Source of the DNA: Pigmentiphaga sp. NML030171
GTDB taxonomy: Bacteria; Pseudomonadota; Gammaproteobacteria; Burkholderiales; Burkholderiaceae_B
DNA length: 64,000 nucleotides
Reading direction: 5' to 3'
Assembly (NCBI RefSeq): GCF_002188635.1
Contig: NZ_NINX01000025.1
Span: forward strand, 62,001-126,000
This document shows positions 1-64,000 of the stretch, in pieces (position 1 is the first letter of the stretch; each line of letters begins with the position of its first letter). The notes under the pieces are model-generated. The model worked only from the letters and a program-made list of their open reading frames with translations. It searched no databases and was not told the origin of the DNA. A program made the position numbers and the translations under genes.

Positions 1-14
1 GTCCGTCGCGCCCG

Positions 15-1163
15 CTATCCGGCCAGCGCCGCCACCCCGGCCTCCTCCATCTCGCGGACCAGTTCCGGATACTGGAGCTTCAGGCGGTCGCGATCGACCC
101 GCCCCGTGCGGGTCATGAAGCGGTAGACGAATTCGTGCGGCGAGTCGATCCGCATCCATTCGCGCACGCGCTCGTACCAGGTGTAGGACGCTTCCGAGGC
201 GCGGATGAGCCGCTGCTTGGCGGGCTTGCGCGACGCCACGTACAGCGCCAGCGCACCGCCGACGTCGTCCGGGCGCTGCCGCAGTGCCTCGGCCAGCGCG
301 ACGGCGTCCTCCATCGCGATGCGGGTGCCCGAACCGATGGAGAAATGCGCGCTGGCCAGCGCATCGCCCAGCAGCACGCGGTTGCCCGCATGCCAGGATC
401 GATTGCGCACCACCGGAAACTGGCGCCAGCTGGAATGGTTGGACACCAGCCCATGCCCGCCCAGCTCCGGCGCGAACACCTGTTCGAACAGGGCTTGCCG
501 CCCCTGCGCGTCCATCGCCTCCATGCCGAACTCGACCCAGGTCCGGTCGTCGCACTCGGCCACGAAAGTACTCATGGCCGCCGAGTACGGGTAGTAGTGC
601 GCGACGAAGCAGCCGCCCCGCCATTCGCGGAACACCAGTGCCGGCGTCTCGAAGGCCTTGTCGACGCCATACCAGGCGAAGTGGTTGGTCAGCCGGCCGT
701 GCGTCGTGCCGAAGGCGGCTTCGTCGGCCGCGCGCAGCGTCGAATTCACGCCGTCCGCGCCCACCACCAGGTCGGCGTCCAGCGCATGGACGTCGGCCAG
801 CCGGTGCTCGTGGCGTACGTCCACGTCCAGGCGGCGGGCATGGTCCTGCAGGATGCGCAGCAGGTCGATGCGCGGAATCGCGCCGCCGCCCGCCCCCGGC
901 CGGCGCACGACGATGGGCCGCTCGCGCATGACGATGGTCTGGCGGTCGTTGAAGCGCATGGCGCCCATCAGGTCCTCGACCACCTCGGGCGCGGCCTCGC
1001 GCAGCGAGGCCAGGCCGGTGTCGGCCAGCACCACGCCGAAGCCGAAGGTCGCGCCGGCCGGGTTCTGCTCGAGCACCGCGATGCGCGCATGCGGCAGGCG
1101 CTGCTTGAGCAGGATGGACAGGAACAGCCCCGACGGGCCTCCACCGACGATGATGACCTTCAT
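15..1163 (-). CDS. FAD-dependent monooxygenase, salicylyl-CoA hydroxylase-like
   Basis: A 382-residue flavoprotein hydroxylase of the PHBH fold. The N-terminal dinucleotide motif GGGPSG is at residues 7-12, the DG motif (GADGVNS) near 135-141 and the GD motif (LLGDALAS) near 264-271, so all three FAD/NADPH signatures are intact. The N-terminal half (LEQNPAGATFGFGVV) resembles the salicylyl-CoA 5-hydroxylase/aminobenzoyl-CoA monooxygenase group, which act on CoA thioesters of aromatic acids. It is the last gene of a four-gene operon and its ATG overlaps the VOC gene stop by 4 bp. The CoA ligase in the same operon supports a thioester substrate. The substrate is inferred; kynurenine-monooxygenase-like activity is an alternative. 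Confidence 0.85.
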   Translation of the reverse strand: MKVIIVGGGPSGLFLSILLKQRLPHARIAVLEQNPAGATFGFGVVLADTGLASLREAAPEVVEDLMGAMRFNDRQTIVMRERPIVVRRPGAGGGAIPRIDLLRILQDHARRLDVDVRHEHRLADVHALDADLVVGADGVNSTLRAADEAAFGTTHGRLTNHFAWYGVDKAFETPALVFREWRGGCFVAHYYPYSAAMSTFVAECDDRTWVEFGMEAMDAQGRQALFEQVFAPELGGHGLVSNHSSWRQFPVVRNRSWHAGNRVLLGDALASAHFSIGSGTRIAMEDAVALAEALRQRPDDVGGALALYVASRKPAKQRLIRASEASYTWYERVREWMRIDSPHEFVYRFMTRTGRVDRDRLKLQYPELVREMEEAGVAALAG

Positions 1164-2008
1164 GGCGACTCCGGGTCGATGGCGAGGGTGTCCATGTCGA
1201 ACGCGGCGATGCGGCCCGCCAGGCCGCCCGTCAGCGCGCCGTACCAGACGGCGGGCTTGAAGCCCAGCTCCTTGCGCCGGAACCGCAGGCCGGGCGTGCC
1301 ATCGATGCGGGCGTAGCCGGCCGCGCCCCGGCCCACCGCATAGCCTCGGGCGCGCGCATCGTCCAGCAGCGGGGCGAACTCGGGCACGTCCAGCACGTAC
1401 ACCGACGCCACGCCGGCCGGCCGGTCCACGTCGTCCAGCGCCGCCGCCTTGCGCCGCCACACGGGCTCGATGCCGTCCAGGCGCTCGCCCTGCCCCGCCT
1501 CCAGCGCCATCGCGGCCTCCAGCGTACGGGCGGCATCGTCCGCATCGGCCTGGCCGAAGGGCCGCAACTGGGTGGTGATCTCGATGGGGTAGCCGTTGGG
1601 ATCGTTGAAGTAGATGGACTCGATCACCTCGTGGCGGATCTGGTAGCGCAGCGGGATGCCCGCGGCTTCCACGCGCGCGCGCCACCGCAGCAGCTCGGCC
1701 TCGTCCGGCACCCGCCACGCGGTGTGCGTCGCGCGTTCCTGGTAATGGTCGCTCACGCGCAGCTTGTCCGGACGCTGCGTGCCGATGTAGTAGAAGAACG
1801 CGATGGTGCTGCCATTGCCGCTGTCGAAGAAGAAGTGCAGGAAGTCGGCATGGTCGCCCGGCCCCCAGCCGCGCGCGGAGATCGCGTGCACCAGCGGCAG
1901 GCCGAGCTGGTCGCGGTAGAAGCGCACCGTCTCGGACAGTTTCCAGGTGGGGCGGGCGGTATGGTGCACGCCGTGCAATCGCAGAGGGGAAAGCGCTTCG
2001 GTAGTCAT
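1160..2008 (-). CDS. VOC-family (glyoxalase/extradiol dioxygenase fold) protein
   Basis: A 282-residue protein with two vicinal-oxygen-chelate modules. The first carries what looks like a complete metal triad: His in LHGVHHTA near residue 15, His in RATHTAWRV near 110, and Glu in YPIEITT near 150. The second module (from about 200) is poorer in ligands. Length and two-domain design match extradiol ring-cleavage dioxygenases, and its place between a CoA ligase and a hydroxylase makes ring cleavage or thioester processing plausible. The start overlaps the ligase stop by 4 bp, implying translational coupling. The exact reaction cannot be read from sequence. Confidence 0.85.
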   Translation of the reverse strand: MTTEALSPLRLHGVHHTARPTWKLSETVRFYRDQLGLPLVHAISARGWGPGDHADFLHFFFDSGNGSTIAFFYYIGTQRPDKLRVSDHYQERATHTAWRVPDEAELLRWRARVEAAGIPLRYQIRHEVIESIYFNDPNGYPIEITTQLRPFGQADADDAARTLEAAMALEAGQGERLDGIEPVWRRKAAALDDVDRPAGVASVYVLDVPEFAPLLDDARARGYAVGRGAAGYARIDGTPGLRFRRKELGFKPAVWYGALTGGLAGRIAAFDMDTLAIDPESP

Positions 2009-3705
2009 GTCGGAAGTTCCTCGTTGCTGGGCGCGGCCTGCGCCAGGATGGCGGCGATCCGTTCCCGCAGGATCTGCTTGCTGAGCTTGCCGGAGGCCGA
2101 GAGCGGGAAATCCGCCAGGACCTCGATGCGTTCGGGCCACTTGAACTTGGCCAGCCCCTCGCCATGCAGGAAGCGGCCCAGTTCCTCGACGTCCGGCGCG
2201 TGCGCCGACGGCCGGAGCGTGGCGAACAGGCAGGCCTTTTCGCCGTAGACGGGATCGGGCATGCCGACCAGCGCGCAGTTCAGGATGGCGGGATGGCGGC
2301 TGACGACGCCTTCGACTTCCTCGGCGTTGATCTTCTCGCCGCCCCGGTCGATCACGTCCTTGATGCGGCCCTGGAAGAAGTAGTAGCGCCGCCCGTCCTC
2401 GATCCGGCTGGACATCAGGTCGCCCGAACGGTAATGGCCGTCCGCCGTGAAGCGGTGCGCATCCTCGGCGGCGGACTTGTAGTAGCCCTGGATGGTGTAC
2501 GGGCCGCGGAACAGCGCTTCGCCGATCTCGCCGTCGGCCACCGGCTCTTCCGTGCCGGGGCGCACGATCTTCACTTCGTCGTGCTCGGATACCGGCCGGC
2601 CCACCGAACCGTCGTTCAGATGGGGCGGATCGTCTTCGCGCGTGAACATGATCACGCCTTCGGTCATGCCGAAGATGTGCCGTGCCGGCGATCCCGTCAG
2701 CCGCGCCATGCCGCCCGCGTTCTTCGAGGTGATGAAACGCCGGCGCGCCTTCTCGCGCTCGTCCGCCAGGGCCAGTTCTGGCGCGATGCGCGTCAGGATG
2801 GGACCCGGCGCGCCGAACCACGTGGGGCGATGGTCCCGGACCAGCGCACGCAGCGTTTCCTCGCCCAGGTCAGGGGCTACCGTGATCGCGCCGCCGCACA
2901 GCAGGAAGGGGCCGAAGCAGCAGCCCATGTTGAGGTTGTGCATGTACGGCGTGGGGAAGAACAGCACGTCGTCGCGGGTGTAGCCGTTGCAGGCGGCGAC
3001 GGCCCGCATGTTGTACACGTATTCGCTCTGGAAGCGGGGGATGATCTTGGGCACGCCGGTCGTGCCGCCGGACAGCTGGAATACCGCGACCTGCCATGGG
3101 TCGTGCTCGATGTCCGCCAGCATCGCCCTGGCGCGCTCCCAGGGCATGGCATCGATCAGTTGGCGCAGCCCGTGCGCGCCGGCGCGCGGCTCGCCCCGCG
3201 CCTGCACGATGTGGCGCAGCGTGGGCACGGCTTCCTGCATCTCGCGCGCGAAGGCCACGTCGTCGAACCGGGCGTCGTCGCCCTGGACGAGATGCAGGCG
3301 GGCATCGGCCAGCTTCGCCAGGTAGCTCACTTCCAGTTTGCGGAAGGCCTGCAGGGCACAGATGGGAATCAGGCCGGCCTTCAGGCAGGCCAGGAAGGCC
3401 ACCAGCAATTCGGCGCAATTGCCGCTCTGCAGCAGCACGCGGTCATGCCGGACCAGCCCCAGCGCCAGCATGGCGGCGCCCAGCCGGTCGCTGTCGCGGT
3501 CCAGGTCGCGGTAGCTCATCCTTAGCTGCGGCCCGACCAGCGCCAACCGGTCGGCATGCAGTGCGAGCGAGCGCGCGAACGCGCCAGCCAGCGTCTCGCC
3601 GCCCAGCAGTCCCAGCCGCGCGTAGCGGCGCAGGCGATCGGCATCGGGATAGCGCACGCCCTCGAGCCGGACCCTTGGTTCCACGTTCATCATGTCTGCG
3701 TCCAT
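2005..3705 (-). CDS. Aryl acid AMP/CoA ligase (DhbE/EntE/SdgA-like)
   Basis: A 566-residue ANL-superfamily adenylate-forming enzyme. It shows the phosphate-binding motif LSGGTTGVPK (residues 211-220), the FGMTEG adenine motif, YRSGDL, and the hinge region DRGGEKINAEEVE, whose wording is typical of 2,3-dihydroxybenzoate/salicylate-AMP ligases. The C-terminal catalytic lysine lies in SASGKLSKQ. It should activate an aromatic carboxylate with ATP. ATGs at 3705, 3693 and 3690 compete as start; 3705 leaves 19 bp to the hydrolase stop. No carrier protein or NRPS is nearby, so a catabolic CoA ligase is likelier than a siderophore enzyme. Confidence 0.88.
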   Translation of the reverse strand: MDADMMNVEPRVRLEGVRYPDADRLRRYARLGLLGGETLAGAFARSLALHADRLALVGPQLRMSYRDLDRDSDRLGAAMLALGLVRHDRVLLQSGNCAELLVAFLACLKAGLIPICALQAFRKLEVSYLAKLADARLHLVQGDDARFDDVAFAREMQEAVPTLRHIVQARGEPRAGAHGLRQLIDAMPWERARAMLADIEHDPWQVAVFQLSGGTTGVPKIIPRFQSEYVYNMRAVAACNGYTRDDVLFFPTPYMHNLNMGCCFGPFLLCGGAITVAPDLGEETLRALVRDHRPTWFGAPGPILTRIAPELALADEREKARRRFITSKNAGGMARLTGSPARHIFGMTEGVIMFTREDDPPHLNDGSVGRPVSEHDEVKIVRPGTEEPVADGEIGEALFRGPYTIQGYYKSAAEDAHRFTADGHYRSGDLMSSRIEDGRRYYFFQGRIKDVIDRGGEKINAEEVEGVVSRHPAILNCALVGMPDPVYGEKACLFATLRPSAHAPDVEELGRFLHGEGLAKFKWPERIEVLADFPLSASGKLSKQILRERIAAILAQAAPSNEELPT

Positions 3706-3724
3706 GTCATGCTTGAGCTGGGGC

Positions 3725-4978
3725 CTAGGCCATTTTTTCGCGCAGCCATTCGCCGACCGCGCGCCCGGCGATACGCTGGCCGGGCTCCTCGCCCGGGGCC
3801 AGCGCCAGGCCATGATGATTGCCGCGCACGCGCACGTGGCGCTTGTCGGCCGCCCCGATCTGCTCGTGGATCTTCCGTATGTCGGCCGGAAAGGTGCACT
3901 GGTCGCCGGTGTACTCCACCAGCAGCGTGGGCTGGGTGATGGCGCCCGCGGTCTTCTCCAGCGAAGCGTTGGACGACAGTCCCGACCAGGTGGACAGCCA
4001 CGACTCGGGCGTGACCACCCGGGCGAATCCCACGCTGCCCCAGTTCGAGACCAGCGGACTCCTGCCCCACAACGATCCGGTCCTGCGGTCCGACGGATCG
4101 ATGGAAATGTCCCACGAACGCAGGTCCGCGTCGGTGCGCCACACCTGGAAGATGGGCGCGTGCGCCGCGATCCGCTGCTCGGCCATCGACGCCCCGCCCG
4201 CCTTGACCTTCGCCCTGGCCTCGGCCTTGCGCCGCAGCATCTGCCGCGCGCGGGCATCGATGCGGGCGACGCGCTCGGCCTGGGCGGCACGGTAGCGCTG
4301 GACGAATGCGGGATCGTAGGACGCGGCGCCCGTCTCGGCATCGTAGCCGTTGTCCCGTGAGAAGGGATCCAGCGCGGGATCGGTCTCCAGGGGATCGTCC
4401 TCCGACACCACGGAAGGATCGATGCCCGCCATCAGCAGCCTTCCCTGCCCGGGATGCGGGGACAGCAGGATCATGCCGTCGGCGCGCGGCATCTCCAGCT
4501 CGGCCAGGGCGGTGGGCCGCCCTCCCGGGGTGCGGGCAATGCGCTGCCCGGCCGGCAGCGACGACTGCTGGTTGTACAGCGTGTACAGGCCGGCGCCGCC
4601 CGAGTTGCCCAAGAGCACGATGTTCTCGTAGCCCAGCGAACGCAGGTGCGCCATGCCGGCCGCCACGTCGAACAAGGCCACCTCATGCTCGAGCCGCAGG
4701 TCGTTGCCGATGGAACGCGATCCCTGCACCCAGCAGGCGCAGCCGGCGTCCAGCACATGAGGCACCATATAGTGCGTCACCGCCATTTCCCGCGGATGCA
4801 TCAGCGACACGACCGTCTTGCCCGACTCGGCCGTGGTGAACAGGAAACCCAGTGTGCGCTGGCCGTCGGCCGTGCCCAACGCGTAGGGCACCACCTGGTA
4901 AGGCCGGCTCATCAGCCGTGGGTCCCACGACGCGCCTCTCATGCCGGCCGTGACGACCGGCTTGTCGGTAGTGGCCAA
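3725..4978 (-). CDS. Alpha/beta hydrolase, operon leader
   Basis: A 417-residue cytosolic alpha/beta hydrolase. The nucleophile elbow is GNSGGAG with Ser126, and the C-terminal GNHHGLAL probably supplies the catalytic His. The family cleaves esters, thioesters or C-C bonds. The start is TTG at 4978, chosen because GAGGAG sits 6 bp upstream and no ATG fits. It is the first gene of the aromatic-acid operon, so it may liberate the aromatic acid from an ester or hydrolyse the ring-cleavage or thioester product. A strong sigma-70-like promoter lies 37 bp upstream. Confidence 0.85.
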   Translation of the reverse strand: MATTDKPVVTAGMRGASWDPRLMSRPYQVVPYALGTADGQRTLGFLFTTAESGKTVVSLMHPREMAVTHYMVPHVLDAGCACWVQGSRSIGNDLRLEHEVALFDVAAGMAHLRSLGYENIVLLGNSGGAGLYTLYNQQSSLPAGQRIARTPGGRPTALAELEMPRADGMILLSPHPGQGRLLMAGIDPSVVSEDDPLETDPALDPFSRDNGYDAETGAASYDPAFVQRYRAAQAERVARIDARARQMLRRKAEARAKVKAGGASMAEQRIAAHAPIFQVWRTDADLRSWDISIDPSDRRTGSLWGRSPLVSNWGSVGFARVVTPESWLSTWSGLSSNASLEKTAGAITQPTLLVEYTGDQCTFPADIRKIHEQIGAADKRHVRVRGNHHGLALAPGEEPGQRIAGRAVGEWLREKMA

Positions 4979-5006
4979 GGCAGTCTCCTCGAATTAAATA
5001 TCACCC

Positions 5007-5045
5007 TGTCAATTAAATTATGCTTTATTTGATATCATGTCAATT
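5007..5045. repeat. Direct repeat TGTCAATT, candidate operator
   Basis: TGTCAATT occurs at 5007-5014 and 5038-5045, 31 bp apart (about three helical turns). The second copy contains the -35 box. Each copy has a GATAT element next to it. This is consistent with a regulator bound on one face of the DNA; no regulator gene is adjacent except the histidine kinase. Confidence 0.4.
5015..5043 (-). promoter_or_regulatory. Sigma-70-type promoter of the aromatic-acid operon
   Basis: Read on the minus strand, a perfect -35 TTGACA (5043-5038) and a -10-like TAATTT (5020-5015) are separated by exactly 17 bp. The region is AT-rich against a GC-rich background and points at the hydrolase TTG start. Confidence 0.65.
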
Positions 5046-5147
5046 ATTTTCATCGTATGGCGATTCACCTTGTTACAGGCCCCATGATGGAGCGTGTATA
5101 GACTCGTTGTTCGAGCACCACGAGGTGATGCCTTGAGCTTCTCAGCC

Positions 5148-7148
5148 ATGGACTCGGCCCGACTCCAGGCCGGGGAAAAAGAGCCCGGGACGGGCGAGAC
5201 GGCAATGGGGGTCGGAAGCGATACGGACATCAGCTTCCGTATGTTCGTCAATGCCATCGAAGACTATGCGATCTTCATGCTGTCCCCCGACGGACGGGTG
5301 AGGACCTGGAACGCCGGCGCGGCCAAGATCAAGGGTTATGAAGCCGACGAAATCCTGGGCAAGCATTTTTCGGTCTTCTATAACGCCGAGGCCGTGGCGC
5401 GGGGCTGGCCGCGCTACGAGCTGGAAGAAGCCGCCCTGCATGGCCGCTTCGAGGACGAGGGCTGGCGCGTGCGCAAGGACGGCTCGACCTTCTGGGCCAA
5501 TGTCGTCATTACCGCGCTGCGGGACGAGTCCGGCACCCTCAAGGGCTACGTCAAGATCACCCGGGACCTGAGCGAACGCCGCCGCCAGACCGAGGCGCTG
5601 CGGCAGAGCGAGGAACGGTTCAGGCTGCTGCTCGAAGGCGTGGAAGGCTACGCGATCTACATGCTCGACACCGAAGGCATGATCACGAGCTGGAACACCG
5701 GCGCCACGCAGATCACCGGCTACCGGCGGGACGAAGTCATCGGCCGGCACTTCTCCATGTTCCATCCCGCCGACGACGCGTCCCCCGAGAGCCCCGACCG
5801 GGTGCTGCGCATCGCCCAGGCCGAGGGCCGCTATGAAGAGGAAGGCTGGCGCCAGCGCAAGGACGCCTCGTTGTTCTGGGCGAACGTGACCACCACCGCC
5901 GTCTACGACGAGGCCGACCAGTTGCAGGGCTACGCCAAGATCATGCGCGACATGAGCGAGCGCAAGCGCCTGGAGGAACTGGAGCTGGCCAACCGGCGCA
6001 TGAGCGAGTTCCTGGCCACCCTGGGCCATGAGCTGCGCAACCCGCTCGCCCCGGTGCGCAACGCCATCGGCATCCTGCAGAAGGACCTGGACATCGACCC
6101 CACCGTGGCCCGCTGCCGCGACATGATCGATCGCCAGATCACGCACCTGGCCCGGCTGGTCGACGACCTGCTGGACATCGGCCGCATCACCTCCGGCAAG
6201 ATCGAGCTGCGCCTGGCGCCGGTGGACATGCGCACCATCATCGAACGCAGCATCGAATCGTCGCGTTTCCACACCGATGCCCGCGAACAGCGGATCGACG
6301 TGGACCTTCCCGCCGAGCCGCTGATGGTGAAGGGCGACATGACGCGGCTGGTGCAGGTGCTGCACAACCTGCTGCACAACGCCTCCAAGTTCTCGCCCCC
6401 GGGCACGGCCATCACCATACGCGCCTCCCGGCAAGGCCGGTCGGCGCTGATCGAGGTGGCCGACCAGGGCCGCGGCATGCCGGAACAGGCCCTGGATGCG
6501 GTCTTCCAGTTGTTCGTACAGGAAGACCGCGAGACCAACCCCACCGACAGCGGACTGGGCATAGGGTTGACGCTGTGCCGGTCGCTGGTACGCATGCACG
6601 GCGGCGCCATTTCCGCGTCCAGCCCCGGGCCCGGCCTCGGCAGCACGTTCACGGTCCGCCTGCCCCTGGACGAGCCGGCGCCGCCCGCGCGGGCCATGGC
6701 CACCAGCTCGCGCCGGACGTCGACCGCCAGGCGCATCCTGGTGCTGGACGACAACCGTGACTCGGCGGACAGCCTGGCCATGCTGCTGGAGATCAACGGC
6801 CACCAGGCGCGTCCGCTGTACACGGCGGAAGCCGCGCTGCGCATGGCGCCCAGCTTCCAGCCGCACATCGTCTTCATCGACCTGGCCATGCCCACCATGG
6901 ACGGCTTCGCGGCGCTGCGGGCCCTGAAGGCCATCCCGCAACTGGCGCACACCGTCTTCATCGCCATGACCGGCTATGGGCAGGAAGAAGACAGGCAGCG
7001 CACGGCGCGAGCCGGCTTCGACATGCACCTGGTCAAGCCGCTGGACGTCTCCCAACTCGGACCCATTGTCGACGGGGTCGAGCCTGCCGTACCATCCGAC
7101 GCTCCACCCAGCGCACCCGACGATGCAGGAACTTGCGATGAACAATGA
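5148..7148 (+). CDS. Hybrid sensor histidine kinase (PAS-PAS-HisKA-HATPase-REC)
   Basis: A 666-residue cytosolic hybrid kinase with no membrane segment. Two PAS domains (about 30-142 and 155-272) share the pattern W-N-x-G-A-x-x-I-x-G-Y. HisKA has phospho-acceptor His294 in GHELRNP. The HATPase shows NLLHNASKF, DQGRGMP and GLGIGL. A C-terminal receiver has Asp578 in FIDLAMP. The paired PAS domains with FWANV motifs suggest flavin or heme sensing, but that is inference. The start is uncertain: ATG 5148 is used; GTG 5094 and ATG 5205 are in frame. It runs divergently from the aromatic-acid operon and overlaps the GST start by 11 bp. Confidence 0.88.
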   Translation: MDSARLQAGEKEPGTGETAMGVGSDTDISFRMFVNAIEDYAIFMLSPDGRVRTWNAGAAKIKGYEADEILGKHFSVFYNAEAVARGWPRYELEEAALHGRFEDEGWRVRKDGSTFWANVVITALRDESGTLKGYVKITRDLSERRRQTEALRQSEERFRLLLEGVEGYAIYMLDTEGMITSWNTGATQITGYRRDEVIGRHFSMFHPADDASPESPDRVLRIAQAEGRYEEEGWRQRKDASLFWANVTTTAVYDEADQLQGYAKIMRDMSERKRLEELELANRRMSEFLATLGHELRNPLAPVRNAIGILQKDLDIDPTVARCRDMIDRQITHLARLVDDLLDIGRITSGKIELRLAPVDMRTIIERSIESSRFHTDAREQRIDVDLPAEPLMVKGDMTRLVQVLHNLLHNASKFSPPGTAITIRASRQGRSALIEVADQGRGMPEQALDAVFQLFVQEDRETNPTDSGLGIGLTLCRSLVRMHGGAISASSPGPGLGSTFTVRLPLDEPAPPARAMATSSRRTSTARRILVLDDNRDSADSLAMLLEINGHQARPLYTAEAALRMAPSFQPHIVFIDLAMPTMDGFAALRALKAIPQLAHTVFIAMTGYGQEEDRQRTARAGFDMHLVKPLDVSQLGPIVDGVEPAVPSDAPPSAPDDAGTCDEQ

Positions 7149-7779
7149 ACTTGTCTTCTACACCCACCCGATGTCCCGCGGCCGCATCGCGCGCTGGATG
7201 CTCGAAGAGGTCGGCCAGCCCTACCGTACCGAGGTGCTGGATTTCGCCACGACCATGAAGGGTCCGGAGTACCTGGCCATCAACCCCATGGGCAAGGTGC
7301 CCGCCATCCGCCACGGCGACGCCGTGGTCACCGAATCCGCGGCGATCTGCGCCTACCTGGCCGATGCCTTCCCGCAGGCGCAGCTCGCCCCGCCCCCGCA
7401 CAGTCCGCTGCGCGGCGCCTACTACCGCTGGCTGTTCTTCTGTGCCGGCCCCGTGGAAGCGGCGGTCACCAACCAGGCACTGGGCATCAGCGTGCCGGAA
7501 GACCGGCGGCGCATGGTGGGCTACGGCTCGCTGGCCGAGGTGCTGGACGTGCTGGAGACGGCCGTGGCCGGCGAAGGCTACGTGGCGGGCGACGGTTTCA
7601 CCGCGGCCGACGTCTACGTGGGCTCGCAGCTGGCCTGGGGCATGATGTTCGGCACGATAGAGAAGCGGCCGGCCTACCAGCGCTACGTGCAGCGCCTGAC
7701 CAGCCGCCCGGCGGCGGTCCGCGCCCAGCGGATCGACGACGAGCTGGGCGCGGCCCTCCAGGCCGGCAAGGCCGGCTGA
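7138..7779 (+). CDS. Glutathione S-transferase family protein
   Basis: A 213-residue GST. The N-terminal thioredoxin-like domain begins ELVFYTHPMSRG, with Ser13 as the likely glutathione-activating residue. NPMGKVPAI and TESAAICAYLAD form the glutathione gamma-glutamyl pocket. The all-helical C-terminal domain carries FTAADVYVG, matching the N-capping/hydrophobic-staple region. The ATG overlaps the end of the hybrid kinase by 11 bp and has AGGA upstream, so the two are probably co-transcribed. The substrate is unknown; bacterial GSTs of this type often serve aromatic catabolism or detoxification. Confidence 0.88.
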   Translation: MNNELVFYTHPMSRGRIARWMLEEVGQPYRTEVLDFATTMKGPEYLAINPMGKVPAIRHGDAVVTESAAICAYLADAFPQAQLAPPPHSPLRGAYYRWLFFCAGPVEAAVTNQALGISVPEDRRRMVGYGSLAEVLDVLETAVAGEGYVAGDGFTAADVYVGSQLAWGMMFGTIEKRPAYQRYVQRLTSRPAAVRAQRIDDELGAALQAGKAG

Positions 7780-7785
7780 CGGCAG

Positions 7786-9735
7786 CTAGCGCGCCACGTG
7801 CAGGAAATGCCGGTGGCGCTCGTACTGGTCCAGGATGTCGCCGATCACGGCGTCGCGGCTCCACCCCATGATGTCGTAGTCCTGGCCGCCCTCGCGCAGG
7901 TGGACCTCGGCCCGGAAGTACTTGCGCCCTTCTTCGTCGCGCACCTCGGCGGCGGTCAGGCCGGGACGCACGAAGGACTCCGGCCGCACGGCGTAGGAAA
8001 AATCCAGGGCCTCCTGGTGCACCACCTCCAGCGCCACCTCGCCTTCCTCGCCGTCGCGCACCCGCGCCTCGTAGCCCAGCTTCTGCAACTCCTCGACCAC
8101 CGCCTCCATGGCCGGCCGCACCACGTCCGACAGGAAACGCAGCACATGGGCGCGGCGCGGCATCATGACCATGTTGCGCAGCCGCGATTCCCACGGCTCG
8201 CCGCCACCCGCCGGCCGTGAAAGCGCCAGCGACTGATGGTGGATGCGGCGCTTGGTGGCATCGAGCTTCAAGGCCTTGAACAACCCCCATACCGAGGCCA
8301 GCAGCACGATGGAGAACGGCAGCGCGCTGGCGATGGTCGCGGTCTGCAGCGCCTGCAGCCCGTCGGCCAGCAGCAGCGCCACGGCCACCACGCCGGTCAG
8401 CACCGACCAGAAGATGCGCTGCCACACCGGCGTGGACTCGGCGCCGCCCGAGGCCAGCAGGTCCACCACCAGGGCCCCCGAATCGGCCGAGGTCACGAAG
8501 AACACCACCACCATCGCGATGGCCAGCATGGAGATCGCGTGGCCCCAGGGATAGTGTTCAAGGAAGGCGAAGAGCGCCAGCGAACTGTCCGCCTTGACGG
8601 TGTCGGCCAGGCTGTCCAGGTGTTCGAACAGCACGAGATGGATGGCCGAGCCGCCGAACACCGTCATCCACAGGAAGGTGAAGCCGGTGGGCACCAGCAG
8701 CACGCCCATCACGAATTCGCGTATGGTCCTGCCGCGCGAGATGCGGGCGATGAACAGGCCCACGAACGGCGACCAGGCGATCCACCAGCCCCAGTAGAAC
8801 AGCGTCCAGCCGCCTATCCAGTCCGTGGGGCGGTAGGCGTACAGGTTGAAGGTCTTGGCGACGATGTCCGACAGATAGGCGCCGGTGTTCTGCAGGAAGC
8901 TCTGGAACAGGAAGATGGTCGGTCCGACGGCCAGCACGAACAGCAGCAGGATCACGGCCAGGTACAGGTTGAGCTCGGACAGGATGCGGATGCCGCGATC
9001 CAGCCCGCTGGCCACCGACAGGGTGGCCAGGCCGCATGCGATGGCGATCAGAATGATCTGGGTGGCCGTGCCGATGGGCGTGCCGAACAGATGGTGCAGG
9101 CCGCTGTTGATCTGCGCCACCCCCAGCCCGAGCGAGGTCGCGACGCCGAACACGGTGCTGATGATGGCGAAGATGTCCACCGCGTTGCCCAGCGGACCGT
9201 GGATGCGGTCGCCGATGAAGGGGTACAGCGCGGACCGCAGCGTAAGCGGCAGGTTGTGGCGGTAGCTGAAATAGGCCAGGACCAGCGCCACCACCGCGTA
9301 CAGCGACCAGGCATGGAGTCCCCAGTGGAAGAAGGTGATCTTCATGGCCTCGCGGGCCGCCGCCACCGTGCCCGCCTCGCCCACCGGCGGCGCCACCAGG
9401 TGCATGACGGGCTCGGCCACGCCGAAGAACATCAGGCCTATGCCCATGCCGGCCGAGAACAGCATCGCGAACCAGGTGAAGTTCCGGTAGTCGGGTTCGC
9501 TGTGGTCGGGACCGAGCTTGATGTTGCCGTAGCGGCTCACGGCCATGAACACGACCGACAGCAGGATGATGGCCACCGCCAGGATGTAGAACCAGCTCGC
9601 GTTGGTCAGTATCCACCGCTGTATCGTGTCGAAGACGTCCCCGACGATGCGCGGGGCGGAGACGGCGCAGACCACCAGCGCTAGGATGAAAGCGGCCGCG
9701 GTGAAGAACACTGGGCGATCTATCGTTGTTTTCAT
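7786..9735 (-). CDS. betT: BCCT-family choline/betaine transporter (BetT-like)
   Basis: A 649-residue secondary transporter of the betaine/carnitine/choline family with about 12 membrane helices. Signature pieces include AGMGIGLMFFGVAEP (95-109) and FYWGWWIAWSPFVG (about 315-328). A long acidic cytosolic tail of some 130 residues follows the last helix, as in BetT, where the tail tunes activity to osmolarity. ATG 9735 is chosen over an upstream in-frame ATG because GGGGAG lies 5 bp before it. No betaine-synthesis genes are close. Substrate choline rather than betaine is inferred from the long tail. Confidence 0.85.
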   Translation of the reverse strand: MKTTIDRPVFFTAAAFILALVVCAVSAPRIVGDVFDTIQRWILTNASWFYILAVAIILLSVVFMAVSRYGNIKLGPDHSEPDYRNFTWFAMLFSAGMGIGLMFFGVAEPVMHLVAPPVGEAGTVAAAREAMKITFFHWGLHAWSLYAVVALVLAYFSYRHNLPLTLRSALYPFIGDRIHGPLGNAVDIFAIISTVFGVATSLGLGVAQINSGLHHLFGTPIGTATQIILIAIACGLATLSVASGLDRGIRILSELNLYLAVILLLFVLAVGPTIFLFQSFLQNTGAYLSDIVAKTFNLYAYRPTDWIGGWTLFYWGWWIAWSPFVGLFIARISRGRTIREFVMGVLLVPTGFTFLWMTVFGGSAIHLVLFEHLDSLADTVKADSSLALFAFLEHYPWGHAISMLAIAMVVVFFVTSADSGALVVDLLASGGAESTPVWQRIFWSVLTGVVAVALLLADGLQALQTATIASALPFSIVLLASVWGLFKALKLDATKRRIHHQSLALSRPAGGGEPWESRLRNMVMMPRRAHVLRFLSDVVRPAMEAVVEELQKLGYEARVRDGEEGEVALEVVHQEALDFSYAVRPESFVRPGLTAAEVRDEEGRKYFRAEVHLREGGQDYDIMGWSRDAVIGDILDQYERHRHFLHVAR

Positions 9736-9840
9736 GAGGACTCCCCGTTGAACATGCATGCGCGCGCCAGGAACGCGCGCGGCGGGTATCGCCTGCCCCG
9801 CATTTTTTCACCCCTGGCCCCTTCCAGGCAAACGCCGTGC

Positions 9841-9855
9841 GTTAACCAGTTAACC
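9841..9855. promoter_or_regulatory. Double GTTAAC motif upstream of a bug gene
   Basis: GTTAAC occurs at 9841-9846 and 9849-9854, forming GTTAACCAGTTAACC. It sits in the 173-bp divergent region between betT and the bug gene, 55 bp before the bug ATG. The same hexamer pair occurs before another bug gene at 59561-59577. Confidence 0.4.
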
Positions 9856-9908
9856 GACAGCCCCGCGGTCCCCCCGCAGAATGGCGTCATTCAAGGTGGA
9901 GACTTGCG

Positions 9909-10877
9909 ATGACTATCCTGCGTACCGCACTGGCCGCGCTGCTGGCCCTGGCCGCGACGCCCCCGGCCGCGGCGGCCGATTTCCCGGCCCACCCCATCAA
10001 TCTGATCGTTCCTTTCGCCGCGGGCGGCACCACCGACCTGCTGGCCCGCACCGTGGCCGGCGGCATGAGCCGGCAACTGGGCCAGGCGGTGGTCGTCATC
10101 AACCGCCCGGGCGCCGGCACGGTGGTGGCCGCGCAATCGGTGGCCAAGGCGCCGGCCGACGGCTACACGCTGCTGGTTGCCAGCAACGCCACCCTGGCGA
10201 TCAATCCCCTGCTGATGAAGGACGTGGGCTACTCGCCCACCGACTCCTTCGGCCACGTCTCGCTGCTGGGCACCGTGCCCAACGTGGTGGTCGCCCGCCC
10301 CGATGCCCCGTGGACCACCCTGGTCCAGGCGCTGGACCAGGCGCGCGAGCGCCCCAAGGGCCTGGCCTATGGCTCCATGGGCGCCGGCACCTCGAACCAC
10401 ATCGGCATGGAGCTGGTGGGCCTGCAACGGTCGGCCACCCTGCTGCACGTGCCCTACAAGGGCAGCGCGCCGGCGCTGGTGGACCTGATGGGCGGCAACG
10501 TCGACGTGGTGGTGGACACGCTGGCCGCCACGCTGCCGCAGGTGCGCGCCGGCAAGCTCAAGGCCCTTGCCATCCTGAGCGCCAAACGATCGCCGCTGGC
10601 GCCCGAGATCGGCACCGCGCAGGAGCAGGGCGCGGGCGAGGTCGACCTGTATTCGTGGTTCGGCATCGTCGCGCCCGCCGGCACGCCGGCTCCGGTAGTC
10701 GAGCGCCTGAACGCCGCCGTGCGCGCGGCGCTGGCCGATCCCGGCGTCGCGGCGACCCTGAAGCAGGCCGCCATCGAGCCCGCGGGCTCGACACCGGCCC
10801 GGTTCGCCGAGTTCGCCGCGCGCCAGCGCGAGCTGTATGCCCGTATCATCGAACGCACCCGGATCACGCTCAACTGA
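9909..10877 (+). CDS. Bug/TctC periplasmic solute-binding protein 1
   Basis: A 322-residue exported protein. The signal peptide ends near residue 23 (AAAADFP). Family marks follow: INLIVPFAAGGTTDLLAR, the VINRPGAGT ligand-loop segment, GYTLLVAS, HVPYKGSAPAL and VAPAGTPAPVVERLN. Bug proteins bind small carboxylates or amides and normally feed a tripartite tricarboxylate transporter, but no TctA/TctB genes are near. It is followed 8 bp later by a Rid-family gene. The ligand is unknown. Divergent from betT, with a double GTTAAC motif between them. Confidence 0.88.
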   Translation: MTILRTALAALLALAATPPAAAADFPAHPINLIVPFAAGGTTDLLARTVAGGMSRQLGQAVVVINRPGAGTVVAAQSVAKAPADGYTLLVASNATLAINPLLMKDVGYSPTDSFGHVSLLGTVPNVVVARPDAPWTTLVQALDQARERPKGLAYGSMGAGTSNHIGMELVGLQRSATLLHVPYKGSAPALVDLMGGNVDVVVDTLAATLPQVRAGKLKALAILSAKRSPLAPEIGTAQEQGAGEVDLYSWFGIVAPAGTPAPVVERLNAAVRAALADPGVAATLKQAAIEPAGSTPARFAEFAARQRELYARIIERTRITLN

Positions 10878-10885
10878 CGCCCGCC

Positions 10886-11308
10886 ATGCACCCCTACGTC
10901 TCGTTCATCAATCCCGACCGCCTGCCCGCCCCGAACGGCTTCACCCACGTCGCCATCGCCCCGGTGGACCGGCTGATCGTCGTCTCGGGCCAGGTGGCCT
11001 ACGCGCCCGACGGCAGCATCGTCGGCAAGGGCGACCTGGCCGCCCAGACCCGGCAGGTGTTCGAGAACCTGGCGACGGCGCTCGAGGCCGCCGGTTCGGC
11101 GCTGGCCTATGCGGTCAAGCTCAACTACTTCGTGCGCGACCTGACCGAGGAAGCGGTGGCGACCATACGGCGCGTGCGCGCACCGTACCTGGACGCGGAC
11201 CGGCCGCCGGCCAGCACGCTGGTGGGCGTAGCCGCGCTGGCCAAGCCCGACCTGCTGCTGGAGGTCGAGTGCCTGGCGCTGCTGCCGCCTCAGTACCCGT
11301 CCGAATAA
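10886..11308 (+). CDS. Rid-family protein lacking the RidA arginine
   Basis: A 140-residue protein of the YjgF/YER057c/UK114 family. It shows LIVVSGQVA, QTRQVFENLATALEAAG, VKLNYFVRD and LLLEVECLAL. In RidA the enamine/imine deaminase arginine sits in a PARS motif. Here the aligned segment reads PASTLVGV, so that arginine appears to be serine. It may therefore belong to a Rid subgroup with a different catabolic role. It follows the bug gene by 8 bp and its last 19 bp overlap the convergent Crp-family gene. Confidence 0.85.
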   Translation: MHPYVSFINPDRLPAPNGFTHVAIAPVDRLIVVSGQVAYAPDGSIVGKGDLAAQTRQVFENLATALEAAGSALAYAVKLNYFVRDLTEEAVATIRRVRAPYLDADRPPASTLVGVAALAKPDLLLEVECLALLPPQYPSE

Positions 11309-11973
11309 AGCCGGGCCAGCCTGGCCACGTCGGGCACGCGCAGCCCGCCGCGCCTGCGCAGCACCAGGCCCGCGCGCTCCAGGGCGGCCAGCCGCAGGCT
11401 GGCCCAGGTGCGGCTGATGCCTGCCATCTTGGCCAGGTCCGCGCGCGTCACGCCCGCTATCTCGGCGCCATGCCCGTCGTAGCCGGGGTCGGCCAGCGCC
11501 AGATCGTGCAGGATGCGCGCCAGTTTCGCCGTGGCCGAATCCAGCACCCTGGGGCCGGCTCGCGCGATGCTGTGGGTCGCCAGCATGGCGGCCACGCGCG
11601 CCACGTTGATGGCGAAAACGGGCACGGCTTCCATCAGCGCAAGCAGGTCTGCCCGCTCCATGGCCAGCAACGACGCCGGCTCCAGCGCCTCGCACGAGAT
11701 CGCGCGGGGCTGGTCCAGCAGCGTGCTCAGCAGCCCCAGGGTCTGCCCGGACGTCCAGACGGCGGTCGTGAACTCCTCGCCCGACGGCGCCAAATGATAG
11801 GTGCGCAACCGGCCCGCCCGTATCACCCACAGGCGCGGGCTGGGGTCCCCCTGCGCGAACAGGCCCTGGCCGCGCGCCAGTTCGCGTGCCGTCATGCGGT
11901 CGAGCACGGCCCGCGCCTGCGTATCGGACAGGCGCTCGAACAACAGCGAAAAGGCGGTATGGGGCAATGCCAT
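11290..11973 (-). CDS. Crp/Fnr-family transcriptional regulator
   Basis: A 227-residue regulator. The N-terminal cNMP-binding beta-roll (about 20-115) has a recognisable FAQGDPSPRLWVIRAGRL start. A dimer helix (about 118-140) and a C-terminal winged helix-turn-helix follow (GVTRADLAKMAGISRTWASLRLAAL, about 168-192). No N-terminal cysteines for an Fnr iron-sulfur cluster are seen, so it is not an oxygen sensor of the Fnr type. It lies divergent from cyclopropane-fatty-acid synthase (112 bp between starts), a possible target. Confidence 0.85.
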   Translation of the reverse strand: MALPHTAFSLLFERLSDTQARAVLDRMTARELARGQGLFAQGDPSPRLWVIRAGRLRTYHLAPSGEEFTTAVWTSGQTLGLLSTLLDQPRAISCEALEPASLLAMERADLLALMEAVPVFAINVARVAAMLATHSIARAGPRVLDSATAKLARILHDLALADPGYDGHGAEIAGVTRADLAKMAGISRTWASLRLAALERAGLVLRRRGGLRVPDVARLARLYSDGY

Positions 11974-12085
11974 GGCGCATTCTTCTTGCCGCCTGCGGAA
12001 AAATCAACCGCACCCGGTTCCCGGGGATTCATTACACTGGCCGCGTAGCAGCACCCTGTCCTGTCGACCCATCGCGGAAACCACG

Positions 12086-13363
12086 ATGCTTCAAACGTAC
12101 GCGGAACGCTTGCTTGCCAATACCCTGAAAGACCTGGTCCGGCGCGGCACGCTGGATGTCACCCTGCCCGGCGGCCGCCGCCTGGCCTTCGGCGACGGCA
12201 CCTTGCCGCGCGCCGCCATCCGCTTCACCGACACCCGCGCCGTGCTGGCGCTGCTGATGGACCCCGACCTGCGCCTGGGCGAGCTGTTCATGGACCAGCG
12301 GCTGGTGGTCGACGAAGGCAGTATCTACGACGTGCTGGAACTGCTGCTGCGCGATGCCGACGCGGTGCGGCCCGGCGTCATGGTGCGCGTGCTGGACGCG
12401 ATGCGCATGTCGATACGGCGCTTCCTGCAGAACAACCGCCCGGGCCGCGCGCGCGCCAACGTCGCCCACCACTACGACCTGGACGACCGCCTGTACTCGC
12501 TGTTCCTGGACGAGCAGCGACAGTATTCCTGCGCCTATTTCGAGCACCCCGGGCAAGACCTGGAATCGGCCCAGCGGGCCAAGCAGCGCCACATCGCGGC
12601 CAAGCTGCTGGTCGAGCCCGGCCACCGCGTGCTCGACATCGGCTGCGGCTGGGGCGGCCTGACGCGCTACCTGGTCGAGGTCGCCGGCGCCGGGCACGCC
12701 ACCGGCATCACGCTGTCCGAGGAACAACTGAAGGGCGCGCGCGAACTGGCCGCCCGCACCGCCCATCCCCAGGCCTACGACTACCGCCTGGAGGACTACC
12801 GCGCGACGCCCGGCCGCTTCGACCGTATCGTGTCGGTGGGCATGTTCGAGCACGTGGGCGTGGGCTATCACGACGCCTTCTTCCGCAAATGCCACGAACT
12901 GCTGACGGACGACGGCGTGATGCTGTTGCATTTCATCGGCAACTCCGACGTCCCGGACTTCAACAATCCGTGGATAGAGAAGTACATCTTTCCCGGCGGC
13001 CACATCCCGTCGCTGTCGGAATTCACGCCCGCCATCGAACGCTCGGGCCTGGTCGTCACCGACATCGAGGTGCTGCGCCTGCACTACGCCAGCACGCTGC
13101 GCATCTGGCGCGAGCGCTTCCTGGCGCGCCGGGCCGAGGCCGTGGCGCTGTACGACGAACGCTTCGCCCGCATGTGGGAGTACTACCTGTCGATGTCGGA
13201 GACGGCGTTCCGCTACCAGGACATCGCCATCTTCCAGGTGCAACTGGCCAGGCGCCAGGAAAGCGTGCCGCTGACGCGGGACTACGTGGGCGAGCGGGAA
13301 GCCCGGCTGCGGGAAGCCGAGGCGCGCGCGGTCCTGCCGGGCCTCACGCCTTCAGGAACATGA
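12086..13363 (+). CDS. cfa: Cyclopropane-fatty-acyl-phospholipid synthase
   Basis: A 425-residue SAM-dependent methyltransferase that adds a methylene group across cis double bonds of membrane phospholipid acyl chains. The N-terminal lipid-binding domain (1-120) is followed by HHYDLDDRLYSLFLDE, the SAM motif VLDIGCGWGG (182-191), GITLSEEQ, SVGMFEHVG and a C-terminal FIFPGGHIPS-like stretch (YIFPGGHIPS). All are family hallmarks. ATG 12086 gives the usual length. It is preceded by a divergent Crp/Fnr-type regulator. Its last 20 bp overlap the TSUP gene on the other strand. Confidence 0.92.
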   Translation: MLQTYAERLLANTLKDLVRRGTLDVTLPGGRRLAFGDGTLPRAAIRFTDTRAVLALLMDPDLRLGELFMDQRLVVDEGSIYDVLELLLRDADAVRPGVMVRVLDAMRMSIRRFLQNNRPGRARANVAHHYDLDDRLYSLFLDEQRQYSCAYFEHPGQDLESAQRAKQRHIAAKLLVEPGHRVLDIGCGWGGLTRYLVEVAGAGHATGITLSEEQLKGARELAARTAHPQAYDYRLEDYRATPGRFDRIVSVGMFEHVGVGYHDAFFRKCHELLTDDGVMLLHFIGNSDVPDFNNPWIEKYIFPGGHIPSLSEFTPAIERSGLVVTDIEVLRLHYASTLRIWRERFLARRAEAVALYDERFARMWEYYLSMSETAFRYQDIAIFQVQLARRQESVPLTRDYVGEREARLREAEARAVLPGLTPSGT

Positions 13364-14081
13364 ACGCACTCATCGACACGCCCACCAGCACCACGATGGC
13401 CCGCATCACGACGGCGGGCACGCGGCGCGCCAACCGTGCGCCCGCGAATCCGCCCACCGTCGCGCCCACGGCCATCACGCCCGCCTCGCGCCATTGCACG
13501 AGCCCGCCGGCCACGTAGACCACGACGGCCACCACGGTCAGCACGCCGGACAGCAGGTTCTTGAGCCCATTGAGGGCGCTGAAATCGCCGCGCTTGGACA
13601 TCCCGAACAGGGCCAGCAGCATGATGCCCACGCCGCCGTTGAAGTAGCCGCCATACAGGCTGACGGCGAAGAGGCCCGCCGCCGCCGCACCGGAAGACAA
13701 CATCCGCCCGCGCGCCGCCCTCAGCATGATGGGCGCGCACAGGAACAGGGCGGTGGCGAACAGCAGCAGCCAGGGCGCCACGTTCCGGAAGACGGCGCCC
13801 GAGGTCCACAGCAACAGCAGTGCCCCCGCGCTCCCGCCCGCCAGCGCGATGCCCGACAGGCCCGCGAGCGAGCCGGATTCCGACCGCGCGATGTCGCGCC
13901 GCAGCGCCCAGGCGCCGGTCACATAGCCGGGCAGCAGCGCCAGCGTGCCGGTGGCGTTGGCAACCGCCGCGGGCATGCCCACGGAGACCAGGGCCGGGAG
14001 CGTGAGGAAGCTTCCCCCGCCCGCCGCGGCGTTGAGCATGCCCGCGCCGAAGGCGGCCGCCAACAGCAGCAGTTCCGACAT
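13344..14081 (-). CDS. TSUP (TauE/SafE) family anion permease
   Basis: A 245-residue integral membrane protein with about eight hydrophobic helices. The first carries the family signature GMLNAAAGGGSFLTLPAL, and the second half repeats it as LYGGYFNGGVGIMLLALFG, the internal duplication typical of TSUP proteins. Members export or import sulfite, sulfoacetate or other organic anions. It is the last gene of the minus-strand operon starting at 18348, 13 bp after the D-amino-acid dehydrogenase-like gene, so it may export a product of that pathway. Confidence 0.85.
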   Translation of the reverse strand: MSELLLLAAAFGAGMLNAAAGGGSFLTLPALVSVGMPAAVANATGTLALLPGYVTGAWALRRDIARSESGSLAGLSGIALAGGSAGALLLLWTSGAVFRNVAPWLLLFATALFLCAPIMLRAARGRMLSSGAAAAGLFAVSLYGGYFNGGVGIMLLALFGMSKRGDFSALNGLKNLLSGVLTVVAVVVYVAGGLVQWREAGVMAVGATVGGFAGARLARRVPAVVMRAIVVLVGVSMSAFMFLKA

Positions 14082-14094
14082 GTATCCCCCCGGA

Positions 14095-15342
14095 TCACCT
14101 GAGGCGCAGGCTGCGCAGCGGCGCGACGGCGCGCATGTCCACGCGCGGGTCGCGGCCGCTCGCCACGTCGGCGATGATGCGTCCGGTCAGCGCGGCCAGC
14201 GTCACGCCCAGATGGCCATGGCCGTAGGCCAGCAGGACGTGGGGCGCGGCCGGGGCCGTCCCCAGGATGGGACGGCTGTCGGGCACGGAAGGGCGCGGCC
14301 CCACCCATTTCGATACCGGTTCGGCATCCACCCCCTGGACGAAGCGTTCGAGTCCGTCGAACACCGGCGCCGCGCGCACGTGATCGGCCGGAGCATCGGC
14401 GTGCGTGAATTCCGCGACGCTCGCCATCCGGATGCCCGCCGCCATGGGCGTCAGCGCGACCTTGCGTTCCACCATCAGCACCGGCATGCGCAGCGGACTG
14501 CTGCCCGGCGCCAGCATGACGTGATAGCCGCGCTCGGCCACCAGCGGAATGTCCACGCCCAGCCCCCGCGCCAGCCGGTGGGACCAGGCGCCGGCGGCCA
14601 GCACCACGCGGTCGGCGCGCAGGCGCCCGTCCCGGGTCAGCACGCCACCGGCATCGATGCCGGTGGCCTGGGCGCGCACGATGCGCCCGCCCAGCGCCTC
14701 GACCCGGGCGGCCAGGCGCCGGGCCAGCATCAGTGTATCGGTGACGTATCCCATTCCCGGTATCGACATCGCGCCGCCGATGCGATCGGTCAGCGCGGGC
14801 TCCATGGCCCGCGCCTCGTCCACGTCGAGCGGCGTGCACGCGACCCCCAGGCTGCGCCGCAGCTCGTAGGCCCCCTGTGCCGCGCGCAGCGCCGCCTGCG
14901 ACCCGAACACGTGCAGGGCGCCGGACCGGCGCACCAGGTCGTTGCCGCCGATGTCGTCCAGCACGGGCTGCCAGGCCTCCCAGGCCTGCGCCAGCATCGC
15001 GGCCGTGGCATGGGTCCCGACGCGCGCGCGCTCGGCGGTGCCCTGGGCGATGAAGCGTGCGAACCACGGGAGATGCCGGGCGGCATAGCCGGGCCGCACA
15101 ATCAGCGGGCCCCGGGGATCGCGCAGCATCCGGACCGTCTGCCCCAGTATGCCGGGCGTGGCCTGCGGGAAGATGGAAGCGATGGCGATGTGGGCGGCGT
15201 TGCCGAAGCTCGCGCCCTCGCCCACGCCGCCGCGATCGATGACCGTCACGTCGTATCCGTCGCGCTGCAGGGCATGGGCGCAAGCCAGGCCCACCAGCCC
15301 CGCGCCCAGCACCACGATCGAACCGCGTGCCGATGCGCTCAT
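14095..15342 (-). CDS. FAD-dependent oxidoreductase, D-amino-acid dehydrogenase-like
   Basis: A 415-residue DAO-superfamily flavoprotein. The Rossmann motif GAGLVGLACA begins at residue 13, and FGNAAHIAIASIFPQATPG closely fits the DadA group. GHGHLGVTLAALTGRIIADV near the C-terminus closes the FAD site. DadA enzymes oxidise D-amino acids to 2-oxo acids with electrons passed to quinone. The ATG overlaps the M28 peptidase stop by 4 bp. The neighbouring peptidase and the D-glutamate cyclase-like gene at 19531 fit a D-amino-acid theme, but sarcosine, D-hydroxy or other amine substrates remain possible. Confidence 0.85.
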   Translation of the reverse strand: MSASARGSIVVLGAGLVGLACAHALQRDGYDVTVIDRGGVGEGASFGNAAHIAIASIFPQATPGILGQTVRMLRDPRGPLIVRPGYAARHLPWFARFIAQGTAERARVGTHATAAMLAQAWEAWQPVLDDIGGNDLVRRSGALHVFGSQAALRAAQGAYELRRSLGVACTPLDVDEARAMEPALTDRIGGAMSIPGMGYVTDTLMLARRLAARVEALGGRIVRAQATGIDAGGVLTRDGRLRADRVVLAAGAWSHRLARGLGVDIPLVAERGYHVMLAPGSSPLRMPVLMVERKVALTPMAAGIRMASVAEFTHADAPADHVRAAPVFDGLERFVQGVDAEPVSKWVGPRPSVPDSRPILGTAPAAPHVLLAYGHGHLGVTLAALTGRIIADVASGRDPRVDMRAVAPLRSLRLR

Positions 15343-16667
15343 GCGCCGCCTCCGGGCGCCGGTTCGTTGCGCAAGCCGCCCAGGCTGTCCGCGCGCAGCG
15401 CGCGCCACAGCACGCCCGCGGCCAGCACCGTGGCGCCGCGCAGATGGCCCTGGTCCACCAGCGCCCTCGTATCGGCGGGCGTCAGCAGCAGGCGCAGCGC
15501 GCTGTCGGGTTCGTCGAAGCCGGCGATCAGGCGCAGCGCGGGAATGCCCCAGGCGGCGAAGTTCGCGTGGTCGCTATTGGACATGAGCGGCAGATGGACG
15601 CCCAGGTCGCCTCCGGCCAGCGACGCCCCCGACCGGGCGAACCCGCCCAGCCGTTCGAAGCCCGACGTCAGCGCGGTCAGGCGCGGCGATCCCGCCAGCG
15701 AGTCGAGATTGACGTTGAGCGCCATCGCCGCGCGCCGCGCTTGCGGCAGCGCCGCCAGCCACTCGCGCGAGCCGTTCAGCGCCCATTCCTCGGCGCTGAA
15801 CAGGCACACGGTCAGGCCCCGGCGCATGACGTGCATCCGCGGCGCGAACGCCCGGGCCAGCGCCATGGCCGCCGCCACGCCGGTCGCATTGTCCAGGGCG
15901 CTCTCGGCCAGGGGATGGCCGTCGATGTGGGCGGACAGCACCACGCGCTCGTCCGGGTGAGCGGCCTGCCCGGCCGGCAGGTCGAGCACCAGCGTGTCGG
16001 TACGCGCCTGCGGCAGGTCTTCGCCGCCGATGCACAGGCGGACGCGCGCCCCGGGCTGCCGCAGCGCCAGCCCGGCCTCGGCCGAGATGCCCATGGCCGG
16101 GATGCCCGGCCCGCCCCCGCGTCCCGAGGATCCCGACACCGGGCCTATTCCGGCCTCGGGCTGCACCACCAGCAGCGCGGCGGCGCCCGCCTGCTGCGCC
16201 GCGGCCAGCTTGACCCGGCGATGGACCGTCCGGGTGGAAAAGGGGTATTCGTGCTGCACCATCACCGCGTGCCCGCGCACCGCGTCGCCCGCGGCGGTGA
16301 TCATGTCGGGCGTTCCGCGTCCCAGGTCCAGCACGGGCAGTTCGATGCCCTCTTCCGGCGTGAACGCCGTCCCCAGCAGCGGCACGGCCTCCAGTTGCCG
16401 GCCATCGGGCAGGCGCATCAGCACCGCATGGTCGCACCGCCACCCGGCGTAAGGCGTGGACTCGCGCGCGACCGTTCCGAAAACGCTCAATTGCTGTTCG
16501 CACCAATCCTGCGCGGCGCGTTCGCTGGCGGTACCCGCCATGCGTCCGCCATGCCGGCACAGGGCCCGGAAATCGGTCCACAACTCCTCGTCCCGCCGAA
16601 GGCGCGCGGCGACCTCGTCGAAGGCCGCCTGTTCGGCTGCCTGCGCGCCGATGTCGTCGCGCGTCAT
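15339..16667 (-). CDS. M28-family zinc metallopeptidase
   Basis: A 442-residue peptidase. A protease-associated (PA) insert seems to lie at about 130-225, with the repeated alanine- and glycine-rich segment. The M28 metal ligands are in order: SAHIDGH (His, Asp), LDNATGV (Asp), SAEEWAL (catalytic Glu-Glu), NLDSLAG (Asp) and SNSDHANF (His). No signal peptide is visible, so the enzyme should be cytosolic. M28 members are aminopeptidases or carboxypeptidases. Both ends overlap neighbouring operon genes by 4 bp. It may free an amino acid that the adjacent flavoenzyme oxidises. Confidence 0.85.
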   Translation of the reverse strand: MTRDDIGAQAAEQAAFDEVAARLRRDEELWTDFRALCRHGGRMAGTASERAAQDWCEQQLSVFGTVARESTPYAGWRCDHAVLMRLPDGRQLEAVPLLGTAFTPEEGIELPVLDLGRGTPDMITAAGDAVRGHAVMVQHEYPFSTRTVHRRVKLAAAQQAGAAALLVVQPEAGIGPVSGSSGRGGGPGIPAMGISAEAGLALRQPGARVRLCIGGEDLPQARTDTLVLDLPAGQAAHPDERVVLSAHIDGHPLAESALDNATGVAAAMALARAFAPRMHVMRRGLTVCLFSAEEWALNGSREWLAALPQARRAAMALNVNLDSLAGSPRLTALTSGFERLGGFARSGASLAGGDLGVHLPLMSNSDHANFAAWGIPALRLIAGFDEPDSALRLLLTPADTRALVDQGHLRGATVLAAGVLWRALRADSLGGLRNEPAPGGGA

Positions 16668-17335
16668 GCCAGGTGCTCGCCAAGGAAGTCCAGCGTACGC
16701 TGCTGTGCCAGGGCCGCCGATTCCGCGTGGTAGAGGTCGCGCTGATCGCAGTTGAAGCCATGCCCCGTGGCATAGAAATGCACGGCCACCTCGGGCGCGG
16801 CCCGGCCCGGCTCCATCATTTTTTCCTTGGACACCAGGTGATCGCGCTCGCCCCAATGCAGCATCATGGGGATGCGCGGCGTCGGCTCGATCACCGTTGG
16901 AATGGCGTTGCCGTAGTACGAGACCGCGCACGCGAATCCCGTGCCGCGCCCCGCCGTCACCCATGCCGCGGTGCCGCCCCAGCAGAAGCCGACGATGCCC
17001 ACCTTGCCCGCCTGGGCCGCGAACGCGCCGGCGGCCTCGATGTCCTTGACCGCATCGTTCCAGTCGATCAGCTTCATCAGGGCCTGCCCCTTGCGGACGT
17101 CGTCGTCGCCGTAGCCCAGGTCCAGCCCGGGCTCCACCCGGTCGAAGACACTGGGCGCGATCGCGAGATAACCCCATCCGGCATAGCGGTCGGCCACGCT
17201 GCGTATGTGGCTGTTCACGCCGAAGATCTCGGGCAGGATGACGACGCCGGCGCGGGGCGTGCCCGCCGGCCGGGCCACGTAGCCGTCGAATTCGAAACCG
17301 TCCGCCGCGGTCAGGCGCATCCGTTCACCACTCAT
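16664..17335 (-). CDS. Dienelactone hydrolase family protein
   Basis: A 223-residue alpha/beta hydrolase of the DLH family. The triad is complete: Cys118 in GFCWGG, Asp165 in GERDHL and His192 in ATGHGF. Glu36 in PEIFG is the residue that activates the cysteine in dienelactone hydrolase. True dienelactone hydrolases open muconate-type lactones in chlorocatechol pathways; no such genes are here, so a different lactone or ester substrate is likely. It overlaps the M28 gene by 4 bp and follows the bug gene after 44 bp. Confidence 0.88.
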   Translation of the reverse strand: MSGERMRLTAADGFEFDGYVARPAGTPRAGVVILPEIFGVNSHIRSVADRYAGWGYLAIAPSVFDRVEPGLDLGYGDDDVRKGQALMKLIDWNDAVKDIEAAGAFAAQAGKVGIVGFCWGGTAAWVTAGRGTGFACAVSYYGNAIPTVIEPTPRIPMMLHWGERDHLVSKEKMMEPGRAAPEVAVHFYATGHGFNCDQRDLYHAESAALAQQRTLDFLGEHLA

Positions 17336-17379
17336 CTTGTATCCTCCTTGTTCTCACGAACACCTGTTGGTGCCGTCCA

Positions 17380-18348
17380 TCAATCCACTTTGATACCGGC
17401 CCGCGTGGCCACGTCGCGCCAAGCGGCGAATTCCTTGCTCATCAGGCCGGCGAAGGCCGCCGCGTCGCGCGTCGACGGCGAGATGCCCAGCGCCGCGAAG
17501 CGTTCCACGATGGCGGGATCGCGCATGGCCGCCGTCACCGCCTTCGCGATGCGGGCCGAGATGTCGGCGGGCAGCCCCGCCGGCGCGATCAGGCCCCACC
17601 AGTTCAGGACGTGCACGCCCTGCACCCCGAGGCGGTCGAAGGTGGGAATCTCGGGAAAATCCTTCAACGGCTCGGGCGAGGCGACGGCCAGCGGCCGCAG
17701 GCGGCCGCTCTTGACCAGCGGCATGCCGGAAGCGGTGCTGGTGAAGATGGCATCGACCTGCCCGGCGATCGTCTCGTTCATGGCGGGTCCCGATCCACGA
17801 TACGGCACGCTCACCAGCGTGGTCTTGGTGCGCAGCTGCAGCAGTTCGGCCGCCAGGTGGCCCAGCGAGCCGGGGCCGGCATTGGCGATGTTCACGGGGC
17901 GATCGTGCGCCTGCTTGAGGAACGACGGCAGGTCGGCCGCGCCCGAGGCCGGCACGAACAGCACCAGCGGCGCGGAGCCCACCTGGGCGATGGTGGAGAA
18001 ATCCTTGGCCACGTCGTAGCCGGGCGACGTCTGGCGCACCGCGGCGTTGAGCACCAGCGCCACGTCGGCCAGCATGATCGTGTAGCCGTCCGGGGCGGAT
18101 CGCGCCAGCTGCGTGGCGGCGATTGCCGTGTTGGCGCCGGCGCGGTTGATGACGACGACCGATACGCCCAGCTGCTTCTGGAGTTGCGGGGCCAGCGCCC
18201 GGACGACGATGTCCGAGGCGCCGCCGGGCGCGTAGGGCACGACGAACTCGATGGGCCTGGAGGGATAGGAATCGGCCAGGGCGGGGGCGGCAGCCACGGC
18301 GCCAGCCGCGCCCGCGGTGCAAAGACGGAGAATGGAAAGGACGCGCAT
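17380..18348 (-). CDS. Bug/TctC periplasmic solute-binding protein 2
   Basis: A 322-residue exported protein with a signal peptide ending about residue 25 (APALADSYP). It shows IEFVVPYAPGGASD, VVINRAGANT, GYTIMLAD, VPYRGSGPAM and IAPAGLPADI. ATG 18348 is chosen because it begins the signal peptide; an upstream in-frame ATG would add 20 hydrophilic residues. It is the first gene of the operon with DLH hydrolase, M28 peptidase, D-amino-acid-dehydrogenase-like protein and TSUP permease, and follows a LysR gene by 78 bp in the same direction. Its ligand is probably the operon substrate. Confidence 0.88.
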   Translation of the reverse strand: MRVLSILRLCTAGAAGAVAAAPALADSYPSRPIEFVVPYAPGGASDIVVRALAPQLQKQLGVSVVVINRAGANTAIAATQLARSAPDGYTIMLADVALVLNAAVRQTSPGYDVAKDFSTIAQVGSAPLVLFVPASGAADLPSFLKQAHDRPVNIANAGPGSLGHLAAELLQLRTKTTLVSVPYRGSGPAMNETIAGQVDAIFTSTASGMPLVKSGRLRPLAVASPEPLKDFPEIPTFDRLGVQGVHVLNWWGLIAPAGLPADISARIAKAVTAAMRDPAIVERFAALGISPSTRDAAAFAGLMSKEFAAWRDVATRAGIKVD

Positions 18349-18426
18349 GTCACGGACGCCTGGAAGAATGAGAGGCGCCACATTAAGTTCCGCTCCAGGG
18401 AGGGTCAAACGAAAACTTCGGGACCC

Positions 18427-19368
18427 TCATTCCGCCATGGAATACCCCAAATCCAGATGCTTCTGTATGCGCATCTGCGTCGCTTCGGCTTCGGGCAGCA
18501 TCCAGTCCAGGAACCGGTCCCGGGCGGCGCCATGCCCGGCGCCGGTGGGCAGCACGGCGTGATAGGCGTATCGCGTCCGCACGCATTCGCCCAGGGGCCG
18601 CACCAGGCGGCCGCTTTCGAGCTGGTCCAGTACCAGGAACAGCGGGCATATCGCCACGCCCAGCCCGGCCACCACCGCCGGGATCAGCACCGAGAACCCT
18701 TCGAACAGCAGGCCGGTGCCGGCGCGAGGCGTCCAGGCGGGCGCCGCCGCCGCGCTCCATTCCCTCCAGTCATAGCCCCGCTGCGCGCGGTGCAGCGCGG
18801 GCAGTGCCTGGACCTGCCGCAGCGTGGCGCGCGTGTCCCCCAGCAGATCGGGGCTGGCCACCAGCGCCATTTCGCGCCCCAGCAGGCGGATCGCCCGGGC
18901 ATCGGGCCATCGTCCGGCGCCGACCCGGACCTCGACGTCGAAGCGCTCGGTCACCGGCGAGAAATCCGGCAGGCGCGGGCGGACCGCCAGGCGCGTGCCG
19001 GGCGCACGCTCGCGGAATCCCGGCAGGCGGGGAATGAGCCAGTACGACGCGAAGGCCGGGGACGCGGATATCTCCACCGCGGTGGCGGGCGCCTTTTCCC
19101 CGGCTACCTCCTGCGCGATCGCCCTGCCCTCCTGCAGCATGGCCAGCGCATCGCCGGCGTGCGCAAGATAGGCGTGGCCGGCGGGCGTCAGCGCCAGCAG
19201 CTTTCCCGAACGCACGAACAGCCGGCAGCCCAGTTGCTCTTCCAGCGCCTGAACCTGCTTGCTGACGGCGCTCTGGGTCAGGCACAGCGTATCGGCCGCG
19301 CGGGTGAAGCTGTTGCAGCGGGCGACTTCGATGAACGCGCGCAGGACCGGTATGGAAGGAATGTTCAT
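18427..19368 (-). CDS. LysR-family regulator 1
   Basis: A 313-residue LTTR. The winged helix-turn-helix is at about 5-63 (FIEVARCNSFTRAADTLCLTQSAVSKQVQALEE region), with wording close to GcvA-type regulators. The effector domain follows. It faces the DUF4392 gene across 162 bp and lies just upstream of the bug gene at 18348 in the same direction, so it could control both operons. The promoter region contains several inverted repeats with ATCGA/TCGAT and GCATAA/TTATGC halves. Confidence 0.88.
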   Translation of the reverse strand: MNIPSIPVLRAFIEVARCNSFTRAADTLCLTQSAVSKQVQALEEQLGCRLFVRSGKLLALTPAGHAYLAHAGDALAMLQEGRAIAQEVAGEKAPATAVEISASPAFASYWLIPRLPGFRERAPGTRLAVRPRLPDFSPVTERFDVEVRVGAGRWPDARAIRLLGREMALVASPDLLGDTRATLRQVQALPALHRAQRGYDWREWSAAAAPAWTPRAGTGLLFEGFSVLIPAVVAGLGVAICPLFLVLDQLESGRLVRPLGECVRTRYAYHAVLPTGAGHGAARDRFLDWMLPEAEATQMRIQKHLDLGYSMAE

Positions 19369-19425
19369 GGTGTAGGACGCGAGCCGGAAAGCCGCCCCGG
19401 GGCCGTCGAACGCAGCCGCGGCGCC

Positions 19426-19468
19426 GCATAACATTTGCTTATCGATCGCGCCGAGAATTCGATTATGC
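19426..19468. promoter_or_regulatory. Nested inverted repeats between LysR 1 and DUF4392 gene
   Basis: GCATAA (19426-19431) pairs with TTATGC (19463-19468). Inside, ATCGA (19441-19445) pairs with TCGAT (19459-19463). This is AT-richer than its surroundings and lies where a LysR operator and promoter would be expected. Binding is inferred. Confidence 0.35.
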
Positions 19469-19491
19469 CCCCGGACGCGAGACGACTCAGA

Positions 19492-19517
19492 ATGGCTCCA
19501 GTCTAATCCAGAGCCAT
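19492..19517. repeat. Inverted repeat ATGGCTC-N12-GAGCCAT
   Basis: A perfect 7-bp inverted repeat (19492-19498 and 19511-19517) ending 13 bp before the DUF4392 ATG. It could be an operator or fold in the mRNA leader near the GGGAG ribosome-binding site. Confidence 0.35.
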
Positions 19518-19530
19518 CCGGGAGCCTCCG

Positions 19531-20568
19531 ATGCCCGACATCATCGGCGAGTACGTCGACCGCCTCGTCACGGTCGAGATGCGCAACCGCGCAATGAACC
19601 ACAACATCATCGGCCCGATCTACGACCGGGCGCGCGCCGAAGGCGGCGGACGGCCGATCAGCGCGCGCGCCGCGCAGGCGCTGTTCGACCGCGTGCGGCC
19701 CGGCGACCGCGTCCTGATCGTGACCGGCGCCGGCTACGCGCCCGAGGCGCCCAACGGCGAAAGCGACGGCCCGCCCGGCGCGGCGGCCCTCGCCCATGCA
19801 CTGTTCTGGGGCTTGCAGGCGGTGCCGGTGTTCGTGACCGAACCCTGCCACGCCCCCCCGGTCGTGGCCAGCAGCCAGGCCGCGGGCATCATGGTGCGCG
19901 ACTACGCGCTGTGCCGCGACCGCAGGATGGGCGCGGCGCTGTCCACCTCGCCCGAGCGGCAGGACGAAGTACCGGGCTGGGCCGCGGCGCTGCTGGACGA
20001 CTGCCAGCCCCGGGCCATCGTGTCGATCGAACGCCTGGGGCCCAACGAGCACGGGCTGATCCACTATTCCACGGGCGTGCGGCCGCAGGAGTGCGTCGAC
20101 CTCTCGCCGCTCTTCACGCAGGCCGCGCGGCGCGGGATCCTGTCCATCGGCATCGGCGACAACGGCAACGAGATCGGCTTTGGCCGGATCTTCGACTTCA
20201 TGAAGTCCTTCCACCCCTACGGCCGGCGTTGCCAGTACGAAGGGGGGGTGGGCGTGCCCACCACCGTCGCCACCGACATCTTCCTGCCGGCCTCGATCTC
20301 CAACTGGGGCGCCTACGGCCTCTGCGCCATGCTGGCCTTCCTGTGCCGCCGGCTCGACGTCCTGCATACGCCGGCCATCGAACGCGACGTCCTGCGCGCC
20401 TGCCTGGACGCGGGTGGCTGGGAGATGCGCTATTGCACCTCGCGCTTCATCGTCGACGGCACCGAGGGCGAGAGCTCGATGGCGATCATCCAGCTTCTGC
20501 GCGACATGGTGCGCGTCAACATCGCGCCGCCCGACCGCGGGCTGTCCCACGGCACGCTCGACCGCTAG
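19531..20568 (+). CDS. DUF4392 / D-glutamate cyclase-like protein
   Basis: A 345-residue soluble protein matching the glutamate cyclase-like (DUF4392) family. Recognisable pieces are VLIVTGAGYAP, PNGESDGPPGAAALA, SIERLGPNEHGLIHYSTG and the strongly conserved IGDNGNEIGFGRI. In mammals the homologous domain converts D-glutamate to 5-oxo-D-proline. A GGGAG site precedes ATG 19531. It begins a three-gene operon with a Bug protein and a maleate isomerase-like enzyme. Cyclase activity is inferred from family; the bacterial members are little studied. Confidence 0.82.
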   Translation: MPDIIGEYVDRLVTVEMRNRAMNHNIIGPIYDRARAEGGGRPISARAAQALFDRVRPGDRVLIVTGAGYAPEAPNGESDGPPGAAALAHALFWGLQAVPVFVTEPCHAPPVVASSQAAGIMVRDYALCRDRRMGAALSTSPERQDEVPGWAAALLDDCQPRAIVSIERLGPNEHGLIHYSTGVRPQECVDLSPLFTQAARRGILSIGIGDNGNEIGFGRIFDFMKSFHPYGRRCQYEGGVGVPTTVATDIFLPASISNWGAYGLCAMLAFLCRRLDVLHTPAIERDVLRACLDAGGWEMRYCTSRFIVDGTEGESSMAIIQLLRDMVRVNIAPPDRGLSHGTLDR

Positions 20569-20592
20569 ATTTCCCTACTTCGGAGAACCGAC

Positions 20593-21570
20593 ATGTCCGC
20601 TTCGTTCAGGCGCATCGCCGCCTGCCTTTCCCTCGCGCTGGGCGCGCTCGGCCCCGCCCACGCCCAGTCGCCCGCGGCCTCCTCCGGCCGGCCGCTGCGC
20701 ATCGTCGTTCCCTACGCCTCGGGCGGCCTGGCCGACATCACGGCGCGGCTGTTGTCCGAGCACCTGGCCGCGCGGCTGCACCAGCCCGTGGTGGTGGAAA
20801 ACAAGCCGGGCGCCAACGGCGCCATCGGCACCGCCCAGGTCGCCAAGGCCGCGCCCGACGGCAACACGCTGGTGTACGTCGTCAGCTCGCACGTCTTCGG
20901 CCGCGCCCTCATCCCCGACCTGCCGTTCGATCCCATCAAGGATTTCGCGCCCGTCACGCTGGCGACGCGCACCGCGATGGTGCTGGTGGCCTCGCCCTCG
21001 CTGCCGGTGAACAACGTGCCGGAACTGGTGGCCTACGTGCGCGCCCGGCCGAACCAGCTCGCCTTCGCCTCGGCCGGCAACGGCAGCAACGTCCACGTCT
21101 TCGGCCAGTGGTTCGCCGACCTGGCCGGGCTCAAGATGACCCACGTTCCCTACAAGGGCAGCGCGGCGGCGCACATGGACCTCATCGCGGGCCGCACGCA
21201 GATCGTGTTCGATACGCTGGGCGCGGTGCAGCCGCACGTGGCCGCGGGCAACCTCAAGATCCTGGCCGCCGGCGCCGAACGGCTCCCGAAGTATCCGGAC
21301 ATCCCCACGGTGGCCGAGGCCGGCTATCCCGGATTCCGCGCGGAGTCCTGGGGCGCCGTGCTGGCGCCCGCCGGCACCCCTGCCGCCCGCATCGACCAGC
21401 TCAATCGCGAGATCGTCGCGGCACTGAACCTGCCGGAGGTCCGCAAGCGCCTCGAGGACGCCGGCGCGCAGGTGGTCGGCAGCACGCCCGCCGAACTGGG
21501 CCAGACCCTGGTGGCCGAGGAGAAGAAATACGGAGATCTGATCCGCCGCATGGGGATACGGCTCGAATGA
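20593..21570 (+). CDS. Bug/TctC periplasmic solute-binding protein 3
   Basis: A 325-residue exported protein. The signal peptide ends near residue 24 (GPAHAQS). Markers are LRIVVPYASGGLADITAR, VVVENKPGANGAIGT, THVPYKGSAAAHM and LAPAGTPAARIDQLN. It sits 24 bp after the DUF4392 gene and 25 bp before the isomerase-like gene. The GANGAIGT loop is typical of Bug proteins that bind the ligand carboxylate through water molecules. The operon context suggests an acidic amino acid or dicarboxylate ligand. Confidence 0.88.
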   Translation: MSASFRRIAACLSLALGALGPAHAQSPAASSGRPLRIVVPYASGGLADITARLLSEHLAARLHQPVVVENKPGANGAIGTAQVAKAAPDGNTLVYVVSSHVFGRALIPDLPFDPIKDFAPVTLATRTAMVLVASPSLPVNNVPELVAYVRARPNQLAFASAGNGSNVHVFGQWFADLAGLKMTHVPYKGSAAAHMDLIAGRTQIVFDTLGAVQPHVAAGNLKILAAGAERLPKYPDIPTVAEAGYPGFRAESWGAVLAPAGTPAARIDQLNREIVAALNLPEVRKRLEDAGAQVVGSTPAELGQTLVAEEKKYGDLIRRMGIRLE

Positions 21571-21595
21571 CCCGGAAACCAGAAGGAGCATGTCC

Positions 21596-22372
21596 ATGAA
21601 GGCCGTTTCCCTGTACGCGCCCTATGGCTGGAAGGCGAAGATCGGCCTGATCGTCCCATCCACCAACACCATCAACGAACCCGAGTTCTGGCGCATGGCG
21701 CCCGAGGGCGTGGGAGTGTTCACGGCCCGGGCCATGCTGCTGGGCAGCATGACCCAGGAATCCTACGTCGCCATGGCCGAAGCGACCCGGACGGCTGCGG
21801 ACCAGCTGGCCACGGCCGAGGTCGACATCGTCGCCTACGGCTGCACCTCCGGGTCGTTCATGTGCCCCATGTCCGAGATCGTGGCGGACATACGCCAGCG
21901 GGCAGGCGCGCCGGCGCTGGCCGCCTCGGGGGCCGTGGTCGCCGCGCTGCGGGCGCTGGGCGTGCGCAACGTGGCCGTGGCCACGCCCTACGTGGAATTC
22001 GTCAACCGGCGCGAGCGGGAATTCCTGGAGGAGTACGGCTTCCGCGTGGCCTCGCTGCACGGCCTGGAACTGGGAGAGACGCAGGAGGAACGCCGCGGCA
22101 TCGGCCGGGTCCCTCCCGAGGCCCTCTACCGGCTGGCCCGCCTGGCCGACCGCCCCGAGGCGGACGCCGTGTTCATTTCCTGCACCAACCTGGCTTCGCT
22201 GGGCGTGGTGGCGGCCCTGGAACGCGACCTGGGCAAGCCCGTCATCACCAGCAACCAGGCCTGCTTCTGGGCATGCCTGCGGCGCCTGGGGCTGAACGAT
22301 GCGATCGGGGGCCATGGAAGGCTGCTCGAATCGTGCCTCGCGCCTATCGACGATTCGGCCTTCGAAGTATGA
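21596..22372 (+). CDS. Maleate isomerase/Asp-Glu racemase superfamily enzyme
   Basis: A 258-residue protein of the superfamily that includes maleate cis-trans isomerase, arylmalonate decarboxylase and Asp/Glu racemases. Both catalytic cysteines are present: Cys83 in YGCTSGSF and Cys196 in SCTNLA. Asn24 lies in PSTNTINEPEF. Two cysteines fit isomerase or racemase chemistry and argue against arylmalonate decarboxylase, which keeps only the second. ATG 21596 has GGAG 8 bp upstream; ATG 21590 is too close to it. Substrate could be maleate or a D/L acidic compound. Confidence 0.85.
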   Translation: MKAVSLYAPYGWKAKIGLIVPSTNTINEPEFWRMAPEGVGVFTARAMLLGSMTQESYVAMAEATRTAADQLATAEVDIVAYGCTSGSFMCPMSEIVADIRQRAGAPALAASGAVVAALRALGVRNVAVATPYVEFVNRREREFLEEYGFRVASLHGLELGETQEERRGIGRVPPEALYRLARLADRPEADAVFISCTNLASLGVVAALERDLGKPVITSNQACFWACLRRLGLNDAIGGHGRLLESCLAPIDDSAFEV

Positions 22373-22408
22373 TCGGCGCGTCCGAGCATCGATAACCGCA
22401 TCGCCACC

Positions 22409-23368
22409 TTGGCACGCCCGCTGAACTTCCGCCAGCTCGAAGCATTCCGCGCCGTCATTCTGACCGGCAGCATGACGGCCGCCGGCCACGCGATGTCCAT
22501 TTCGCAGCCCGCGGTCTCGCGGCTGATCCACGATCTCGAGCACGAGCTCAGGCTGGTGCTGTTCCAGCGCCAGGGCATACAGATCATTGCGACCGAAGCG
22601 GCGGTCCGGCTGTACAGCGAGGTGGAACGGCACTTCTCGGGCGCCGACCGGATCCGCGAGGCCGCGCGCGCGATCCGGCTGTCGACGGCCGGCTATCTGC
22701 ACGTGGGGACGATGCCGAACCTCGCCTCGCATTGCCTGCCCGAGGCCATCGGCCTGCTGCTGCGGCACCACCCCGACGTCGTCGTTTCCGTCCATCCCGA
22801 CAGCTCGATCAACCTCGTTTCCATGCTGCTCCACGCGCAGCTGGACATCGTGTTCGGCACGCTGCCGCCCGATCCGAGCGGACTGGAACACGACCCCTTT
22901 CCCTCGACCCAGGCGGTCTGCGTCATGCCTGCCGCCCATCCTCTCGCGCGCAAGAAACGGGTCACGGTCAACGATCTCGACGGCCAGGACTTCGTCGCGC
23001 TGGGCCAGGCGAGCCGCCAGCGCATCCAGCTCAACAATGCGATGCTGGCGGCCGGGGTACGGCCCAACATCCGCGTCGAGACCATGCACTCGTCCTCGGT
23101 GATCGGCTATGTGAGCCGCGGGATAGGGATCGCGGTCATCGATCCCATCGCCGTCATCGGCCACCACACGCCCAAGGTCGCCATCCGCCCCTTCACCCCT
23201 ACGATATCGCTGGACTTCTCGGCCGTTTACCGCCGCAACGTGCCCCGGCCGGATGCCGCCGCCGCGCTTACCCGGGCGCTCGGGCAGGTGGTGCAGGAGA
23301 AGCTGGGGCAACTGGGCGCCGGGATCCCTGCGCGCCGCCCGCCGCGTGACGGGCAAGGATTAAAATGA
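22409..23368 (+). CDS. LysR-family regulator 2
   Basis: A 319-residue LTTR with the DNA-binding domain at about 5-64 (LNFRQLEAFRAVILTGSMTAAGHAMSISQPAVSRLI region) and the effector domain from about 90. No ATG fits: the frame is closed by the isomerase stop at 22370-22372, so the start is TTG 22409. It is 36 bp downstream of the isomerase-like gene in the same direction, so it may be the fourth gene of that operon and its local regulator. Confidence 0.85.
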   Translation: MARPLNFRQLEAFRAVILTGSMTAAGHAMSISQPAVSRLIHDLEHELRLVLFQRQGIQIIATEAAVRLYSEVERHFSGADRIREAARAIRLSTAGYLHVGTMPNLASHCLPEAIGLLLRHHPDVVVSVHPDSSINLVSMLLHAQLDIVFGTLPPDPSGLEHDPFPSTQAVCVMPAAHPLARKKRVTVNDLDGQDFVALGQASRQRIQLNNAMLAAGVRPNIRVETMHSSSVIGYVSRGIGIAVIDPIAVIGHHTPKVAIRPFTPTISLDFSAVYRRNVPRPDAAAALTRALGQVVQEKLGQLGAGIPARRPPRDGQGLK

Positions 23369-23402
23369 CGGCCCCCCTCCCTAGATAGTCCCAGTCCAGA
23401 TC

Positions 23403-24635
23403 ATGTCCGAAGGCTTCACCACCCGCATCCTGCATAGCGACCGCCGCGGCTCGGTCGAGCATGGCGCCCTGCACAAACCCATGCACACCGCCTCCGCCTT
23501 CGGCTATGGCGACGCGCAAACCCTGGTCGACGTGTTCCAGGGCCGCAATCCGGGATACTCGTACGGCCGCCAGGGCAACCCCACCACCGCCGCGCTCGAG
23601 GCCAAGATCACCGAGATGGAGGACGGCATCGGCACCGTCTCCTTCTCGACCGGCATGGCCGCCATCGCCGCGGTGCTGACCACTCTGCTGCGCGAAGGCG
23701 ACCACGTGGTCTCCAGCGGCTTCCTGTTCGGCAATACCAACAGCCTGTTCGCGACGATGAAGGGGCTGGGCGTGGAAATCGACTTCGTCGATGCCACCGA
23801 CGCCGCCAACGTCGAGCGGGCGCTGCGCCCCAACACCCGCCTGGTGTTCGTCGAGACCATCGCCAATCCCCGCACGCAGGTGGCCGCGCTGGCCGAGATC
23901 GGCGTGCTGTGCAAGGCCCGCGGCGTGCTGTACGTGGTCGACAACACCATGACCTCGCCCTACCTGTTCCGTCCCAAGGCGGTCCAGGCCGACCTGAGCA
24001 TCAACTCGCTCACCAAGTACATCTGCGGCCACGGCAACGCGCTGGGCGGCGCGGTCACGGACACCGGGCTGTTCGACTGGACCGCCTATCCCAACATCAG
24101 CCCGTCGTACCGCAACACCAAGCCGGCCATGCAGGGCCTGCAGCAGATCAAGAAGAAGGGCCTGCGCGACATGGGCGCCACCCTGGGTTCGGAGGCCGCC
24201 CACCGCATCGCGGCCGGCGCCGAGACCCTCAGCCTGCGCATGGAGCGCGCCTGCTCGACCGCCGCCGCGCTGGCCGCGCAACTGGCCGCCCATCCCAAGG
24301 TCAAGCGCGTCTATCACCCCAGCCTGCCCGACCACCCGCAGCACGAGCGCGCGCGCGCCCTGTTCAAGCGCGGCGGCGCCTTGCTGGCCTTCGAGCTGCT
24401 GGACGGAATCGATCCGGTGCATTTCCAGAACCAGTTGCGCGTGGTCATCTCGGCCACCCACCTGGGCGACAACCGCACGCTGGCCATCCCGGTGGCACAG
24501 ACCATCTATTGGGAAATGGGCCCCGAGCGGCGGCGGGAGATGGACATCGCCGATTCGCTGATACGCGTTTCGGTCGGCATCGAGGATCCCGAGGACCTGC
24601 TGGGCGACTTCGCCCAGGCCTGCGACGCCGTCTAG
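23403..24635 (+). CDS. Cystathionine gamma-synthase family PLP enzyme (sulfhydrylase-like)
   Basis: A 410-residue fold-type I PLP enzyme of the Cys/Met metabolism family. PLP-binding Lys205 is in NSLTKYICGH. YSYGRQGNPT holds the tyrosine and arginine that bind the phosphate of the partner subunit, and VDNTMTSPYLF has the ring-stacking aspartate. Family members make cystathionine or homocysteine from activated homoserine, or split them. The IKKKGLRDMG insertion and the 410-residue length resemble O-succinylhomoserine sulfhydrylases. It is a single gene; its last 4 bp overlap the convergent hybrid kinase. Confidence 0.85.
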   Translation: MSEGFTTRILHSDRRGSVEHGALHKPMHTASAFGYGDAQTLVDVFQGRNPGYSYGRQGNPTTAALEAKITEMEDGIGTVSFSTGMAAIAAVLTTLLREGDHVVSSGFLFGNTNSLFATMKGLGVEIDFVDATDAANVERALRPNTRLVFVETIANPRTQVAALAEIGVLCKARGVLYVVDNTMTSPYLFRPKAVQADLSINSLTKYICGHGNALGGAVTDTGLFDWTAYPNISPSYRNTKPAMQGLQQIKKKGLRDMGATLGSEAAHRIAAGAETLSLRMERACSTAAALAAQLAAHPKVKRVYHPSLPDHPQHERARALFKRGGALLAFELLDGIDPVHFQNQLRVVISATHLGDNRTLAIPVAQTIYWEMGPERRREMDIADSLIRVSVGIEDPEDLLGDFAQACDAV

Positions 24636-26350
24636 GGCCTGGTCCCGCTAAAAGGAGGCTCGCCGGGAACGGGCCGCTGGCCCGCGGCGTCTTCGTTCAC
24701 GCCGCGTATCGCCGCGATCAGCGTCGCGGCCCGGTAGGGCTTGGTCACGTGGGCCTGGAAACCGCTTGCGAGCGCCCGCCTGCGGTCATCCTCGCGCGCC
24801 AGGGCGGTCACCGCCACCGCGCGCAAGGCCGCGCCGTCCAGGCCCATGCCCTTGCGCACCGACTCGATCAACTGATAGCCATCCATGCCCGGCATGCCTA
24901 TGTCGGCCACCAGCGCGGAATAGAAACCGGCCCCGCGCTCGGCCAGTTCCTCGAGCGCGGCGTAGGCCGAGGTCACGCCCGTGACCTCGGCGCCGTACTC
25001 GCGCAGCAGGTGGGTCAGGTACTCCAGCATGTCCGGCTGGTCCTCCACGGCCAGGATGAGCTGGCCCGCCAGGCTGTCGGCATGCAGCAGGTCCCCCTTC
25101 TCGCCCTGGATGTCGCCGGTCTCGGAAGCGATGAGCGGCGACCGGTACACGGGCAGGCTGACCGTGAAGCAGGCGCCGCGGTTCATGCCCTCGCTCTCGG
25201 CCCACACTTCGCCGCCGTGCATTTCCACCAGCTGCTTGACGATGGACAGGCCCAGCCCCAGGCCGCCGTAGCGCCGCGAGGTCGAACCGTCGGCCTGGCG
25301 GAAGCGGTCGAACAGGTGGGGCAGGAAATCGGGCTCGATGCCCACGCCGCTGTCGGCCACCGAGATCTCGAACCGCGTATCGGTACGGCGAGCCGCGATG
25401 CTGATCCGGCCGTTGGGCGGCGTGAACTTGATCGCGTTGGACAGCAGGTTCCAAAAGATTTGTTGCAATCGCGCGGGGTCCGCCAGGACCAGGCAAACCT
25501 CGAAGCTGTGCTGGAACTCCAGCCGTATCCCCTTGCTCTGCATGGACGGCTCGCTGGACTGCACGACCCGCGCAACCTGCTCGAAGCCATCCAGGGGTTC
25601 CAGGTCGAGCTTGATCTTGCCCAGGAAGATCGCGCTCATGTCGAGCATGTCGGAAATCAGCGTGGCCTGGGTGCGGGCGCTTTGCAATATGGTCGAGAGG
25701 CCCTTGCGCAATTGCTCGTTGTCGGGCGCCCGCTTGAGCAGCAGCTGGCTCCAGCCGATGATGACCGACAGCGGTGTGCGCAGTTCGTGCGACAGCGTGG
25801 CCAGGAATTCGTCCTTCATGCGGGTGGCGGCCTCGGCGTCGTGCCGGGCGGCGCGCTCGGCCTCCAGCAACTGCTCGCGCTGTGCTTCCATGACGTAGCG
25901 CTCGGTGATGTCGCTGAACAGCACGGCGACGGTCGCCTCGTCGGGTTCCCCCAGGCGGAACGCATAGACGTCGAACCAGCGCTCCAGCGTTTCGGCATGA
26001 TGTTCGAAGCGCGCCGGCTGGCCGGTCAGCGCGACGTCGCCATAGATCTGGTACCAGTGTTCCTCGTGGTCGGGAGACAGCTCCCGCATGCGCTTGCCCA
26101 GCGCATGGCGCAGGCCGGTGTGGGCCTCGAAGGCGGGATTGATCTCAAGGAAGCGATAATCGACCGGCTTGCCGTTGTCGAAGATCATCTGCAGGACGCA
26201 GAATCCCTGGTCGATGGATTCGAACAATTGCCGGTAGCGGTCCTCGCTGCGCCGCAAGGCGTCAGCGGCGGCCTGGTCGTCCAGGCGGCGCTGGCCCCGG
26301 AACCTGTAGGACGCGATATCCCACGGCTGCATACGCGTCGTTGCTCCCAT
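24632..26350 (-). CDS. Hybrid sensor histidine kinase (PAS-HisKA-HATPase-REC)
   Basis: A 572-residue soluble hybrid kinase. A PAS domain spans about 35-150 (RRSEDRYRQLFESIDQGFCV start, LFSDITERY end). A short coiled linker leads to HisKA with His188 in LSHELRTPLS. The HATPase has NLLSNAIKFT, DSGVGIEP and GLGLGLSIV. The receiver's Asp483 lies in VADIGMPGMDG. No membrane helix is present, so the PAS must read a cytosolic cue. Divergent from a ferredoxin gene with a 170-bp spacer. No separate response regulator is adjacent. Confidence 0.88.
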   Translation of the reverse strand: MGATTRMQPWDIASYRFRGQRRLDDQAAADALRRSEDRYRQLFESIDQGFCVLQMIFDNGKPVDYRFLEINPAFEAHTGLRHALGKRMRELSPDHEEHWYQIYGDVALTGQPARFEHHAETLERWFDVYAFRLGEPDEATVAVLFSDITERYVMEAQREQLLEAERAARHDAEAATRMKDEFLATLSHELRTPLSVIIGWSQLLLKRAPDNEQLRKGLSTILQSARTQATLISDMLDMSAIFLGKIKLDLEPLDGFEQVARVVQSSEPSMQSKGIRLEFQHSFEVCLVLADPARLQQIFWNLLSNAIKFTPPNGRISIAARRTDTRFEISVADSGVGIEPDFLPHLFDRFRQADGSTSRRYGGLGLGLSIVKQLVEMHGGEVWAESEGMNRGACFTVSLPVYRSPLIASETGDIQGEKGDLLHADSLAGQLILAVEDQPDMLEYLTHLLREYGAEVTGVTSAYAALEELAERGAGFYSALVADIGMPGMDGYQLIESVRKGMGLDGAALRAVAVTALAREDDRRRALASGFQAHVTKPYRAATLIAAIRGVNEDAAGQRPVPGEPPFSGTRP

Positions 26351-26520
26351 CCGCTGGTTGGCGATCGATGGCGAAGTGTACCCGCGCGCGCGTAGCCTCC
26401 TCGGGGAGCATGTGTTTCAAGGCATGACCCTTGTGAGTCCGGCGCGGCCCGGCCGCCGGGCCGCGCCGGGGATGCTAGCATCCCGCCCATCGGACCTCGC
26501 CCCGCCCTGCTCCATCCGCC

Positions 26521-26835
26521 GTGAACGCTCCCACCGATACCCATTCCGTCACCCTCGATCCGCAGCAATGGACCTTCGCCGCCGGCGAGGACGAGAGCCT
26601 GTTCCAGGCCGCGCGGCGCGCCGGGATACGGCTGCCCACCATCTGCCGCAACGGCACCTGCCGGACCTGTTTTTCCCGCATGGAAAGCGGCAGCGTCCGC
26701 TATCTGGTCGAATGGCCGGGCCTGAGCGCGCAGGAAAAGCAGGAAGGCTTCATCCTGCCCTGCGTGGCGGTGGCCACCTCGCCCATCGTCATGGTGAACC
26801 CGCACGCCGAGAAGACCGCCGACGCGGCGGGCTGA
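26521..26835 (+). CDS. [2Fe-2S] ferredoxin, plant-type
   Basis: A 104-residue ferredoxin. Cys42, Cys47 and Cys50 (CRNGTCRTC) and Cys81 (LPCVAVA) are the four cluster ligands with the plant-type C-X4-C-X2-C-Xn-C spacing. The protein is stand-alone, without reductase or oxygenase domains. The start is GTG 26521; no ATG in frame gives the full fold. It could serve a Rieske or P450 oxygenase encoded elsewhere. The 3' 47 bp overlap the end of the convergent LysR gene. Confidence 0.85.
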   Translation: MNAPTDTHSVTLDPQQWTFAAGEDESLFQAARRAGIRLPTICRNGTCRTCFSRMESGSVRYLVEWPGLSAQEKQEGFILPCVAVATSPIVMVNPHAEKTADAAG

Positions 26836-27736
26836 CGCCCACGCCCGTATCCATGAACAGCTCGGCCAGGGTCTGGCGCAGCCAGGCGTGGCCGGGATCG
26901 CGGTGGAAGCGCGCGTGCCAGTACTGATTGACCGCATAGCGCTCGATCGGAATGGGGGGCGCGTGCACGCGCAGCCCTTCCTGCCGCGCCACGATCCCGC
27001 CCAGGAGGCTCGGCACCGTGGCGACGAAGTCGGTCTGCGCGATGATTGCCGCCAGGCCCAGGTAGCTGGGCAGCCGCAGCACCACCTGCCGCTCCAGCCC
27101 GGCACGGCGGATGGCCTGCTCCACGATCAACTGGCTGGTGGTCGAGGGCGAGACGTCGACGTGGCCTTCGCGGGCGAAATCGGCACGCGTGAAGGTGCGG
27201 CCGATGCGCGGATGGCGCGGTCCCGCCACGCACACGAAGTCCTGCTCGAACAGCCGCTGGCGGTAGAAGCCGGCATCCAGCTGCGGCATGAAGCCTATGG
27301 ACAGGTCGGCTTCGCCGCTTTCCATGCGCGCCGGGGTGTCGGGCCCGATACGGAAGATCTCGATGCGCACGGCGGGCGCCACGTCGCGCAGGCGGTTGAC
27401 GATGCGCGGCAGCAGCACGATGTGGCTGATGTCCGTCATGCACAGGCGGAAGACGCGATCGGAGGCCGCCGGCAGGAAGACGGCAGGCTCGAGCAGCGCC
27501 TGCATCGCGGCCAGCGCGGCGGCCACGCGGCCTTCGAGTTCCAGCGCGCGCGCCGTGGGCTCCATGCCCGAGGTGGTGCGCACGAACAGCGGATCGTCGA
27601 ACAGTTCGCGCAGTTTCGCCAGGAAAAAACTCATCGTCGACTGGCTCATGCCCATGCGCTCGGCAGCGGCCGAGACGCTGCCGGTGCGGCGGATCTCGTC
27701 GAACACGCGCAGCAGCTTCGTATCGATATTCTCCAA
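26789..27736 (-). CDS. LysR-family regulator 3 (next to hydroxybenzoate hydroxylase)
   Basis: A 315-residue LTTR with the helix-turn-helix at about 5-62 (LLRVFDEIRRTGSVSAAAERMGMSQSTM region) and a NagR/NahR-like effector domain. The start is TTG 27736; in-frame ATGs begin only inside the DNA-binding domain. Its arginine-rich last 15 residues run over the ferredoxin 3' end. It is divergent from the 3-hydroxybenzoate 6-hydroxylase-like gene, and the intergenic region has a good LysR box, so it very likely regulates that gene. Confidence 0.85.
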   Translation of the reverse strand: MENIDTKLLRVFDEIRRTGSVSAAAERMGMSQSTMSFFLAKLRELFDDPLFVRTTSGMEPTARALELEGRVAAALAAMQALLEPAVFLPAASDRVFRLCMTDISHIVLLPRIVNRLRDVAPAVRIEIFRIGPDTPARMESGEADLSIGFMPQLDAGFYRQRLFEQDFVCVAGPRHPRIGRTFTRADFAREGHVDVSPSTTSQLIVEQAIRRAGLERQVVLRLPSYLGLAAIIAQTDFVATVPSLLGGIVARQEGLRVHAPPIPIERYAVNQYWHARFHRDPGHAWLRQTLAELFMDTGVGVSPPRRRSSRRAGSP

Positions 27737-27752
27737 TTTTCTTATTGATCCA

Positions 27753-27782
27753 TATCGATAAATTCGATTCAGCGTATCGATA
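27753..27782. promoter_or_regulatory. Candidate LysR box with TATCGATA repeats
   Basis: ATCGA-N5-TCGAT at 27754-27768 is a 15-bp dyad of the T-N11-A LysR class. The palindrome TATCGATA occurs at 27753-27760 and 27775-27782, 22 bp apart (two helical turns), and once more in the LysR gene start at 27721-27728. This is the expected recognition/activation site arrangement for regulator 3. Confidence 0.55.
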
Positions 27783-27847
27783 CCGCTCCATGGAGTCAAG
27801 CGCGCCCGCTTACTAACATGGCGCCAGATTTCACGCGAGGAGACACC

Positions 27848-29050
27848 ATGAGTACCGGAACCCAAGCGACCGCCATCGTGGTGGGCGGCGGCATAGGCGG
27901 CCTGGCCGCCGCGCTGGCCCTGGCCAGGGAAGGCGTGTCGGTCGAACTGCTGGAGCAGAGCCCGACCATAGGCGAGATCGGCGCCGGCATCCAGCTCGGC
28001 CCCAACGCCTTCGCCGCGCTGGACGCGCTGGGCGTGGGCGAGGCCGCGCGGCGCCGCGCCGTCTTCACCGAGCGCCTGATCATGATGGACGCGGTCGACG
28101 CCACCGAGGTCGGCGGCTTCGAGGTGGGCGAGGCGTTCCGTGCGCGCTTCGGCAATCCCTACGCCGTCATCCACCGTGCCGACATCCACCTGTCCATCCT
28201 GGAAGCGGTGCAGGTCCATCCGCTGATCCGCTTCAAGACCTCCACCCGCGTGCAGGCCCTGGAACTGGGCGACGGCCAAGCCACGGTGGTGGACGACCAG
28301 GGCGGCCGCCATACGGCCGATGCCGTGGTGGGCGCCGACGGCGTGAAGTCGGTGATACGCGACACGCTGATCGGCGACGAGGCCCGGGTGACCGGCCACG
28401 TGGTCTACCGCGCCGTGGTGGACGAGGCCGACATGCCCGACGACCTCAAGATCAACGCCCCGGTGGTGTGGGCCGGCCCGAACTGCCACCTGGTGCACTA
28501 TCCGCTGCGCAACGGACACCAGTACAACCTGGTGGTCACCTTCCACAGCCGCGAGCCCGAGGTCTGGGGCGTGCGCGAGGGCAGCAAGGAGGAAGTGCTG
28601 TCCTACTTCGAGGGCATCCATCCCCGTCCGCACCAGATGCTGCACCGTCCCACGTCCTGGAAGCGCTGGGCCACCGCCGACCGCGACCCGCAGCCGCGCT
28701 GGGGCCAGGGCCGCGCCACGGTGCTGGGCGACGCCGCCCATCCCATGACCCAGTACCTGGCACAGGGCGCCTGCATGGCACTGGAAGATGCCGCCACGCT
28801 GGGCGCGGCGGTGCGCCATGCCCGCGGCGACCTGGAAGCGGCGTTCCGGCTGTACGAGAACTCCCGCATCACCCGCACCGCGCGCGTGGTGCTGTCCACC
28901 CGCGCCATGGGCACGCTCTACCACGCCAAGGGCGTCGAGCGCCTGGTGCGCAACTCGCTGTGGGTGGGCCGCACCCAGGATCAGTACTACGACGCGATGC
29001 AGTGGCTGTACGGCTGGCGCGTGGAGACCTGCCTGAAACCCTTGGTGTAA
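27848..29050 (+). CDS. FAD monooxygenase, 3-hydroxybenzoate 6-hydroxylase-like
   Basis: A 400-residue single-component flavin hydroxylase. It has GGGIGG at 13-18, VGADGVKS near 160, and GDAAHPMTQYLAQGACMALED near 288-308. QSPTIGEIGAGIQLGPNAF and the C-terminal LYHAKGVERLVRN and WLYGWRVE are phrases shared with 3-hydroxybenzoate 6-monooxygenases, which make gentisate with NADH. GAGGAG lies 5 bp before ATG 27848. No gentisate dioxygenase or maleylpyruvate genes follow, so the rest of the pathway must be elsewhere. Salicylate hydroxylase is the main alternative. Confidence 0.85.
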   Translation: MSTGTQATAIVVGGGIGGLAAALALAREGVSVELLEQSPTIGEIGAGIQLGPNAFAALDALGVGEAARRRAVFTERLIMMDAVDATEVGGFEVGEAFRARFGNPYAVIHRADIHLSILEAVQVHPLIRFKTSTRVQALELGDGQATVVDDQGGRHTADAVVGADGVKSVIRDTLIGDEARVTGHVVYRAVVDEADMPDDLKINAPVVWAGPNCHLVHYPLRNGHQYNLVVTFHSREPEVWGVREGSKEEVLSYFEGIHPRPHQMLHRPTSWKRWATADRDPQPRWGQGRATVLGDAAHPMTQYLAQGACMALEDAATLGAAVRHARGDLEAAFRLYENSRITRTARVVLSTRAMGTLYHAKGVERLVRNSLWVGRTQDQYYDAMQWLYGWRVETCLKPLV

Positions 29051-29072
29051 CCGACCGGCCGCCGATACATCA

Positions 29073-29097
29073 AATAATACTAATTCGCGTTATCATT
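29073..29097. promoter_or_regulatory. Candidate Fur box upstream of PepSY gene
   Basis: An AT-rich element at 29073-29097. The 19-mer at 29076-29094 matches the classic GATAATGATAATCATTATC box at 12 of 19 positions. It lies 58 bp before the PepSY ATG in the 104-bp gap after the hydroxylase gene. Iron control is inferred. Confidence 0.5.
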
Positions 29098-29154
29098 CCT
29101 GGAATTTCAACATTCCGGGAATCGCGGCCTCTCCACAGGCGCGACCTTAGCCTC

Positions 29155-30393
29155 ATGTTGCGCAAATTCGGAGTCCTGCTGCACCGCTGGTTGGGCCTGG
29201 GCGTCGCGGCCTTCCTGTTCATCGCCGGCCTGACGGGCGCCTTCATTTCGTGGGACCACGAACTCGACGCCTGGCTGAATCCGCAGTTGTTCGAACCGGC
29301 CACGCAGGGAGAACCGTTGCCGGTGGAGACCCTGATCGCCAGGCTCGAGGCCGAGGATCCGCGGCTGATGGTCACCTTCAGTCCGCTGGAGGTCGAACCC
29401 GGCCACGCCCTGCTGGTCTCGGTCACCGGCCGCATCGATCCGGCCACGGGCAAGGCGTTCCCGCTGGACTTCAACCAGGTCGCGCTCGATCCGGTCACCG
29501 GCGACGTCCAGGGCCGCCGCGAATGGGGCGCGATCTCGCTCAGCCGCGAGAACCTGCTGCCTTTCCTGTACAAGCTGCACTACACCATGCACCTGCCCGA
29601 CGTGAAGGGCGTGGAACTGGGCATGTGGTTCATGGGACTGGTCAGCATCGCCTGGTTCCTGGACTGCTTCGTCGCGCTGTACCTGTCCTTCCCCTCGTGG
29701 CGCGCCTGGCGCAAGTCGTTCGCGTTCCGCGTCGGCAAAGGCGGCTATGCGCTCAACTTCGACGTGCACCGCTCCGGCGGCGTCTGGCTGTGGGCGCTGC
29801 TGCTCCTGCTGGCGGTGACCTCGATCTCGCTCAACCTCGGCAACGAGGTCGTGCGTCCGGTGGTCAACCAGATCTCGCCGCTGACACCCACGCCATTCGA
29901 GACGCGTCCGCTGCGCCCGCTCGACCAGCCCATCATGCCGACGCTGACCCGGACGCAGATCGTCGAACTGGGCAAGGCCGAGGCCGGCCGCCTGGGTATC
30001 GCCGAGCCGGCCGGCGCCGTGTTCTATGGCGCGCTGCAGGGCATCTACGGCGTGGGTTTCTACGAGCCGGGCAACGACCACGGCGATGGCGGGCTGGGCA
30101 ACAGCTGGCTCTACTTCGACGAGAAGAGCGGCGCGCTGCTGGGCAAGCACATCCCCGGCACGGGCAGCGCCGGGGACGTGTTCATGCAGGCCCAGTTCCC
30201 GCTGCATTCCGGCCGCATTCTGGGCATTCCCGGACGCATCTTCGTGTCGCTGCTGGGACTGTCGGTGGCCATCCTGAGCGTGACGGGCGTCGTGATCTGG
30301 GCGAAGAAACGCAAGGGCCGGATGGCCTCGGCCAGGGCGGCGCAGGCCCGCATGCGGCCCGCCGCGGCTACGAACTTGCCTGGCCTGTCTTGA
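29155..30393 (+). CDS. PepSY-associated membrane protein (iron-uptake type)
   Basis: A 412-residue inner-membrane protein of the PepSY-TM family. It starts with RKFGVLLHRWLGLGVAAFLFIAGLTGAF, continues with a large periplasmic part, a second helix pair near 155-180 and 200-225, and a last helix near 370-390 followed by KKRKGR. Histidines at HRW, LHY and HRSGG positions could ligate heme. Many relatives (FoxB/PiuB-like) reduce ferric siderophores or assist their uptake. The upstream Fur-like box supports an iron role. Its last 26 bp overlap the next, opposite gene. Confidence 0.85.
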   Translation: MLRKFGVLLHRWLGLGVAAFLFIAGLTGAFISWDHELDAWLNPQLFEPATQGEPLPVETLIARLEAEDPRLMVTFSPLEVEPGHALLVSVTGRIDPATGKAFPLDFNQVALDPVTGDVQGRREWGAISLSRENLLPFLYKLHYTMHLPDVKGVELGMWFMGLVSIAWFLDCFVALYLSFPSWRAWRKSFAFRVGKGGYALNFDVHRSGGVWLWALLLLLAVTSISLNLGNEVVRPVVNQISPLTPTPFETRPLRPLDQPIMPTLTRTQIVELGKAEAGRLGIAEPAGAVFYGALQGIYGVGFYEPGNDHGDGGLGNSWLYFDEKSGALLGKHIPGTGSAGDVFMQAQFPLHSGRILGIPGRIFVSLLGLSVAILSVTGVVIWAKKRKGRMASARAAQARMRPAAATNLPGLS

Positions 30394-30928
30394 CGGCCAC
30401 AGGGTAGGGTCGCCGGCGGCGAAGCCCGCCACCGATGGCGGGAAAGGCGATGGACAGGACGGCCGCATCCAGGGTGACGTCCACGCCTATCACCAGCGTC
30501 GCGTCCAGCACATCCAGCAGCCGCAGCATGCGCGCCCGTTCCTTGGCGAACGAGGCGCGGACCCGCGTCGGCCCCCAGGGCTGGAGCTCGTCCAGCGAGA
30601 CCGGCACGGAGGTGTGGCCGCTGGCGCCGTTGCCATGGCCGACCCGCAACTGCACGCGATCCAGGTCCAGCCGCGCGCCGACCACGATGCGCCGGTTAAT
30701 GCCGGGACGGCTGGCGATGCAGGCGATGGCGGAGTCGATCAGCGCGCAGACATGGTCGGCGGAGCCGGCCACCAGCAGCGGATGGTCGGGTACATCGGCC
30801 TCCACGTACCGGACGTTGCCGTCCGGCGAGAGGTCGTAGTCCTCCACGGCTGACTGGATCACGCGCCCCAGGTCGCACAGCGGCCCCGCCGCGCGGCGCT
30901 CGGACAGCTCGCCGGTAAGTTCGGTCAT
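30368..30928 (-). CDS. Hypothetical protein, degenerate kinase-ATPase-like
   Basis: A 186-residue soluble protein. The order of elements resembles a histidine-kinase catalytic domain: DLGRVIQSAVEDY at about 20-32, VPDHPLLVAGSADHVCALIDSAI at about 47-69 where kinases have the N-box helix, and a glycine-rich GHGNGASG near 97-104. The N-box asparagine and the DxGxG aspartate are missing, and no phospho-acceptor domain exists. It is either a non-catalytic sensor-like protein or unrelated. It stands alone between PepSY and an aldo/keto reductase. Function unknown. Confidence 0.6.
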   Translation of the reverse strand: MTELTGELSERRAAGPLCDLGRVIQSAVEDYDLSPDGNVRYVEADVPDHPLLVAGSADHVCALIDSAIACIASRPGINRRIVVGARLDLDRVQLRVGHGNGASGHTSVPVSLDELQPWGPTRVRASFAKERARMLRLLDVLDATLVIGVDVTLDAAVLSIAFPAIGGGLRRRRPYPVAVKTGQASS

Positions 30929-31042
30929 GGAAGTGCTCGCAGAGACAAGCTTGGGGCGAGTCTACGGAAGAGCGATCCATCCCACTGCAAACAATGTGCA
31001 ACACACTGGCCGGCGCAGCCACGCCGGCCAAGGTTTTTACCG

Positions 31043-31993
31043 CTAGTAGGCGCTAGCCTTCGAAAGCAGGTCCAGCGATTCCGCGTCCAGTGCCAGCGTG
31101 GCGGCAGCCTGCAGCGAATCGAGCTGGGCGGCCGAGGTGGCGCTGGCGATGGGCGCCGTGACCGCGGGCTGGTGCAGCAGCCAGGCCAGCGCCACGGCCG
31201 CCGGGGTCGAGCCATGCCGCTGGGCCACCTGGTCCAGGGCCTCCAGGATGCGCAGGCCGCGCTCGTTCAGGTACGTGCCCACCCGGCTGCCGCGCGCCTT
31301 GCCTTCGAGGTCGGCGGCGGTGCGATACTTGCCGCTCAGGAAACCGCTGGCCAGCGCGTAATAGTTGATGACGGCCACCTGATTGCGCAGCGCCACCGGC
31401 GCCAGTTCCGTCTCGAACGCCTGGCGCTCGATCAGGTTGTACTCGGGCTGCAGCGTGGCATAGGCGGCAAAACCGTTGGCACGGCTCACGTCCAGGGCCT
31501 CCTGGAAGCGGGCGGCGGTGTAGTTGGACGCACCGATCGCGCGGACCTTGCCGGCCTTCACCAGCCGGTCGAAGGCCGCCAGGCTTTCCTCCAGCGGCGT
31601 CGCCGCATCGTCGTCATGGGCCTGGTACAGATCGATGTAGTCGGTCCGCAGGCGGCGCAGCGAACCTTCCACCGCCTTTTCTATGTACGCGGCCGACAGC
31701 CCGCCCGGATTGCCCAGCGCGGGCTTGCCCACCTTGGTGGCCAGGATCACGCGATCGCGCTTGCCGCTGCGCTTGAACCAGTTGCCGATGATGGTTTCCG
31801 ATTCGCCGCCCTGGTTGCCGGGTACCCAGCGCGAATAGGCGTCGGCGGTATCGATGAAGTTCATGCCCCGGTCGGCCAGCGCATCCAGGATGCCGAACGA
31901 CGCGGCCTCGTCCAGGGTCCAGCCGAATACGTTGCCGCCGAAGGCAATGGGGAATACCTGCAGGCCGGTGGTGCCGAGCGGTCGATAGGTCAT
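31043..31993 (-). CDS. Aldo/keto reductase 1
   Basis: A 316-residue NADPH-dependent oxidoreductase with a TIM-barrel fold. The catalytic tetrad is Asp48, Tyr53, Lys87 and His126 (FIDTADAYS, ATKVGKP, YQAHDDD). The C-terminal AWLLHQPAVTAPIASATSAAQL segment is the cofactor-phosphate pocket. The start is ATG 31993. The RWVPGNQGGESE insertion after Tyr53 is like the YajO/Tas-like group. It reduces an aldehyde or ketone; the substrate is unknown. Single gene, 86 bp downstream of the thioesterase start region on the same strand. Confidence 0.88.
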   Translation of the reverse strand: MTYRPLGTTGLQVFPIAFGGNVFGWTLDEAASFGILDALADRGMNFIDTADAYSRWVPGNQGGESETIIGNWFKRSGKRDRVILATKVGKPALGNPGGLSAAYIEKAVEGSLRRLRTDYIDLYQAHDDDAATPLEESLAAFDRLVKAGKVRAIGASNYTAARFQEALDVSRANGFAAYATLQPEYNLIERQAFETELAPVALRNQVAVINYYALASGFLSGKYRTAADLEGKARGSRVGTYLNERGLRILEALDQVAQRHGSTPAAVALAWLLHQPAVTAPIASATSAAQLDSLQAAATLALDAESLDLLSKASAY

Positions 31994-32079
31994 GGCTGCC
32001 TCGTGCGGAAGGGAAACGGAATCGAAAATAGTAGGAGATTCCGGCCTCCCGACCAAATAGCCGCCACGCATGAGCTAGT

Positions 32080-32580
32080 TCACGCGCCGCCCGCCTGCGT
32101 GGTGCGTTCCTTGATCAGTTGATGCCGCCTTTCCATTTCCTGCCGCAGCTCGCGCCGCAGCAGCGCCGCCTCGCAGCGCTGGCGCTCTTCCTCGTCCTGC
32201 GGTTCGAGCGGGGGCACCGGTACCGGCACGCCGTCGTCGCCCACCGCGACCATCGTGAAATAGCAGCTGTTGGCGTGGCGCACGGTCTTGCTGCGGATAT
32301 CTTCCGTCACCACCTTGATGCCGATCTCCATGGACGTGCGCCCGGTGTAGTTGACCGCCGCGTAGAAGGTGACCAGTTCGCCCACGTGGATGGGCTGGCG
32401 GAACACGACCTGATCGACCGACAGCGTGACCACGTAGCGCCCGGCGTAGCGGCTGGCGCAGGCATAGGCGACCTGGTCGAGATACTTGAGGATGGTGCCG
32501 CCATGGACGTTGCCCGAGAAATTCGCCATGTCGGGCGTCATCAGGATCGTCATGGAAAGCTTGTGCTGGGAATCGTTCAT
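32080..32580 (-). CDS. Acyl-CoA thioesterase (hotdog fold, YciA/BFIT-like)
   Basis: A 166-residue hotdog-fold hydrolase of acyl-CoA thioesters. The core NVHGGTILKYLDQVAY carries Asn24, His26 and Asp35, the family's active-site residues, and VVTLSVDQVVFRQPIHVGELV follows as expected for this group. A charged C-terminal helix (about 130-160, EEERQRCEAALLRRELRQE) forms a likely coiled coil. Cytosolic. Divergent from the DUF1932 dehydrogenase gene, with 113 bp between starts. Confidence 0.88.
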   Translation of the reverse strand: MNDSQHKLSMTILMTPDMANFSGNVHGGTILKYLDQVAYACASRYAGRYVVTLSVDQVVFRQPIHVGELVTFYAAVNYTGRTSMEIGIKVVTEDIRSKTVRHANSCYFTMVAVGDDGVPVPVPPLEPQDEEERQRCEAALLRRELRQEMERRHQLIKERTTQAGGA

Positions 32581-32693
32581 GGCGAACCTTCTGCGCGAAT
32601 ATGAAGCAGCGCCATTGTAGCCAGCGCGGACGCGGCCCGCGCGGCGGCGTTAACATGGACCTCCGCCATCATCCGCCTCCGGGAGACGTCATC

Positions 32694-33530
32694 ATGCCCA
32701 GCCCCACCCTCGCCCTCCTGCATCCCGGCGCCATGGGCGCGGCCATCGGCGCCTGCCTGGTCTCCACCGGCCACCGCGTGCTCTGGTGTTCCGCCGGGCG
32801 CAGCGCCGCCACGGCCGCGCGGGCGCGCCAGGCCGGTCTGGAAGACGCAGGCTCCCTGGCCGACGCCCTGCGCGCCGCCGACATCGCCATCTCGGTCTGC
32901 CCGCCGGACAACGCGCTCGACCTGGCGCGCGAGGTCGCGCGGCACCGGTACGGCGGCGTCTTCGTCGACGCCAACGCGGTCTCGCCGGCCACCCTCCGGC
33001 AGATCGAGGAAGCCGTGCGCGCCGGCGGCGCGCGCTTCGTGGACGGCGGCATCATCGGCCAGCCGCCGCGCGCGGCCGGCAGCACCCGTCTCTACCTGGC
33101 CGGCGACGGCGCTTCGGACATCGCTGCGCTGTTCGAAGGCAGCGCGCTCGAAGCCATCGCGCTGGACTCCCCCGCCGGCAGCGCTTCGGCGCTGAAGATC
33201 TGCTATGCCGCCTGGAGCAAGGGCGCCACCGCGCTGCTGGCCGGCATACGCGCGCTGGCCCGCCACGAAGGCGTCGAGCCGGCCCTGCTGGCCGAATGGC
33301 AGCGGTCCAGCCCGCAGACCCCGGCACGGTCGGAAGAGGTCGCGCAGAAGGCCGAGAAGGCCTGGCGCTGGGTGGGCGAGATGGAGGAAATCGCGTCCAC
33401 TTTCCATGCCTCCGGGCTGCCTTCGGGCTTTCACCTCGCGGCCGCGGACATCTTCCGGCGGCTGGACGTCTACAAGGATGCGCCCCGGCCGCCCGCCATG
33501 GACGAGGCGCTGGACCGGCTGCGGCGCTGA
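32694..33530 (+). CDS. NAD-binding 6-phosphogluconate dehydrogenase-like protein (DUF1932)
   Basis: A 278-residue protein. The N-terminal Rossmann half (1-125) contains LLHPGAMGAAIGACL and VSVCPPDNAL-like text (ISVCPPDNAL), as in beta-hydroxyacid dehydrogenases. DANAVSP and DGGIIGQPPR follow. The C-terminal helical DUF1932 half has SALKICYAAWSKGATALL, with the lysine that in relatives is catalytic. Substrate unknown. GGGAG lies 9 bp before ATG 32694. Ends 10 bp from the convergent response-regulator gene. Confidence 0.82.
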   Translation: MPSPTLALLHPGAMGAAIGACLVSTGHRVLWCSAGRSAATAARARQAGLEDAGSLADALRAADIAISVCPPDNALDLAREVARHRYGGVFVDANAVSPATLRQIEEAVRAGGARFVDGGIIGQPPRAAGSTRLYLAGDGASDIAALFEGSALEAIALDSPAGSASALKICYAAWSKGATALLAGIRALARHEGVEPALLAEWQRSSPQTPARSEEVAQKAEKAWRWVGEMEEIASTFHASGLPSGFHLAAADIFRRLDVYKDAPRPPAMDEALDRLRR

Positions 33531-33540
33531 CCCGCCGGCT

Positions 33541-34167
33541 TCAGACCAGGCCGAAGGACTTGGCGCGCAGCGCCGCCTCGGCGCGCGAGGCAATGTTGAG
33601 CTTCTCGTAGATGTGCTTGACGTGGTCGCCCACGGTATGGCGCGAGATGCCCAGCGCGGTGGCGATCTCGCCCAGCCGCAGGCCACGCGCCAGCAGCACC
33701 AGCACTTCGTTCTCCCGGGCCGACAGCGGGCTGATGACCGTGGACGGCCTCAAGCGGAAATGATCCAGCAGCCGGCGCGCGATGGCGGGCGACAGCGGCG
33801 GCTGGCCCTGGGCGATGCCGGTCAGCATGGCCGCGAGCTGGGCCGGCGGATGTTCCTTCAGCACATAGCCCTGCGCGCCGGCCTGCAAGGCGGCGAACAG
33901 CTTGCTGTCCTCGCCCGTGATGCTGGACACCACCACGGTGCAGCGCGGATGCCGCAGCGTCAGGGTGGCGATGAGTTCCGTGCCATCGCCGTCGGGCAGT
34001 CCCAGGTCCACCAGGGCCAGGTCCGGCACCCGCTCGGCGATGGCCGCGCCCGCCTGCGCCAGGTCCTGGCCGCAGCGCACGCGCGCTTCCGGAAAGGCCA
34101 GCGCCACGGCCTCGCTCAGCATGGCCGCCGCTTCCGGCAGGTCTTCGACGATCAGGATGTCGTTCAT
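33541..34167 (-). CDS. NarL/FixJ-family response regulator
   Basis: A 208-residue regulator. The receiver domain has Asp54 in LVDLGLPDGDG, acidic residues in IVEDLP and the conserved lysine in YVLKEHPP. A LuxR-type helix-turn-helix (about 145-205: LSARENEVLVLLARGL, EIATALGISRHTVGDHVKHIYEKL) completes it. Its ATG overlaps the sensor kinase stop by 4 bp, so the two form a pair. A likely target is the divergent lipoprotein gene at 36629 or the pair's own promoter. Confidence 0.9.
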   Translation of the reverse strand: MNDILIVEDLPEAAAMLSEAVALAFPEARVRCGQDLAQAGAAIAERVPDLALVDLGLPDGDGTELIATLTLRHPRCTVVVSSITGEDSKLFAALQAGAQGYVLKEHPPAQLAAMLTGIAQGQPPLSPAIARRLLDHFRLRPSTVISPLSARENEVLVLLARGLRLGEIATALGISRHTVGDHVKHIYEKLNIASRAEAALRAKSFGLV

Positions 34168-36422
34168 GCCCGCACCTCCGCCGGCGCCGCCGGCTCCACG
34201 GACGCCACGGCTGAATTCCCGGGCCCCAGCGGCAGGCAGATCCTCAGGATACAGCCGTCCTCGCCGCGTTCGAGCCCGACCACCCCCTGGTACTCGGCCA
34301 GGCGCCGCCGCATGCCGGCCAGGCCCAGGCCGATGCTGGCCGGCCCCGCAACGGGCGCGCTGCGGCCGGAGCCGCGCATGCCATCGTCCACCATGACGAT
34401 GTCCAGCCGGCCGTTGCCCGCTCGCACCTCCACCTCGATACGGGTGGGACCGCCATGCTTGAGCGCGTTGGACAGGCCCTCGCGCAGGGCGCGTTCCAGG
34501 GTGGCCTTCATCCGGGCCGGCAGGGCCGACTGCATGTCGGGCAGCGGCATGGCCGGCACGAACTCGTTCCAGACGAAATCCACGCCCGCCGCGTCGCAGC
34601 GGGTGGCCATCTCGGCGCGCCAATCGGCCAGTGCATCGGCCAGCGGCTGGCTGTGGCCCTCCAGGGCCGACAGCGTGGTGCGCAGGTCGCTCATCGCCGC
34701 GCGCGCGACATCGGCCGCCACGCCGTCGCCCGCGCGCGACGCCTGGTGGATCAGCATCAGCAGCCGCGCGCCGATGTCGTCGTGCATGTCCTGCGCGATG
34801 CGATGGCGTTCTTCGCGCACGCCCCGCTCGTAGGAATCGCGCCCCTCGCCCGCCTTCTGCACCAGGCTGGACAGCGATACCGCCAGCTCGACGTCGTGCG
34901 GCGCGAACAGCCTGCGGCCGCGATCGGCCAGGCGCAGCACCCGCGCCTCCAGGCCGCCGCAGGACGGCACCCACAGCGCCTGCCCCGACTCCAGCAGGGT
35001 GGCCGAACGGGGGTCCTCGGCCTCGGCATGCGCAAGGCGGCGAATGTCCAGCGGATCGAACAACTGCCCGAGCAGCGCGTCCCACCGGCGCTCCTGTTCC
35101 CCTCGCGAGGGCGAGAAGGCAATGCGGATCAGCTCGGGGAAAGTGGAGTCGACCCGCGCGCCCCGGGCGCCGGTCAGCCGGCGCCACAGCCACTGTCGGA
35201 ACGGGAAGTACAGCCAGCCGCACAGCAGCAGCGACACGCCCATCGAGAACGCCGGGTTCCAGCGCAGCCAGACGATCAGCGCCGCGTCCATCAGCACCAC
35301 CGCCAGCGCCCCGGCCAGCCACAGCAGGATCCGGTAGGCCCAGCGGTCCAGGTCGAACAGCCGGTACCGGCGCAGGCCGAACGCGAGCCCGACGTAGATG
35401 ATCAGGAAGTAGCCGAAGGCGTAGCCCTGGGAGATGGGCGGAAAGAAGCCCAGCACCTTGGATCCCGTCGTCGAGAAGACGAACAGGCCGCTGCCCACCA
35501 GCATGGACAGTGCCAGCCAGCGCAGCGCGGCCCGATCCAGCGGACGGCCCCGGCTCATTCTCCATTGCACGCCGGCCAGCGCGATCGCGCCCAGCATCTC
35601 GGACATGATGCCCATGCGGGTCCAGTTCTGGCTGGGCAGCCACTGCATCGTGTCGGCCAGCCACCAGGCCCCGTACACCACGGGCAGCGCCCACAGCGCC
35701 CCCACCGGCACCAGCCGCCTCGGATAACACAGGAACACCGCCAGCAGCGCGCACCCGAACATGAAGGCGCCGGCGTGGTTGGCGGCGGACAGCGCGTGGA
35801 ACAGTTCCCCGCCCAGCGCCAGTTCGCGGCTGCTATAGACCGCCGCGGGCACCGCGAAGGCGGGGAAGGCCAGGCCGGTCAGCGCGAACATGCCCGCGCC
35901 CAGGTCCGTCGGCCGCAAGGCCCAGACCCAGCATGCGATCAGGCACCCGGCGAAGCTGACGACGAGCTGGAACCAGAACGTCGCCGGCAGCGATCCCAGC
36001 GGCCGGGTCGCGGGCGTCCAGACCTCGGCCGCGCGCGAACCATCGACCCGTGTCCACTCGGCCCGCACGGGCCCGTCCAGCAGCGCGCGGAATTTTGCCT
36101 GCCGGTCGAAGAACCTGTTCATGCGCGCGTATTCGTCGAAGAAGTCGGGCTCTTCGATCAGGTCGTCGGGCTCCACGTCCAGGCCGGTGCGCTCTCCGGG
36201 ACGCGAAAGCGCCAGGCGCGACGCGCCTTCCTCCAGGCCATGGGCGGGGCCGCCGGACAGTCCGCGCGCGCGCACGCTGCCGGCTTCGTCGACAGTGAAT
36301 GCGATGCCCAGCCAGGGCGTCTGCAACGCCCCCCAGGTGGCCGCCGCGGCGGCGGCCGCGCACAGCGCCAGCACCGCCAGCAGGATGCGGGCAGGCACGG
36401 CCAGGAACGAATTGATGGGCAT
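34164..36422 (-). CDS. Membrane histidine kinase with PDZ-like periplasmic domain
   Basis: A 752-residue sensor. One helix (about 8-30) is followed by a periplasmic part (35-145) whose start (TPWLGIAFTVDEAGSV, GGPAHGLEEG) and RVDGSRAAEVWT end look PDZ-like. Seven or more helices run from 148 to 415, then a GAF-like region (about 440-525). The HisKA_3 dimerisation domain has His547 in AQDMHDDIGARLL, and the HATPase has EGLSNALKHGG, DDGMRGSG and GLGLAGMRRRL. It should phosphorylate the NarL-type partner. The stimulus is unknown; the periplasmic domain suggests an envelope or peptide cue. Confidence 0.87.
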   Translation of the reverse strand: MPINSFLAVPARILLAVLALCAAAAAAATWGALQTPWLGIAFTVDEAGSVRARGLSGGPAHGLEEGASRLALSRPGERTGLDVEPDDLIEEPDFFDEYARMNRFFDRQAKFRALLDGPVRAEWTRVDGSRAAEVWTPATRPLGSLPATFWFQLVVSFAGCLIACWVWALRPTDLGAGMFALTGLAFPAFAVPAAVYSSRELALGGELFHALSAANHAGAFMFGCALLAVFLCYPRRLVPVGALWALPVVYGAWWLADTMQWLPSQNWTRMGIMSEMLGAIALAGVQWRMSRGRPLDRAALRWLALSMLVGSGLFVFSTTGSKVLGFFPPISQGYAFGYFLIIYVGLAFGLRRYRLFDLDRWAYRILLWLAGALAVVLMDAALIVWLRWNPAFSMGVSLLLCGWLYFPFRQWLWRRLTGARGARVDSTFPELIRIAFSPSRGEQERRWDALLGQLFDPLDIRRLAHAEAEDPRSATLLESGQALWVPSCGGLEARVLRLADRGRRLFAPHDVELAVSLSSLVQKAGEGRDSYERGVREERHRIAQDMHDDIGARLLMLIHQASRAGDGVAADVARAAMSDLRTTLSALEGHSQPLADALADWRAEMATRCDAAGVDFVWNEFVPAMPLPDMQSALPARMKATLERALREGLSNALKHGGPTRIEVEVRAGNGRLDIVMVDDGMRGSGRSAPVAGPASIGLGLAGMRRRLAEYQGVVGLERGEDGCILRICLPLGPGNSAVASVEPAAPAEVRA

Positions 36423-36628
36423 GTCGGGATTCCAGCGGCAATCGGGACGCGAACGGGGGCGGCACGCTGATGATGAAGAAAGACCCCGGCCAGTACAAGC
36501 CATTCGTCGCCTGCCGGCAACCCCGTGTTCGCGGGATTGCCCGCCCCGCTCCACATGGGAAGAATCGCCGGACACCACCCGACCGGCCGCGAACGCGGCA
36601 GGTCTCATCCACGCCACGAAGGTATTCC

Positions 36629-37705
36629 ATGATGAAGCTACCGTTCTTCCCGCCACGCATTGCGCGCCTTGCCGCGTGCGCCTGTCTCGCACTTGCCCTG
36701 GGCGCCTGCGGCGGCGACGGCGGCTCGTCGGGCGGCGCGAGTCCGCCGGCACCGAAGACGGACACGCTGTCGGGCACGGCGGCCACCGGCGCCGCCGTGG
36801 CCAACGCCACCGTCACCGTCGTGAACGCGGCGGGCGCCACCGCCACCGGCAAGAGCGGCGCCGATGGCCGCTACAGCATCACCATCGAATCGGCGCCGCC
36901 CTACCTGCTCAAGGTCTCGACCGGATCGGGATCGGTGCTGTACTCGTTCGCGGCGGCCGCGGGCACGGCCAACATCACGCCGCTGACCACGCTGGCGCTG
37001 CATGATGCCGGCGGCAGGAAACCGCTGGCCGCGCTGTTCGAGGGTTGGAAGACCACTCGCCTCGCAGGCGACGCGATCACAGCCGCTGCCAAGCGTGTGA
37101 ACGCCAACTTCGCCGCGCTCTACACCGCCAAGGGCGTGGATCCCAAGACCTTCGATTTCTTCAGCCGCGGCTTCGCCGCCGACGGCAAGGGCTTCGATGC
37201 GGTGCTGGACGGCGTATCGATTTCGCTCAGTTGCTCCACCACGTCCTGCTCGGAAACGATCAAGGTCGGCGAAAGCGTCACCACCTATGATTTCTCGATC
37301 AGCGTGGCCGGCATCTCGTTCAGCGGCGGCGGCACGAGCAGCACCATCCCGGCCGGCTCGAAGTGGGAACTGACCGTGCGGGGCTCGGCCAACGGCGTGC
37401 CTTTCGAGCAGACCATCGGCAACATCGAATTCGGCGCCGTGCCGGCCTCGGCCGACGGTGCCCAACAGGTGGTGCAGCAGTACGGCGGCGTCTCGGGCGG
37501 CGTGTCCGGCCCCGGGGTCAGCCTGAGCTACAGCTACAGCGACCTGTCGACCAGCTACGAGGGCTGCGGAGGCTGCGGCGTCGGCAGCACCATCGTGCTC
37601 AAGAGCAAGGGCTCGGTGTCGGTCTCGGGCACCGCAAACGGCATCACGATCCCGCCCACCACGACCCGGTTCGACTACACCTATACCTACAGGCGCACCA
37701 GTTGA
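36629..37705 (+). CDS. Exported lipoprotein with carboxypeptidase-regulatory-like domain
   Basis: A 358-residue lipoprotein. The signal peptide ends in LALGAC, so Cys27 should be lipidated, followed by a Gly/Ser-rich tether. A Ig-like carboxypeptidase-regulatory domain (about 45-110: LSGTAATGAAVANATVTV, GADGRYSITI) comes next, then a region with two cysteine pairs (LSCSTTSC and GCGGCG). The rest is beta- and serine-rich. Divergent from the two-component system, with 206 bp between starts, so it may be its target. Its last 19 bp overlap the LLM monooxygenase. Function unknown. Confidence 0.78.
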   Translation: MMKLPFFPPRIARLAACACLALALGACGGDGGSSGGASPPAPKTDTLSGTAATGAAVANATVTVVNAAGATATGKSGADGRYSITIESAPPYLLKVSTGSGSVLYSFAAAAGTANITPLTTLALHDAGGRKPLAALFEGWKTTRLAGDAITAAAKRVNANFAALYTAKGVDPKTFDFFSRGFAADGKGFDAVLDGVSISLSCSTTSCSETIKVGESVTTYDFSISVAGISFSGGGTSSTIPAGSKWELTVRGSANGVPFEQTIGNIEFGAVPASADGAQQVVQQYGGVSGGVSGPGVSLSYSYSDLSTSYEGCGGCGVGSTIVLKSKGSVSVSGTANGITIPPTTTRFDYTYTYRRTS

Positions 37706-39075
37706 TCCCGGTCCCGGCGGGAGCCGGGCAGGCCCAGCCCCAGGTGATCCCTGAAGGTCGGGCCTTCGTAGTCCAGGCGGAACAGGCCGCGCCGCTGCAG
37801 CACCGGCACGACCAGTTCCGCGAATGCCTCGACGGCCCCTGGCACGTAGGCGGGAAAGATGTTGAAGCCGTCCGCCGCCCGCTGGTCGAACCAGGCCTGG
37901 ATGAAATCGGCGACCTCCTCGGGGTTGCCCACCACGATGGCGCCCATGGCCCCCGCCGTATCGATCAGGTCGCGATAGGAAATACGCGCCGCACCCGTCA
38001 GCGACCGGCGGGTGCGGCGGGCGGTCTCGTCGATCAGCCTGCGCCCCGCCTCGGACGCCTGCCCGTACAGCGCGGGTTCCACCACGGCGCCGGGGTCGTT
38101 GCCGCGCACGTCCACGCCCAGGGTCTCGGACAGCGCGCTCAGGTTGCGCCGGCGGCCGCGCCCCAGCCCGCCCTTGCGGACCTCGCCCGCCGCCTCTTCC
38201 GGGTCCAGCGGCAGGAAGGCGTTCAACCTGTCGTAGATCGCCACGGCTTCTTCGGTGGTGGGCGCGACTATGGGCGTGAGGCCCGGCAGGATGGCGATTT
38301 CGTCTTCGCCGCGTCCGTAGCGGGCGGCGCGCTGCTTGATGTCGGCGTAGTAGGCCTGGGCCGACGGAATGTCGGGCTGGCCGGCGAAGATGACGTCGGC
38401 CTCGCGCGCGCCCAGTTCGCGCGACCGGTCCGAGGTGCCCGCGTGCAGGATGACCGCATGGCGCTGCGGCAGCCGCGGCACGTCCAGCGGGCCGGCGATG
38501 CGGAAGTGCCGTCCGTCGTGATCCAGCGGGACGCCCGCCGGCGCCTCGACCGACGGTGCGCCGTCCCACAATGCCTTCACCACGTCGACGAACTCGTCGG
38601 CCCAGTCATAGCGCTTGCCCGTTTCCCAATGCTCGGTGCGGCTGAAGTTGGCGGCGGCGATGTCGTCGGCGCCGGTCACGATGTTCCAGGACGCCCGGCC
38701 CGCGCTGACGTGATCCAGCGAGCCCATCAGGCGCGCCACGGAATAGGGATCGTAGTAGGTGGGATTGGCGGTGACGACGATGCCGATGCGCGACGTGGCG
38801 GCGGCCAGGCTGGCGGCCGTCGTGAACGGCTCGAGCCGCGACATCTGCGCGGGGTTGGTGCGTTGTAGCCGCGGATCCGTGGCAAGCCGGTCGCCCAGGA
38901 ACAGGAAGTCGAACCGGGCCCGTTCGGCCACTTGCGTCACGTGCTGCAGGAACTCGATGTCGAACGCCGCGTCCTCTCTGGCGTCCGGCAGGCGCCATCC
39001 GGCGGCGTGGGTGCCGGTGGCCCAGAACATCAGGCCCAGGTGCAGGCGGCGGATTGCTTGGCTCATGGCGGTCAT
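37687..39075 (-). CDS. LLM flavin-dependent monooxygenase (NtaA/SnaA/DszA family)
   Basis: A 462-residue FMNH2-dependent monooxygenase. LGLMFWATGTHAAGWR, FLGDRLATDP, SLDHVSAGRASWNIVTG, the GTSDRSRELGAREADVIF segment and FNIFPAYVPGAVEAF are hallmarks of the DszA/NtaA/DmoA group, which cleave C-S or C-N bonds. Its ATG at 39075 overlaps the upstream LLM stop by 4 bp. A flavin reductase must supply FMNH2, but none is encoded nearby. The linked ABC importer suggests an organosulfur substrate such as a sulfone or thioether; this is inference. Confidence 0.87.
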   Translation of the reverse strand: MTAMSQAIRRLHLGLMFWATGTHAAGWRLPDAREDAAFDIEFLQHVTQVAERARFDFLFLGDRLATDPRLQRTNPAQMSRLEPFTTAASLAAATSRIGIVVTANPTYYDPYSVARLMGSLDHVSAGRASWNIVTGADDIAAANFSRTEHWETGKRYDWADEFVDVVKALWDGAPSVEAPAGVPLDHDGRHFRIAGPLDVPRLPQRHAVILHAGTSDRSRELGAREADVIFAGQPDIPSAQAYYADIKQRAARYGRGEDEIAILPGLTPIVAPTTEEAVAIYDRLNAFLPLDPEEAAGEVRKGGLGRGRRRNLSALSETLGVDVRGNDPGAVVEPALYGQASEAGRRLIDETARRTRRSLTGAARISYRDLIDTAGAMGAIVVGNPEEVADFIQAWFDQRAADGFNIFPAYVPGAVEAFAELVVPVLQRRGLFRLDYEGPTFRDHLGLGLPGSRRDRDQLVRL

Positions 39076-40202
39076 CCGTTGACGGGTTGCGCAAGGGAAG
39101 CGTGGCGATTGGCGGGACGAGCCAGGCCCAGCCGCCCGCGCAGCGTCGGCGCGAAGCCTGCGGCCGCGGGCCCGATCGGGCCGCACCGGGCCAGCGCCGG
39201 CACCACCTGTTCCGCGAAGCGCGGCCACTGGCCGGCTTCGGGCGCGGGCAGCACCGCAAAGCCGTCCGCCAGGCCCCGCGCCACCCAGGCCTGCAAGGTG
39301 GCGGCGATCTCGTCCGGCGTGCCGATCGCCGCGACGGCGTCGGGACGGGAGGCCACGCGGGCGCGCAGCCGCCGCGCCTCGTCGGGCGTATCGGCGACCC
39401 AGGGCACGATGGGCGCGAGCACCCGCGGCGAGTTCGCTGCGCGCCCCTCGCGCACGGCCAGCGCGCGCAGCGCCTGGCCCGCCTCGCGCACACCGCCCTC
39501 GTCCCCGGCCGCCACCACCACGACATCGGCCTCGGCAGCTGCCCACGGCCGCGACGCAGGCGAGCGTTCGACATGGACCAGCGGCAACTGGCCCTGCGGC
39601 GGCCGCGCGACGTTCAGCGGTCCCTGGACCTGGAAATGCTCGCCCCGGTGCGCAATGGCGTGGATCTTGGCGCCGTCCACGAAACGGCCGCTAGCCTTGT
39701 CGCGCAGGAAAGCGTCGTCCTCCCAGCTGTCCCACAGCGCGCGCACCACGTGCAGGAACTCCCTGGCATGCCGCCCGGGATCCGCCGGCGCGGCGCGATC
39801 GCGCACGCCGAAGTTGACCGCCGCCGCGCGCGCGGGATCGTGCACCAGGTTGAGCGCCGCCCGCCCATGGGTGATGTGGTCCAGCGAAGCGGTCAGGCGG
39901 GCCAGGTTGAACGGTTCGTAGTAGGCGGCGTCGGCCGTCACGGCCAGGCCCAGGTGGCGGGTGCGCGTCGCGATGAAGGAAGCCGCCGTGAACGGGTCGA
40001 GGCGCACGCGCGGCGCGGCGCCTTCGACGCGCGGTTCGTCATCGAGCACCAGCAGGTCGAACCCGGCGCGCTCGACTTCCAGCGCCAGGCTGGTCAGCAG
40101 CGAGCCGGCGAACGCCGTCTCGATCGAGGGCTCGGCGCCGCGATGCAGATACGCCAGCAGCGGGCCGCCGGCACGCGGAAGGGATACGGATGTGGAAGAC
40201 AT
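39072..40202 (-). CDS. LLM-family monooxygenase, shorter paralog
   Basis: A 376-residue luciferase-like protein. It shows the same backbone as its neighbour (LDPFTAASFIATRTRHLGLAVTADAAYYEPF, SLDHITHGRAALNLVHDP, ADGFAVLPAP) but is about 85 residues shorter, lacks the N-terminal GLMFWATGTH block, and has LAYLHRGAEPSIE instead. The C-terminal GFAPTLRGRLGLARP mirrors the TFRDHLGLGLP of the partner. The two may act in sequence or as a heteromer. It lies 20 bp after the ABC ATPase gene. Confidence 0.85.
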   Translation of the reverse strand: MSSTSVSLPRAGGPLLAYLHRGAEPSIETAFAGSLLTSLALEVERAGFDLLVLDDEPRVEGAAPRVRLDPFTAASFIATRTRHLGLAVTADAAYYEPFNLARLTASLDHITHGRAALNLVHDPARAAAVNFGVRDRAAPADPGRHAREFLHVVRALWDSWEDDAFLRDKASGRFVDGAKIHAIAHRGEHFQVQGPLNVARPPQGQLPLVHVERSPASRPWAAAEADVVVVAAGDEGGVREAGQALRALAVREGRAANSPRVLAPIVPWVADTPDEARRLRARVASRPDAVAAIGTPDEIAATLQAWVARGLADGFAVLPAPEAGQWPRFAEQVVPALARCGPIGPAAAGFAPTLRGRLGLARPANRHASLAQPVNG

Positions 40203-40222
40203 GTGGAACCCCAGGTGAAGAG

Positions 40223-41020
40223 TCAGCGCGCCGAGGCCAGCGCGCGCAGCGGAGCCCGGGCCGGCGAGGCGCCTGTGTCGATCGCATGCAGGGCGTCGTA
40301 GATCGACGCCTCAAGCTTGAGCAGCGACAGGTCGCCGCGCCGGCGCGGCCGCGGAACGGCCACGCGGAAGGTGTCGTGGATATGGCCCGGCCGGGGCGAC
40401 AGCAGCACGATGCGGTCGGCCAGGAACACCGCCTCGCCCACGTCGTGCGTGACGAACACCACCGTGCGCCGGTGCGCCTGCCAGATGCGCACCAGGTCTT
40501 CCTGCAGCCGGATGCGCGTGATGTGGTCCACCGCGCCGAAGGGCTCGTCCATCAGCAGCACGCTGGGTTCATTAGCCAGCGCGCGGGCGATGCCGGCCCG
40601 CTGGCGCATGCCGCCCGACAACTGGTGCGGGTACTTGTCGCCGAATCCCGCCAGCCCCACCAGCTCCAGATAGGCCTCGGCGGTCCGGCGCCGCAGCGCC
40701 TTGTCGCGTCCCCGGATCTCCAGGCCCAGCTGGACGTTGCGCGCCACCGTGCGCCAGGGCAGCAGCGAGGCGTCCTGGAACACCACCCCCACCGAGGGGA
40801 ACGGCCCGGCGATGGGCCGGCCGTCGAACAGGGCCTGCCCGGCGGTGGGGCGCTGCAGGCCGGCCAGGATCTCCAGCAGCGTGCTCTTGCCGCAACCGCT
40901 GGGGCCCAGCAGCACCACGAACTCCCCTTCATCGATATCGAGGTCGATATCGGCCAGCGCATGCACGGGCTTCGCGCCCCCATAGACCTGGCTCAGCTTG
41001 CGGATCGAGAAAATGGACAC
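40223..41020 (-). CDS. ABC importer ATPase (SsuB/TauB-like)
   Basis: A 265-residue ABC ATPase: Walker A GPSGCGKS (39-46), Q-loop FQDASLLPW (79-87), signature LSGGMRQR (132-139), Walker B VLLMDEP (152-158) and the switch histidine in FVTHDVGEA. The FQDASLLPWRTV wording is typical of the nitrate/sulfonate/taurine importer class. It lies 17 bp after the binding-protein gene and 20 bp before the LLM pair, all on one strand. Confidence 0.9.
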   Translation of the reverse strand: MSIFSIRKLSQVYGGAKPVHALADIDLDIDEGEFVVLLGPSGCGKSTLLEILAGLQRPTAGQALFDGRPIAGPFPSVGVVFQDASLLPWRTVARNVQLGLEIRGRDKALRRRTAEAYLELVGLAGFGDKYPHQLSGGMRQRAGIARALANEPSVLLMDEPFGAVDHITRIRLQEDLVRIWQAHRRTVVFVTHDVGEAVFLADRIVLLSPRPGHIHDTFRVAVPRPRRRGDLSLLKLEASIYDALHAIDTGASPARAPLRALASAR

Positions 41021-41037
41021 CGGGCGACTCCTTGCGA

Positions 41038-42054
41038 TCAGCCTTTCAGCGCCGCCGATCTATCGGGGTACTGGAACGGCTTGACGTATTCCCGCGGCAC
41101 GAAGCGCAGGTCGATGTACTTCTTCGCGTCATACGGCGCCTTCTGGTTCCGCTGCTCGATCTCGATGCGCTGCGTATCCTGGATGGCGACCGGATCGACG
41201 TCGGGATTGTTGTCCCAGACGTCGTCCTCCTGCCTGAGCGCCAGTTCGACCGCGCGGGGGTTGAGCTTGAGCCGCGCCTGCAGCCACGGCAGGTACTCCG
41301 GGTAGTTCGCCTTGGCGTAGGTGTAGGACTTGAAATAGGCCCGCAGCCCGCGGCGCAGCAGGTCGGGATCGTTCGCGATCAGCCGGTCGCCCGCGATCAG
41401 CACGCCGGTGTGATAAGTGGGCAGGTAGTCCCAGCCCCGGGCCAGCGTGCGGCTGGTCTTCTCCAGCTCGCCCAGCGCGGCAAAGGGCTGGTGGATGATG
41501 GTCGCGTCCACCTGGCCGGAGATCAGCGTGCCGTAGGCCTGCTGGGTCGAGCCATTGCCGAACAGCGTCACGTCGCGGCGGGGATCGAGGCCGTTGCGGA
41601 CCAGGATCGTGCGCAGCACCGTATCCAGGTTCGAACCCGCATGGGCATTGCCCACGGTCTTGCCCTTCAGGCCGGCGATGCTCTGGATGCCGGGCCGGGC
41701 GATCAGGAAGTACGGTCCCTTGCTGCGAAAGCCCGACGATACGATCTTGATCGGCGCGCCCAGCGCCGCGGCGCGCAGGTAGACGCTGGTCGGCCCGAAC
41801 GCGAACGACAGCTCGCCGGTCGCGACGCCGGTCACCGCATCCTGTACGTCCACGAACTCCACCTCCAGGCCCTCTTCGCGGAAGAATCCTTTCTCCACGC
41901 CAAAGGCGATGGGCTGCTGGGTGTAGCTGTTGGTGGCCACGAGCTTGAGCTTCTTCGTCGCGGCGCCCTGCGCGGACGACAATCCGGGAACGGAGGCGGA
42001 AAGGGCCGCCAGGGCGGCAAGGCGCGACAGCATGTCGCGTCGGTTCTTGTTCAT
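41038..42054 (-). CDS. ABC importer substrate-binding protein (SsuA/NMT1-like)
   Basis: A 338-residue exported protein. The leader MNKNRRDMLSRLAALAAL has a twin-arginine-like RRDML, so Tat export is possible; cleavage is expected near SSAQG (about 29). Then LVATNSYTQQPIAFGVEKGFFREEGLEV, GELSFAFGPTSVYLRAAALG and SGQVDATIIHQPF follow, typical of aliphatic sulfonate/nitrate/taurine-binding proteins. ATG 42054 is preferred to GTG 42066. It sits between permease and ATPase genes. Confidence 0.87.
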   Translation of the reverse strand: MNKNRRDMLSRLAALAALSASVPGLSSAQGAATKKLKLVATNSYTQQPIAFGVEKGFFREEGLEVEFVDVQDAVTGVATGELSFAFGPTSVYLRAAALGAPIKIVSSGFRSKGPYFLIARPGIQSIAGLKGKTVGNAHAGSNLDTVLRTILVRNGLDPRRDVTLFGNGSTQQAYGTLISGQVDATIIHQPFAALGELEKTSRTLARGWDYLPTYHTGVLIAGDRLIANDPDLLRRGLRAYFKSYTYAKANYPEYLPWLQARLKLNPRAVELALRQEDDVWDNNPDVDPVAIQDTQRIEIEQRNQKAPYDAKKYIDLRFVPREYVKPFQYPDRSAALKG

Positions 42055-42096
42055 GATGGAATCCACAGGAAAGCGAAGCGGGGAAATGACGAACGG

Positions 42097-42936
42097 TCAG
42101 GCATGCTTCCACCGGAGCAGCACGCGCCTCTCCAGTTGCTCGACCGCGAAGATGATGAGCAGCGCGAACACTGTGATGGTGGCGACCAGCGCGAACACGG
42201 CGGCGGTGTCGTAGACACCGGTGGCCCGGTTCAGCAGGTTGCCGATGCCCGCCTTCGAGGCCACGATCTCGGCCAGCAGCGCGGCCACCACGCACATCAC
42301 CGCCTCCACCCGTACCGCCGCCATGATCGAAGGGATGGCCGACGGCAGCACCACCTTGAAGATGCGCTGCGCCTGCGTCGCGCCCAGCACCCGGGCGACT
42401 TTCAGGTGGTTCTCCTGCACCTGCCGGATGCCCGCGATCGTGTTGAACACGAAGATGAAATAGCCGAACAGGAAGACGATGAAGACCTTGTGCGCATAGC
42501 CTATGCCCAGGTACAGCGTCAGCAGCGGAATGATCGCGACCTTGGGGACGGCCATCAGCGCGACCAGGAACGGATTGAGAAACCGGTGCACCGCCGGCAG
42601 CAGGCCCATCACCACGCCGGTCGAGACGCCGGCCACGAACGCGATGGCGAGTCCCAGCAGCGCCTCGGACAGGGTCACCAGCAGGTGGCGCAGCAGGCCA
42701 TCCTGCGTCACCAGGCGGGGGAAGGCCTCCAGGACCTGCGTGGGCGATGCCAGGTAGATGGGCTTGACCGCGCCGCTGTCCACCAGGAACTGGATGGACA
42801 GCAGGATGGCCGCCAGCAGCAGGACCTGCCCCGCGACGATCAGCAGCGCGGCGGGCACGCGCTTGCGCGGCCGTGGCTCGCGGGCCGCGAGGGGAGGCGC
42901 GGGTACGGCATGGAGATGCGACGGAATGCTGGACAT
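42097..42936 (-). CDS. ABC importer permease (SsuC/TauC-like)
   Basis: A 279-residue membrane protein with six hydrophobic helices. The EAA loop reads RVLGATQAQRIFKVVLPSAIPSIMAAVRV (about 178-206) and contacts the ATPase. PTQVLEAFPRL near residue 65 is usual for sulfonate/taurine permeases. It is the first gene of the minus-strand operon running through ATPase and two LLM enzymes. The 160-bp region to the divergent aldo/keto reductase contains GCATATGC (43007-43014); a sulfur-starvation regulator site there would fit, but I see no clear motif. Confidence 0.9.
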   Translation of the reverse strand: MSSIPSHLHAVPAPPLAAREPRPRKRVPAALLIVAGQVLLLAAILLSIQFLVDSGAVKPIYLASPTQVLEAFPRLVTQDGLLRHLLVTLSEALLGLAIAFVAGVSTGVVMGLLPAVHRFLNPFLVALMAVPKVAIIPLLTLYLGIGYAHKVFIVFLFGYFIFVFNTIAGIRQVQENHLKVARVLGATQAQRIFKVVLPSAIPSIMAAVRVEAVMCVVAALLAEIVASKAGIGNLLNRATGVYDTAAVFALVATITVFALLIIFAVEQLERRVLLRWKHA

Positions 42937-43096
42937 GGCGGCAAGGCGGAAAGACGTCGGAGGACTACTCTATGCCGCCGCCGGCCGGCGCCGAAGGAAT
43001 TTGTCCGCATATGCAATGCCGCAAATCGCATTTCCGCCGCGCCGCGCGCGTTGCTAGATTGCGCGTTCCAGCACTTTTCCGCCTTCGGGACCACGC

Positions 43097-44137
43097 ATGC
43101 AATACATCGATCTGGGCACCACCGGCCTGCGCGTCTCGCGGCTGGCATTCGGCGCCTCCAGCTACGGCTCCAGGGACTGGATGCCCTGGGCCCTGTCCGA
43201 GGACGACGCCCAGCCCCACTACCGCGCGGCATTCGAGCACGGTTTCAACCTGTTCGACACCGCCGAGTCCTATTCCAGCGGCCTGAGCGAGGAAATCCTG
43301 GGCCGCGCCATCAAGCGCTACGGCACGGGCCGCGACAAGGTCGTCATCGCCACCAAGGCGGGCCTGAGCAGCGGTGAGGGCGTCAGCCACGGCCTGTCGC
43401 GCAAGCGTATCCGCCACGCCATCGACGACAGCCTGCGGCGCCTGGGAACCGACTACATCGACCTCTATCAGATCCACCGCCTCGATCCCCACACGCCGCT
43501 CGAGGAAGTGATGCTGGCCCTGGATGACGTGGTGCGCGCCGGCAAGGCGCTCTACATCGGCGCCAGCAGCATGCACGCCTGGCAGTTCGCCACCTTGCAG
43601 CAACTGGCCGGGCGTGACGGGCTGACACGGTTCTCGACCATGCAGAACAAGTACAACCTGCTATACCGGGAAGAAGAGCGCGAGACCCTGCCGCTGTGCC
43701 TGCATCAGGGCGTGGCGGTGCTGCCCTACAGCCCCCTGGCGCGCGGCCTGCTGGCCGGCAGCCGGCGCCGGGACACCGAGCGCTCGCGCGTGGTGCGCGA
43801 CTTCGCGCGGCCCGAGGACGAGCAGGTGGTGGACCGCGTCATCCAGGTCGCCGCCGAGCGCGGCGCCCGGCCGGCGCAGATCGCGCTGGCCTGGCTGCTG
43901 CACAACCCCGCGGTGACCGCGCCCATCGTCGGCGCCACGCGCGCCGGCCACCTGGACGATGCCGTGGCGGCGCTGGATATCGCGCTCGGCGCCGAGGAGC
44001 TGGAACGGCTGGAAGCGCCGTACGTGCCGCAGCAGGTGCAACTCGACCGCAACGTCGCCCCCACGCCCGGCCAAACGGCATCGCCCGACCTGCTGCGGCT
44101 GTTCCGCCGCCAGCCGCCCGGCCCGGCGCCCGGCTGA
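43097..44137 (+). CDS. Aldo/keto reductase 2
   Basis: A 346-residue aldo/keto reductase with Asp54, Tyr59, Lys87 and His127 forming the tetrad (LFDTAESYS, ATKAGLS, YQIHRLD). AWLLHNPAVTAPIVGATRAGHL near 275-296 binds the NADPH phosphate. The YGSRDWMPWALSEDDA insertion after the first strand is typical of the YajO/IolS-like group. Divergent from the organosulfur importer. Shares about the same length and layout as the reductase at 31043 but is clearly a different paralog. Substrate unknown. Confidence 0.88.
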   Translation: MQYIDLGTTGLRVSRLAFGASSYGSRDWMPWALSEDDAQPHYRAAFEHGFNLFDTAESYSSGLSEEILGRAIKRYGTGRDKVVIATKAGLSSGEGVSHGLSRKRIRHAIDDSLRRLGTDYIDLYQIHRLDPHTPLEEVMLALDDVVRAGKALYIGASSMHAWQFATLQQLAGRDGLTRFSTMQNKYNLLYREEERETLPLCLHQGVAVLPYSPLARGLLAGSRRRDTERSRVVRDFARPEDEQVVDRVIQVAAERGARPAQIALAWLLHNPAVTAPIVGATRAGHLDDAVAALDIALGAEELERLEAPYVPQQVQLDRNVAPTPGQTASPDLLRLFRRQPPGPAPG

Positions 44138-44146
44138 TGCGGCGGC

Positions 44147-44941
44147 TCAGGCCTTGAACCATCCGAGGCAACCCATGGGCAGCATGGCCCCGGCCACCCA
44201 TAGCGCACCGTGGCGATAGAGCGCCATCGCCCGATAGCGGGGTCCCGGACGCACTGCCCAGAGCTGCCCAGACGCATCGCCCCACAAGAGCTTCGCATCG
44301 ACCCGCTCCAGCGCCGCCAGGGCCTGCGGCGCGGACGTGCCGGGCCGGAACAGGACCACGACGGTATCCATGCCGGGCGGCGGACGCAGCGACCATGGCA
44401 GGGCAATGGCCACGGCGGCAAGCAGCGCCAGTATCCCGGCCTGCCCGCCCCGGCCCTTGCCGCCGCGGCGGCGCAGCCACGCGCCGGCGGCGACGGAACC
44501 CAGGCCGAATACCGCGAACCACGCCAGGTCCCACCACAGCGGGTGCGCGGCATCCATGCGTATGCGATGGATGCCCAGCAGCCAATGCGACAACACGGCG
44601 TCCAGCACGTGCCACGCCCCGAAGCCGACCAGCACCAGCGCCCAGGACAGCCGGCCGGCGCCCGGCCGCCCGGCCTCGGTCCGGGCGCGCCACAGCAGCC
44701 ACAGGCCCGCCAGCGCGACCAGGTACATCAACAGATGGAACAAGCCGTCCGCCATGACCTGCACACGCAGGTCGCGCCAGGCTTCCCCCTGCAAGCCGCT
44801 GAGCAGGTGGTGCCATTGCAGGATCTGGTGCAGCAGGATGCCGTCGAAGAATCCGCCCAGGGCAAAGCCCAGCAGATAGCCGGCCCATCGGAACGAAGCG
44901 GATGGCACCCATGCTGCGCAGGCCGGAGGAACGCTTCTCAT
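44147..44941 (-). CDS. DUF2243 membrane protein
   Basis: A 264-residue protein with about five to six membrane helices. LGGFFDGILLHQILQWHHLLSG at about 30-51 is the DUF2243 signature, with three histidines that could bind metal. A further HVLDAVLSHWLLGIHRI repeats His-rich text in a later helix. The last 70 residues form a soluble module (MDTVVVLFRPGTSAPQALAAL) that is not usual for DUF2243, followed by a final helix. Function is unknown. Start ATG 44941 begins just before the first helix. Divergent from a small disordered protein gene (62 bp). Confidence 0.8.
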   Translation of the reverse strand: MRSVPPACAAWVPSASFRWAGYLLGFALGGFFDGILLHQILQWHHLLSGLQGEAWRDLRVQVMADGLFHLLMYLVALAGLWLLWRARTEAGRPGAGRLSWALVLVGFGAWHVLDAVLSHWLLGIHRIRMDAAHPLWWDLAWFAVFGLGSVAAGAWLRRRGGKGRGGQAGILALLAAVAIALPWSLRPPPGMDTVVVLFRPGTSAPQALAALERVDAKLLWGDASGQLWAVRPGPRYRAMALYRHGALWVAGAMLPMGCLGWFKA

Positions 44942-45003
44942 GAGCAGGCCTCCATGCACGCGGCACGTCTCTTGCTGCTGACCGGCTTTCCGGAGGCCCG
45001 ACC

Positions 45004-45228
45004 ATGAAGGACCCGAACCGCCCATCCCCGGCCAAGCCCGCCACCGTCATACGCCAACGCCCGGCCGATCCCAACTGGCTGGGCGTCGGCTCCGAAGACC
45101 GGCCGCGCGAGGAAGTCGAACCGCAGACCGGTGCCGAACCCGCCGACGTCGGCAGGAAGATGCCGGGCGAGGTCCCGCCCGCTGGCAAGCCGCCCTCGCC
45201 CCGGGGGCGCGACCCCGACCTGGCCTGA
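45004..45228 (+). CDS. Small disordered hypothetical protein, 74 aa
   Basis: A 74-residue hydrophilic protein rich in Pro, Glu, Arg and Asp, with no hydrophobic core and probably unfolded. It has a strong ribosome-binding site (GGAGG, 7 bp before ATG 45004), which argues that it is real. TVIRQRPADPNWLGVG near the N-terminus may be a conserved patch. It converges on another disordered protein gene with a hairpin between them. No function is recognised. Confidence 0.65.
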   Translation: MKDPNRPSPAKPATVIRQRPADPNWLGVGSEDRPREEVEPQTGAEPADVGRKMPGEVPPAGKPPSPRGRDPDLA

Positions 45229-45239
45229 CACCGCGGCCG

Positions 45240-45262
45240 GATGCCCGCGCGGCGCGGGCATC
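45240..45262. terminator. Hairpin between convergent small genes
   Basis: GATGCCCGCGC at 45240-45250 pairs with GCGCGGGCATC at 45252-45262 (11-bp perfect arms, loop formed by opening of inner pairs). On the plus strand it is followed by AATCTTCCC, a weak T-tract. It likely stops transcription from both sides. Confidence 0.6.
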
Positions 45263-45665
45263 AATCTTCCCTCTCGTCTTGCTCGACACGCTCGAGCCAG
45301 TCGCGCCGGCGCTGCACGCCTTCCGTGCCGCCGGCCGTCATGCCGTCGCCCAGCGTATTGCCGCTGCCGGCCACAGGCGCATCGCGCTCTTCCGAATCCC
45401 CGTCACGCCTGTCATTGCCGGCGGCCCCGTCGCTGCGCACTTCCACGTCGGCGCCCTGCTGGCCGCGCTGGGCGGGGGTGAAATCGTCGGACCCGGGCAG
45501 CGTGCCGGTCCTGGCTTCGCGGCTGGCCTCGGCCGCCGCCTGGTCGAACTCGGTGGTGGCGCCTTGGGGACCGGGCGGATGGTCCATGTCCGGACGCGGG
45601 GCATCGTCGGACGAGACATGCTCCGGGCGCGGCGCGCCGGCATTGGGATCGGGAGGTGGTTTCAT
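45261..45665 (-). CDS. Acidic disordered hypothetical protein, 134 aa
   Basis: A 134-residue very hydrophilic, acidic protein rich in Asp, Glu, Gly, Pro and Arg, without Cys, signal peptide or membrane segment. AGGAG lies 7 bp before ATG 45665. A short helix-prone end (QRRRDWLERVEQDERED) closes it. Composition suggests an intrinsically disordered stress or desiccation-type protein, but no family is recognised. Its neighbour at 45004 has similar character, so the two may work together. Confidence 0.68.
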   Translation of the reverse strand: MKPPPDPNAGAPRPEHVSSDDAPRPDMDHPPGPQGATTEFDQAAAEASREARTGTLPGSDDFTPAQRGQQGADVEVRSDGAAGNDRRDGDSEERDAPVAGSGNTLGDGMTAGGTEGVQRRRDWLERVEQDERED

Positions 45666-45829
45666 GGTCGGCTCCTGCTTGGATACGGCATGGGCAGCAG
45701 CATTCGTGCCCGGGGCCTGGCGCCGCCTGGCCGCAACGACGACGCCCGAGATGGGCCGCCTTGCTCATCTGTAGCAAAATAGCGCCCATGCGGCCGCGTG
45801 CCGCGCCCTTCGAATACCCGGATTTCCCC

Positions 45830-46969
45830 ATGCCCGTCATCACCTGCATCGAAGACCTGCGTCAGCTCGCCAGGAAGCGCGTCCCGCGCGCCTTCTACGA
45901 CTATGCCGACAGCGGCTCGTACACCGAGTGCACCTATCGCGCCAACGCCGACGACCTGGCGGCCATCAAGCTGCGCCAGCGCGTGGCGGTCAACGTCGAC
46001 AACCGCTCCACCCGCAGCACCCTGCTCGGCCAGGAGGTCAGCATGCCGGTGGCGATCGCGCCGACCGGCCTGGCGGGCATGCAATGGGCCGACGGCGAGA
46101 TCCTGGGCGCCCAGGCCGCCGAGCAGTTCGGCATCCCCTTCACGCTGTCCACGATGAGCATCTGCTCGATCGAGGACGTGGCCGCGGCCACCACCAAGCC
46201 CTTCTGGTTCCAGCTGTACGTGATGCGCGACCGCGAGTTCATCGCCGACCTGATCCAGCGCGCCAAGGCGGCCCGGTGCTCGGCCCTGGTGCTGACCCTG
46301 GACCTGCAGATCCTGGGCCAGCGCCACAAGGACCTGAAGAACGGCATGACCGTGCCGCTGCGCCCCACGCTGGCCAACCTGCTGGACCTGGCGAGCAAGC
46401 CCGCCTGGGCATTGCGCATGCTGGGCGCCCGGCGCCGGACCTTCGGCAACCTGGCCGGCCACGTCAAGGACGCCGACGGCATCAACAGCCTGGCCCGCTG
46501 GACCGCCCGCCAGTTCGACCCCACGCTGTCCTGGAAGGACGTGGAGTGGATCAAGCAGCAATGGGGCGGCAAGCTCATCATGAAAGGCATCCTGGACCCC
46601 GAGGACGCGCGCATCGCCGCCTCGTGCGGCGCGGATGCGATCGTGGTCAGCAACCATGGAGGCCGCCAGCTCGACGGCGCGCAGTCCTCCATCGCCGCCC
46701 TGCCCGCCATCGTCGAGGCGGTGGGCGACAGGACCGAGGTCCTGTTCGACGGCGGCGTGCGCAGCGGACAGGACGTGCTCAAGGCATTGGCCCTGGGCGC
46801 GCGCGGCGCGATGATAGGCCGCGCCTTCCTGTACGGGCTGGGCGCCATGGGCCGGCCCGGCGTCGATGCCGCGCTCGGCATCATCCAGCGCGAACTGGAC
46901 GTCAGCATGGCCTTGACCGGCACGCGCACCATCGCCGAGATCGGCCCCGACATCCTGATCCGCCCCTGA
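45830..46969 (+). CDS. FMN-dependent alpha-hydroxy-acid dehydrogenase (LldD-like)
   Basis: A 379-residue TIM-barrel flavoenzyme oxidising L-2-hydroxy acids such as lactate. Active-site residues line up with glycolate oxidase: Tyr23 (FYDYADSGS), Tyr130 (FQLYVMRD), Asp158 (LTLDLQ), Lys252 (IMKGI), His276 and Arg279 (SNHGGRQ). The ILGQRHKDLKNGM segment is typical of LldD-like dehydrogenases, which pass electrons to quinone. ATG 45830 matches the usual N-terminus; ATG 45788 is in frame. A small lipoprotein follows after 38 bp. Confidence 0.9.
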   Translation: MPVITCIEDLRQLARKRVPRAFYDYADSGSYTECTYRANADDLAAIKLRQRVAVNVDNRSTRSTLLGQEVSMPVAIAPTGLAGMQWADGEILGAQAAEQFGIPFTLSTMSICSIEDVAAATTKPFWFQLYVMRDREFIADLIQRAKAARCSALVLTLDLQILGQRHKDLKNGMTVPLRPTLANLLDLASKPAWALRMLGARRRTFGNLAGHVKDADGINSLARWTARQFDPTLSWKDVEWIKQQWGGKLIMKGILDPEDARIAASCGADAIVVSNHGGRQLDGAQSSIAALPAIVEAVGDRTEVLFDGGVRSGQDVLKALALGARGAMIGRAFLYGLGAMGRPGVDAALGIIQRELDVSMALTGTRTIAEIGPDILIRP

Positions 46970-47007
46970 CGAGAACCCAACCCCACCCACCCGTCCTGGA
47001 GAATCCC

Positions 47008-47430
47008 ATGAAGGTCCTGTTGCCCGGCCTGGCGGCCGCCCTGCTCCTGGTGTCCGGCTGCGCCACCACCGAGGAAACCAATTCGGCCATACGGGCACGC
47101 TGGATCGGCCAGTCCACCGACGCCTTCTTTTCGCAGTACGGCCCGCCGCAGCGTTCGTACAAGCTGGGCGACGGCAGTGCCGTCTACAACTGGCGCGGCG
47201 GCGAGAAAAGCATCCAGCACGCCGCGCAGTACCGCGACGTGCCGCGCGACAAGGACTCCAAGAAGACCGACCGCGTGATGGTGTCGCCGGCCCGCACCGA
47301 AGAGCTGTTCTGCGAGCTGCAGATCAATGCCAATGCCGCCGGCAGCATCACCGCCATCCAGACCACGCGTGAATCCTCCGGCGCCGGGTTCAGCTTCTCG
47401 CGCTGCGCCGAGGTATTCGACAAGCGCTGA
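47008..47430 (+). CDS. Small exported lipoprotein
   Basis: A 140-residue lipoprotein: signal peptide with lipobox VSGC, so Cys18 should be lipidated. The mature part starts with STDAFFSQYGPPQRSYKLGDGSAVYNWRGG, an SmpA/OmlA-like pattern (glycine-proline turn, then a tryptophan strand). Two further cysteines (ELFCELQ and SRCAEVF) may form a disulfide. TGGAG lies before ATG 47008. It follows the hydroxy-acid dehydrogenase gene by 38 bp, perhaps co-transcribed, with no evident functional link. Confidence 0.8.
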   Translation: MKVLLPGLAAALLLVSGCATTEETNSAIRARWIGQSTDAFFSQYGPPQRSYKLGDGSAVYNWRGGEKSIQHAAQYRDVPRDKDSKKTDRVMVSPARTEELFCELQINANAAGSITAIQTTRESSGAGFSFSRCAEVFDKR

Positions 47431-47445
47431 TCCGGGCGGCGGCCG

Positions 47446-48882
47446 TCACAGCACGGGCGCGAACAGCCGCGCCACGTGCATGACCACGCGCGGCAGCAGG
47501 GGCACGGTCTCCCACTCGCCCGGCCCCACTTCCTTGGCCAACGCGAAGTCGGCCAGCAGCATGGCCTGCGCCTGGGCCGCGAATTCGGGACTGACGGTCA
47601 GCACGCTCAGCTCGAAATTGAGCCGGAACGAGCGGTTGTCCAGGTTGGCGCTGCCCACCGCGACCGTGTCGTCGTCGATCAGCATCACCTTCTGGTGCAG
47701 GAACCCCGGCTGGTATCGATAGATCCGCACGCCCGCGCGCACCGCCTCGTAGGTGTGGAACAGCGAAGCCTGGTAGACCGTGAAATGGTCGGGCCGGCAG
47801 GGCAACAGCACCCGCACGTCCACCCCGCGCAGCACCGCCAGCCGGAGCGCCGACTGCACGGCCGAATCTGGCACGAAATACGGCGAGGTCAGCCAGATGC
47901 GCCGCCGCGCCGCCTGGATGGCCTGCGTCATGAACAGCGAACCGGTCTCCTGGTGGTCGGCCGGACCGCTGGCGATGGCCAGGCAGGTCATGTCGCCCGG
48001 GGCTTCCTCCGGCATGGCCAGCTCGGGTAGGGTCTGCGTGACCCAATACCAGTCTTCGCTGAACGTGCGCTGGATCTGCGCCACGATGGGACCGGCCAGG
48101 CGGATGTGGGTGTCCCGCCACGGCGACAGGCGCGGATTGCCGCCCAGATAGTCCTCGCCCACGTTGTGGCCGCCGACGAAGGCCACCTGCCCGTCGACCA
48201 CGACGATCTTGCGATGGTTGCGGAAATTCAGCTGGAAGCGGTTGCTGACCCGGCGCACCGAGAACGCATGGATCTGCACGCCGCCCGCGCGCAGGGACTC
48301 GACGTAGCGGCGGGCCAGCGCGTGGCTGCCGATGCCGTCGTACAGGAAATGGATCTTGACCCCATCCGCGGCGCGCGCCAGCAGGCGGCGGTGCAGTTCG
48401 CGCCCCAGCGGATCGTCGCGCACGATGAAGAACTGCACGAGGACGTAGCGCCGCGCCCGGTCGATGGCCTCGAAAATCGCATCGAAGGTTTCCCGGCCGT
48501 TCTCCAGCAGGCCGACCTGGTTGCCGGCCAGGAAGCGGCGGCCCATCAGCCGGTCCAGCGCCAGGAAGCGCCGCAGCGCCGGCTCCGTCGCGGCGTCGCG
48601 GCGCGCGGCCACGGTAAGCTGCGACTGGTTGACGTCGGCCTCGGTACGCGCGCGCGCCCGCGCGCTGTTGAACCGGTGTTCGTCCACGTAGCCGGCAAAG
48701 CGGCTGCGGCCCAGGAACAGATACGGAATCAGCGTCAGGTAGGGAACGGAGACCAGCGCCACGGCCCAGGCCACCGCGCCCTGCGAGGTGCGGGTGTTCA
48801 TGATCGCGTGGCACGCTGCGATGATGCCCAGCACATGGAGGGTGGCGACCTCCAGACCGATCGACAGCAGACTTTCCGCCAT
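47446..48882 (-). CDS. cls: Cardiolipin synthase (phospholipase D family)
   Basis: A 478-residue membrane enzyme joining phosphatidylglycerol molecules into cardiolipin. Two N-terminal helices (about 5-28 and 35-57) anchor it. Both HKD motifs are intact: His223/Lys225/Asp230 (NHRKIVVVDG) and His396/Lys398/Asp403 (LHQKVMLIDD). GSANLDNRSFRLNFEL near 408-423 is the family's C-terminal signature. It lies directly downstream of, and on the same strand as, nothing else; the deformylase gene is 18 bp upstream and may share its transcript. Confidence 0.92.
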   Translation of the reverse strand: MAESLLSIGLEVATLHVLGIIAACHAIMNTRTSQGAVAWAVALVSVPYLTLIPYLFLGRSRFAGYVDEHRFNSARARARTEADVNQSQLTVAARRDAATEPALRRFLALDRLMGRRFLAGNQVGLLENGRETFDAIFEAIDRARRYVLVQFFIVRDDPLGRELHRRLLARAADGVKIHFLYDGIGSHALARRYVESLRAGGVQIHAFSVRRVSNRFQLNFRNHRKIVVVDGQVAFVGGHNVGEDYLGGNPRLSPWRDTHIRLAGPIVAQIQRTFSEDWYWVTQTLPELAMPEEAPGDMTCLAIASGPADHQETGSLFMTQAIQAARRRIWLTSPYFVPDSAVQSALRLAVLRGVDVRVLLPCRPDHFTVYQASLFHTYEAVRAGVRIYRYQPGFLHQKVMLIDDDTVAVGSANLDNRSFRLNFELSVLTVSPEFAAQAQAMLLADFALAKEVGPGEWETVPLLPRVVMHVARLFAPVL

Positions 48883-48900
48883 GTTGGCGACCTCCCGGTA

Positions 48901-49434
48901 TCAGTCGTCGCGGTTCGGATCGAGACCGGGGAACAGCACTTCGGTGAAGCCGAACTTCGAGAAATCCTCGATGCGCGACGGGTACAGGCGTCCGATCAGG
49001 TGGTCGCATTCATGCTGCACCACCCGGGCGTGAAAACCGTCTGCCACGCGGTCGATGGGAACCCCGGCGGGGTCGATGCCGGTGTAGCGGATGGAGACGT
49101 GGCGCGGCACCGCCCCGCGCAGGCCCGGTACCGACAGGCAGCCTTCCCAGCCCTCTTCCTTCTCGTCGGACAGGGGCGTGATGACGGGATTGATGAGTAT
49201 GGTGCGCGGCACCGCCGGCGCGTCGGGATAGCGCTCGCTGCTGTCGAAGCCGAAGATCACCACCTGCAGGTCGACGCCGATCTGCGGCGCGGCCAGCCCC
49301 ACGCCGCCCGCGGCCTCCATCGTATCGAACATGTCCTGGATCAGCGCATCGAGCGCCTGGGTACCGGTTTCCCGAACCGGCTTGGCGACGCGCAGCAGGC
49401 GTTCGTCGCCCATCTTCAATATTTCGCGGATCAT
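48901..49434 (-). CDS. def: Peptide deformylase
   Basis: A 177-residue metalloenzyme that removes the N-formyl group from nascent proteins. The three motifs are complete: [10 protein letters not shown] (45-53), EGCLS with metal ligand Cys99, and QHECDHL with His141, Glu142 and His145. It starts [14 protein letters not shown], typical of the def group found as a second copy in many proteobacteria. No fmt gene is adjacent, so this is probably a stand-alone paralog rather than the def-fmt locus. Followed by cardiolipin synthase after 18 bp. Confidence 0.92.
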
Positions 49435-49536
49435 GGAACTGCCCTGGAACGGTCCTGCCGGGCCCTTTGCCCGGGGGGTGCCTATCCGGATTGTGCCAGA
49501 TCGGCACCGCCGCGAGGCCGATGGCGTCCCACGCAG

Positions 49537-49560
49537 GTGCCGCAGGGATGACTGCGGCAC
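49537..49560. terminator. Hairpin downstream of GST gene
   Basis: Perfect 9-bp stem GTGCCGCAG (49537-49545) with CTGCGGCAC (49552-49560) and a 6-nt loop, in the 142-bp gap between the GST stop and the deformylase start. No strong T-tract follows on the minus strand, so it may act with Rho or as an mRNA stabiliser. Confidence 0.45.
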
Positions 49561-49576
49561 TTGCCCGCGGGTGCCG

Positions 49577-50200
49577 CTACTTCAATTCCTGTCCAAGCAC
49601 GCCCTGCGCCGACGGCCGGGTGCTGACGCGCTCGTGCCATTGCGCCAGCAGCGGCGTGGCCGGGCGCTCGATGGGCAGCAGGAACCAGCGGTCGATGGCG
49701 CAGCCGACGGCGATGTCGCCGATGGTGAAGCGGTCGCCCGCCAGGTACTGGCGGCCGTCGGCCAGGAACTTCTCCAGCAGCAGGATCAGCTTGTTGCCGC
49801 GCGCCACGGACTCGGCGATGGCCTGGTGGTTGCGCTTGTCTTCCGGCGTGCGGATCAGGCCGATGAAGGCCGGCCCCATGGCGGGCCCGAACTCGGTGGC
49901 CTGCCAGTCCAGCCAGCGATCGCTCAGGCCGCGCTCGCGCGGGTCGGTCGGCCACAGCGTGCCGGCGCCGTACTGGGCAGCCAGGTAGCGCACGATGGAG
50001 TTCGATTCCCACAGGATGTAGCCGTTGTCATCCAGCGTGGGGATCTTGCCGTTGGGATTCAGCGCCAGGTACTCGGGCTTGTCCAGTCCGCCATAGGGGC
50101 CGCCCACGTCGATGCGCTCGAACTGCAGGCCCAGCTCTCGCGCGGCCCACACCGCCTTGGCAACATTGATGGAAGTCAGGCGGCCCCAGATGGTCATCAT
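49577..50200 (-). CDS. Glutathione S-transferase 2
   Basis: A 207-residue [20 protein letters not shown] opens the thioredoxin-like domain, [29 protein letters not shown] is the glutathione-binding segment, and [21 protein letters not shown] lies in the helical domain. ATG 50200 has GGAG about 10 bp upstream; a second ATG follows directly. Distinct from the GST at 7138 (different catalytic start). No partner genes identify the substrate. Confidence 0.88.
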
Positions 50201-50245
50201 GGTGGAAATCTCCGTGTACGGGTGCAAGGAATGGAATAAAGGGTG

Positions 50246-50638
50246 CTATGCCCGCGGGTCCGGATCCGCCGCCGGGCGCAAGGCCGCCTCGGCAACGGCG
50301 TCCAGCACGCCGGGCAGCTCCGACAACACCGGCAATGACGCGAACCGCACCGCGGGATGCGCCGCGCGCGCTTCGTCCAGAAGACGCGCCAGGTCTCGCG
50401 TCACGTGCGCGCCCGCCGCCCAGAATACCGGCAGGACGGCGATCTCGGCCACCCCCTGGCTCGCCAGGACGGCGATGGCCTCGGGCAGGGTGGGCGGCAT
50501 CAATTCCAGGAACGCGATCTCGACCGGCGTGCCGGGATCGCGCCCGCGCAGCACGCGGGCCAGTTCCGCCATGGGACGCGCCCATTGCGGATCCCGCGAC
50601 CCGTGCGCGAACAGGACGATGCCTCGGCGCGGCGTCAT
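50246..50638 (-). CDS. cbiX: CbiX/sirohydrochlorin chelatase-like protein
   Basis: A 130-residue small class II chelatase. His12 in LFAHGSRDPQWARPM and His78 in WAAGAHVTRDL are the metal-binding histidines. These enzymes insert cobalt, nickel or iron into sirohydrochlorin. The length fits the CbiX-small form acting as a homodimer. Its ATG overlaps the ybiB stop by 4 bp. No other siroheme or cobalamin genes are near, so the metal cannot be told from context. Confidence 0.88.
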   Translation of the reverse strand: MTPRRGIVLFAHGSRDPQWARPMAELARVLRGRDPGTPVEIAFLELMPPTLPEAIAVLASQGVAEIAVLPVFWAAGAHVTRDLARLLDEARAAHPAVRFASLPVLSELPGVLDAVAEAALRPAADPDPRA

Positions 50639-51603
50639 GCGGACGCCCCCAGGCGCGCCGCGGCATCGAGGATGGCGTCGCGCTGGGCCGCGATCGCGGC
50701 CGGCAGCGGTTCGCGCCCCTGCTGGATGGCGCGCACCCAGGCCGCCGTCGAGGCGGCCTCGCGCGCGGGCAGGGCCGGCAGCCCGGCCTCGGCGCGTTCC
50801 GCGCCCTCGACCGCGGTGGCCTCGACGCCGTCCAGCCAGCGCGCGATGCGCTGGGGGCGACGGGTGCTGGCGACCGCCTCGCCTTCGGTGGCGCGCATCA
50901 GCAGCGCCGCCTCGCGCCGCAGCGCGAAAAGCTCGGCCAGCATGGCGCCGAATTCGGGATGGGTGTAGGCGGACAGCAGCAGGCTGGGGCCTTGCACCGG
51001 CCGCAGCAGCTTGGCCAGCGTATGCGCGACGTTGCGCACGCCCAGGATGCGGCGCAGGCCCACGACCCGGGCCAGGCCAGGACTGGCGACGGCCAGCGGC
51101 AGATAGGCCAGCCCCCGGTCGCGCAGCGCCCGCGCGGCGGCGTCGGCATCGGACGAGGCCTCGATGCCGAGTTGTTCCAGGATATCGATGGTGGGCACGC
51201 GCGCGGCGTTCGAACCCGCGCCCGCCCGGGCCGGATCGGAGGCCTGCCCGTGCAGCAGCACCGGCAGGCCGGCCTGCGCCACGGTCCAGGCCAGCAGCGG
51301 CACGAGGTTGGGCGCATGGCGCGAACCGTTGTAGGTGGGCAGGACGACCACGGGGCGTCCGGCGGGCGCTTCGACGCGCGCCATCCTGGCCTCGGCCGCG
51401 TCCAGGAAGCCGGCCACCTCGGACACGGACTCGCCCTTCATGCGCAGGGCCAGCAGCACCGCGCCCAGTTCCAGTTCGGACACCCGGCCATCCAGGATGG
51501 CGCCCATCAGTTCGCCGGCCTGGCCGCGCGCCAGCGCGCGCGATCCGTCCTTGCCGCGGCCGATCTCGCGGATCAGCGGTGCGCACGCATAGGGTTCGGT
51601 CAT
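50635..51603 (-). CDS. ybiB: YbiB family DNA-binding protein
   Basis: A 322-residue protein with the fold of anthranilate phosphoribosyltransferase (TrpD2-like). IREIGRGKDGSRALARGQAGELMGAILDG opens the helical domain, ESVSEVAGFLDA follows, and PTYNGSRHAPNLVPLLAW replaces the glycine-rich phosphoribosyl loop. E. coli YbiB binds DNA and is SOS-linked; it lacks the enzyme activity. Coupled by a 4-bp overlap to the CbiX gene downstream. In beta-proteobacteria this gene often sits near nitrate-assimilation or siroheme genes, which the chelatase partner echoes. Confidence 0.87.
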   Translation of the reverse strand: MTEPYACAPLIREIGRGKDGSRALARGQAGELMGAILDGRVSELELGAVLLALRMKGESVSEVAGFLDAAEARMARVEAPAGRPVVVLPTYNGSRHAPNLVPLLAWTVAQAGLPVLLHGQASDPARAGAGSNAARVPTIDILEQLGIEASSDADAAARALRDRGLAYLPLAVASPGLARVVGLRRILGVRNVAHTLAKLLRPVQGPSLLLSAYTHPEFGAMLAELFALRREAALLMRATEGEAVASTRRPQRIARWLDGVEATAVEGAERAEAGLPALPAREAASTAAWVRAIQQGREPLPAAIAAQRDAILDAAARLGASA

Positions 51604-51613
51604 GGGCGCTCCA

Positions 51614-52474
51614 TTACACGCGCTTCATCAGGTCGTTGATGCGTTCGGCGGCGCGGCACAGCAGCGGCAGCAGTTCGTCCTGCATCTGCCGCGCGGTCAC
51701 GAGGTGCGCCTGGCCGCTCAGGTTCAAGGCGGCGACCGTGCGGCCGCTGCGGTCGCGGATGGGCGCGGCGATGGCGACCAGCCCGGTCTCGAGTTCGCGG
51801 TCCACCAGCGACCAGCCCTGCTCGCGCACTTTCAGGATGGCCGCCTTGAGCTGGGCCGGATCGGTCACCGTCAATGGCGTGTGGGCCCGCAGGTCGGAAT
51901 TCGCCAGCACCGCATCGATCTCGGCATCGGCCAGGCCGGCCAGCAGCACGCGCCCCATGGCCGAGCAGTAGGCGGGCAGGCGACTGCCTATCCCGAGGTT
52001 GATGGACATGATGCGCCCGGTCGGGATGCGCAGCACGTAGACGATGTCCGTACCGTCCAGCACGGTGGCCGAGCAGGACTGGTGGGCCTCGTTGGTCAGT
52101 TGCTCCATGATGGGCTCGGCCAGGTCCCAGAACGGCATGGACGTCAGGTAGGCGAAACCCAGTTCGAGTATGCGGGGCGTGAGCCGGAACAGCCTGCCCT
52201 CGGTGGCCACGTAGCCCAGCTGCACCAGCGTCAGCAGGATGCGGCGCGCGCCGGCCCGCGTCAGGCCGGCGGCCTCGGCCACCTCGGTCAGGGTCATGGC
52301 GGGCCGTTCGGCGCTGAAGGACCGGATGACGGTCAATCCGCGCGCGAAGGACTGCACGTAGGCATCGCTGGGCTTGACCGCGTCGCCCTCGGCGACCGCG
52401 GACACGCGGGCAGCCTCCTGGCGGCCCGCGCCGATGCCGGCCGGCTTGCCGCCGGCCGATGGGTGTTGCGTCAT
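51614..52474 (-). CDS. IclR-family regulator (PcaR/PobR-like)
   Basis: A 286-residue IclR regulator. After a loose 40-residue N-terminus, the winged helix-turn-helix (about 40-100: SFARGLTVIRSFSAERPAMTLTEVAEAAGLTRAGARRILLTL) leads to the effector domain with YCSAMGRVLLAG, the pcaR/pcaU/pobR signature. Those members respond to protocatechuate-pathway compounds. It lies 13 bp downstream of the thiolase gene on the same strand, so a role in beta-ketoadipate or acyl-CoA degradation is plausible. No pca genes are in the window. Confidence 0.87.
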   Translation of the reverse strand: MTQHPSAGGKPAGIGAGRQEAARVSAVAEGDAVKPSDAYVQSFARGLTVIRSFSAERPAMTLTEVAEAAGLTRAGARRILLTLVQLGYVATEGRLFRLTPRILELGFAYLTSMPFWDLAEPIMEQLTNEAHQSCSATVLDGTDIVYVLRIPTGRIMSINLGIGSRLPAYCSAMGRVLLAGLADAEIDAVLANSDLRAHTPLTVTDPAQLKAAILKVREQGWSLVDRELETGLVAIAAPIRDRSGRTVAALNLSGQAHLVTARQMQDELLPLLCRAAERINDLMKRV

Positions 52475-52487
52475 GCAGCCCTGGCGA

Positions 52488-53669
52488 TCAGATCAGTTCG
52501 AAGGCCATGGCCGTGGCTTCGCCTCCGCCTATGCACAGCGAGGCCACGCCGCGCTTGGCGTTGCGCTGGCGCATGGCCCCCAGCAGGGTGGCGATCAGCC
52601 GCGCGCCGCTGGCGCCGATGGGGTGGCCCAGGGCGGTGGCGCCGCCATGCACGTTCACCTTCTCGTGCGGCAGCTTGTGCTCGGCCATCGCGGCCATGGT
52701 CACCACGGCGAAGGCTTCGTTGATCTCGTACAGGTCGACGTCGCCCGGCTTCCAGCCGGTCTTGGCGAACAGCGTGGCCAGCGCGCCCACCGGCGCGGTG
52801 GTGAACCATTGGGGCTCCTGCGAATGCTGCGCGTGGGCGACCACGCGGGCCAGCGGCGTGGCGCCCAGCTTCTCGGCGGTGGAGGCGCGCATCAGCACCA
52901 GGGCGGCGGCGCCGTCCGAGATCGACGAGGAGTTGGCGGCGGTGACGGTGCCGTCCTTCTTGAACGCGGGCTTGAGGGTGGGAATCTTCTCGGGCATGGC
53001 CTTGTAGGGGGCCTCGTCGCGCGCGATGATCTTCTCGCCCTTGCGGTCGGCCACGGTGACCGGCGCGATTTCCCATTCGAAGCTGCCGTCCTCGCTGGCG
53101 GCCTTGGCGCGGCGCAGCGACTCCAGCGAATAGGCGTCCTGCTGCTCGCGGGTGAAGCTGTACTTGGCGGCGCAGTCCTCGGCGAACACGCCCATGGCGC
53201 GGCCCTTGTCATAGGCGTCTTCCAGGCCGTCCATCGCCATGTGGTCGTACATGGTGGCGTGGCCGTAGCGATAGCCTTGCCGCGCCTTGGGCAGCAGGTA
53301 GGGGGCATTGCTCATGCTTTCCATGCCGCCCGCCAGCGCGACCTGGACGCTGCCGGCCAGCAGCAGGTCGTGCGCCAGCATCGTGGCCTTCATGCCCGAC
53401 CCGCAGATCTTGTTGATGGTGGAACAACTGGTGCCGAGCGGCAGGCCCGCGCCCAGCGCGGCCTGGCGGGCCGGAGCCTGGCCCTGGCCGGCTTGCAGCA
53501 CGTTGCCCATCAGCACTTCCTGTATCTGTTCGGGTTTCAGGCCCGAACGCTCGATCGCCGCCTTGATGGCGATTGCGCCCAACTGGTTGGCGGAAAGCCC
53601 TGAAAGCTCGCCCAACATGGCGCCCATGGGGGTACGGGCGGCCGATACGATAACAACGGGATCCGACAT
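52488..53669 (-). CDS. Acetyl-CoA acetyltransferase (thiolase)
   Basis: A 393-residue thiolase. Cys89 in NKICGSGMKA is the acyl-binding nucleophile. HGGATALGHPIGASGAR holds the catalytic His and GVASLCIGGGEATAM the second Cys. NEAFAVV is the third hallmark. It condenses or splits acetoacetyl-CoA or related 3-ketoacyl-CoA. Followed after 13 bp by an IclR regulator. Divergent from the MBL-fold gene, with 177 bp between starts. Confidence 0.92.
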   Translation of the reverse strand: MSDPVVIVSAARTPMGAMLGELSGLSANQLGAIAIKAAIERSGLKPEQIQEVLMGNVLQAGQGQAPARQAALGAGLPLGTSCSTINKICGSGMKATMLAHDLLLAGSVQVALAGGMESMSNAPYLLPKARQGYRYGHATMYDHMAMDGLEDAYDKGRAMGVFAEDCAAKYSFTREQQDAYSLESLRRAKAASEDGSFEWEIAPVTVADRKGEKIIARDEAPYKAMPEKIPTLKPAFKKDGTVTAANSSSISDGAAALVLMRASTAEKLGATPLARVVAHAQHSQEPQWFTTAPVGALATLFAKTGWKPGDVDLYEINEAFAVVTMAAMAEHKLPHEKVNVHGGATALGHPIGASGARLIATLLGAMRQRNAKRGVASLCIGGGEATAMAFELI

Positions 53670-53846
53670 CTTCGACTCCTGACTCTGAAAAGCGGCGGGC
53701 GCCACGGGCAAGGGCGGCGGCTGCGTTCCGGGAATGCATCCGCCGGCACCTAGGTACACTAGCTGTAATTTACCAACAAGTGGCCTGCCCATTTTAGACC
53801 TGCCCAAGCAGCGCCGCACGAACCGGCCAGGCCCCCCCGATCCGTC

Positions 53847-54905
53847 ATGAATCCTCTCGAACACGAACTGAAGTACCCGCTGGGCGACACCCTGCCCGCG
53901 GCCGGCACGGCCATCGAGGTCGCGCCCGGCATCCGCTGGATCCGCATGCCCCTTCCCTTCGCGCTGGACCACATCAACCTGTGGCTGCTGCGCGATCGCT
54001 TCGAGGGACGGGACGGCTGGACCATCGTCGACTGCGGCATCGCCCGCGACGAGGTCAAGGCGCTCTGGGAACAGGTCTTCGCCACCCAGCTCGACGGGCT
54101 GCCCGTGGTGCGGGTCATCGTCACCCACATGCACCCCGACCACATCGGCCTGGCCCACTGGCTGACCGAGAAATGGGGCGTTCCGCTGCAGATGAGCGCC
54201 ACCGACTTCCTGACCGCCCACCTGTTCGTCGAAGGCCAGGCCATCTCGGGCGGCGAACGCATGGCGGCGCACTTCGCCCGCAACGGCATGACCGACCAGG
54301 CCTCGCTGGACGGCGTGCGCGCCCGCACCCGCTACTACCCGCAACTGGTGCCGCGGGTCCCCGCCCATTTCAACCGCATCATGGACCGCGACGTGCTGCG
54401 CATCGGCGGCCACGAATGGCATGCCATCGCCGGCTACGGGCACGCGCCCGAGCACATCTCGCTGTATTGCAAGGAACTGAACATCGTCATTTCCGGCGAC
54501 ATGGTGCTGCCGCGCATCTCCACCAACGTCAGCGTCACGGACATCGACCCCGAAAGCAATCCGCTGCAGCTCTACCTGGATTCGCTTGGCGGCTATGCCC
54601 ACGTGCCGGCGGACGCACTGGTGCTGCCCTCGCACGGCCGGCCCTTCGTCGGCATCCATACCCGCATCGCGCAGCAGCATGCCCACCACGCCGACCACCT
54701 GGCACGCGTCAAGGAGGCCTGTACCGGCAAGGCCGCCTCGGCCTACGACATCGTGCCCGTGCTGTTCAAGCGCAAGCTGGACCTGCACCAGATGACCTTC
54801 GCGCTGGGCGAGGCCATCGCCCACCTGCACATGCTGTATTACCAGGGCGCGGTCGCCCGCGAGATCGGCGCCGACGACATCGTCCGCTACCGGGTCCCCG
54901 CCTGA
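53847..54905 (+). CDS. MBL-fold metallohydrolase
   Basis: A 352-residue metallo-beta-lactamase-fold hydrolase. The zinc motif THMHPDHIG gives His94, His96, Asp98 and His99. GYGHAPEHISLYC carries the next His and SGDMVLPRIS the bridging Asp, and LPSHGRPF the last His. A helical C-terminal extension (about 270-350) with KRKLDLHQMTFALGEAIAHL is as seen in LACTB2-like and other acyl-thioester or mRNA-cleaving relatives. Divergent from the thiolase gene, so hydrolysis of acyl-CoA products is one option. Substrate unknown. Confidence 0.87.
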   Translation: MNPLEHELKYPLGDTLPAAGTAIEVAPGIRWIRMPLPFALDHINLWLLRDRFEGRDGWTIVDCGIARDEVKALWEQVFATQLDGLPVVRVIVTHMHPDHIGLAHWLTEKWGVPLQMSATDFLTAHLFVEGQAISGGERMAAHFARNGMTDQASLDGVRARTRYYPQLVPRVPAHFNRIMDRDVLRIGGHEWHAIAGYGHAPEHISLYCKELNIVISGDMVLPRISTNVSVTDIDPESNPLQLYLDSLGGYAHVPADALVLPSHGRPFVGIHTRIAQQHAHHADHLARVKEACTGKAASAYDIVPVLFKRKLDLHQMTFALGEAIAHLHMLYYQGAVAREIGADDIVRYRVPA

Positions 54906-55010
54906 CCTTCCGCGCGGCCCCCGGCGGCGCGCATTCCACTGCTATGCTTGGCGCCCCGGCCGCCGCCGCGCGGGGCGGCTTCCCTGGGCCTGTCGACGCA
55001 GGAGTCCGAG

Positions 55011-55622
55011 ATGAAGAACGTCTACAAGTATTTTTTCCGTGGCCTGATCACCATCCTGCCGCTGGCGTTGACGCTGTACCTGCTGTATGTGTGCGTGGCA
55101 TGGATGGAAGCCCTCGCGCTGGCGGTGCTCCACCCCTTCGTCGGCAGCTTCTACTTTCCCGGCATGGGCCTGATCCTGGGCGTGCTGGGCATCGTCGCGG
55201 TCGGGATGCTGGTGTCCAAGCACCGGGTGCGCCGCATGCTTTCCTACGTGGAATGGCCGTTCACCAGCATCCCGGTGGTCAAAAGCATCTATTCCTCGCT
55301 CAAGAGCTTCGCCGACTACTTCACCCCCAGCACCAGCCAGGGCGGGCAGCAGGTCGTCATCCTGCGCATGCCGGGCCAGGAGATCGAACTGGTGGGACTG
55401 GTCACCCGGCGCAGCACGGCCGGCCTGCCCGAGGGCTTCCTGCCGGGCGAACGGGTCGCCGTGTACCTGCCCATGGGATACATGATCGGCGGCTACACGG
55501 TATTCGTGCCGATCTCGTGGGTCACGCCCATCGAGATGTCGGTGGAAGAAGCGATGCGCTCGTCGCTCATCGCCTGGATGGCACGCGCACCGCAGGCGGC
55601 GCCCGCCCCCAGGCAGGAGTGA
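55011..55622 (+). CDS. DUF502 membrane protein
   Basis: A 203-residue inner-membrane protein with two N-terminal helices (about 8-30 and 50-75; RGLITILPLALTLYLL is the usual first one). KSIYSSLKSFADYF and the GLVTRRST region follow, then VFVPTSP-like text (YTVFVPISWVTP), all matching DUF502. Plant relatives act in vesicle traffic and bacterial ones have no known role. GGAG lies 7 bp before ATG 55011. It ends before a perfect palindromic terminator. Confidence 0.88.
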   Translation: MKNVYKYFFRGLITILPLALTLYLLYVCVAWMEALALAVLHPFVGSFYFPGMGLILGVLGIVAVGMLVSKHRVRRMLSYVEWPFTSIPVVKSIYSSLKSFADYFTPSTSQGGQQVVILRMPGQEIELVGLVTRRSTAGLPEGFLPGERVAVYLPMGYMIGGYTVFVPISWVTPIEMSVEEAMRSSLIAWMARAPQAAPAPRQE

Positions 55623-55630
55623 CGAAACCG

Positions 55631-55650
55631 GGGCGGCGGATCCGCCGCCC
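55631..55650. terminator. Perfect 20-bp palindrome, bidirectional terminator
   Basis: GGGCGGCGGATCCGCCGCCC at 55631-55650 is fully self-complementary. It is followed on the plus strand by TTGCC. It sits in the 84-bp gap between the convergent DUF502 and aldehyde dehydrogenase genes. Confidence 0.6.
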
Positions 55651-55706
55651 TTGCCTCAAAGTGCCGTGCAAGCGGGTCGATCATGCATGGGGACGCCGCC
55701 GCCCCA

Positions 55707-57176
55707 TCACCGGCTCCACGGCAGCGGCGCCGCGTTCATCCCCCAGTAGTAGCTCTTCTGGTTGGTGTATTCCAGGATGCCCAGCCGGCCCTTTTCCCGT
55801 CCCGTGCCGCTCATCTTCACGCCGCCGAACGGCGTGCTGACCGAGAACAGCTTGTAGGTGTTGATCCAGACGGTGCCCGTCTGCAGCGCGGCGCCGATGC
55901 GCCAGGCGGTCTTGTAATCGTTCGTCCAGATGCCCGAGGCCAGGCCGAACACGCTGTCGTTGCACTGGGCGATCAGGTCGGCCTCGTCGGTCCACGGCAG
56001 CAGCGCCAGCACCGGGCCGAAGATTTCCTCCTGGCACATGCGGGCCTGGTTGGGCAGGCCTTCGATCACGGTGGGCAGGTAGTAGCTGCCGCGGTCGTAG
56101 CCGGCGCCCGTGGGCCGCTGGCCGCCGGCAAGCACCTTGCCGCCCTCGTCCACGCCCAGTTGCACGTAGCGCTCCACCGACTCGCGATGGGCCTGGCTGA
56201 CCAGCGGTCCCATCTGGGTCCGCTCGCTGGCCGGATCGCCCACGCGCAGCGCCCGCACGCCCGCCAGCAGGCGTTCCTTGAAGGCTTCGTACACGCTGGC
56301 ATGCACGAAGGCGCGCGAGCCCGCGATGCACGATTCGCCCGACGAACTGAAGATGCCGTACAGCACGCCGGCCACGGCGTGGTCCAGGTCGGCGTCGGCG
56401 CAGACGATGGTGGGCGACTTGCCGCCCAGCTCCAGCGACGTCGGCATCAGGCGCTCGGCCGCCAGCCGGGCGATGCCCAGGCCCACGGTGGTGCCGCCGG
56501 TGAAGGCGATGCGGCGGATCAGCGGATGGCGCACCAGCGCGTCGCCGACCACCGAGCCCTTGCCGGGCACCACGCTGATGATGCCGTCCGGCACGCCTGC
56601 CTGCTGCGCGATGCGGGCCAGTTCGATGGCCATGCGCGGCGTGATTTCGGCCGGCTTGAACACGACCGCGCAGCCGGCCGCCAGGGCGGGCGCCAGCTTC
56701 TGCGCCTCGCTGGCGATGGGCGAGTTCCACGGGGTGATGGCGCCCACCACGCCCAGCGGCTCGTGCACGCTCATACTGACGTAGTCGCCGCGCGACGGGG
56801 TAATGGTGTCTTCCATCGTCTCGCAGGCCGCCGCGAAGAACTGGAAGGTGCCCGCCGCGCTGGCCACCAGCGCGCGCGTCTCGTTGATGGGCTTGCCGTT
56901 GTCCAGACGCTGGAGCTGCGCCAGTTCCTCGGCCCGGGCCCGGATGCCGGCGGCGATGCGGGTCAGGATGGCGCCGCGCTCGTGCGGCTTCAGGCTCGCC
57001 CATTCGGGGCGCAGGCGGGCGGCCTCGGCGGCCCGCACGGCCTGGTCCACGTCGTCGGCGGTGGCCGCGTGCAGCGTGGCGACCTGGCTGCCGTCGGCGG
57101 GATATTCGGTCACGTACCGGGGGCCCGAGGCGTCGCGCCAGGAGCCGGCGATCAGGGTCTGGATGTGTTCGGTCAT
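55707..57176 (-). CDS. Aldehyde dehydrogenase
   Basis: A 489-residue NAD(P)-dependent aldehyde dehydrogenase. Asn151 (PWNSP), Glu249 (LELGGKSP) and nucleophile Cys283 (SSGESCIAGSR) are in place, and FTGGTTVG binds the cofactor. The residue before Ser-Cys is Glu, where most members have Gln (GQxC), but the cysteine is kept. KMSGTGREKG and YTNQKSYYW form the C-terminal oligomerisation end. Last gene of the minus-strand operon with an iron alcohol dehydrogenase and a Bug protein. Confidence 0.9.
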   Translation of the reverse strand: MTEHIQTLIAGSWRDASGPRYVTEYPADGSQVATLHAATADDVDQAVRAAEAARLRPEWASLKPHERGAILTRIAAGIRARAEELAQLQRLDNGKPINETRALVASAAGTFQFFAAACETMEDTITPSRGDYVSMSVHEPLGVVGAITPWNSPIASEAQKLAPALAAGCAVVFKPAEITPRMAIELARIAQQAGVPDGIISVVPGKGSVVGDALVRHPLIRRIAFTGGTTVGLGIARLAAERLMPTSLELGGKSPTIVCADADLDHAVAGVLYGIFSSSGESCIAGSRAFVHASVYEAFKERLLAGVRALRVGDPASERTQMGPLVSQAHRESVERYVQLGVDEGGKVLAGGQRPTGAGYDRGSYYLPTVIEGLPNQARMCQEEIFGPVLALLPWTDEADLIAQCNDSVFGLASGIWTNDYKTAWRIGAALQTGTVWINTYKLFSVSTPFGGVKMSGTGREKGRLGILEYTNQKSYYWGMNAAPLPWSR

Positions 57177-57202
57177 GTCAGGGTTCCATGAAAGGCCGGG
57201 CG

Positions 57203-58357
57203 CTAGAAGGCCTGGGTATAGATTGCGAGCGCGTCGTCGCGGGTTAGGTCGCGGGGGTTGTTCATCAACAGGCGGTCCACGGTCATCGCCGCTTCGGCCA
57301 GCGCCGGCAGATCGGATTCGCCGACCCCCACATCGCGCAACCGCTGCGGGATGGGCGATGCCGCCACGTGGGCCTGCATGGCGGCGATGAAAGCCAACGC
57401 CGCCTCGGCATCGGCCGCGTCGCGCAGGCCGGGATCCAGCGCGCGCGCCAGTTCGGCATACGCGCCTTCGGCCACCGGCAGGTTGAACCGCAGGATGGGG
57501 ACCATGACCAGCGAGTTGGCCAGTCCGTGCGGCACGTGGAAGTGGCTGCCCAGCGGATGGGCCAGCGCGTGGATGGCGGCCACGGGGGCGTTGGCGAAAG
57601 CCATGCCCGCCAGCAGCGAACCGAGCAGCATGGCTTCCCGGCTGTCCAGGTCGCCGCCCTGCCGCACCGCGCCGCCCAGGTGGCCGTGCAGCAGTTGCAG
57701 CGCGCGCACGGCCAGCATGTCCGACATGGGATTCTTCTTGTGCCGGGTCGTGTAGGCCTCGATGGCGTGGACCATGGCGTCGATGCCGGTCATCGCGGTG
57801 GGCCCGGGCGGCAGCGCCGCCGTCAGCGCGGCATCCAGCACCGCCACGTCGGGGAACAGCAGGGAGCTGATCACGCCGCGCTTCTGGTGGTCGGGCGTGG
57901 ACACCACCGACGTGGGCGTGACTTCGGACCCGGTGCCCGCGGTGGTCGGCACCTGGATCAGCGGCAGGCGCGGCCCGCGGGCGCGCTGCGGGCCATAGAT
58001 GTCGGCCAGCGGCTGCGGGTTGGCGGCCAGCAGGGCCACCAGCTTGGCGGTGTCGAGCGAGCTGCCGCCGCCCAGGCCGATCACGCAGTCGGCGCGGTCG
58101 TCGCGGGCGGCCTGCGCCGCCTCCAGCACCACGTGCTCGGGCGGGTCGGCCTGGACGCGGTCGTATACGGTCACGTGCACGCCGGCGGCGCGCAGGGCGG
58201 CGGCGGGCGCATCGATCAGGCCGGCGGCGACCAGGCCGGGATCGGTGACGAGGAACGCGCGGCGATGGCCGCCGGCCTGGAGGATCCGGGCCAGCCCGAG
58301 GGCGGCCCCGCGCTCGCAGACGATGCGAGGCGTGGTTTCGAAATGGAAGCTGGGCAT
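57203..58357 (-). CDS. Iron-containing alcohol dehydrogenase
   Basis: A 384-residue group III dehydrogenase. Metal ligands Asp193, His197, His263 and His277 (GIDAMVHAIEAY, AIHALAHPLG, HVPHG) are complete, and the NAD-binding GGGSS is at 96-100. PTTAGTGSEVTP is typical. Start ATG 58357 has GGAG 9 bp upstream; ATG 58363 is in frame but too close. It probably oxidises an alcohol whose aldehyde goes to the neighbouring dehydrogenase (26 bp downstream). Maleylacetate reductases share the fold and are an alternative. Confidence 0.9.
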   Translation of the reverse strand: MPSFHFETTPRIVCERGAALGLARILQAGGHRRAFLVTDPGLVAAGLIDAPAAALRAAGVHVTVYDRVQADPPEHVVLEAAQAARDDRADCVIGLGGGSSLDTAKLVALLAANPQPLADIYGPQRARGPRLPLIQVPTTAGTGSEVTPTSVVSTPDHQKRGVISSLLFPDVAVLDAALTAALPPGPTAMTGIDAMVHAIEAYTTRHKKNPMSDMLAVRALQLLHGHLGGAVRQGGDLDSREAMLLGSLLAGMAFANAPVAAIHALAHPLGSHFHVPHGLANSLVMVPILRFNLPVAEGAYAELARALDPGLRDAADAEAALAFIAAMQAHVAASPIPQRLRDVGVGESDLPALAEAAMTVDRLLMNNPRDLTRDDALAIYTQAF

Positions 58358-58482
58358 GGACATCGGCTCCGTCCGGGCCGCGCGGGGCGGCCGGGGTGAG
58401 CACGGCCCTCACCCCATGCGCGGTGATGCGGAAAGCAGGAAGAAGGGACGGCCGGCGCGCGGCGCGCCGGCCAGGACGCGGA

Positions 58483-59445
58483 TCAGTACGCCGAGATCTT
58501 GGTCTTGGCGATCAGGTCGCCGAAGTTCTTGTACTCGGTGCGCAGCGCGTTGCCGAGCTCCTCGGGCGTGGTGGCCACGCTCTCGAAGCCCATGGCCTGG
58601 ATGCGCTCGACCGAGTCGGGCTTCTTCAGGCTCTTGTTGATCTCGGCGTTCAGGCGCTTGATCACGTCGGCCGGCGTGCCGGCCGGGGCGAACACGCCGT
58701 GCCAGCCGCTGACCTTCTCCAGCTCGGGCAGGCCGGCTTCGCGGAAGGTCGGCACGTCGGGCAGGGCCGAGGCGCGCTTGGGTCCGATCACCGCCAGGGC
58801 CTTGAGCTTGCCCGACTTGACGTGGACGGCGCTGCCCGAATCGAAGGTGAAGTCCACCTGGCCCGCCAGCAGGTCCTGGATGGAAGGCGCCAGGCCCTTG
58901 TAGGGCACGTGGGTCGCGTCGGTGTGGGTTTCCAGGTTCAGCAGCGCGCCGGCCACGTGCGGGAACGAGCCGTTGCCGGTGGATGAATAGTTCAGCTTGC
59001 CGGGGTTGGCCTTCATCTTCTCGACCAGGCCCTTGACGTCCGAGACGCCCACCTTGGGATTGACCAGCAGCGCCATGTTCAGGCCCGCCGTCATCGCCAC
59101 CGGGGAGAAATCCTTGATCGGGTCGAACGGCACGTTCTGCATCACGTACGGGCCCAGCGCCAGCGTGCTCGAGGCCAGCATCAGCAAGGTGTAGCCGTCC
59201 GCGGGCGCGCGGCGCACGTAGTCGGCGGCGATGTTGCCGTTCGCGCCCGGCCGGTTCTCGACCACGAACTGCTTGCCCATCGATTCGCCCAGGTCCTTGG
59301 CGACCATGCGCGCGATCGCGTCGATGGTGCCGCCGGCCGGCACGGACACCACGATGGTCACGGGCTTGGACGGGAAGGTATCGGCCATCGCGGCCACGGG
59401 AACCAGGGCCGACACGGCCACGAGGGAAAACAGCTTGCGCATCAT
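58483..59445 (-). CDS. Bug/TctC periplasmic solute-binding protein 4
   Basis: A 320-residue exported protein with a signal peptide ending near residue 21 (AAMADTFP). VTIVVSVPAGGTIDAIARM, VVENRPGANGNIAADYV, THVPYKGLAPSI and FAPAGTPADVIKRLN are family marks. It is the promoter-proximal gene of the operon with iron alcohol dehydrogenase and aldehyde dehydrogenase, and divergent from a LysR gene. A double GTTAAC motif lies between. It likely binds an organic acid connected with that alcohol/aldehyde route. Confidence 0.9.
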   Translation of the reverse strand: MMRKLFSLVAVSALVPVAAMADTFPSKPVTIVVSVPAGGTIDAIARMVAKDLGESMGKQFVVENRPGANGNIAADYVRRAPADGYTLLMLASSTLALGPYVMQNVPFDPIKDFSPVAMTAGLNMALLVNPKVGVSDVKGLVEKMKANPGKLNYSSTGNGSFPHVAGALLNLETHTDATHVPYKGLAPSIQDLLAGQVDFTFDSGSAVHVKSGKLKALAVIGPKRASALPDVPTFREAGLPELEKVSGWHGVFAPAGTPADVIKRLNAEINKSLKKPDSVERIQAMGFESVATTPEELGNALRTEYKNFGDLIAKTKISAY

Positions 59446-59560
59446 CACATCGATCTCGTAAAGGGTGGGACAGCGGCGGCCGGACCGCCCGGTGCGGCGT
59501 CTGCGGCTCGTCCATGCGAAAAATTGTAGGCAGCCAGGCTGTGTGACAATGGCATTTCTG

Positions 59561-59577
59561 GTTAACCAGAGGTTAAC
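59561..59577. promoter_or_regulatory. Double GTTAAC motif between bug 4 and LysR 4
   Basis: GTTAAC at 59561-59566 and 59572-59577, 11 bp apart (one helical turn), inside GGTTAACCAGAGGTTAACG. It lies 44 bp before the LysR ATG and 115 bp before the bug ATG. The first nine bases match the element at 9841. Confidence 0.45.
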
Positions 59578-59620
59578 GATTCGCCACACGCCCGTTGCCG
59601 GGCCCATGCCAGGTTCCGCC

Positions 59621-60568
59621 ATGTCACGCCTGCTGAACAGCCGCCATTTCCAGATCTTCGCCACCCTCATGCGCAGCCGCGGCATGAGCGAAGCCGCGCT
59701 GCGGCTGGGTATTTCCAAGGCGGCGGTCAGCAAGACCCTGCGGCTGATGGAGCGGGAAACCGGCGTCGCGCTGTTCACGCTGGCGCACGGGCGGCTCGAG
59801 CCCACGGCCGCGGCGCGCCGCCTGCTGCCGCGCGCCGAACAGGCGGCCAAGCACCTGGAATGGGCGCTGGACGAGGCCTACGCGCTGGACCAGGGGTCGG
59901 TGCGCACCGTCGTCGTCGCGGCCCACGCGCCGCCGCTGATCGCCATCCTGCCCAGCGCCATCCAGCGCTTCAAGGAAAGCCATCCCGACGTCAACGTGCA
60001 CCTGCGCGTGGAAGGCCCGCCCAAGGTGCTGGAGTCGGTGGCCCACCACGAGGTGGACCTGGGCGTGACCAACCCGCCGGCGCCCAACACGGCCAGCAGC
60101 GTCGACCTGTGCCAGCGCCACACCATATCGGAGGACCTGCTGGTGGCGGCGCTGCATCGGCGCCATCCGCTGGTGGCCAAGTCCGTGGTGCGCCCGGAAG
60201 ACCTGGTCGGCGCCACCGTCATCGCCCTGCCCGAGGAGTCGCCCACTTCCATCCTGGTGCGCGCCACCTTGCAGGAAGCGGGCGTCAGCATACCCAAGAC
60301 CATCTTCGCCAGCACGTCCATGGGCGTGTGCGCGCTGGTGCAGCAGGACGTGGGCATCGGCCTGATCAATCCCATGCTGCTGTCCACCGGCATCTTTCCC
60401 GACGTCGTGACCCGGCCGTTCCGGCCTCGCATCGAGCTGTGGACCGAAATCTACTATTCGTCCATCCGGCCGCTCAGCCCCGAGGCCCGGGCGCTGGCCA
60501 CCTATATCGAGGAAGCGGCCTCGGCGCTGCGCGGGCACGCGCCGCTGGGCAAGCCCGCGCCGGGCTGA
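59621..60568 (+). CDS. LysR-family regulator 4
   Basis: A 315-residue LTTR with the helix-turn-helix at about 5-62 (FQIFATLMRSRGMSEAALRLGISKAAVSKTLRL region). Its effector domain carries VEGPPKVLESVAHHEVDLGVT and GVCALVQQDVGIGLINP, typical of regulators of organic-acid use. ATG 59621 is chosen over ATG 59606. It is divergent from the bug/alcohol dehydrogenase/aldehyde dehydrogenase operon and very likely controls it. Confidence 0.9.
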   Translation: MSRLLNSRHFQIFATLMRSRGMSEAALRLGISKAAVSKTLRLMERETGVALFTLAHGRLEPTAAARRLLPRAEQAAKHLEWALDEAYALDQGSVRTVVVAAHAPPLIAILPSAIQRFKESHPDVNVHLRVEGPPKVLESVAHHEVDLGVTNPPAPNTASSVDLCQRHTISEDLLVAALHRRHPLVAKSVVRPEDLVGATVIALPEESPTSILVRATLQEAGVSIPKTIFASTSMGVCALVQQDVGIGLINPMLLSTGIFPDVVTRPFRPRIELWTEIYYSSIRPLSPEARALATYIEEAASALRGHAPLGKPAPG

Positions 60569-60578
60569 AAGGCCGCCC

Positions 60579-60884
60579 TCAACCGCAGCGTATCGCCGTC
60601 ACGACCTCGCGGCGGTTGACCTCGACGTTCACCCGGAACGGATTGAATTCCATAGTGATGGCCTGCCCGGGGCGCAGCACGCGCGCGCTGCCGGCGCCCG
60701 AGGCCTTGCGGGCTTCCTCGACCAGCACCGAGCTGAGCTGCTGGCCGACCAGGGTCTGGGCCGCGTCGGCCTGGCATTGTCCCTGCGGCGCTTGCGCCGC
60801 GGGCTGGGTATCGGCGATGGGCACGGGGGCGGCGCAGCCGGCGGCGAAGGCCAGCGTGGCAAGGGCGAAGGCGCTCCGGATCAT
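60579..60884 (-). CDS. I78-type peptidase inhibitor lipoprotein
   Basis: A 101-residue secreted protein. The leader ends FAAGC, so Cys17 may be lipidated, although the -3 position is Ala. The mature part has the I78 inhibitor pattern: ADAAQTLVGQQLSS, RVLRPGQAITMEFNPFRVNVEVN and a C-terminal AIRCG. The Asn-Pro-Phe-Arg stretch matches where family members have the Asp/Asn-Arg pair that meets the protease. AAGGAG lies 5 bp before ATG 60884. It may protect the periplasm from serine proteases. Confidence 0.82.
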   Translation of the reverse strand: MIRSAFALATLAFAAGCAAPVPIADTQPAAQAPQGQCQADAAQTLVGQQLSSVLVEEARKASGAGSARVLRPGQAITMEFNPFRVNVEVNRREVVTAIRCG

Positions 60885-60903
60885 GGGTTCTCCTTGTGGG
60901 CGT

Positions 60904-61671
60904 TCATCGATAGAACAGCGTGGGCGGCATCCCGAAATGCCGGCGGAACATCGCTGCGAAGGCGCTCTGGCTCTGGTAGCCGTGGTCGAGCGCGACGTCG
61001 ACCACTTTATCACCCCGGGCCAGGCGCTCCAGCGCGGCCAGCAGGCGCACCTGCTGGCGCCAGTAGCCGAAGCGCATGCCCGTCTGCTGCTGGAACAGCC
61101 GGTGCAGCGTGCGGGCCGACATGCCCGCGCCGCCGGCCCAGGCGTCGACCGTGCGGCCGTCGTCCGGCGCCGCGATCAGCCGCTCGCACACCGCACGCAG
61201 GCGCGGGTCCGACGGCAGCGGCAGATGCAGCGGCAGCACCGGCAGCGCCCGCAGCTCGTGCAACAACAACTGCCTCAGGCAACCGGCGCGCGACGCCGGC
61301 CCCCCGCCCGGCGGCAGGTCGATGGCGGCCAGGATCAGCTCACGCAGCAGCGGCGGAATGGCCAGCACGCAACTGCCCTGCGGCAACTGCGCGCCGGCGT
61401 CGGCCGCGACGAACACGGTCCGCATCTTCACGTCGCCGCTCATGCGCACCTGGTGCGCGATCCCGGCTTCCAGCCACACGCCGCGCGTGGGCGGCACGAC
61501 CCAGCGGCCGCCCTGGGCGTCGATACGCATCACGCCTTCGATGGCGTAGAGCAGTTGGCTGTAGGCATGGCTGTGCGGAGCGATCACGTGGCCGTGCGGA
61601 TAATCCGCGGCGATGGCGGTGACGGGCACCCCGGCCCGGGCCGTATCCCGCAAATGCGCATCGACATCCAT
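60904..61671 (-). CDS. AraC-family regulator
   Basis: A 255-residue regulator. The N-terminal cupin-like sensor (about 10-90: HGHVIAPHSHAYSQLLYAIEGVM) leads to two helix-turn-helices (about 155-250: WAGGAGMSARTLHRLFQQQTGM, VVDVALDHGYQSQSAFAAMFRRHFG). The short YPHGHVIAPHSH start resembles the NimR/YdeC-like group that controls a neighbouring exporter. It is divergent from the EamA gene (97-bp gap), its likely target. Confidence 0.9.
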   Translation of the reverse strand: MDVDAHLRDTARAGVPVTAIAADYPHGHVIAPHSHAYSQLLYAIEGVMRIDAQGGRWVVPPTRGVWLEAGIAHQVRMSGDVKMRTVFVAADAGAQLPQGSCVLAIPPLLRELILAAIDLPPGGGPASRAGCLRQLLLHELRALPVLPLHLPLPSDPRLRAVCERLIAAPDDGRTVDAWAGGAGMSARTLHRLFQQQTGMRFGYWRQQVRLLAALERLARGDKVVDVALDHGYQSQSAFAAMFRRHFGMPPTLFYR

Positions 61672-61768
61672 GATCTGTCACTTTTAAGATAACTTTCTTC
61701 ATATTAGCGTGAGACAGCCGACCAGCAAGCGCGGAGCATAGGAGTCCATTCTTTCCGGAGCCCTTTCG

Positions 61769-62677
61769 ATGTCCCCCGCCGCGTATCTCTTCCCCTTCCT
61801 GGCCATCGTCTTCTGGGCCGGCAACGTGATCGTGTCCAAGATGGCGGCCTCGGCCATCTCGCCCACCGCCATCACGTTCTACCGGCTGGTGCTGGCCATC
61901 GCGCTGCTGAGTCCCTTCCTCGCGCGCCCCATCTGGCGCAACCGCGACGCGATCCGGCGCCACTGGTGGCAACTGGCCATAGGCGGCCTGTTGTCCATGG
62001 CCCTGTTCCAGGCCCTGTCCTACCGCGCCGCCGAAAGCACCACGGCCACCAACATGGCCATCGTCACCGCGCTGATCCCGCTGCTGACGGCGATCCTGAG
62101 CGCCGCCCTGCTGGGCGAGCCCGTCACCGTGGGCATGGCGACCGGCGGCCTGCTGTCGTTCGGTGGCATCCTGTACCTGGTCGGCCACGGCGACATCGGC
62201 GCGGTACTGGCTCAGGGCGCCCACCTGGGCGACGTGCTGATGCTGTTCGCCGCGCTGGCCTATTCCCTGTACGGCGTGCTGCTCAAGCGCTGGCGCATGG
62301 CCATTCCCGCCTGGCAATCGACCTACATGCAGGCGGCCTTCGCGCTGGTGTTCATGTTCCCGCTGTTCCTGGCCCTGCCCGCCGGCACCGCCACGCTGGA
62401 CGCCAGGACCGTGCCGCTGATCGCCTACGCCGGCATCTTCTCGTCCATCATCCTGACCTTCTTCTGGATACAGGGCGTCAAGCTGCTGGGCCCCAATCGC
62501 TGCGCGATCTTCATCAACCTGCTCCCGGTGCTGACCGCGGGCCTGGCCATCGCCCTGCTGGACGAACCCATGCGCGCCTACCACGTGATCGGCGGCGGCA
62601 TCAGCCTGGCCGGCGTGCTGATCGCGCAGACCGTGCAGCGCCCGCTGTTCGCGGCGCGGGCATCGCTGGCGCGGTAA
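61769..62677 (+). CDS. EamA/DMT-family transporter
   Basis: A 302-residue exporter with ten membrane helices arranged as two EamA repeats (about 5-140 and 150-290). The first begins FLAIVFWAGNVIVSKMAASAISPTAITFYRLV, and INLLPVLTAGLAIALLDEPMRAYHVIGGGIS closes the second. EamA proteins export amino acids or metabolites or import nucleotides. The divergent AraC gene suggests inducer-responsive expression. Substrate unknown. It ends 18 bp from the convergent phosphoesterase. Confidence 0.9.
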   Translation: MSPAAYLFPFLAIVFWAGNVIVSKMAASAISPTAITFYRLVLAIALLSPFLARPIWRNRDAIRRHWWQLAIGGLLSMALFQALSYRAAESTTATNMAIVTALIPLLTAILSAALLGEPVTVGMATGGLLSFGGILYLVGHGDIGAVLAQGAHLGDVLMLFAALAYSLYGVLLKRWRMAIPAWQSTYMQAAFALVFMFPLFLALPAGTATLDARTVPLIAYAGIFSSIILTFFWIQGVKLLGPNRCAIFINLLPVLTAGLAIALLDEPMRAYHVIGGGISLAGVLIAQTVQRPLFAARASLAR

Positions 62678-62695
62678 CGCCCCCGCGCTGTCGGG

Positions 62696-63868
62696 TCAGG
62701 TCTCGCCGTCCGGCGCCCGCACCAGCCGCAGCAACGTGATTTCCGACGGCACGCCGAAGCGCATGGGAGGCCCCCAGTAGCCCGTGCCGCGGTTCACGTA
62801 CACCCACATGCCGTCCTGGCGATGCAGTCCCGTCACGAACGGCTGTTGCAGCGGCACGAAGAAATTCCAGGGCAGGAACTGCCCGCCGTGCGTATGGCCC
62901 GACAACTGGAGATCGAAGCCCGCCTGGGCGGCCAGGGCCGCGCTGCGCGGCTGGTGAGCCAGCACCACGCGGGCGCCGGCACCGGCCGGCGCGCCGTCCA
63001 TCGCGCGTTGCGGATCGCTGCGATGCGCCGGGTCGAACTGGTGGGCGCTGTAGTCGGTAATGCCGGCCACCACCAGTTCCTGGCCCGCGTGCCGCAGCAC
63101 CACGTGTTCGTTCAGCAGCACCCGCATGCCCATCCCGCGCAGGGCGTCGATCCACGCGTGCGCGCCCGAGTAGTACTCGTGGTTGCCGGTCACAAAGAAG
63201 GTTCCGTGGCGCGAGGCCAGTTCCGCCAGGGGCCGCGCGTGGGGCGCGAGATCGGCCACGCTGCCGTCGACCAGGTCGCCGGTGATTGCCACCATGTCCG
63301 GCCGCAGCCGGTTGACCGCGTCGACGATGCGCCGCACGTAGGGCGCGCGGATGGTGGGGCCGACGTGGATGTCGCTGATCTGCGCAATGGTGAATCCTTC
63401 CAGCTCGGCGGGCAGCGCCCGCAGCGGGATGTCGATCCGGACCACGCGCGCCACGCGGCGGGCGCCGACGAAGCCGGCCACCGACATCAGCAGCGAAGCC
63501 GCCACCACGAACAGGGCCGACGGTACCGCCAGCGCGGCGTGTCCGTCACCGGTCCCGAACCACGCCATGGCGGACGCGCCAGCCAGCACGAGATCTCGCA
63601 GCAGCGTCAGCACGAACAACGACGAGAACAGGCCCATGCACAGCAGCCCCAGCCAGATCGCGCCCAGCAGCAGGGGCCCGGCCGAGCGCCGCCGCGCGAG
63701 CATGCTGGTTGGGATCAGGATGGCGGACGCCGCCAGCACGGCCGCCAGCGCCGGAGCCAGGCCCGGCACCACGCCCAGGTCGGGCACGAGGCGCAGCCCG
63801 ACATAGGCATGCACCAGGCCGATCAGGCCGAAGAAGTAGAACCTGTGCAGGGCGCGCCGCTGGCTCAC
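62696..63868 (-). CDS. Membrane-anchored metallophosphoesterase (YkuE-like)
   Basis: A 390-residue protein. Four N-terminal helices (about 8-28, 35-58, 68-95 and 110-138) hold a soluble calcineurin-like domain. Metal-binding residues are Asp166 and His168 (ISDIHVG), Asp198 (TGDLVDG), Asn229 and His230 (GNHEYY), then HQPRS and SGHTHGGQ. Related YkuE proteins are phosphodiesterases or UDP-sugar hydrolases. The soluble part should face the cytoplasm or periplasm; topology is not certain. A short spacer of 59 bp separates it from a possible gene running in from the right. Confidence 0.9.
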   Translation of the reverse strand: MSQRRALHRFYFFGLIGLVHAYVGLRLVPDLGVVPGLAPALAAVLAASAILIPTSMLARRRSAGPLLLGAIWLGLLCMGLFSSLFVLTLLRDLVLAGASAMAWFGTGDGHAALAVPSALFVVAASLLMSVAGFVGARRVARVVRIDIPLRALPAELEGFTIAQISDIHVGPTIRAPYVRRIVDAVNRLRPDMVAITGDLVDGSVADLAPHARPLAELASRHGTFFVTGNHEYYSGAHAWIDALRGMGMRVLLNEHVVLRHAGQELVVAGITDYSAHQFDPAHRSDPQRAMDGAPAGAGARVVLAHQPRSAALAAQAGFDLQLSGHTHGGQFLPWNFFVPLQQPFVTGLHRQDGMWVYVNRGTGYWGPPMRFGVPSEITLLRLVRAPDGET

Positions 63869-63927
63869 TGGTGGCTCTCCTGTCGCTGCGCGACATCCTT
63901 GCTAGGACGAGGCGGCACGCCCGCGTG

Positions 63928-64000
63928 TCACGCCGCCGTTCCGCGCCGCGCCGGCGAGGCGAAACGGTACACGGCCAGCGTGCTGCGCCAGCCCGGCAGC
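63928..64000 (-). CDS. Possible C-terminal end of a gene running past the window
   Basis: A minus-strand frame enters from the right edge and stops with TGA at 63928-63930. The 23 visible residues (LPGWRSTLAVYRF near the start, then a basic tail) have protein-like composition. They lie 59 bp upstream of the phosphoesterase start. Too short to identify a family. Confidence 0.35.
   Translation of the reverse strand, partial: LPGWRSTLAVYRFASPARRGTAA

What the first reader, a model, noticed from the sequence alone, without database searches (positions are those of the whole stretch)
13344..22372. Two facing Bug-linked operons with a shared D-amino-acid / acidic-compound theme
On the left: Bug, DLH-fold hydrolase, M28 peptidase, DadA-like flavoenzyme and TSUP permease, with 4-bp overlaps in the middle. 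On the right: DUF4392 (D-glutamate cyclase-like), Bug and a two-cysteine maleate isomerase/Asp-Glu racemase-like enzyme. A LysR gene lies between. Together these could take up, hydrolyse, racemise or cyclise and oxidise D-amino-acid-type compounds such as D-glutamate, oxoproline or peptides of cell-wall origin. I do not know a described system with this set; it is my strongest candidate for an undescribed pathway.
Basis: inference. Interest (0 to 1): 0.75.

Follow-up and report, generated by a model that had tools for sequence, protein, structure and literature searches.

The report
Two linked acid-uptake gene modules
In the bacterium Pigmentiphaga, two neighbouring gene groups that each seem to import and break down an unidentified small acid are inherited side by side but appear to have separate switches, and one of them is a widespread, apparently undescribed import-plus-enzyme module.

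Summary
Comparison resolves two modules. Right: DUF4392-BugR-AMDase-like-LysR2. Its core (LysR2 + DUF4392 + TTT or TRAP receptor) recurs in 25 of 25 named loci of Alpha-, Beta- and Gammaproteobacteria, with broadly congruent trees and a conserved 36-37-bp element ahead of most of these operons (window 19428-19464). Left: LysR1-BugL-DLH-M28-DadA-like-TSUP. Its core (LysR1-BugL-M28) recurs alone in the family, with a palindrome ATTCC-N5-GGAAT at the LysR1/BugL junction in 20 of 20 loci. The two modules sit together in 9 of 9 Pigmentiphaga genomes that have either, and in one genome of another genus, which has everything except DUF4392. So the joint unit is real, but each half has its own regulator and candidate operator, and DUF4392 is separable. 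The D-glutamate reading is weak: the cyclase partner domain and PxpA are absent from this genome, and the loop beside the metal site differs from the 5-oxoprolinase-linked DUF4392s. The AMDase-like enzyme has two catalytic-type cysteines: racemase/isomerase-like, not a decarboxylase. Substrates remain unknown.

The parts
13344..14081 (-). TSUP permease (TauE/SafE)
   Evidence: PF01925, 3.6e-31; 56% in L156; not at this place in the two P. litoralis-type genomes
14095..15342 (-). DadA-like FAD oxidoreductase (DAO fold)
   Evidence: PF01266 2.8e-57; NCBIfam D-amino acid dehydrogenase 205.7 bits, below the cut-off of 383; only solved matches at E <= 1e-12: glycine oxidases
15339..16667 (-). M28 metallo-amidohydrolase with PA domain, no signal peptide seen by eye
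   Evidence: PF04389 + PF02225; metal/base positions conserved in 25 of 25 homologues except one E>K; predicted model (pLDDT 91) matches zinc aminopeptidases, best 5.1e-30
16664..17335 (-). DLH-fold hydrolase with C118-D165-H192 triad
   Evidence: PF01738 7.8e-39; best solved match dienelactone hydrolase 1.8e-31; triad in 10 of 10 homologues
17380..18348 (-). BugL, TctC-type solute receptor
   Evidence: PF03401 1.4e-48; best solved match 2dvz; pocket segments
18427..19368 (-). LysR1, regulator gene of the left operon
   Evidence: PF00126 + PF03466 (scanned as 18427-19332); start; accompanies BugL-M28 in other loci
18429..18443 (.). putative LysR1 operator, palindrome ATTCC-N5-GGAAT, overlapping the 3' end of LysR1
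   Evidence: at the LysR1/BugL junction in 20 of 20 loci, 19 perfect; 1 perfect site in 71 other loci, 1.18 Mb
19428..19464 (+). putative LysR2 operator, 37 bp bipartite ATAAYATT ... AATTCGATT
   Evidence: one match in the 5.86-Mb genome; none in shuffles of the window
19531..20568 (+). DUF4392 / GLUCM-like_C enzyme with a di-metal-type site
   Evidence: PF14336 1.8e-52; TON_0340 by sequence 2e-15 and by fold 8.7e-14 (model mean pLDDT 77); six metal ligands E77 D79 E167 D210 E214 D309
20593..21570 (+). BugR, TctC-type solute receptor
   Evidence: PF03401 2.9e-64; 51-96% to the Bug receptors of the other cassettes, pocket segments conserved
21590..22372 (+). AMDase/EutA/maleate-isomerase-like enzyme with cysteines C85 and C198
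   Evidence: PF17645 1.4e-41; alignments; both Cys in 19 of 19 homologues
22409..23368 (+). LysR2, regulator gene of the right operon
   Evidence: Pfam; a LysR2 homologue is close to DUF4392 in 25 of 25 named loci; tree

Best explanation
The locus is a composite of two import-and-conversion modules that are inherited together. Right module (LysR2, candidate operator 19428-19464): the receptor BugR captures a small acid in the periplasm; in the cytoplasm DUF4392, a di-metal-type enzyme, and the two-cysteine AMDase/EutA-like racemase or cis-trans isomerase act on it. Left module (LysR1, candidate operator 18429-18443): BugL captures a second, related compound; three enzymes whose genes overlap or adjoin act on it: a cysteine-type DLH hydrolase (ester or lactone), a di-zinc-type M28 amidohydrolase (amide), and a DadA-like flavoenzyme that oxidises the amino or imino acid released; TSUP moves an organic anion. 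Shown by computation: genes, families, active-site residues, conserved order, separate conserved elements, ancestry of the parts. Inferred: that each Bug ligand feeds the enzymes of its own operon, that LysR1 and LysR2 bind these elements, and that the two halves serve one pathway for an N-substituted or chiral acid. Substrates are not known. The membrane partners of both receptors must lie elsewhere or be TSUP.
For: Order kept in 9 of 9 Pigmentiphaga genomes with either half, two of them (L006, L063) with other genes on both flanks; the other 2 of 11 genus genomes, G001 and G010, show no clade-A DUF4392, no M28 and no AMD match at the thresholds used (G001 has a distant DUF4392). L156, another genus, has LysR2-AMD-BugR beside LysR1-BugL-DLH-M28-DadA-TSUP at 55-68% identity. 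Core LysR2 + DUF4392 + receptor in 25 of 25 named loci, trees broadly congruent. Core LysR1-BugL-M28 in 10 of 11 further M28 loci fetched, the 11th cut by a contig end. LysR1 box 20 of 20. LysR2 element with both halves in 25 of 29 loci, once in the genome. Catalytic residues conserved.
Against: The two elements differ, and the LysR1 box is not in the divergent gap, so co-regulation is not indicated. In 19 of 25 named DUF4392 loci there is no AMD and no M28 within the DNA held. The joint unit outside Pigmentiphaga rests on one genome. DadA, DLH and AMD score below the cut-offs of specific NCBIfam models and M28 matches none, so their reactions are inferred from folds and residues. No TctA homologue was seen among the nine genes either side of DUF4392 in the Pigmentiphaga loci. 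The LysR2 element was not found in L019, L020 and L024. The elements are conserved sequences, not shown binding sites.
Confidence: 0.5

Rival explanations
1. Two independent catabolic modules that merely sit side by side in one lineage and in one relative that shares them by descent or transfer; their substrates are unrelated.
For: Each core occurs without the other in many loci; each has its own regulator and candidate operator; among the genomes searched the joint unit was seen in 10, of two genera.
Against: Both halves stay together in the P. litoralis type although the flanks differ, and in L156 with even identities; genus genomes have all or none of the three marker genes.
Confidence: 0.35
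2. A D-glutamate / 5-oxo-D-proline / cell-wall D-amino-acid pathway: DUF4392 cyclises D-glutamate, the AMDase-like enzyme racemises, the DadA-like enzyme oxidises.
For: The mouse DUF1445-DUF4392 protein is a D-glutamate cyclase (PMC5339696, passages); DUF4392 has PxpA and PxpB homologues close by in 7 of 20 loci outside the proteobacterial set (L027-L046); two cysteines fit a racemase.
Against: No match to DUF1445 or PxpA in the window genome, so 5-oxo-D-proline would have no PxpABC route onward (OPLAH-type oxoprolinases were not searched for); the loop after E167 differs from that of the Pxp-linked proteins; no Pxp or DUF1445 homologue among the called genes of the 25 clade-A loci or the window's first 40 kb; L156 does without DUF4392.
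Confidence: 0.15

Closest known systems
TON_0340 (Thermococcus; PDB 4dwz, 4fc5, 5gkx, 5gl2-4), a DUF4392 protein described as a probable Mn-dependent phosphatase (PMC5132392, passages read)
   Same: Sequence match 2e-15; the only solved fold with E <= 0.001 (15 of 15 chains); all six metal-binding acidic residues aligned
   Different: 25% identity; the loop after the third ligand differs; no receptor gene is mentioned for it in the passages read. Its measured phosphatase activity was very low.
Mammalian D-glutamate cyclase (DUF1445 + DUF4392; PMC5339696, passages read)
   Same: Shares the DUF4392 domain family
   Different: No DUF1445 domain here, nor any match in the genome
pxpTABC 5-oxo-L-proline system of Corynebacterium glutamicum (PMC13274462, passages read)
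   Same: Plan of transporter + enzyme + divergent regulator
   Different: APC transporter, GntR regulator and PxpABC there; Bug/TRAP receptor, LysR and DUF4392 here
AMDase gene neighbourhoods with orphan tctC/bug genes (PMC4996985, passages read)
   Same: AMDase-superfamily gene beside an orphan Bug gene in Betaproteobacteria
   Different: AMDases have G74 in place of the second cysteine; the window enzyme has Cys there, and CTN in place of CGG at the other
Maleate cis-trans isomerase (PDB 2xec, 4fq7) and EutA (TIGR02990)
   Same: Related by sequence, with cysteines aligned at both places in 4fq7 (on a 70% paralogue); EutA model 2.6e-46
   Different: 158 bits against the EutA cut-off of 318; reaction not known
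M28 zinc aminopeptidases with PA domain (PDB 6hc6, 2ek8, 3iib)
   Same: Fold and metal ligands
   Different: About 20-22% identity; gene linked to a solute receptor, no signal peptide seen

Membership tests
DUF4392 / GLUCM-like_C (PF14336) | Profile match over the curated cut-off | tested here: met
   179 bits against 27.9
DUF4392 / GLUCM-like_C (PF14336) | Six invariant metal-binding Asp/Glu of TON_0340 | tested here: met
   E77 D79 E167 D210 E214 D309; 27 of 27 clade-A rows (L025 left out), 33-34 of 34 distant rows, the missing one a gap
DUF4392 / GLUCM-like_C (PF14336) | Fold of TON_0340 | tested here: met
   E 8.7e-14, TM 0.65 (query) / 0.82 (target), rmsd 4.2; model mean pLDDT 77, low around residues 299-311
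D-glutamate cyclase | DUF1445 domain fused or encoded in the genome | tested here: not met
   PF07286: no match in G000; 1 of 11 genus genomes
D-glutamate cyclase | Conversion of D-glutamate to 5-oxo-D-proline | not testable with these tools
   needs purified enzyme
PxpABC 5-oxoprolinase route | PxpA (LamB/YcsF) in the genome | tested here: not met
   PF03746: no match in G000; 2 of 11 genus genomes, one of them partial and weak
Arylmalonate decarboxylase | Gly at position 74 and Gly after the second Cys (criteria in PMC4996985) | tested here: not met
   C85 and C198-T-N at these places
Two-cysteine members of the Asp/Glu racemase superfamily | Cysteine on both sides of the active site | tested here: met
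   C85 and C198, 19 of 19 homologues
DadA D-amino acid dehydrogenase | NCBIfam cut-off | tested here: not met
   205.7 bits against 383
M28 metallopeptidase | Metal ligands and base Glu of the family (ligand set recalled) | tested here: met
   H248, D260, E294, E295, D323, H368 (numbering with one extra leading residue); 25 homologues, one E294K
Bug/TctC receptors | PF03401 match | tested here: met
   both receptors
Bug/TctC receptors | Identity of the ligand | not testable with these tools
   needs a binding screen

The most novel reading that the evidence does not exclude
The clade-A DUF4392 cassette is an undescribed import-and-conversion system found across proteobacterial classes: one LysR (LysR2), one conserved 36-37-bp operator, an interchangeable receptor (Bug with or without TctBA, or TRAP DctPQM) and a single di-metal enzyme that converts the imported carboxylate straight into central metabolism, with a substrate other than D-glutamate. 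In Pigmentiphaga it was extended by a racemase/isomerase and coupled to an amide-hydrolysing module.
Probability: 0.5. Interest if true: 0.65.

Novelty: new variant of a known kind. Interest (0 to 1): 0.5.

Why it matters
[quoted passage not shown] A stand-alone DUF4392 that is, in several genomes, the only enzyme gene beside a solute receptor gives a direct way in: find the receptor's ligand and test it as the substrate. The conserved elements make the inducers testable too, and the split into two candidate regulons tells experimenters not to expect one inducer.

Tried and rejected
DUF4392 as a search word gave 2 papers.

Considered and rejected: AMDase (decarboxylase) for 21590-22372, because of the second cysteine; one shared LysR1 regulon for both operons, because the only perfect LysR1 box in the window is at the LysR1/BugL junction; membership of the Cys/Met PLP gene (23403-24635) in the right operon, because no homologue follows LysR2 in the two P. 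litoralis-type loci or in L156; a wider LysR1 regulon: of 4 further copies of the palindrome in the genome two lie beside other LysR genes (one of these loci, L220, also holds two Bug-family genes) and two inside genes, and none of the four loci has an M28 homologue.

Selections and dropped rows: of the 268 family genomes, 43 had an M28 match; outside the Pigmentiphaga loci and L156 I fetched 11 of the 37 other listed places, and three of these 11 are second copies in G005, G009 and G194. Of the 12 listed AMD places outside the main loci with 58-70% identity I fetched 8; lower ones (88 genomes had a match) were not looked at. The DUF4392 tree (59 rows) left out L025, L027, L030 and L210 (split, overlong or partial); no DUF4392 was called in L036 and L197, L197 although the genome search had a hit there. 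A first control count for the LysR1 box (11 sites) held six duplicate Pigmentiphaga loci and four loci fetched because of the box; the corrected count is. The LysR2-element matrix was trained on 7 of the sites it then describes; 3 of 29 loci (L019, L020, L024) show no good site and L011 only the right half; in L021 the site lies inside the called TctB frame, whose start is probably further on. Family scans used starts a few codons off: one extra leading residue for M28, a TTG start for BugL, 12 residues short for LysR1.
Full report
What is there. The window lies in a Pigmentiphaga genome (nearest named relative P. kullae, 96% for DUF4392). The left genes run on the minus strand in the order LysR1, BugL, DLH, M28, DadA-like, TSUP; the right genes on the plus strand in the order DUF4392, BugR, AMDase/EutA-like, LysR2. 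DLH/M28 and M28/DadA overlap by 4 bp (start codons). The operons diverge from a 162-bp gap.

Right module. In 25 of 25 named loci found with DUF4392 at 68-96% identity (L002-L026: 9 Burkholderiales, 15 Alphaproteobacteria, 1 Halomonas, whose gene is split) a solute receptor follows, Bug in 20 and TRAP DctP in 5, often with TctBA or DctQM, and a LysR2 homologue is close by. AMD and M28 are in the same stretch only in the six named loci that belong to the window's genus, and in L057, L063 and the window. Trees of DUF4392, BugR and LysR2 share their main groups (quick trees, SH-aLRT support only), so LysR2 and not LysR1 is the cassette's regulator, even where, as here, LysR1 is the divergent neighbour. 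In the Bug receptors, the segments that should line the pocket keep GSN, SH, PYxGS and SW in 24 of 24 rows including the window (placed by comparison with the terephthalate receptors), which suggests one ligand or close relatives.

A bipartite element, ATAAYATT ... AATTCGATT, 36-37 bp, starts 92-119 bp before DUF4392 in most cassettes, or lies near the start of TctB where that gene comes first (L026; L021). Counting strict pattern, matrix and eye, both halves are present in 25 of 29 loci; L011 has one half, and L019, L020 and L024 show none. A strict pattern hit 12 places in the 29 loci and none in 66 other loci of 1.05 Mb. The element occurs once in the window's genome and not in shuffles of the window.

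Left module. The trio LysR1-BugL-M28 occurs without the rest in 10 of 11 further loci fetched from the family (L165-L171, L173-L175; L172 is cut by a contig end; L174 has a DLH gene and L170 a TSUP gene after M28). M28 at E up to 1e-70 was found in 10 of 399 genomes sampled across the order, 7 of them outside the family; of those 7 loci one (L184) has a Bug directly next to M28 on the same strand (L185 and L190 are short contigs). At the LysR1/BugL junction a palindrome ATTCC-N5-GGAAT, of the T-N11-A type known for LysR boxes (recalled), is present in 20 of 20 loci, 19 perfect and one with a mismatch. In the window it overlaps the end of LysR1 (18429-18443). Seventy-one other loci (1.18 Mb) hold one perfect site. 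BugL pocket segments are alike within the Pigmentiphaga/L156 group and differ from those of the trio loci, so the ligand may have changed when DLH and DadA joined.

The joint unit. Of 11 genomes of the genus, 9 have clade-A DUF4392 and the M28 and AMD orthologues, and 2 (G001, G010) have none of the three at the thresholds used. In P. litoralis-type genomes (L006, L063) the unit is kept at 64-81% identity although TSUP and the Cys/Met gene are not at their places and the flanking genes differ. L156, from another genus of the family, carries LysR2 56%, AMD 68%, BugR 68%, LysR1 55%, BugL 57%, DLH 64%, M28 58%, DadA 60% and TSUP 56% in the same layout, but no DUF4392 there, and none was found elsewhere in that genome (the second search rang in no control genome). 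Its BugR and LysR2 fall inside the DUF4392-linked clades and the LysR2 element is still ahead of BugR. The simplest reading is loss of DUF4392 in that lineage. So the receptor's ligand may be handled without DUF4392 when AMD is present, and without AMD elsewhere.

What the enzymes may do. DUF4392 aligns with TON_0340 by sequence (2e-15) and by predicted fold, where TON_0340 chains are the only matches with E up to 0.001 (15 of 15; model mean pLDDT 77), and keeps its six metal ligands. The name D-glutamate cyclase comes from the two-domain mouse protein; TON_0340 showed a very low Mn-dependent phosphatase activity. In 7 of the 20 loci L027-L046 PxpA and PxpB homologues are close to DUF4392, with PxpC in 5 and DUF1445 in 5 of them, and in L046 DUF4392 is fused to PxpB. 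Other distant Alcaligenaceae members sit beside PLP-dependent and RidA genes, or beside metallo-beta-lactamase-fold and hydroxyacid dehydrogenase genes (Pfam run on L198, L204 and L056 only). After the third ligand the 7 Pxp-linked proteins read MRG, while the 27 clade-A rows and the window read STG; TON_0340 reads neither, so the meaning of the loop is an inference. With no match to DUF1445 or PxpA in the window's genome, a D-glutamate cyclase role here is unlikely though not excluded.

The AMDase-like enzyme has cysteines at both catalytic places, whereas AMDases have glycine at one (PMC4996985). Paralogues of 58-70% identity sit in other Bug operons: with creatininase, HpcH aldolase, a carbamoylase-type M20 hydrolase and a D-2-hydroxyacid dehydrogenase (L157-L162), or with a dihydropyrimidinase-type hydrolase (L163, L164) (families scanned in L157 and L163). 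Outside the family L194 repeats part of the first set, and L195 has Bug genes nearby but not these partners. This subfamily therefore often accompanies amide-bond hydrolases, which fits a racemase or isomerase step next to amide hydrolysis. M28 keeps its metal ligands and its predicted fold (pLDDT 91) matches zinc aminopeptidases; DLH keeps its triad. M28, DLH and DadA show no signal peptide by eye, so their substrates are probably imported small molecules rather than periplasmic peptides.

Verdict. What appears new is the wide LysR2-DUF4392-receptor cassette with its conserved element, and the two-module, two-element anatomy. No paper on it was found in the searches made, which cover open-licence papers only.

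Noticed in passing
L157 5212-11864 (own genome, contig 20): A second AMD paralogue (70%) lies in a LysR-Bug-Bug-creatininase-HpcH aldolase-AMD-M20 carbamoylase-D-2-hydroxyacid dehydrogenase operon that recurs in L158-L162.
   Followed up: partly
L025 7817-10549: In Halomonas sp. JB37 the DUF4392 gene is split by an insertion holding two ORFs that look, by eye, like a transposase.
   Followed up: no
L017 9989-12130: Natronohydrobacter has two tandem DUF4392 genes ahead of one Bug gene.
   Followed up: no
L046 9752-11374: A Spirochaetaceae genome encodes DUF4392 fused to PxpB (CT_C_D) in one 540-aa frame, beside DUF1445, PxpA and PxpC homologues.
   Followed up: partly
L202, L204-L207, L209, L056: A separate Alcaligenaceae clade of DUF4392; in L204 and L056, checked by Pfam, it sits next to a PLP-dependent (PALP) gene, with a RidA-family gene close by in L204. 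The other loci were placed by gene size and order only.
   Followed up: partly
L014 3249-3285: A LysR2-like element stands ahead of a second transporter-type operon next to a LysR2 paralogue in Stappia, so the element may have a wider family.
   Followed up: no
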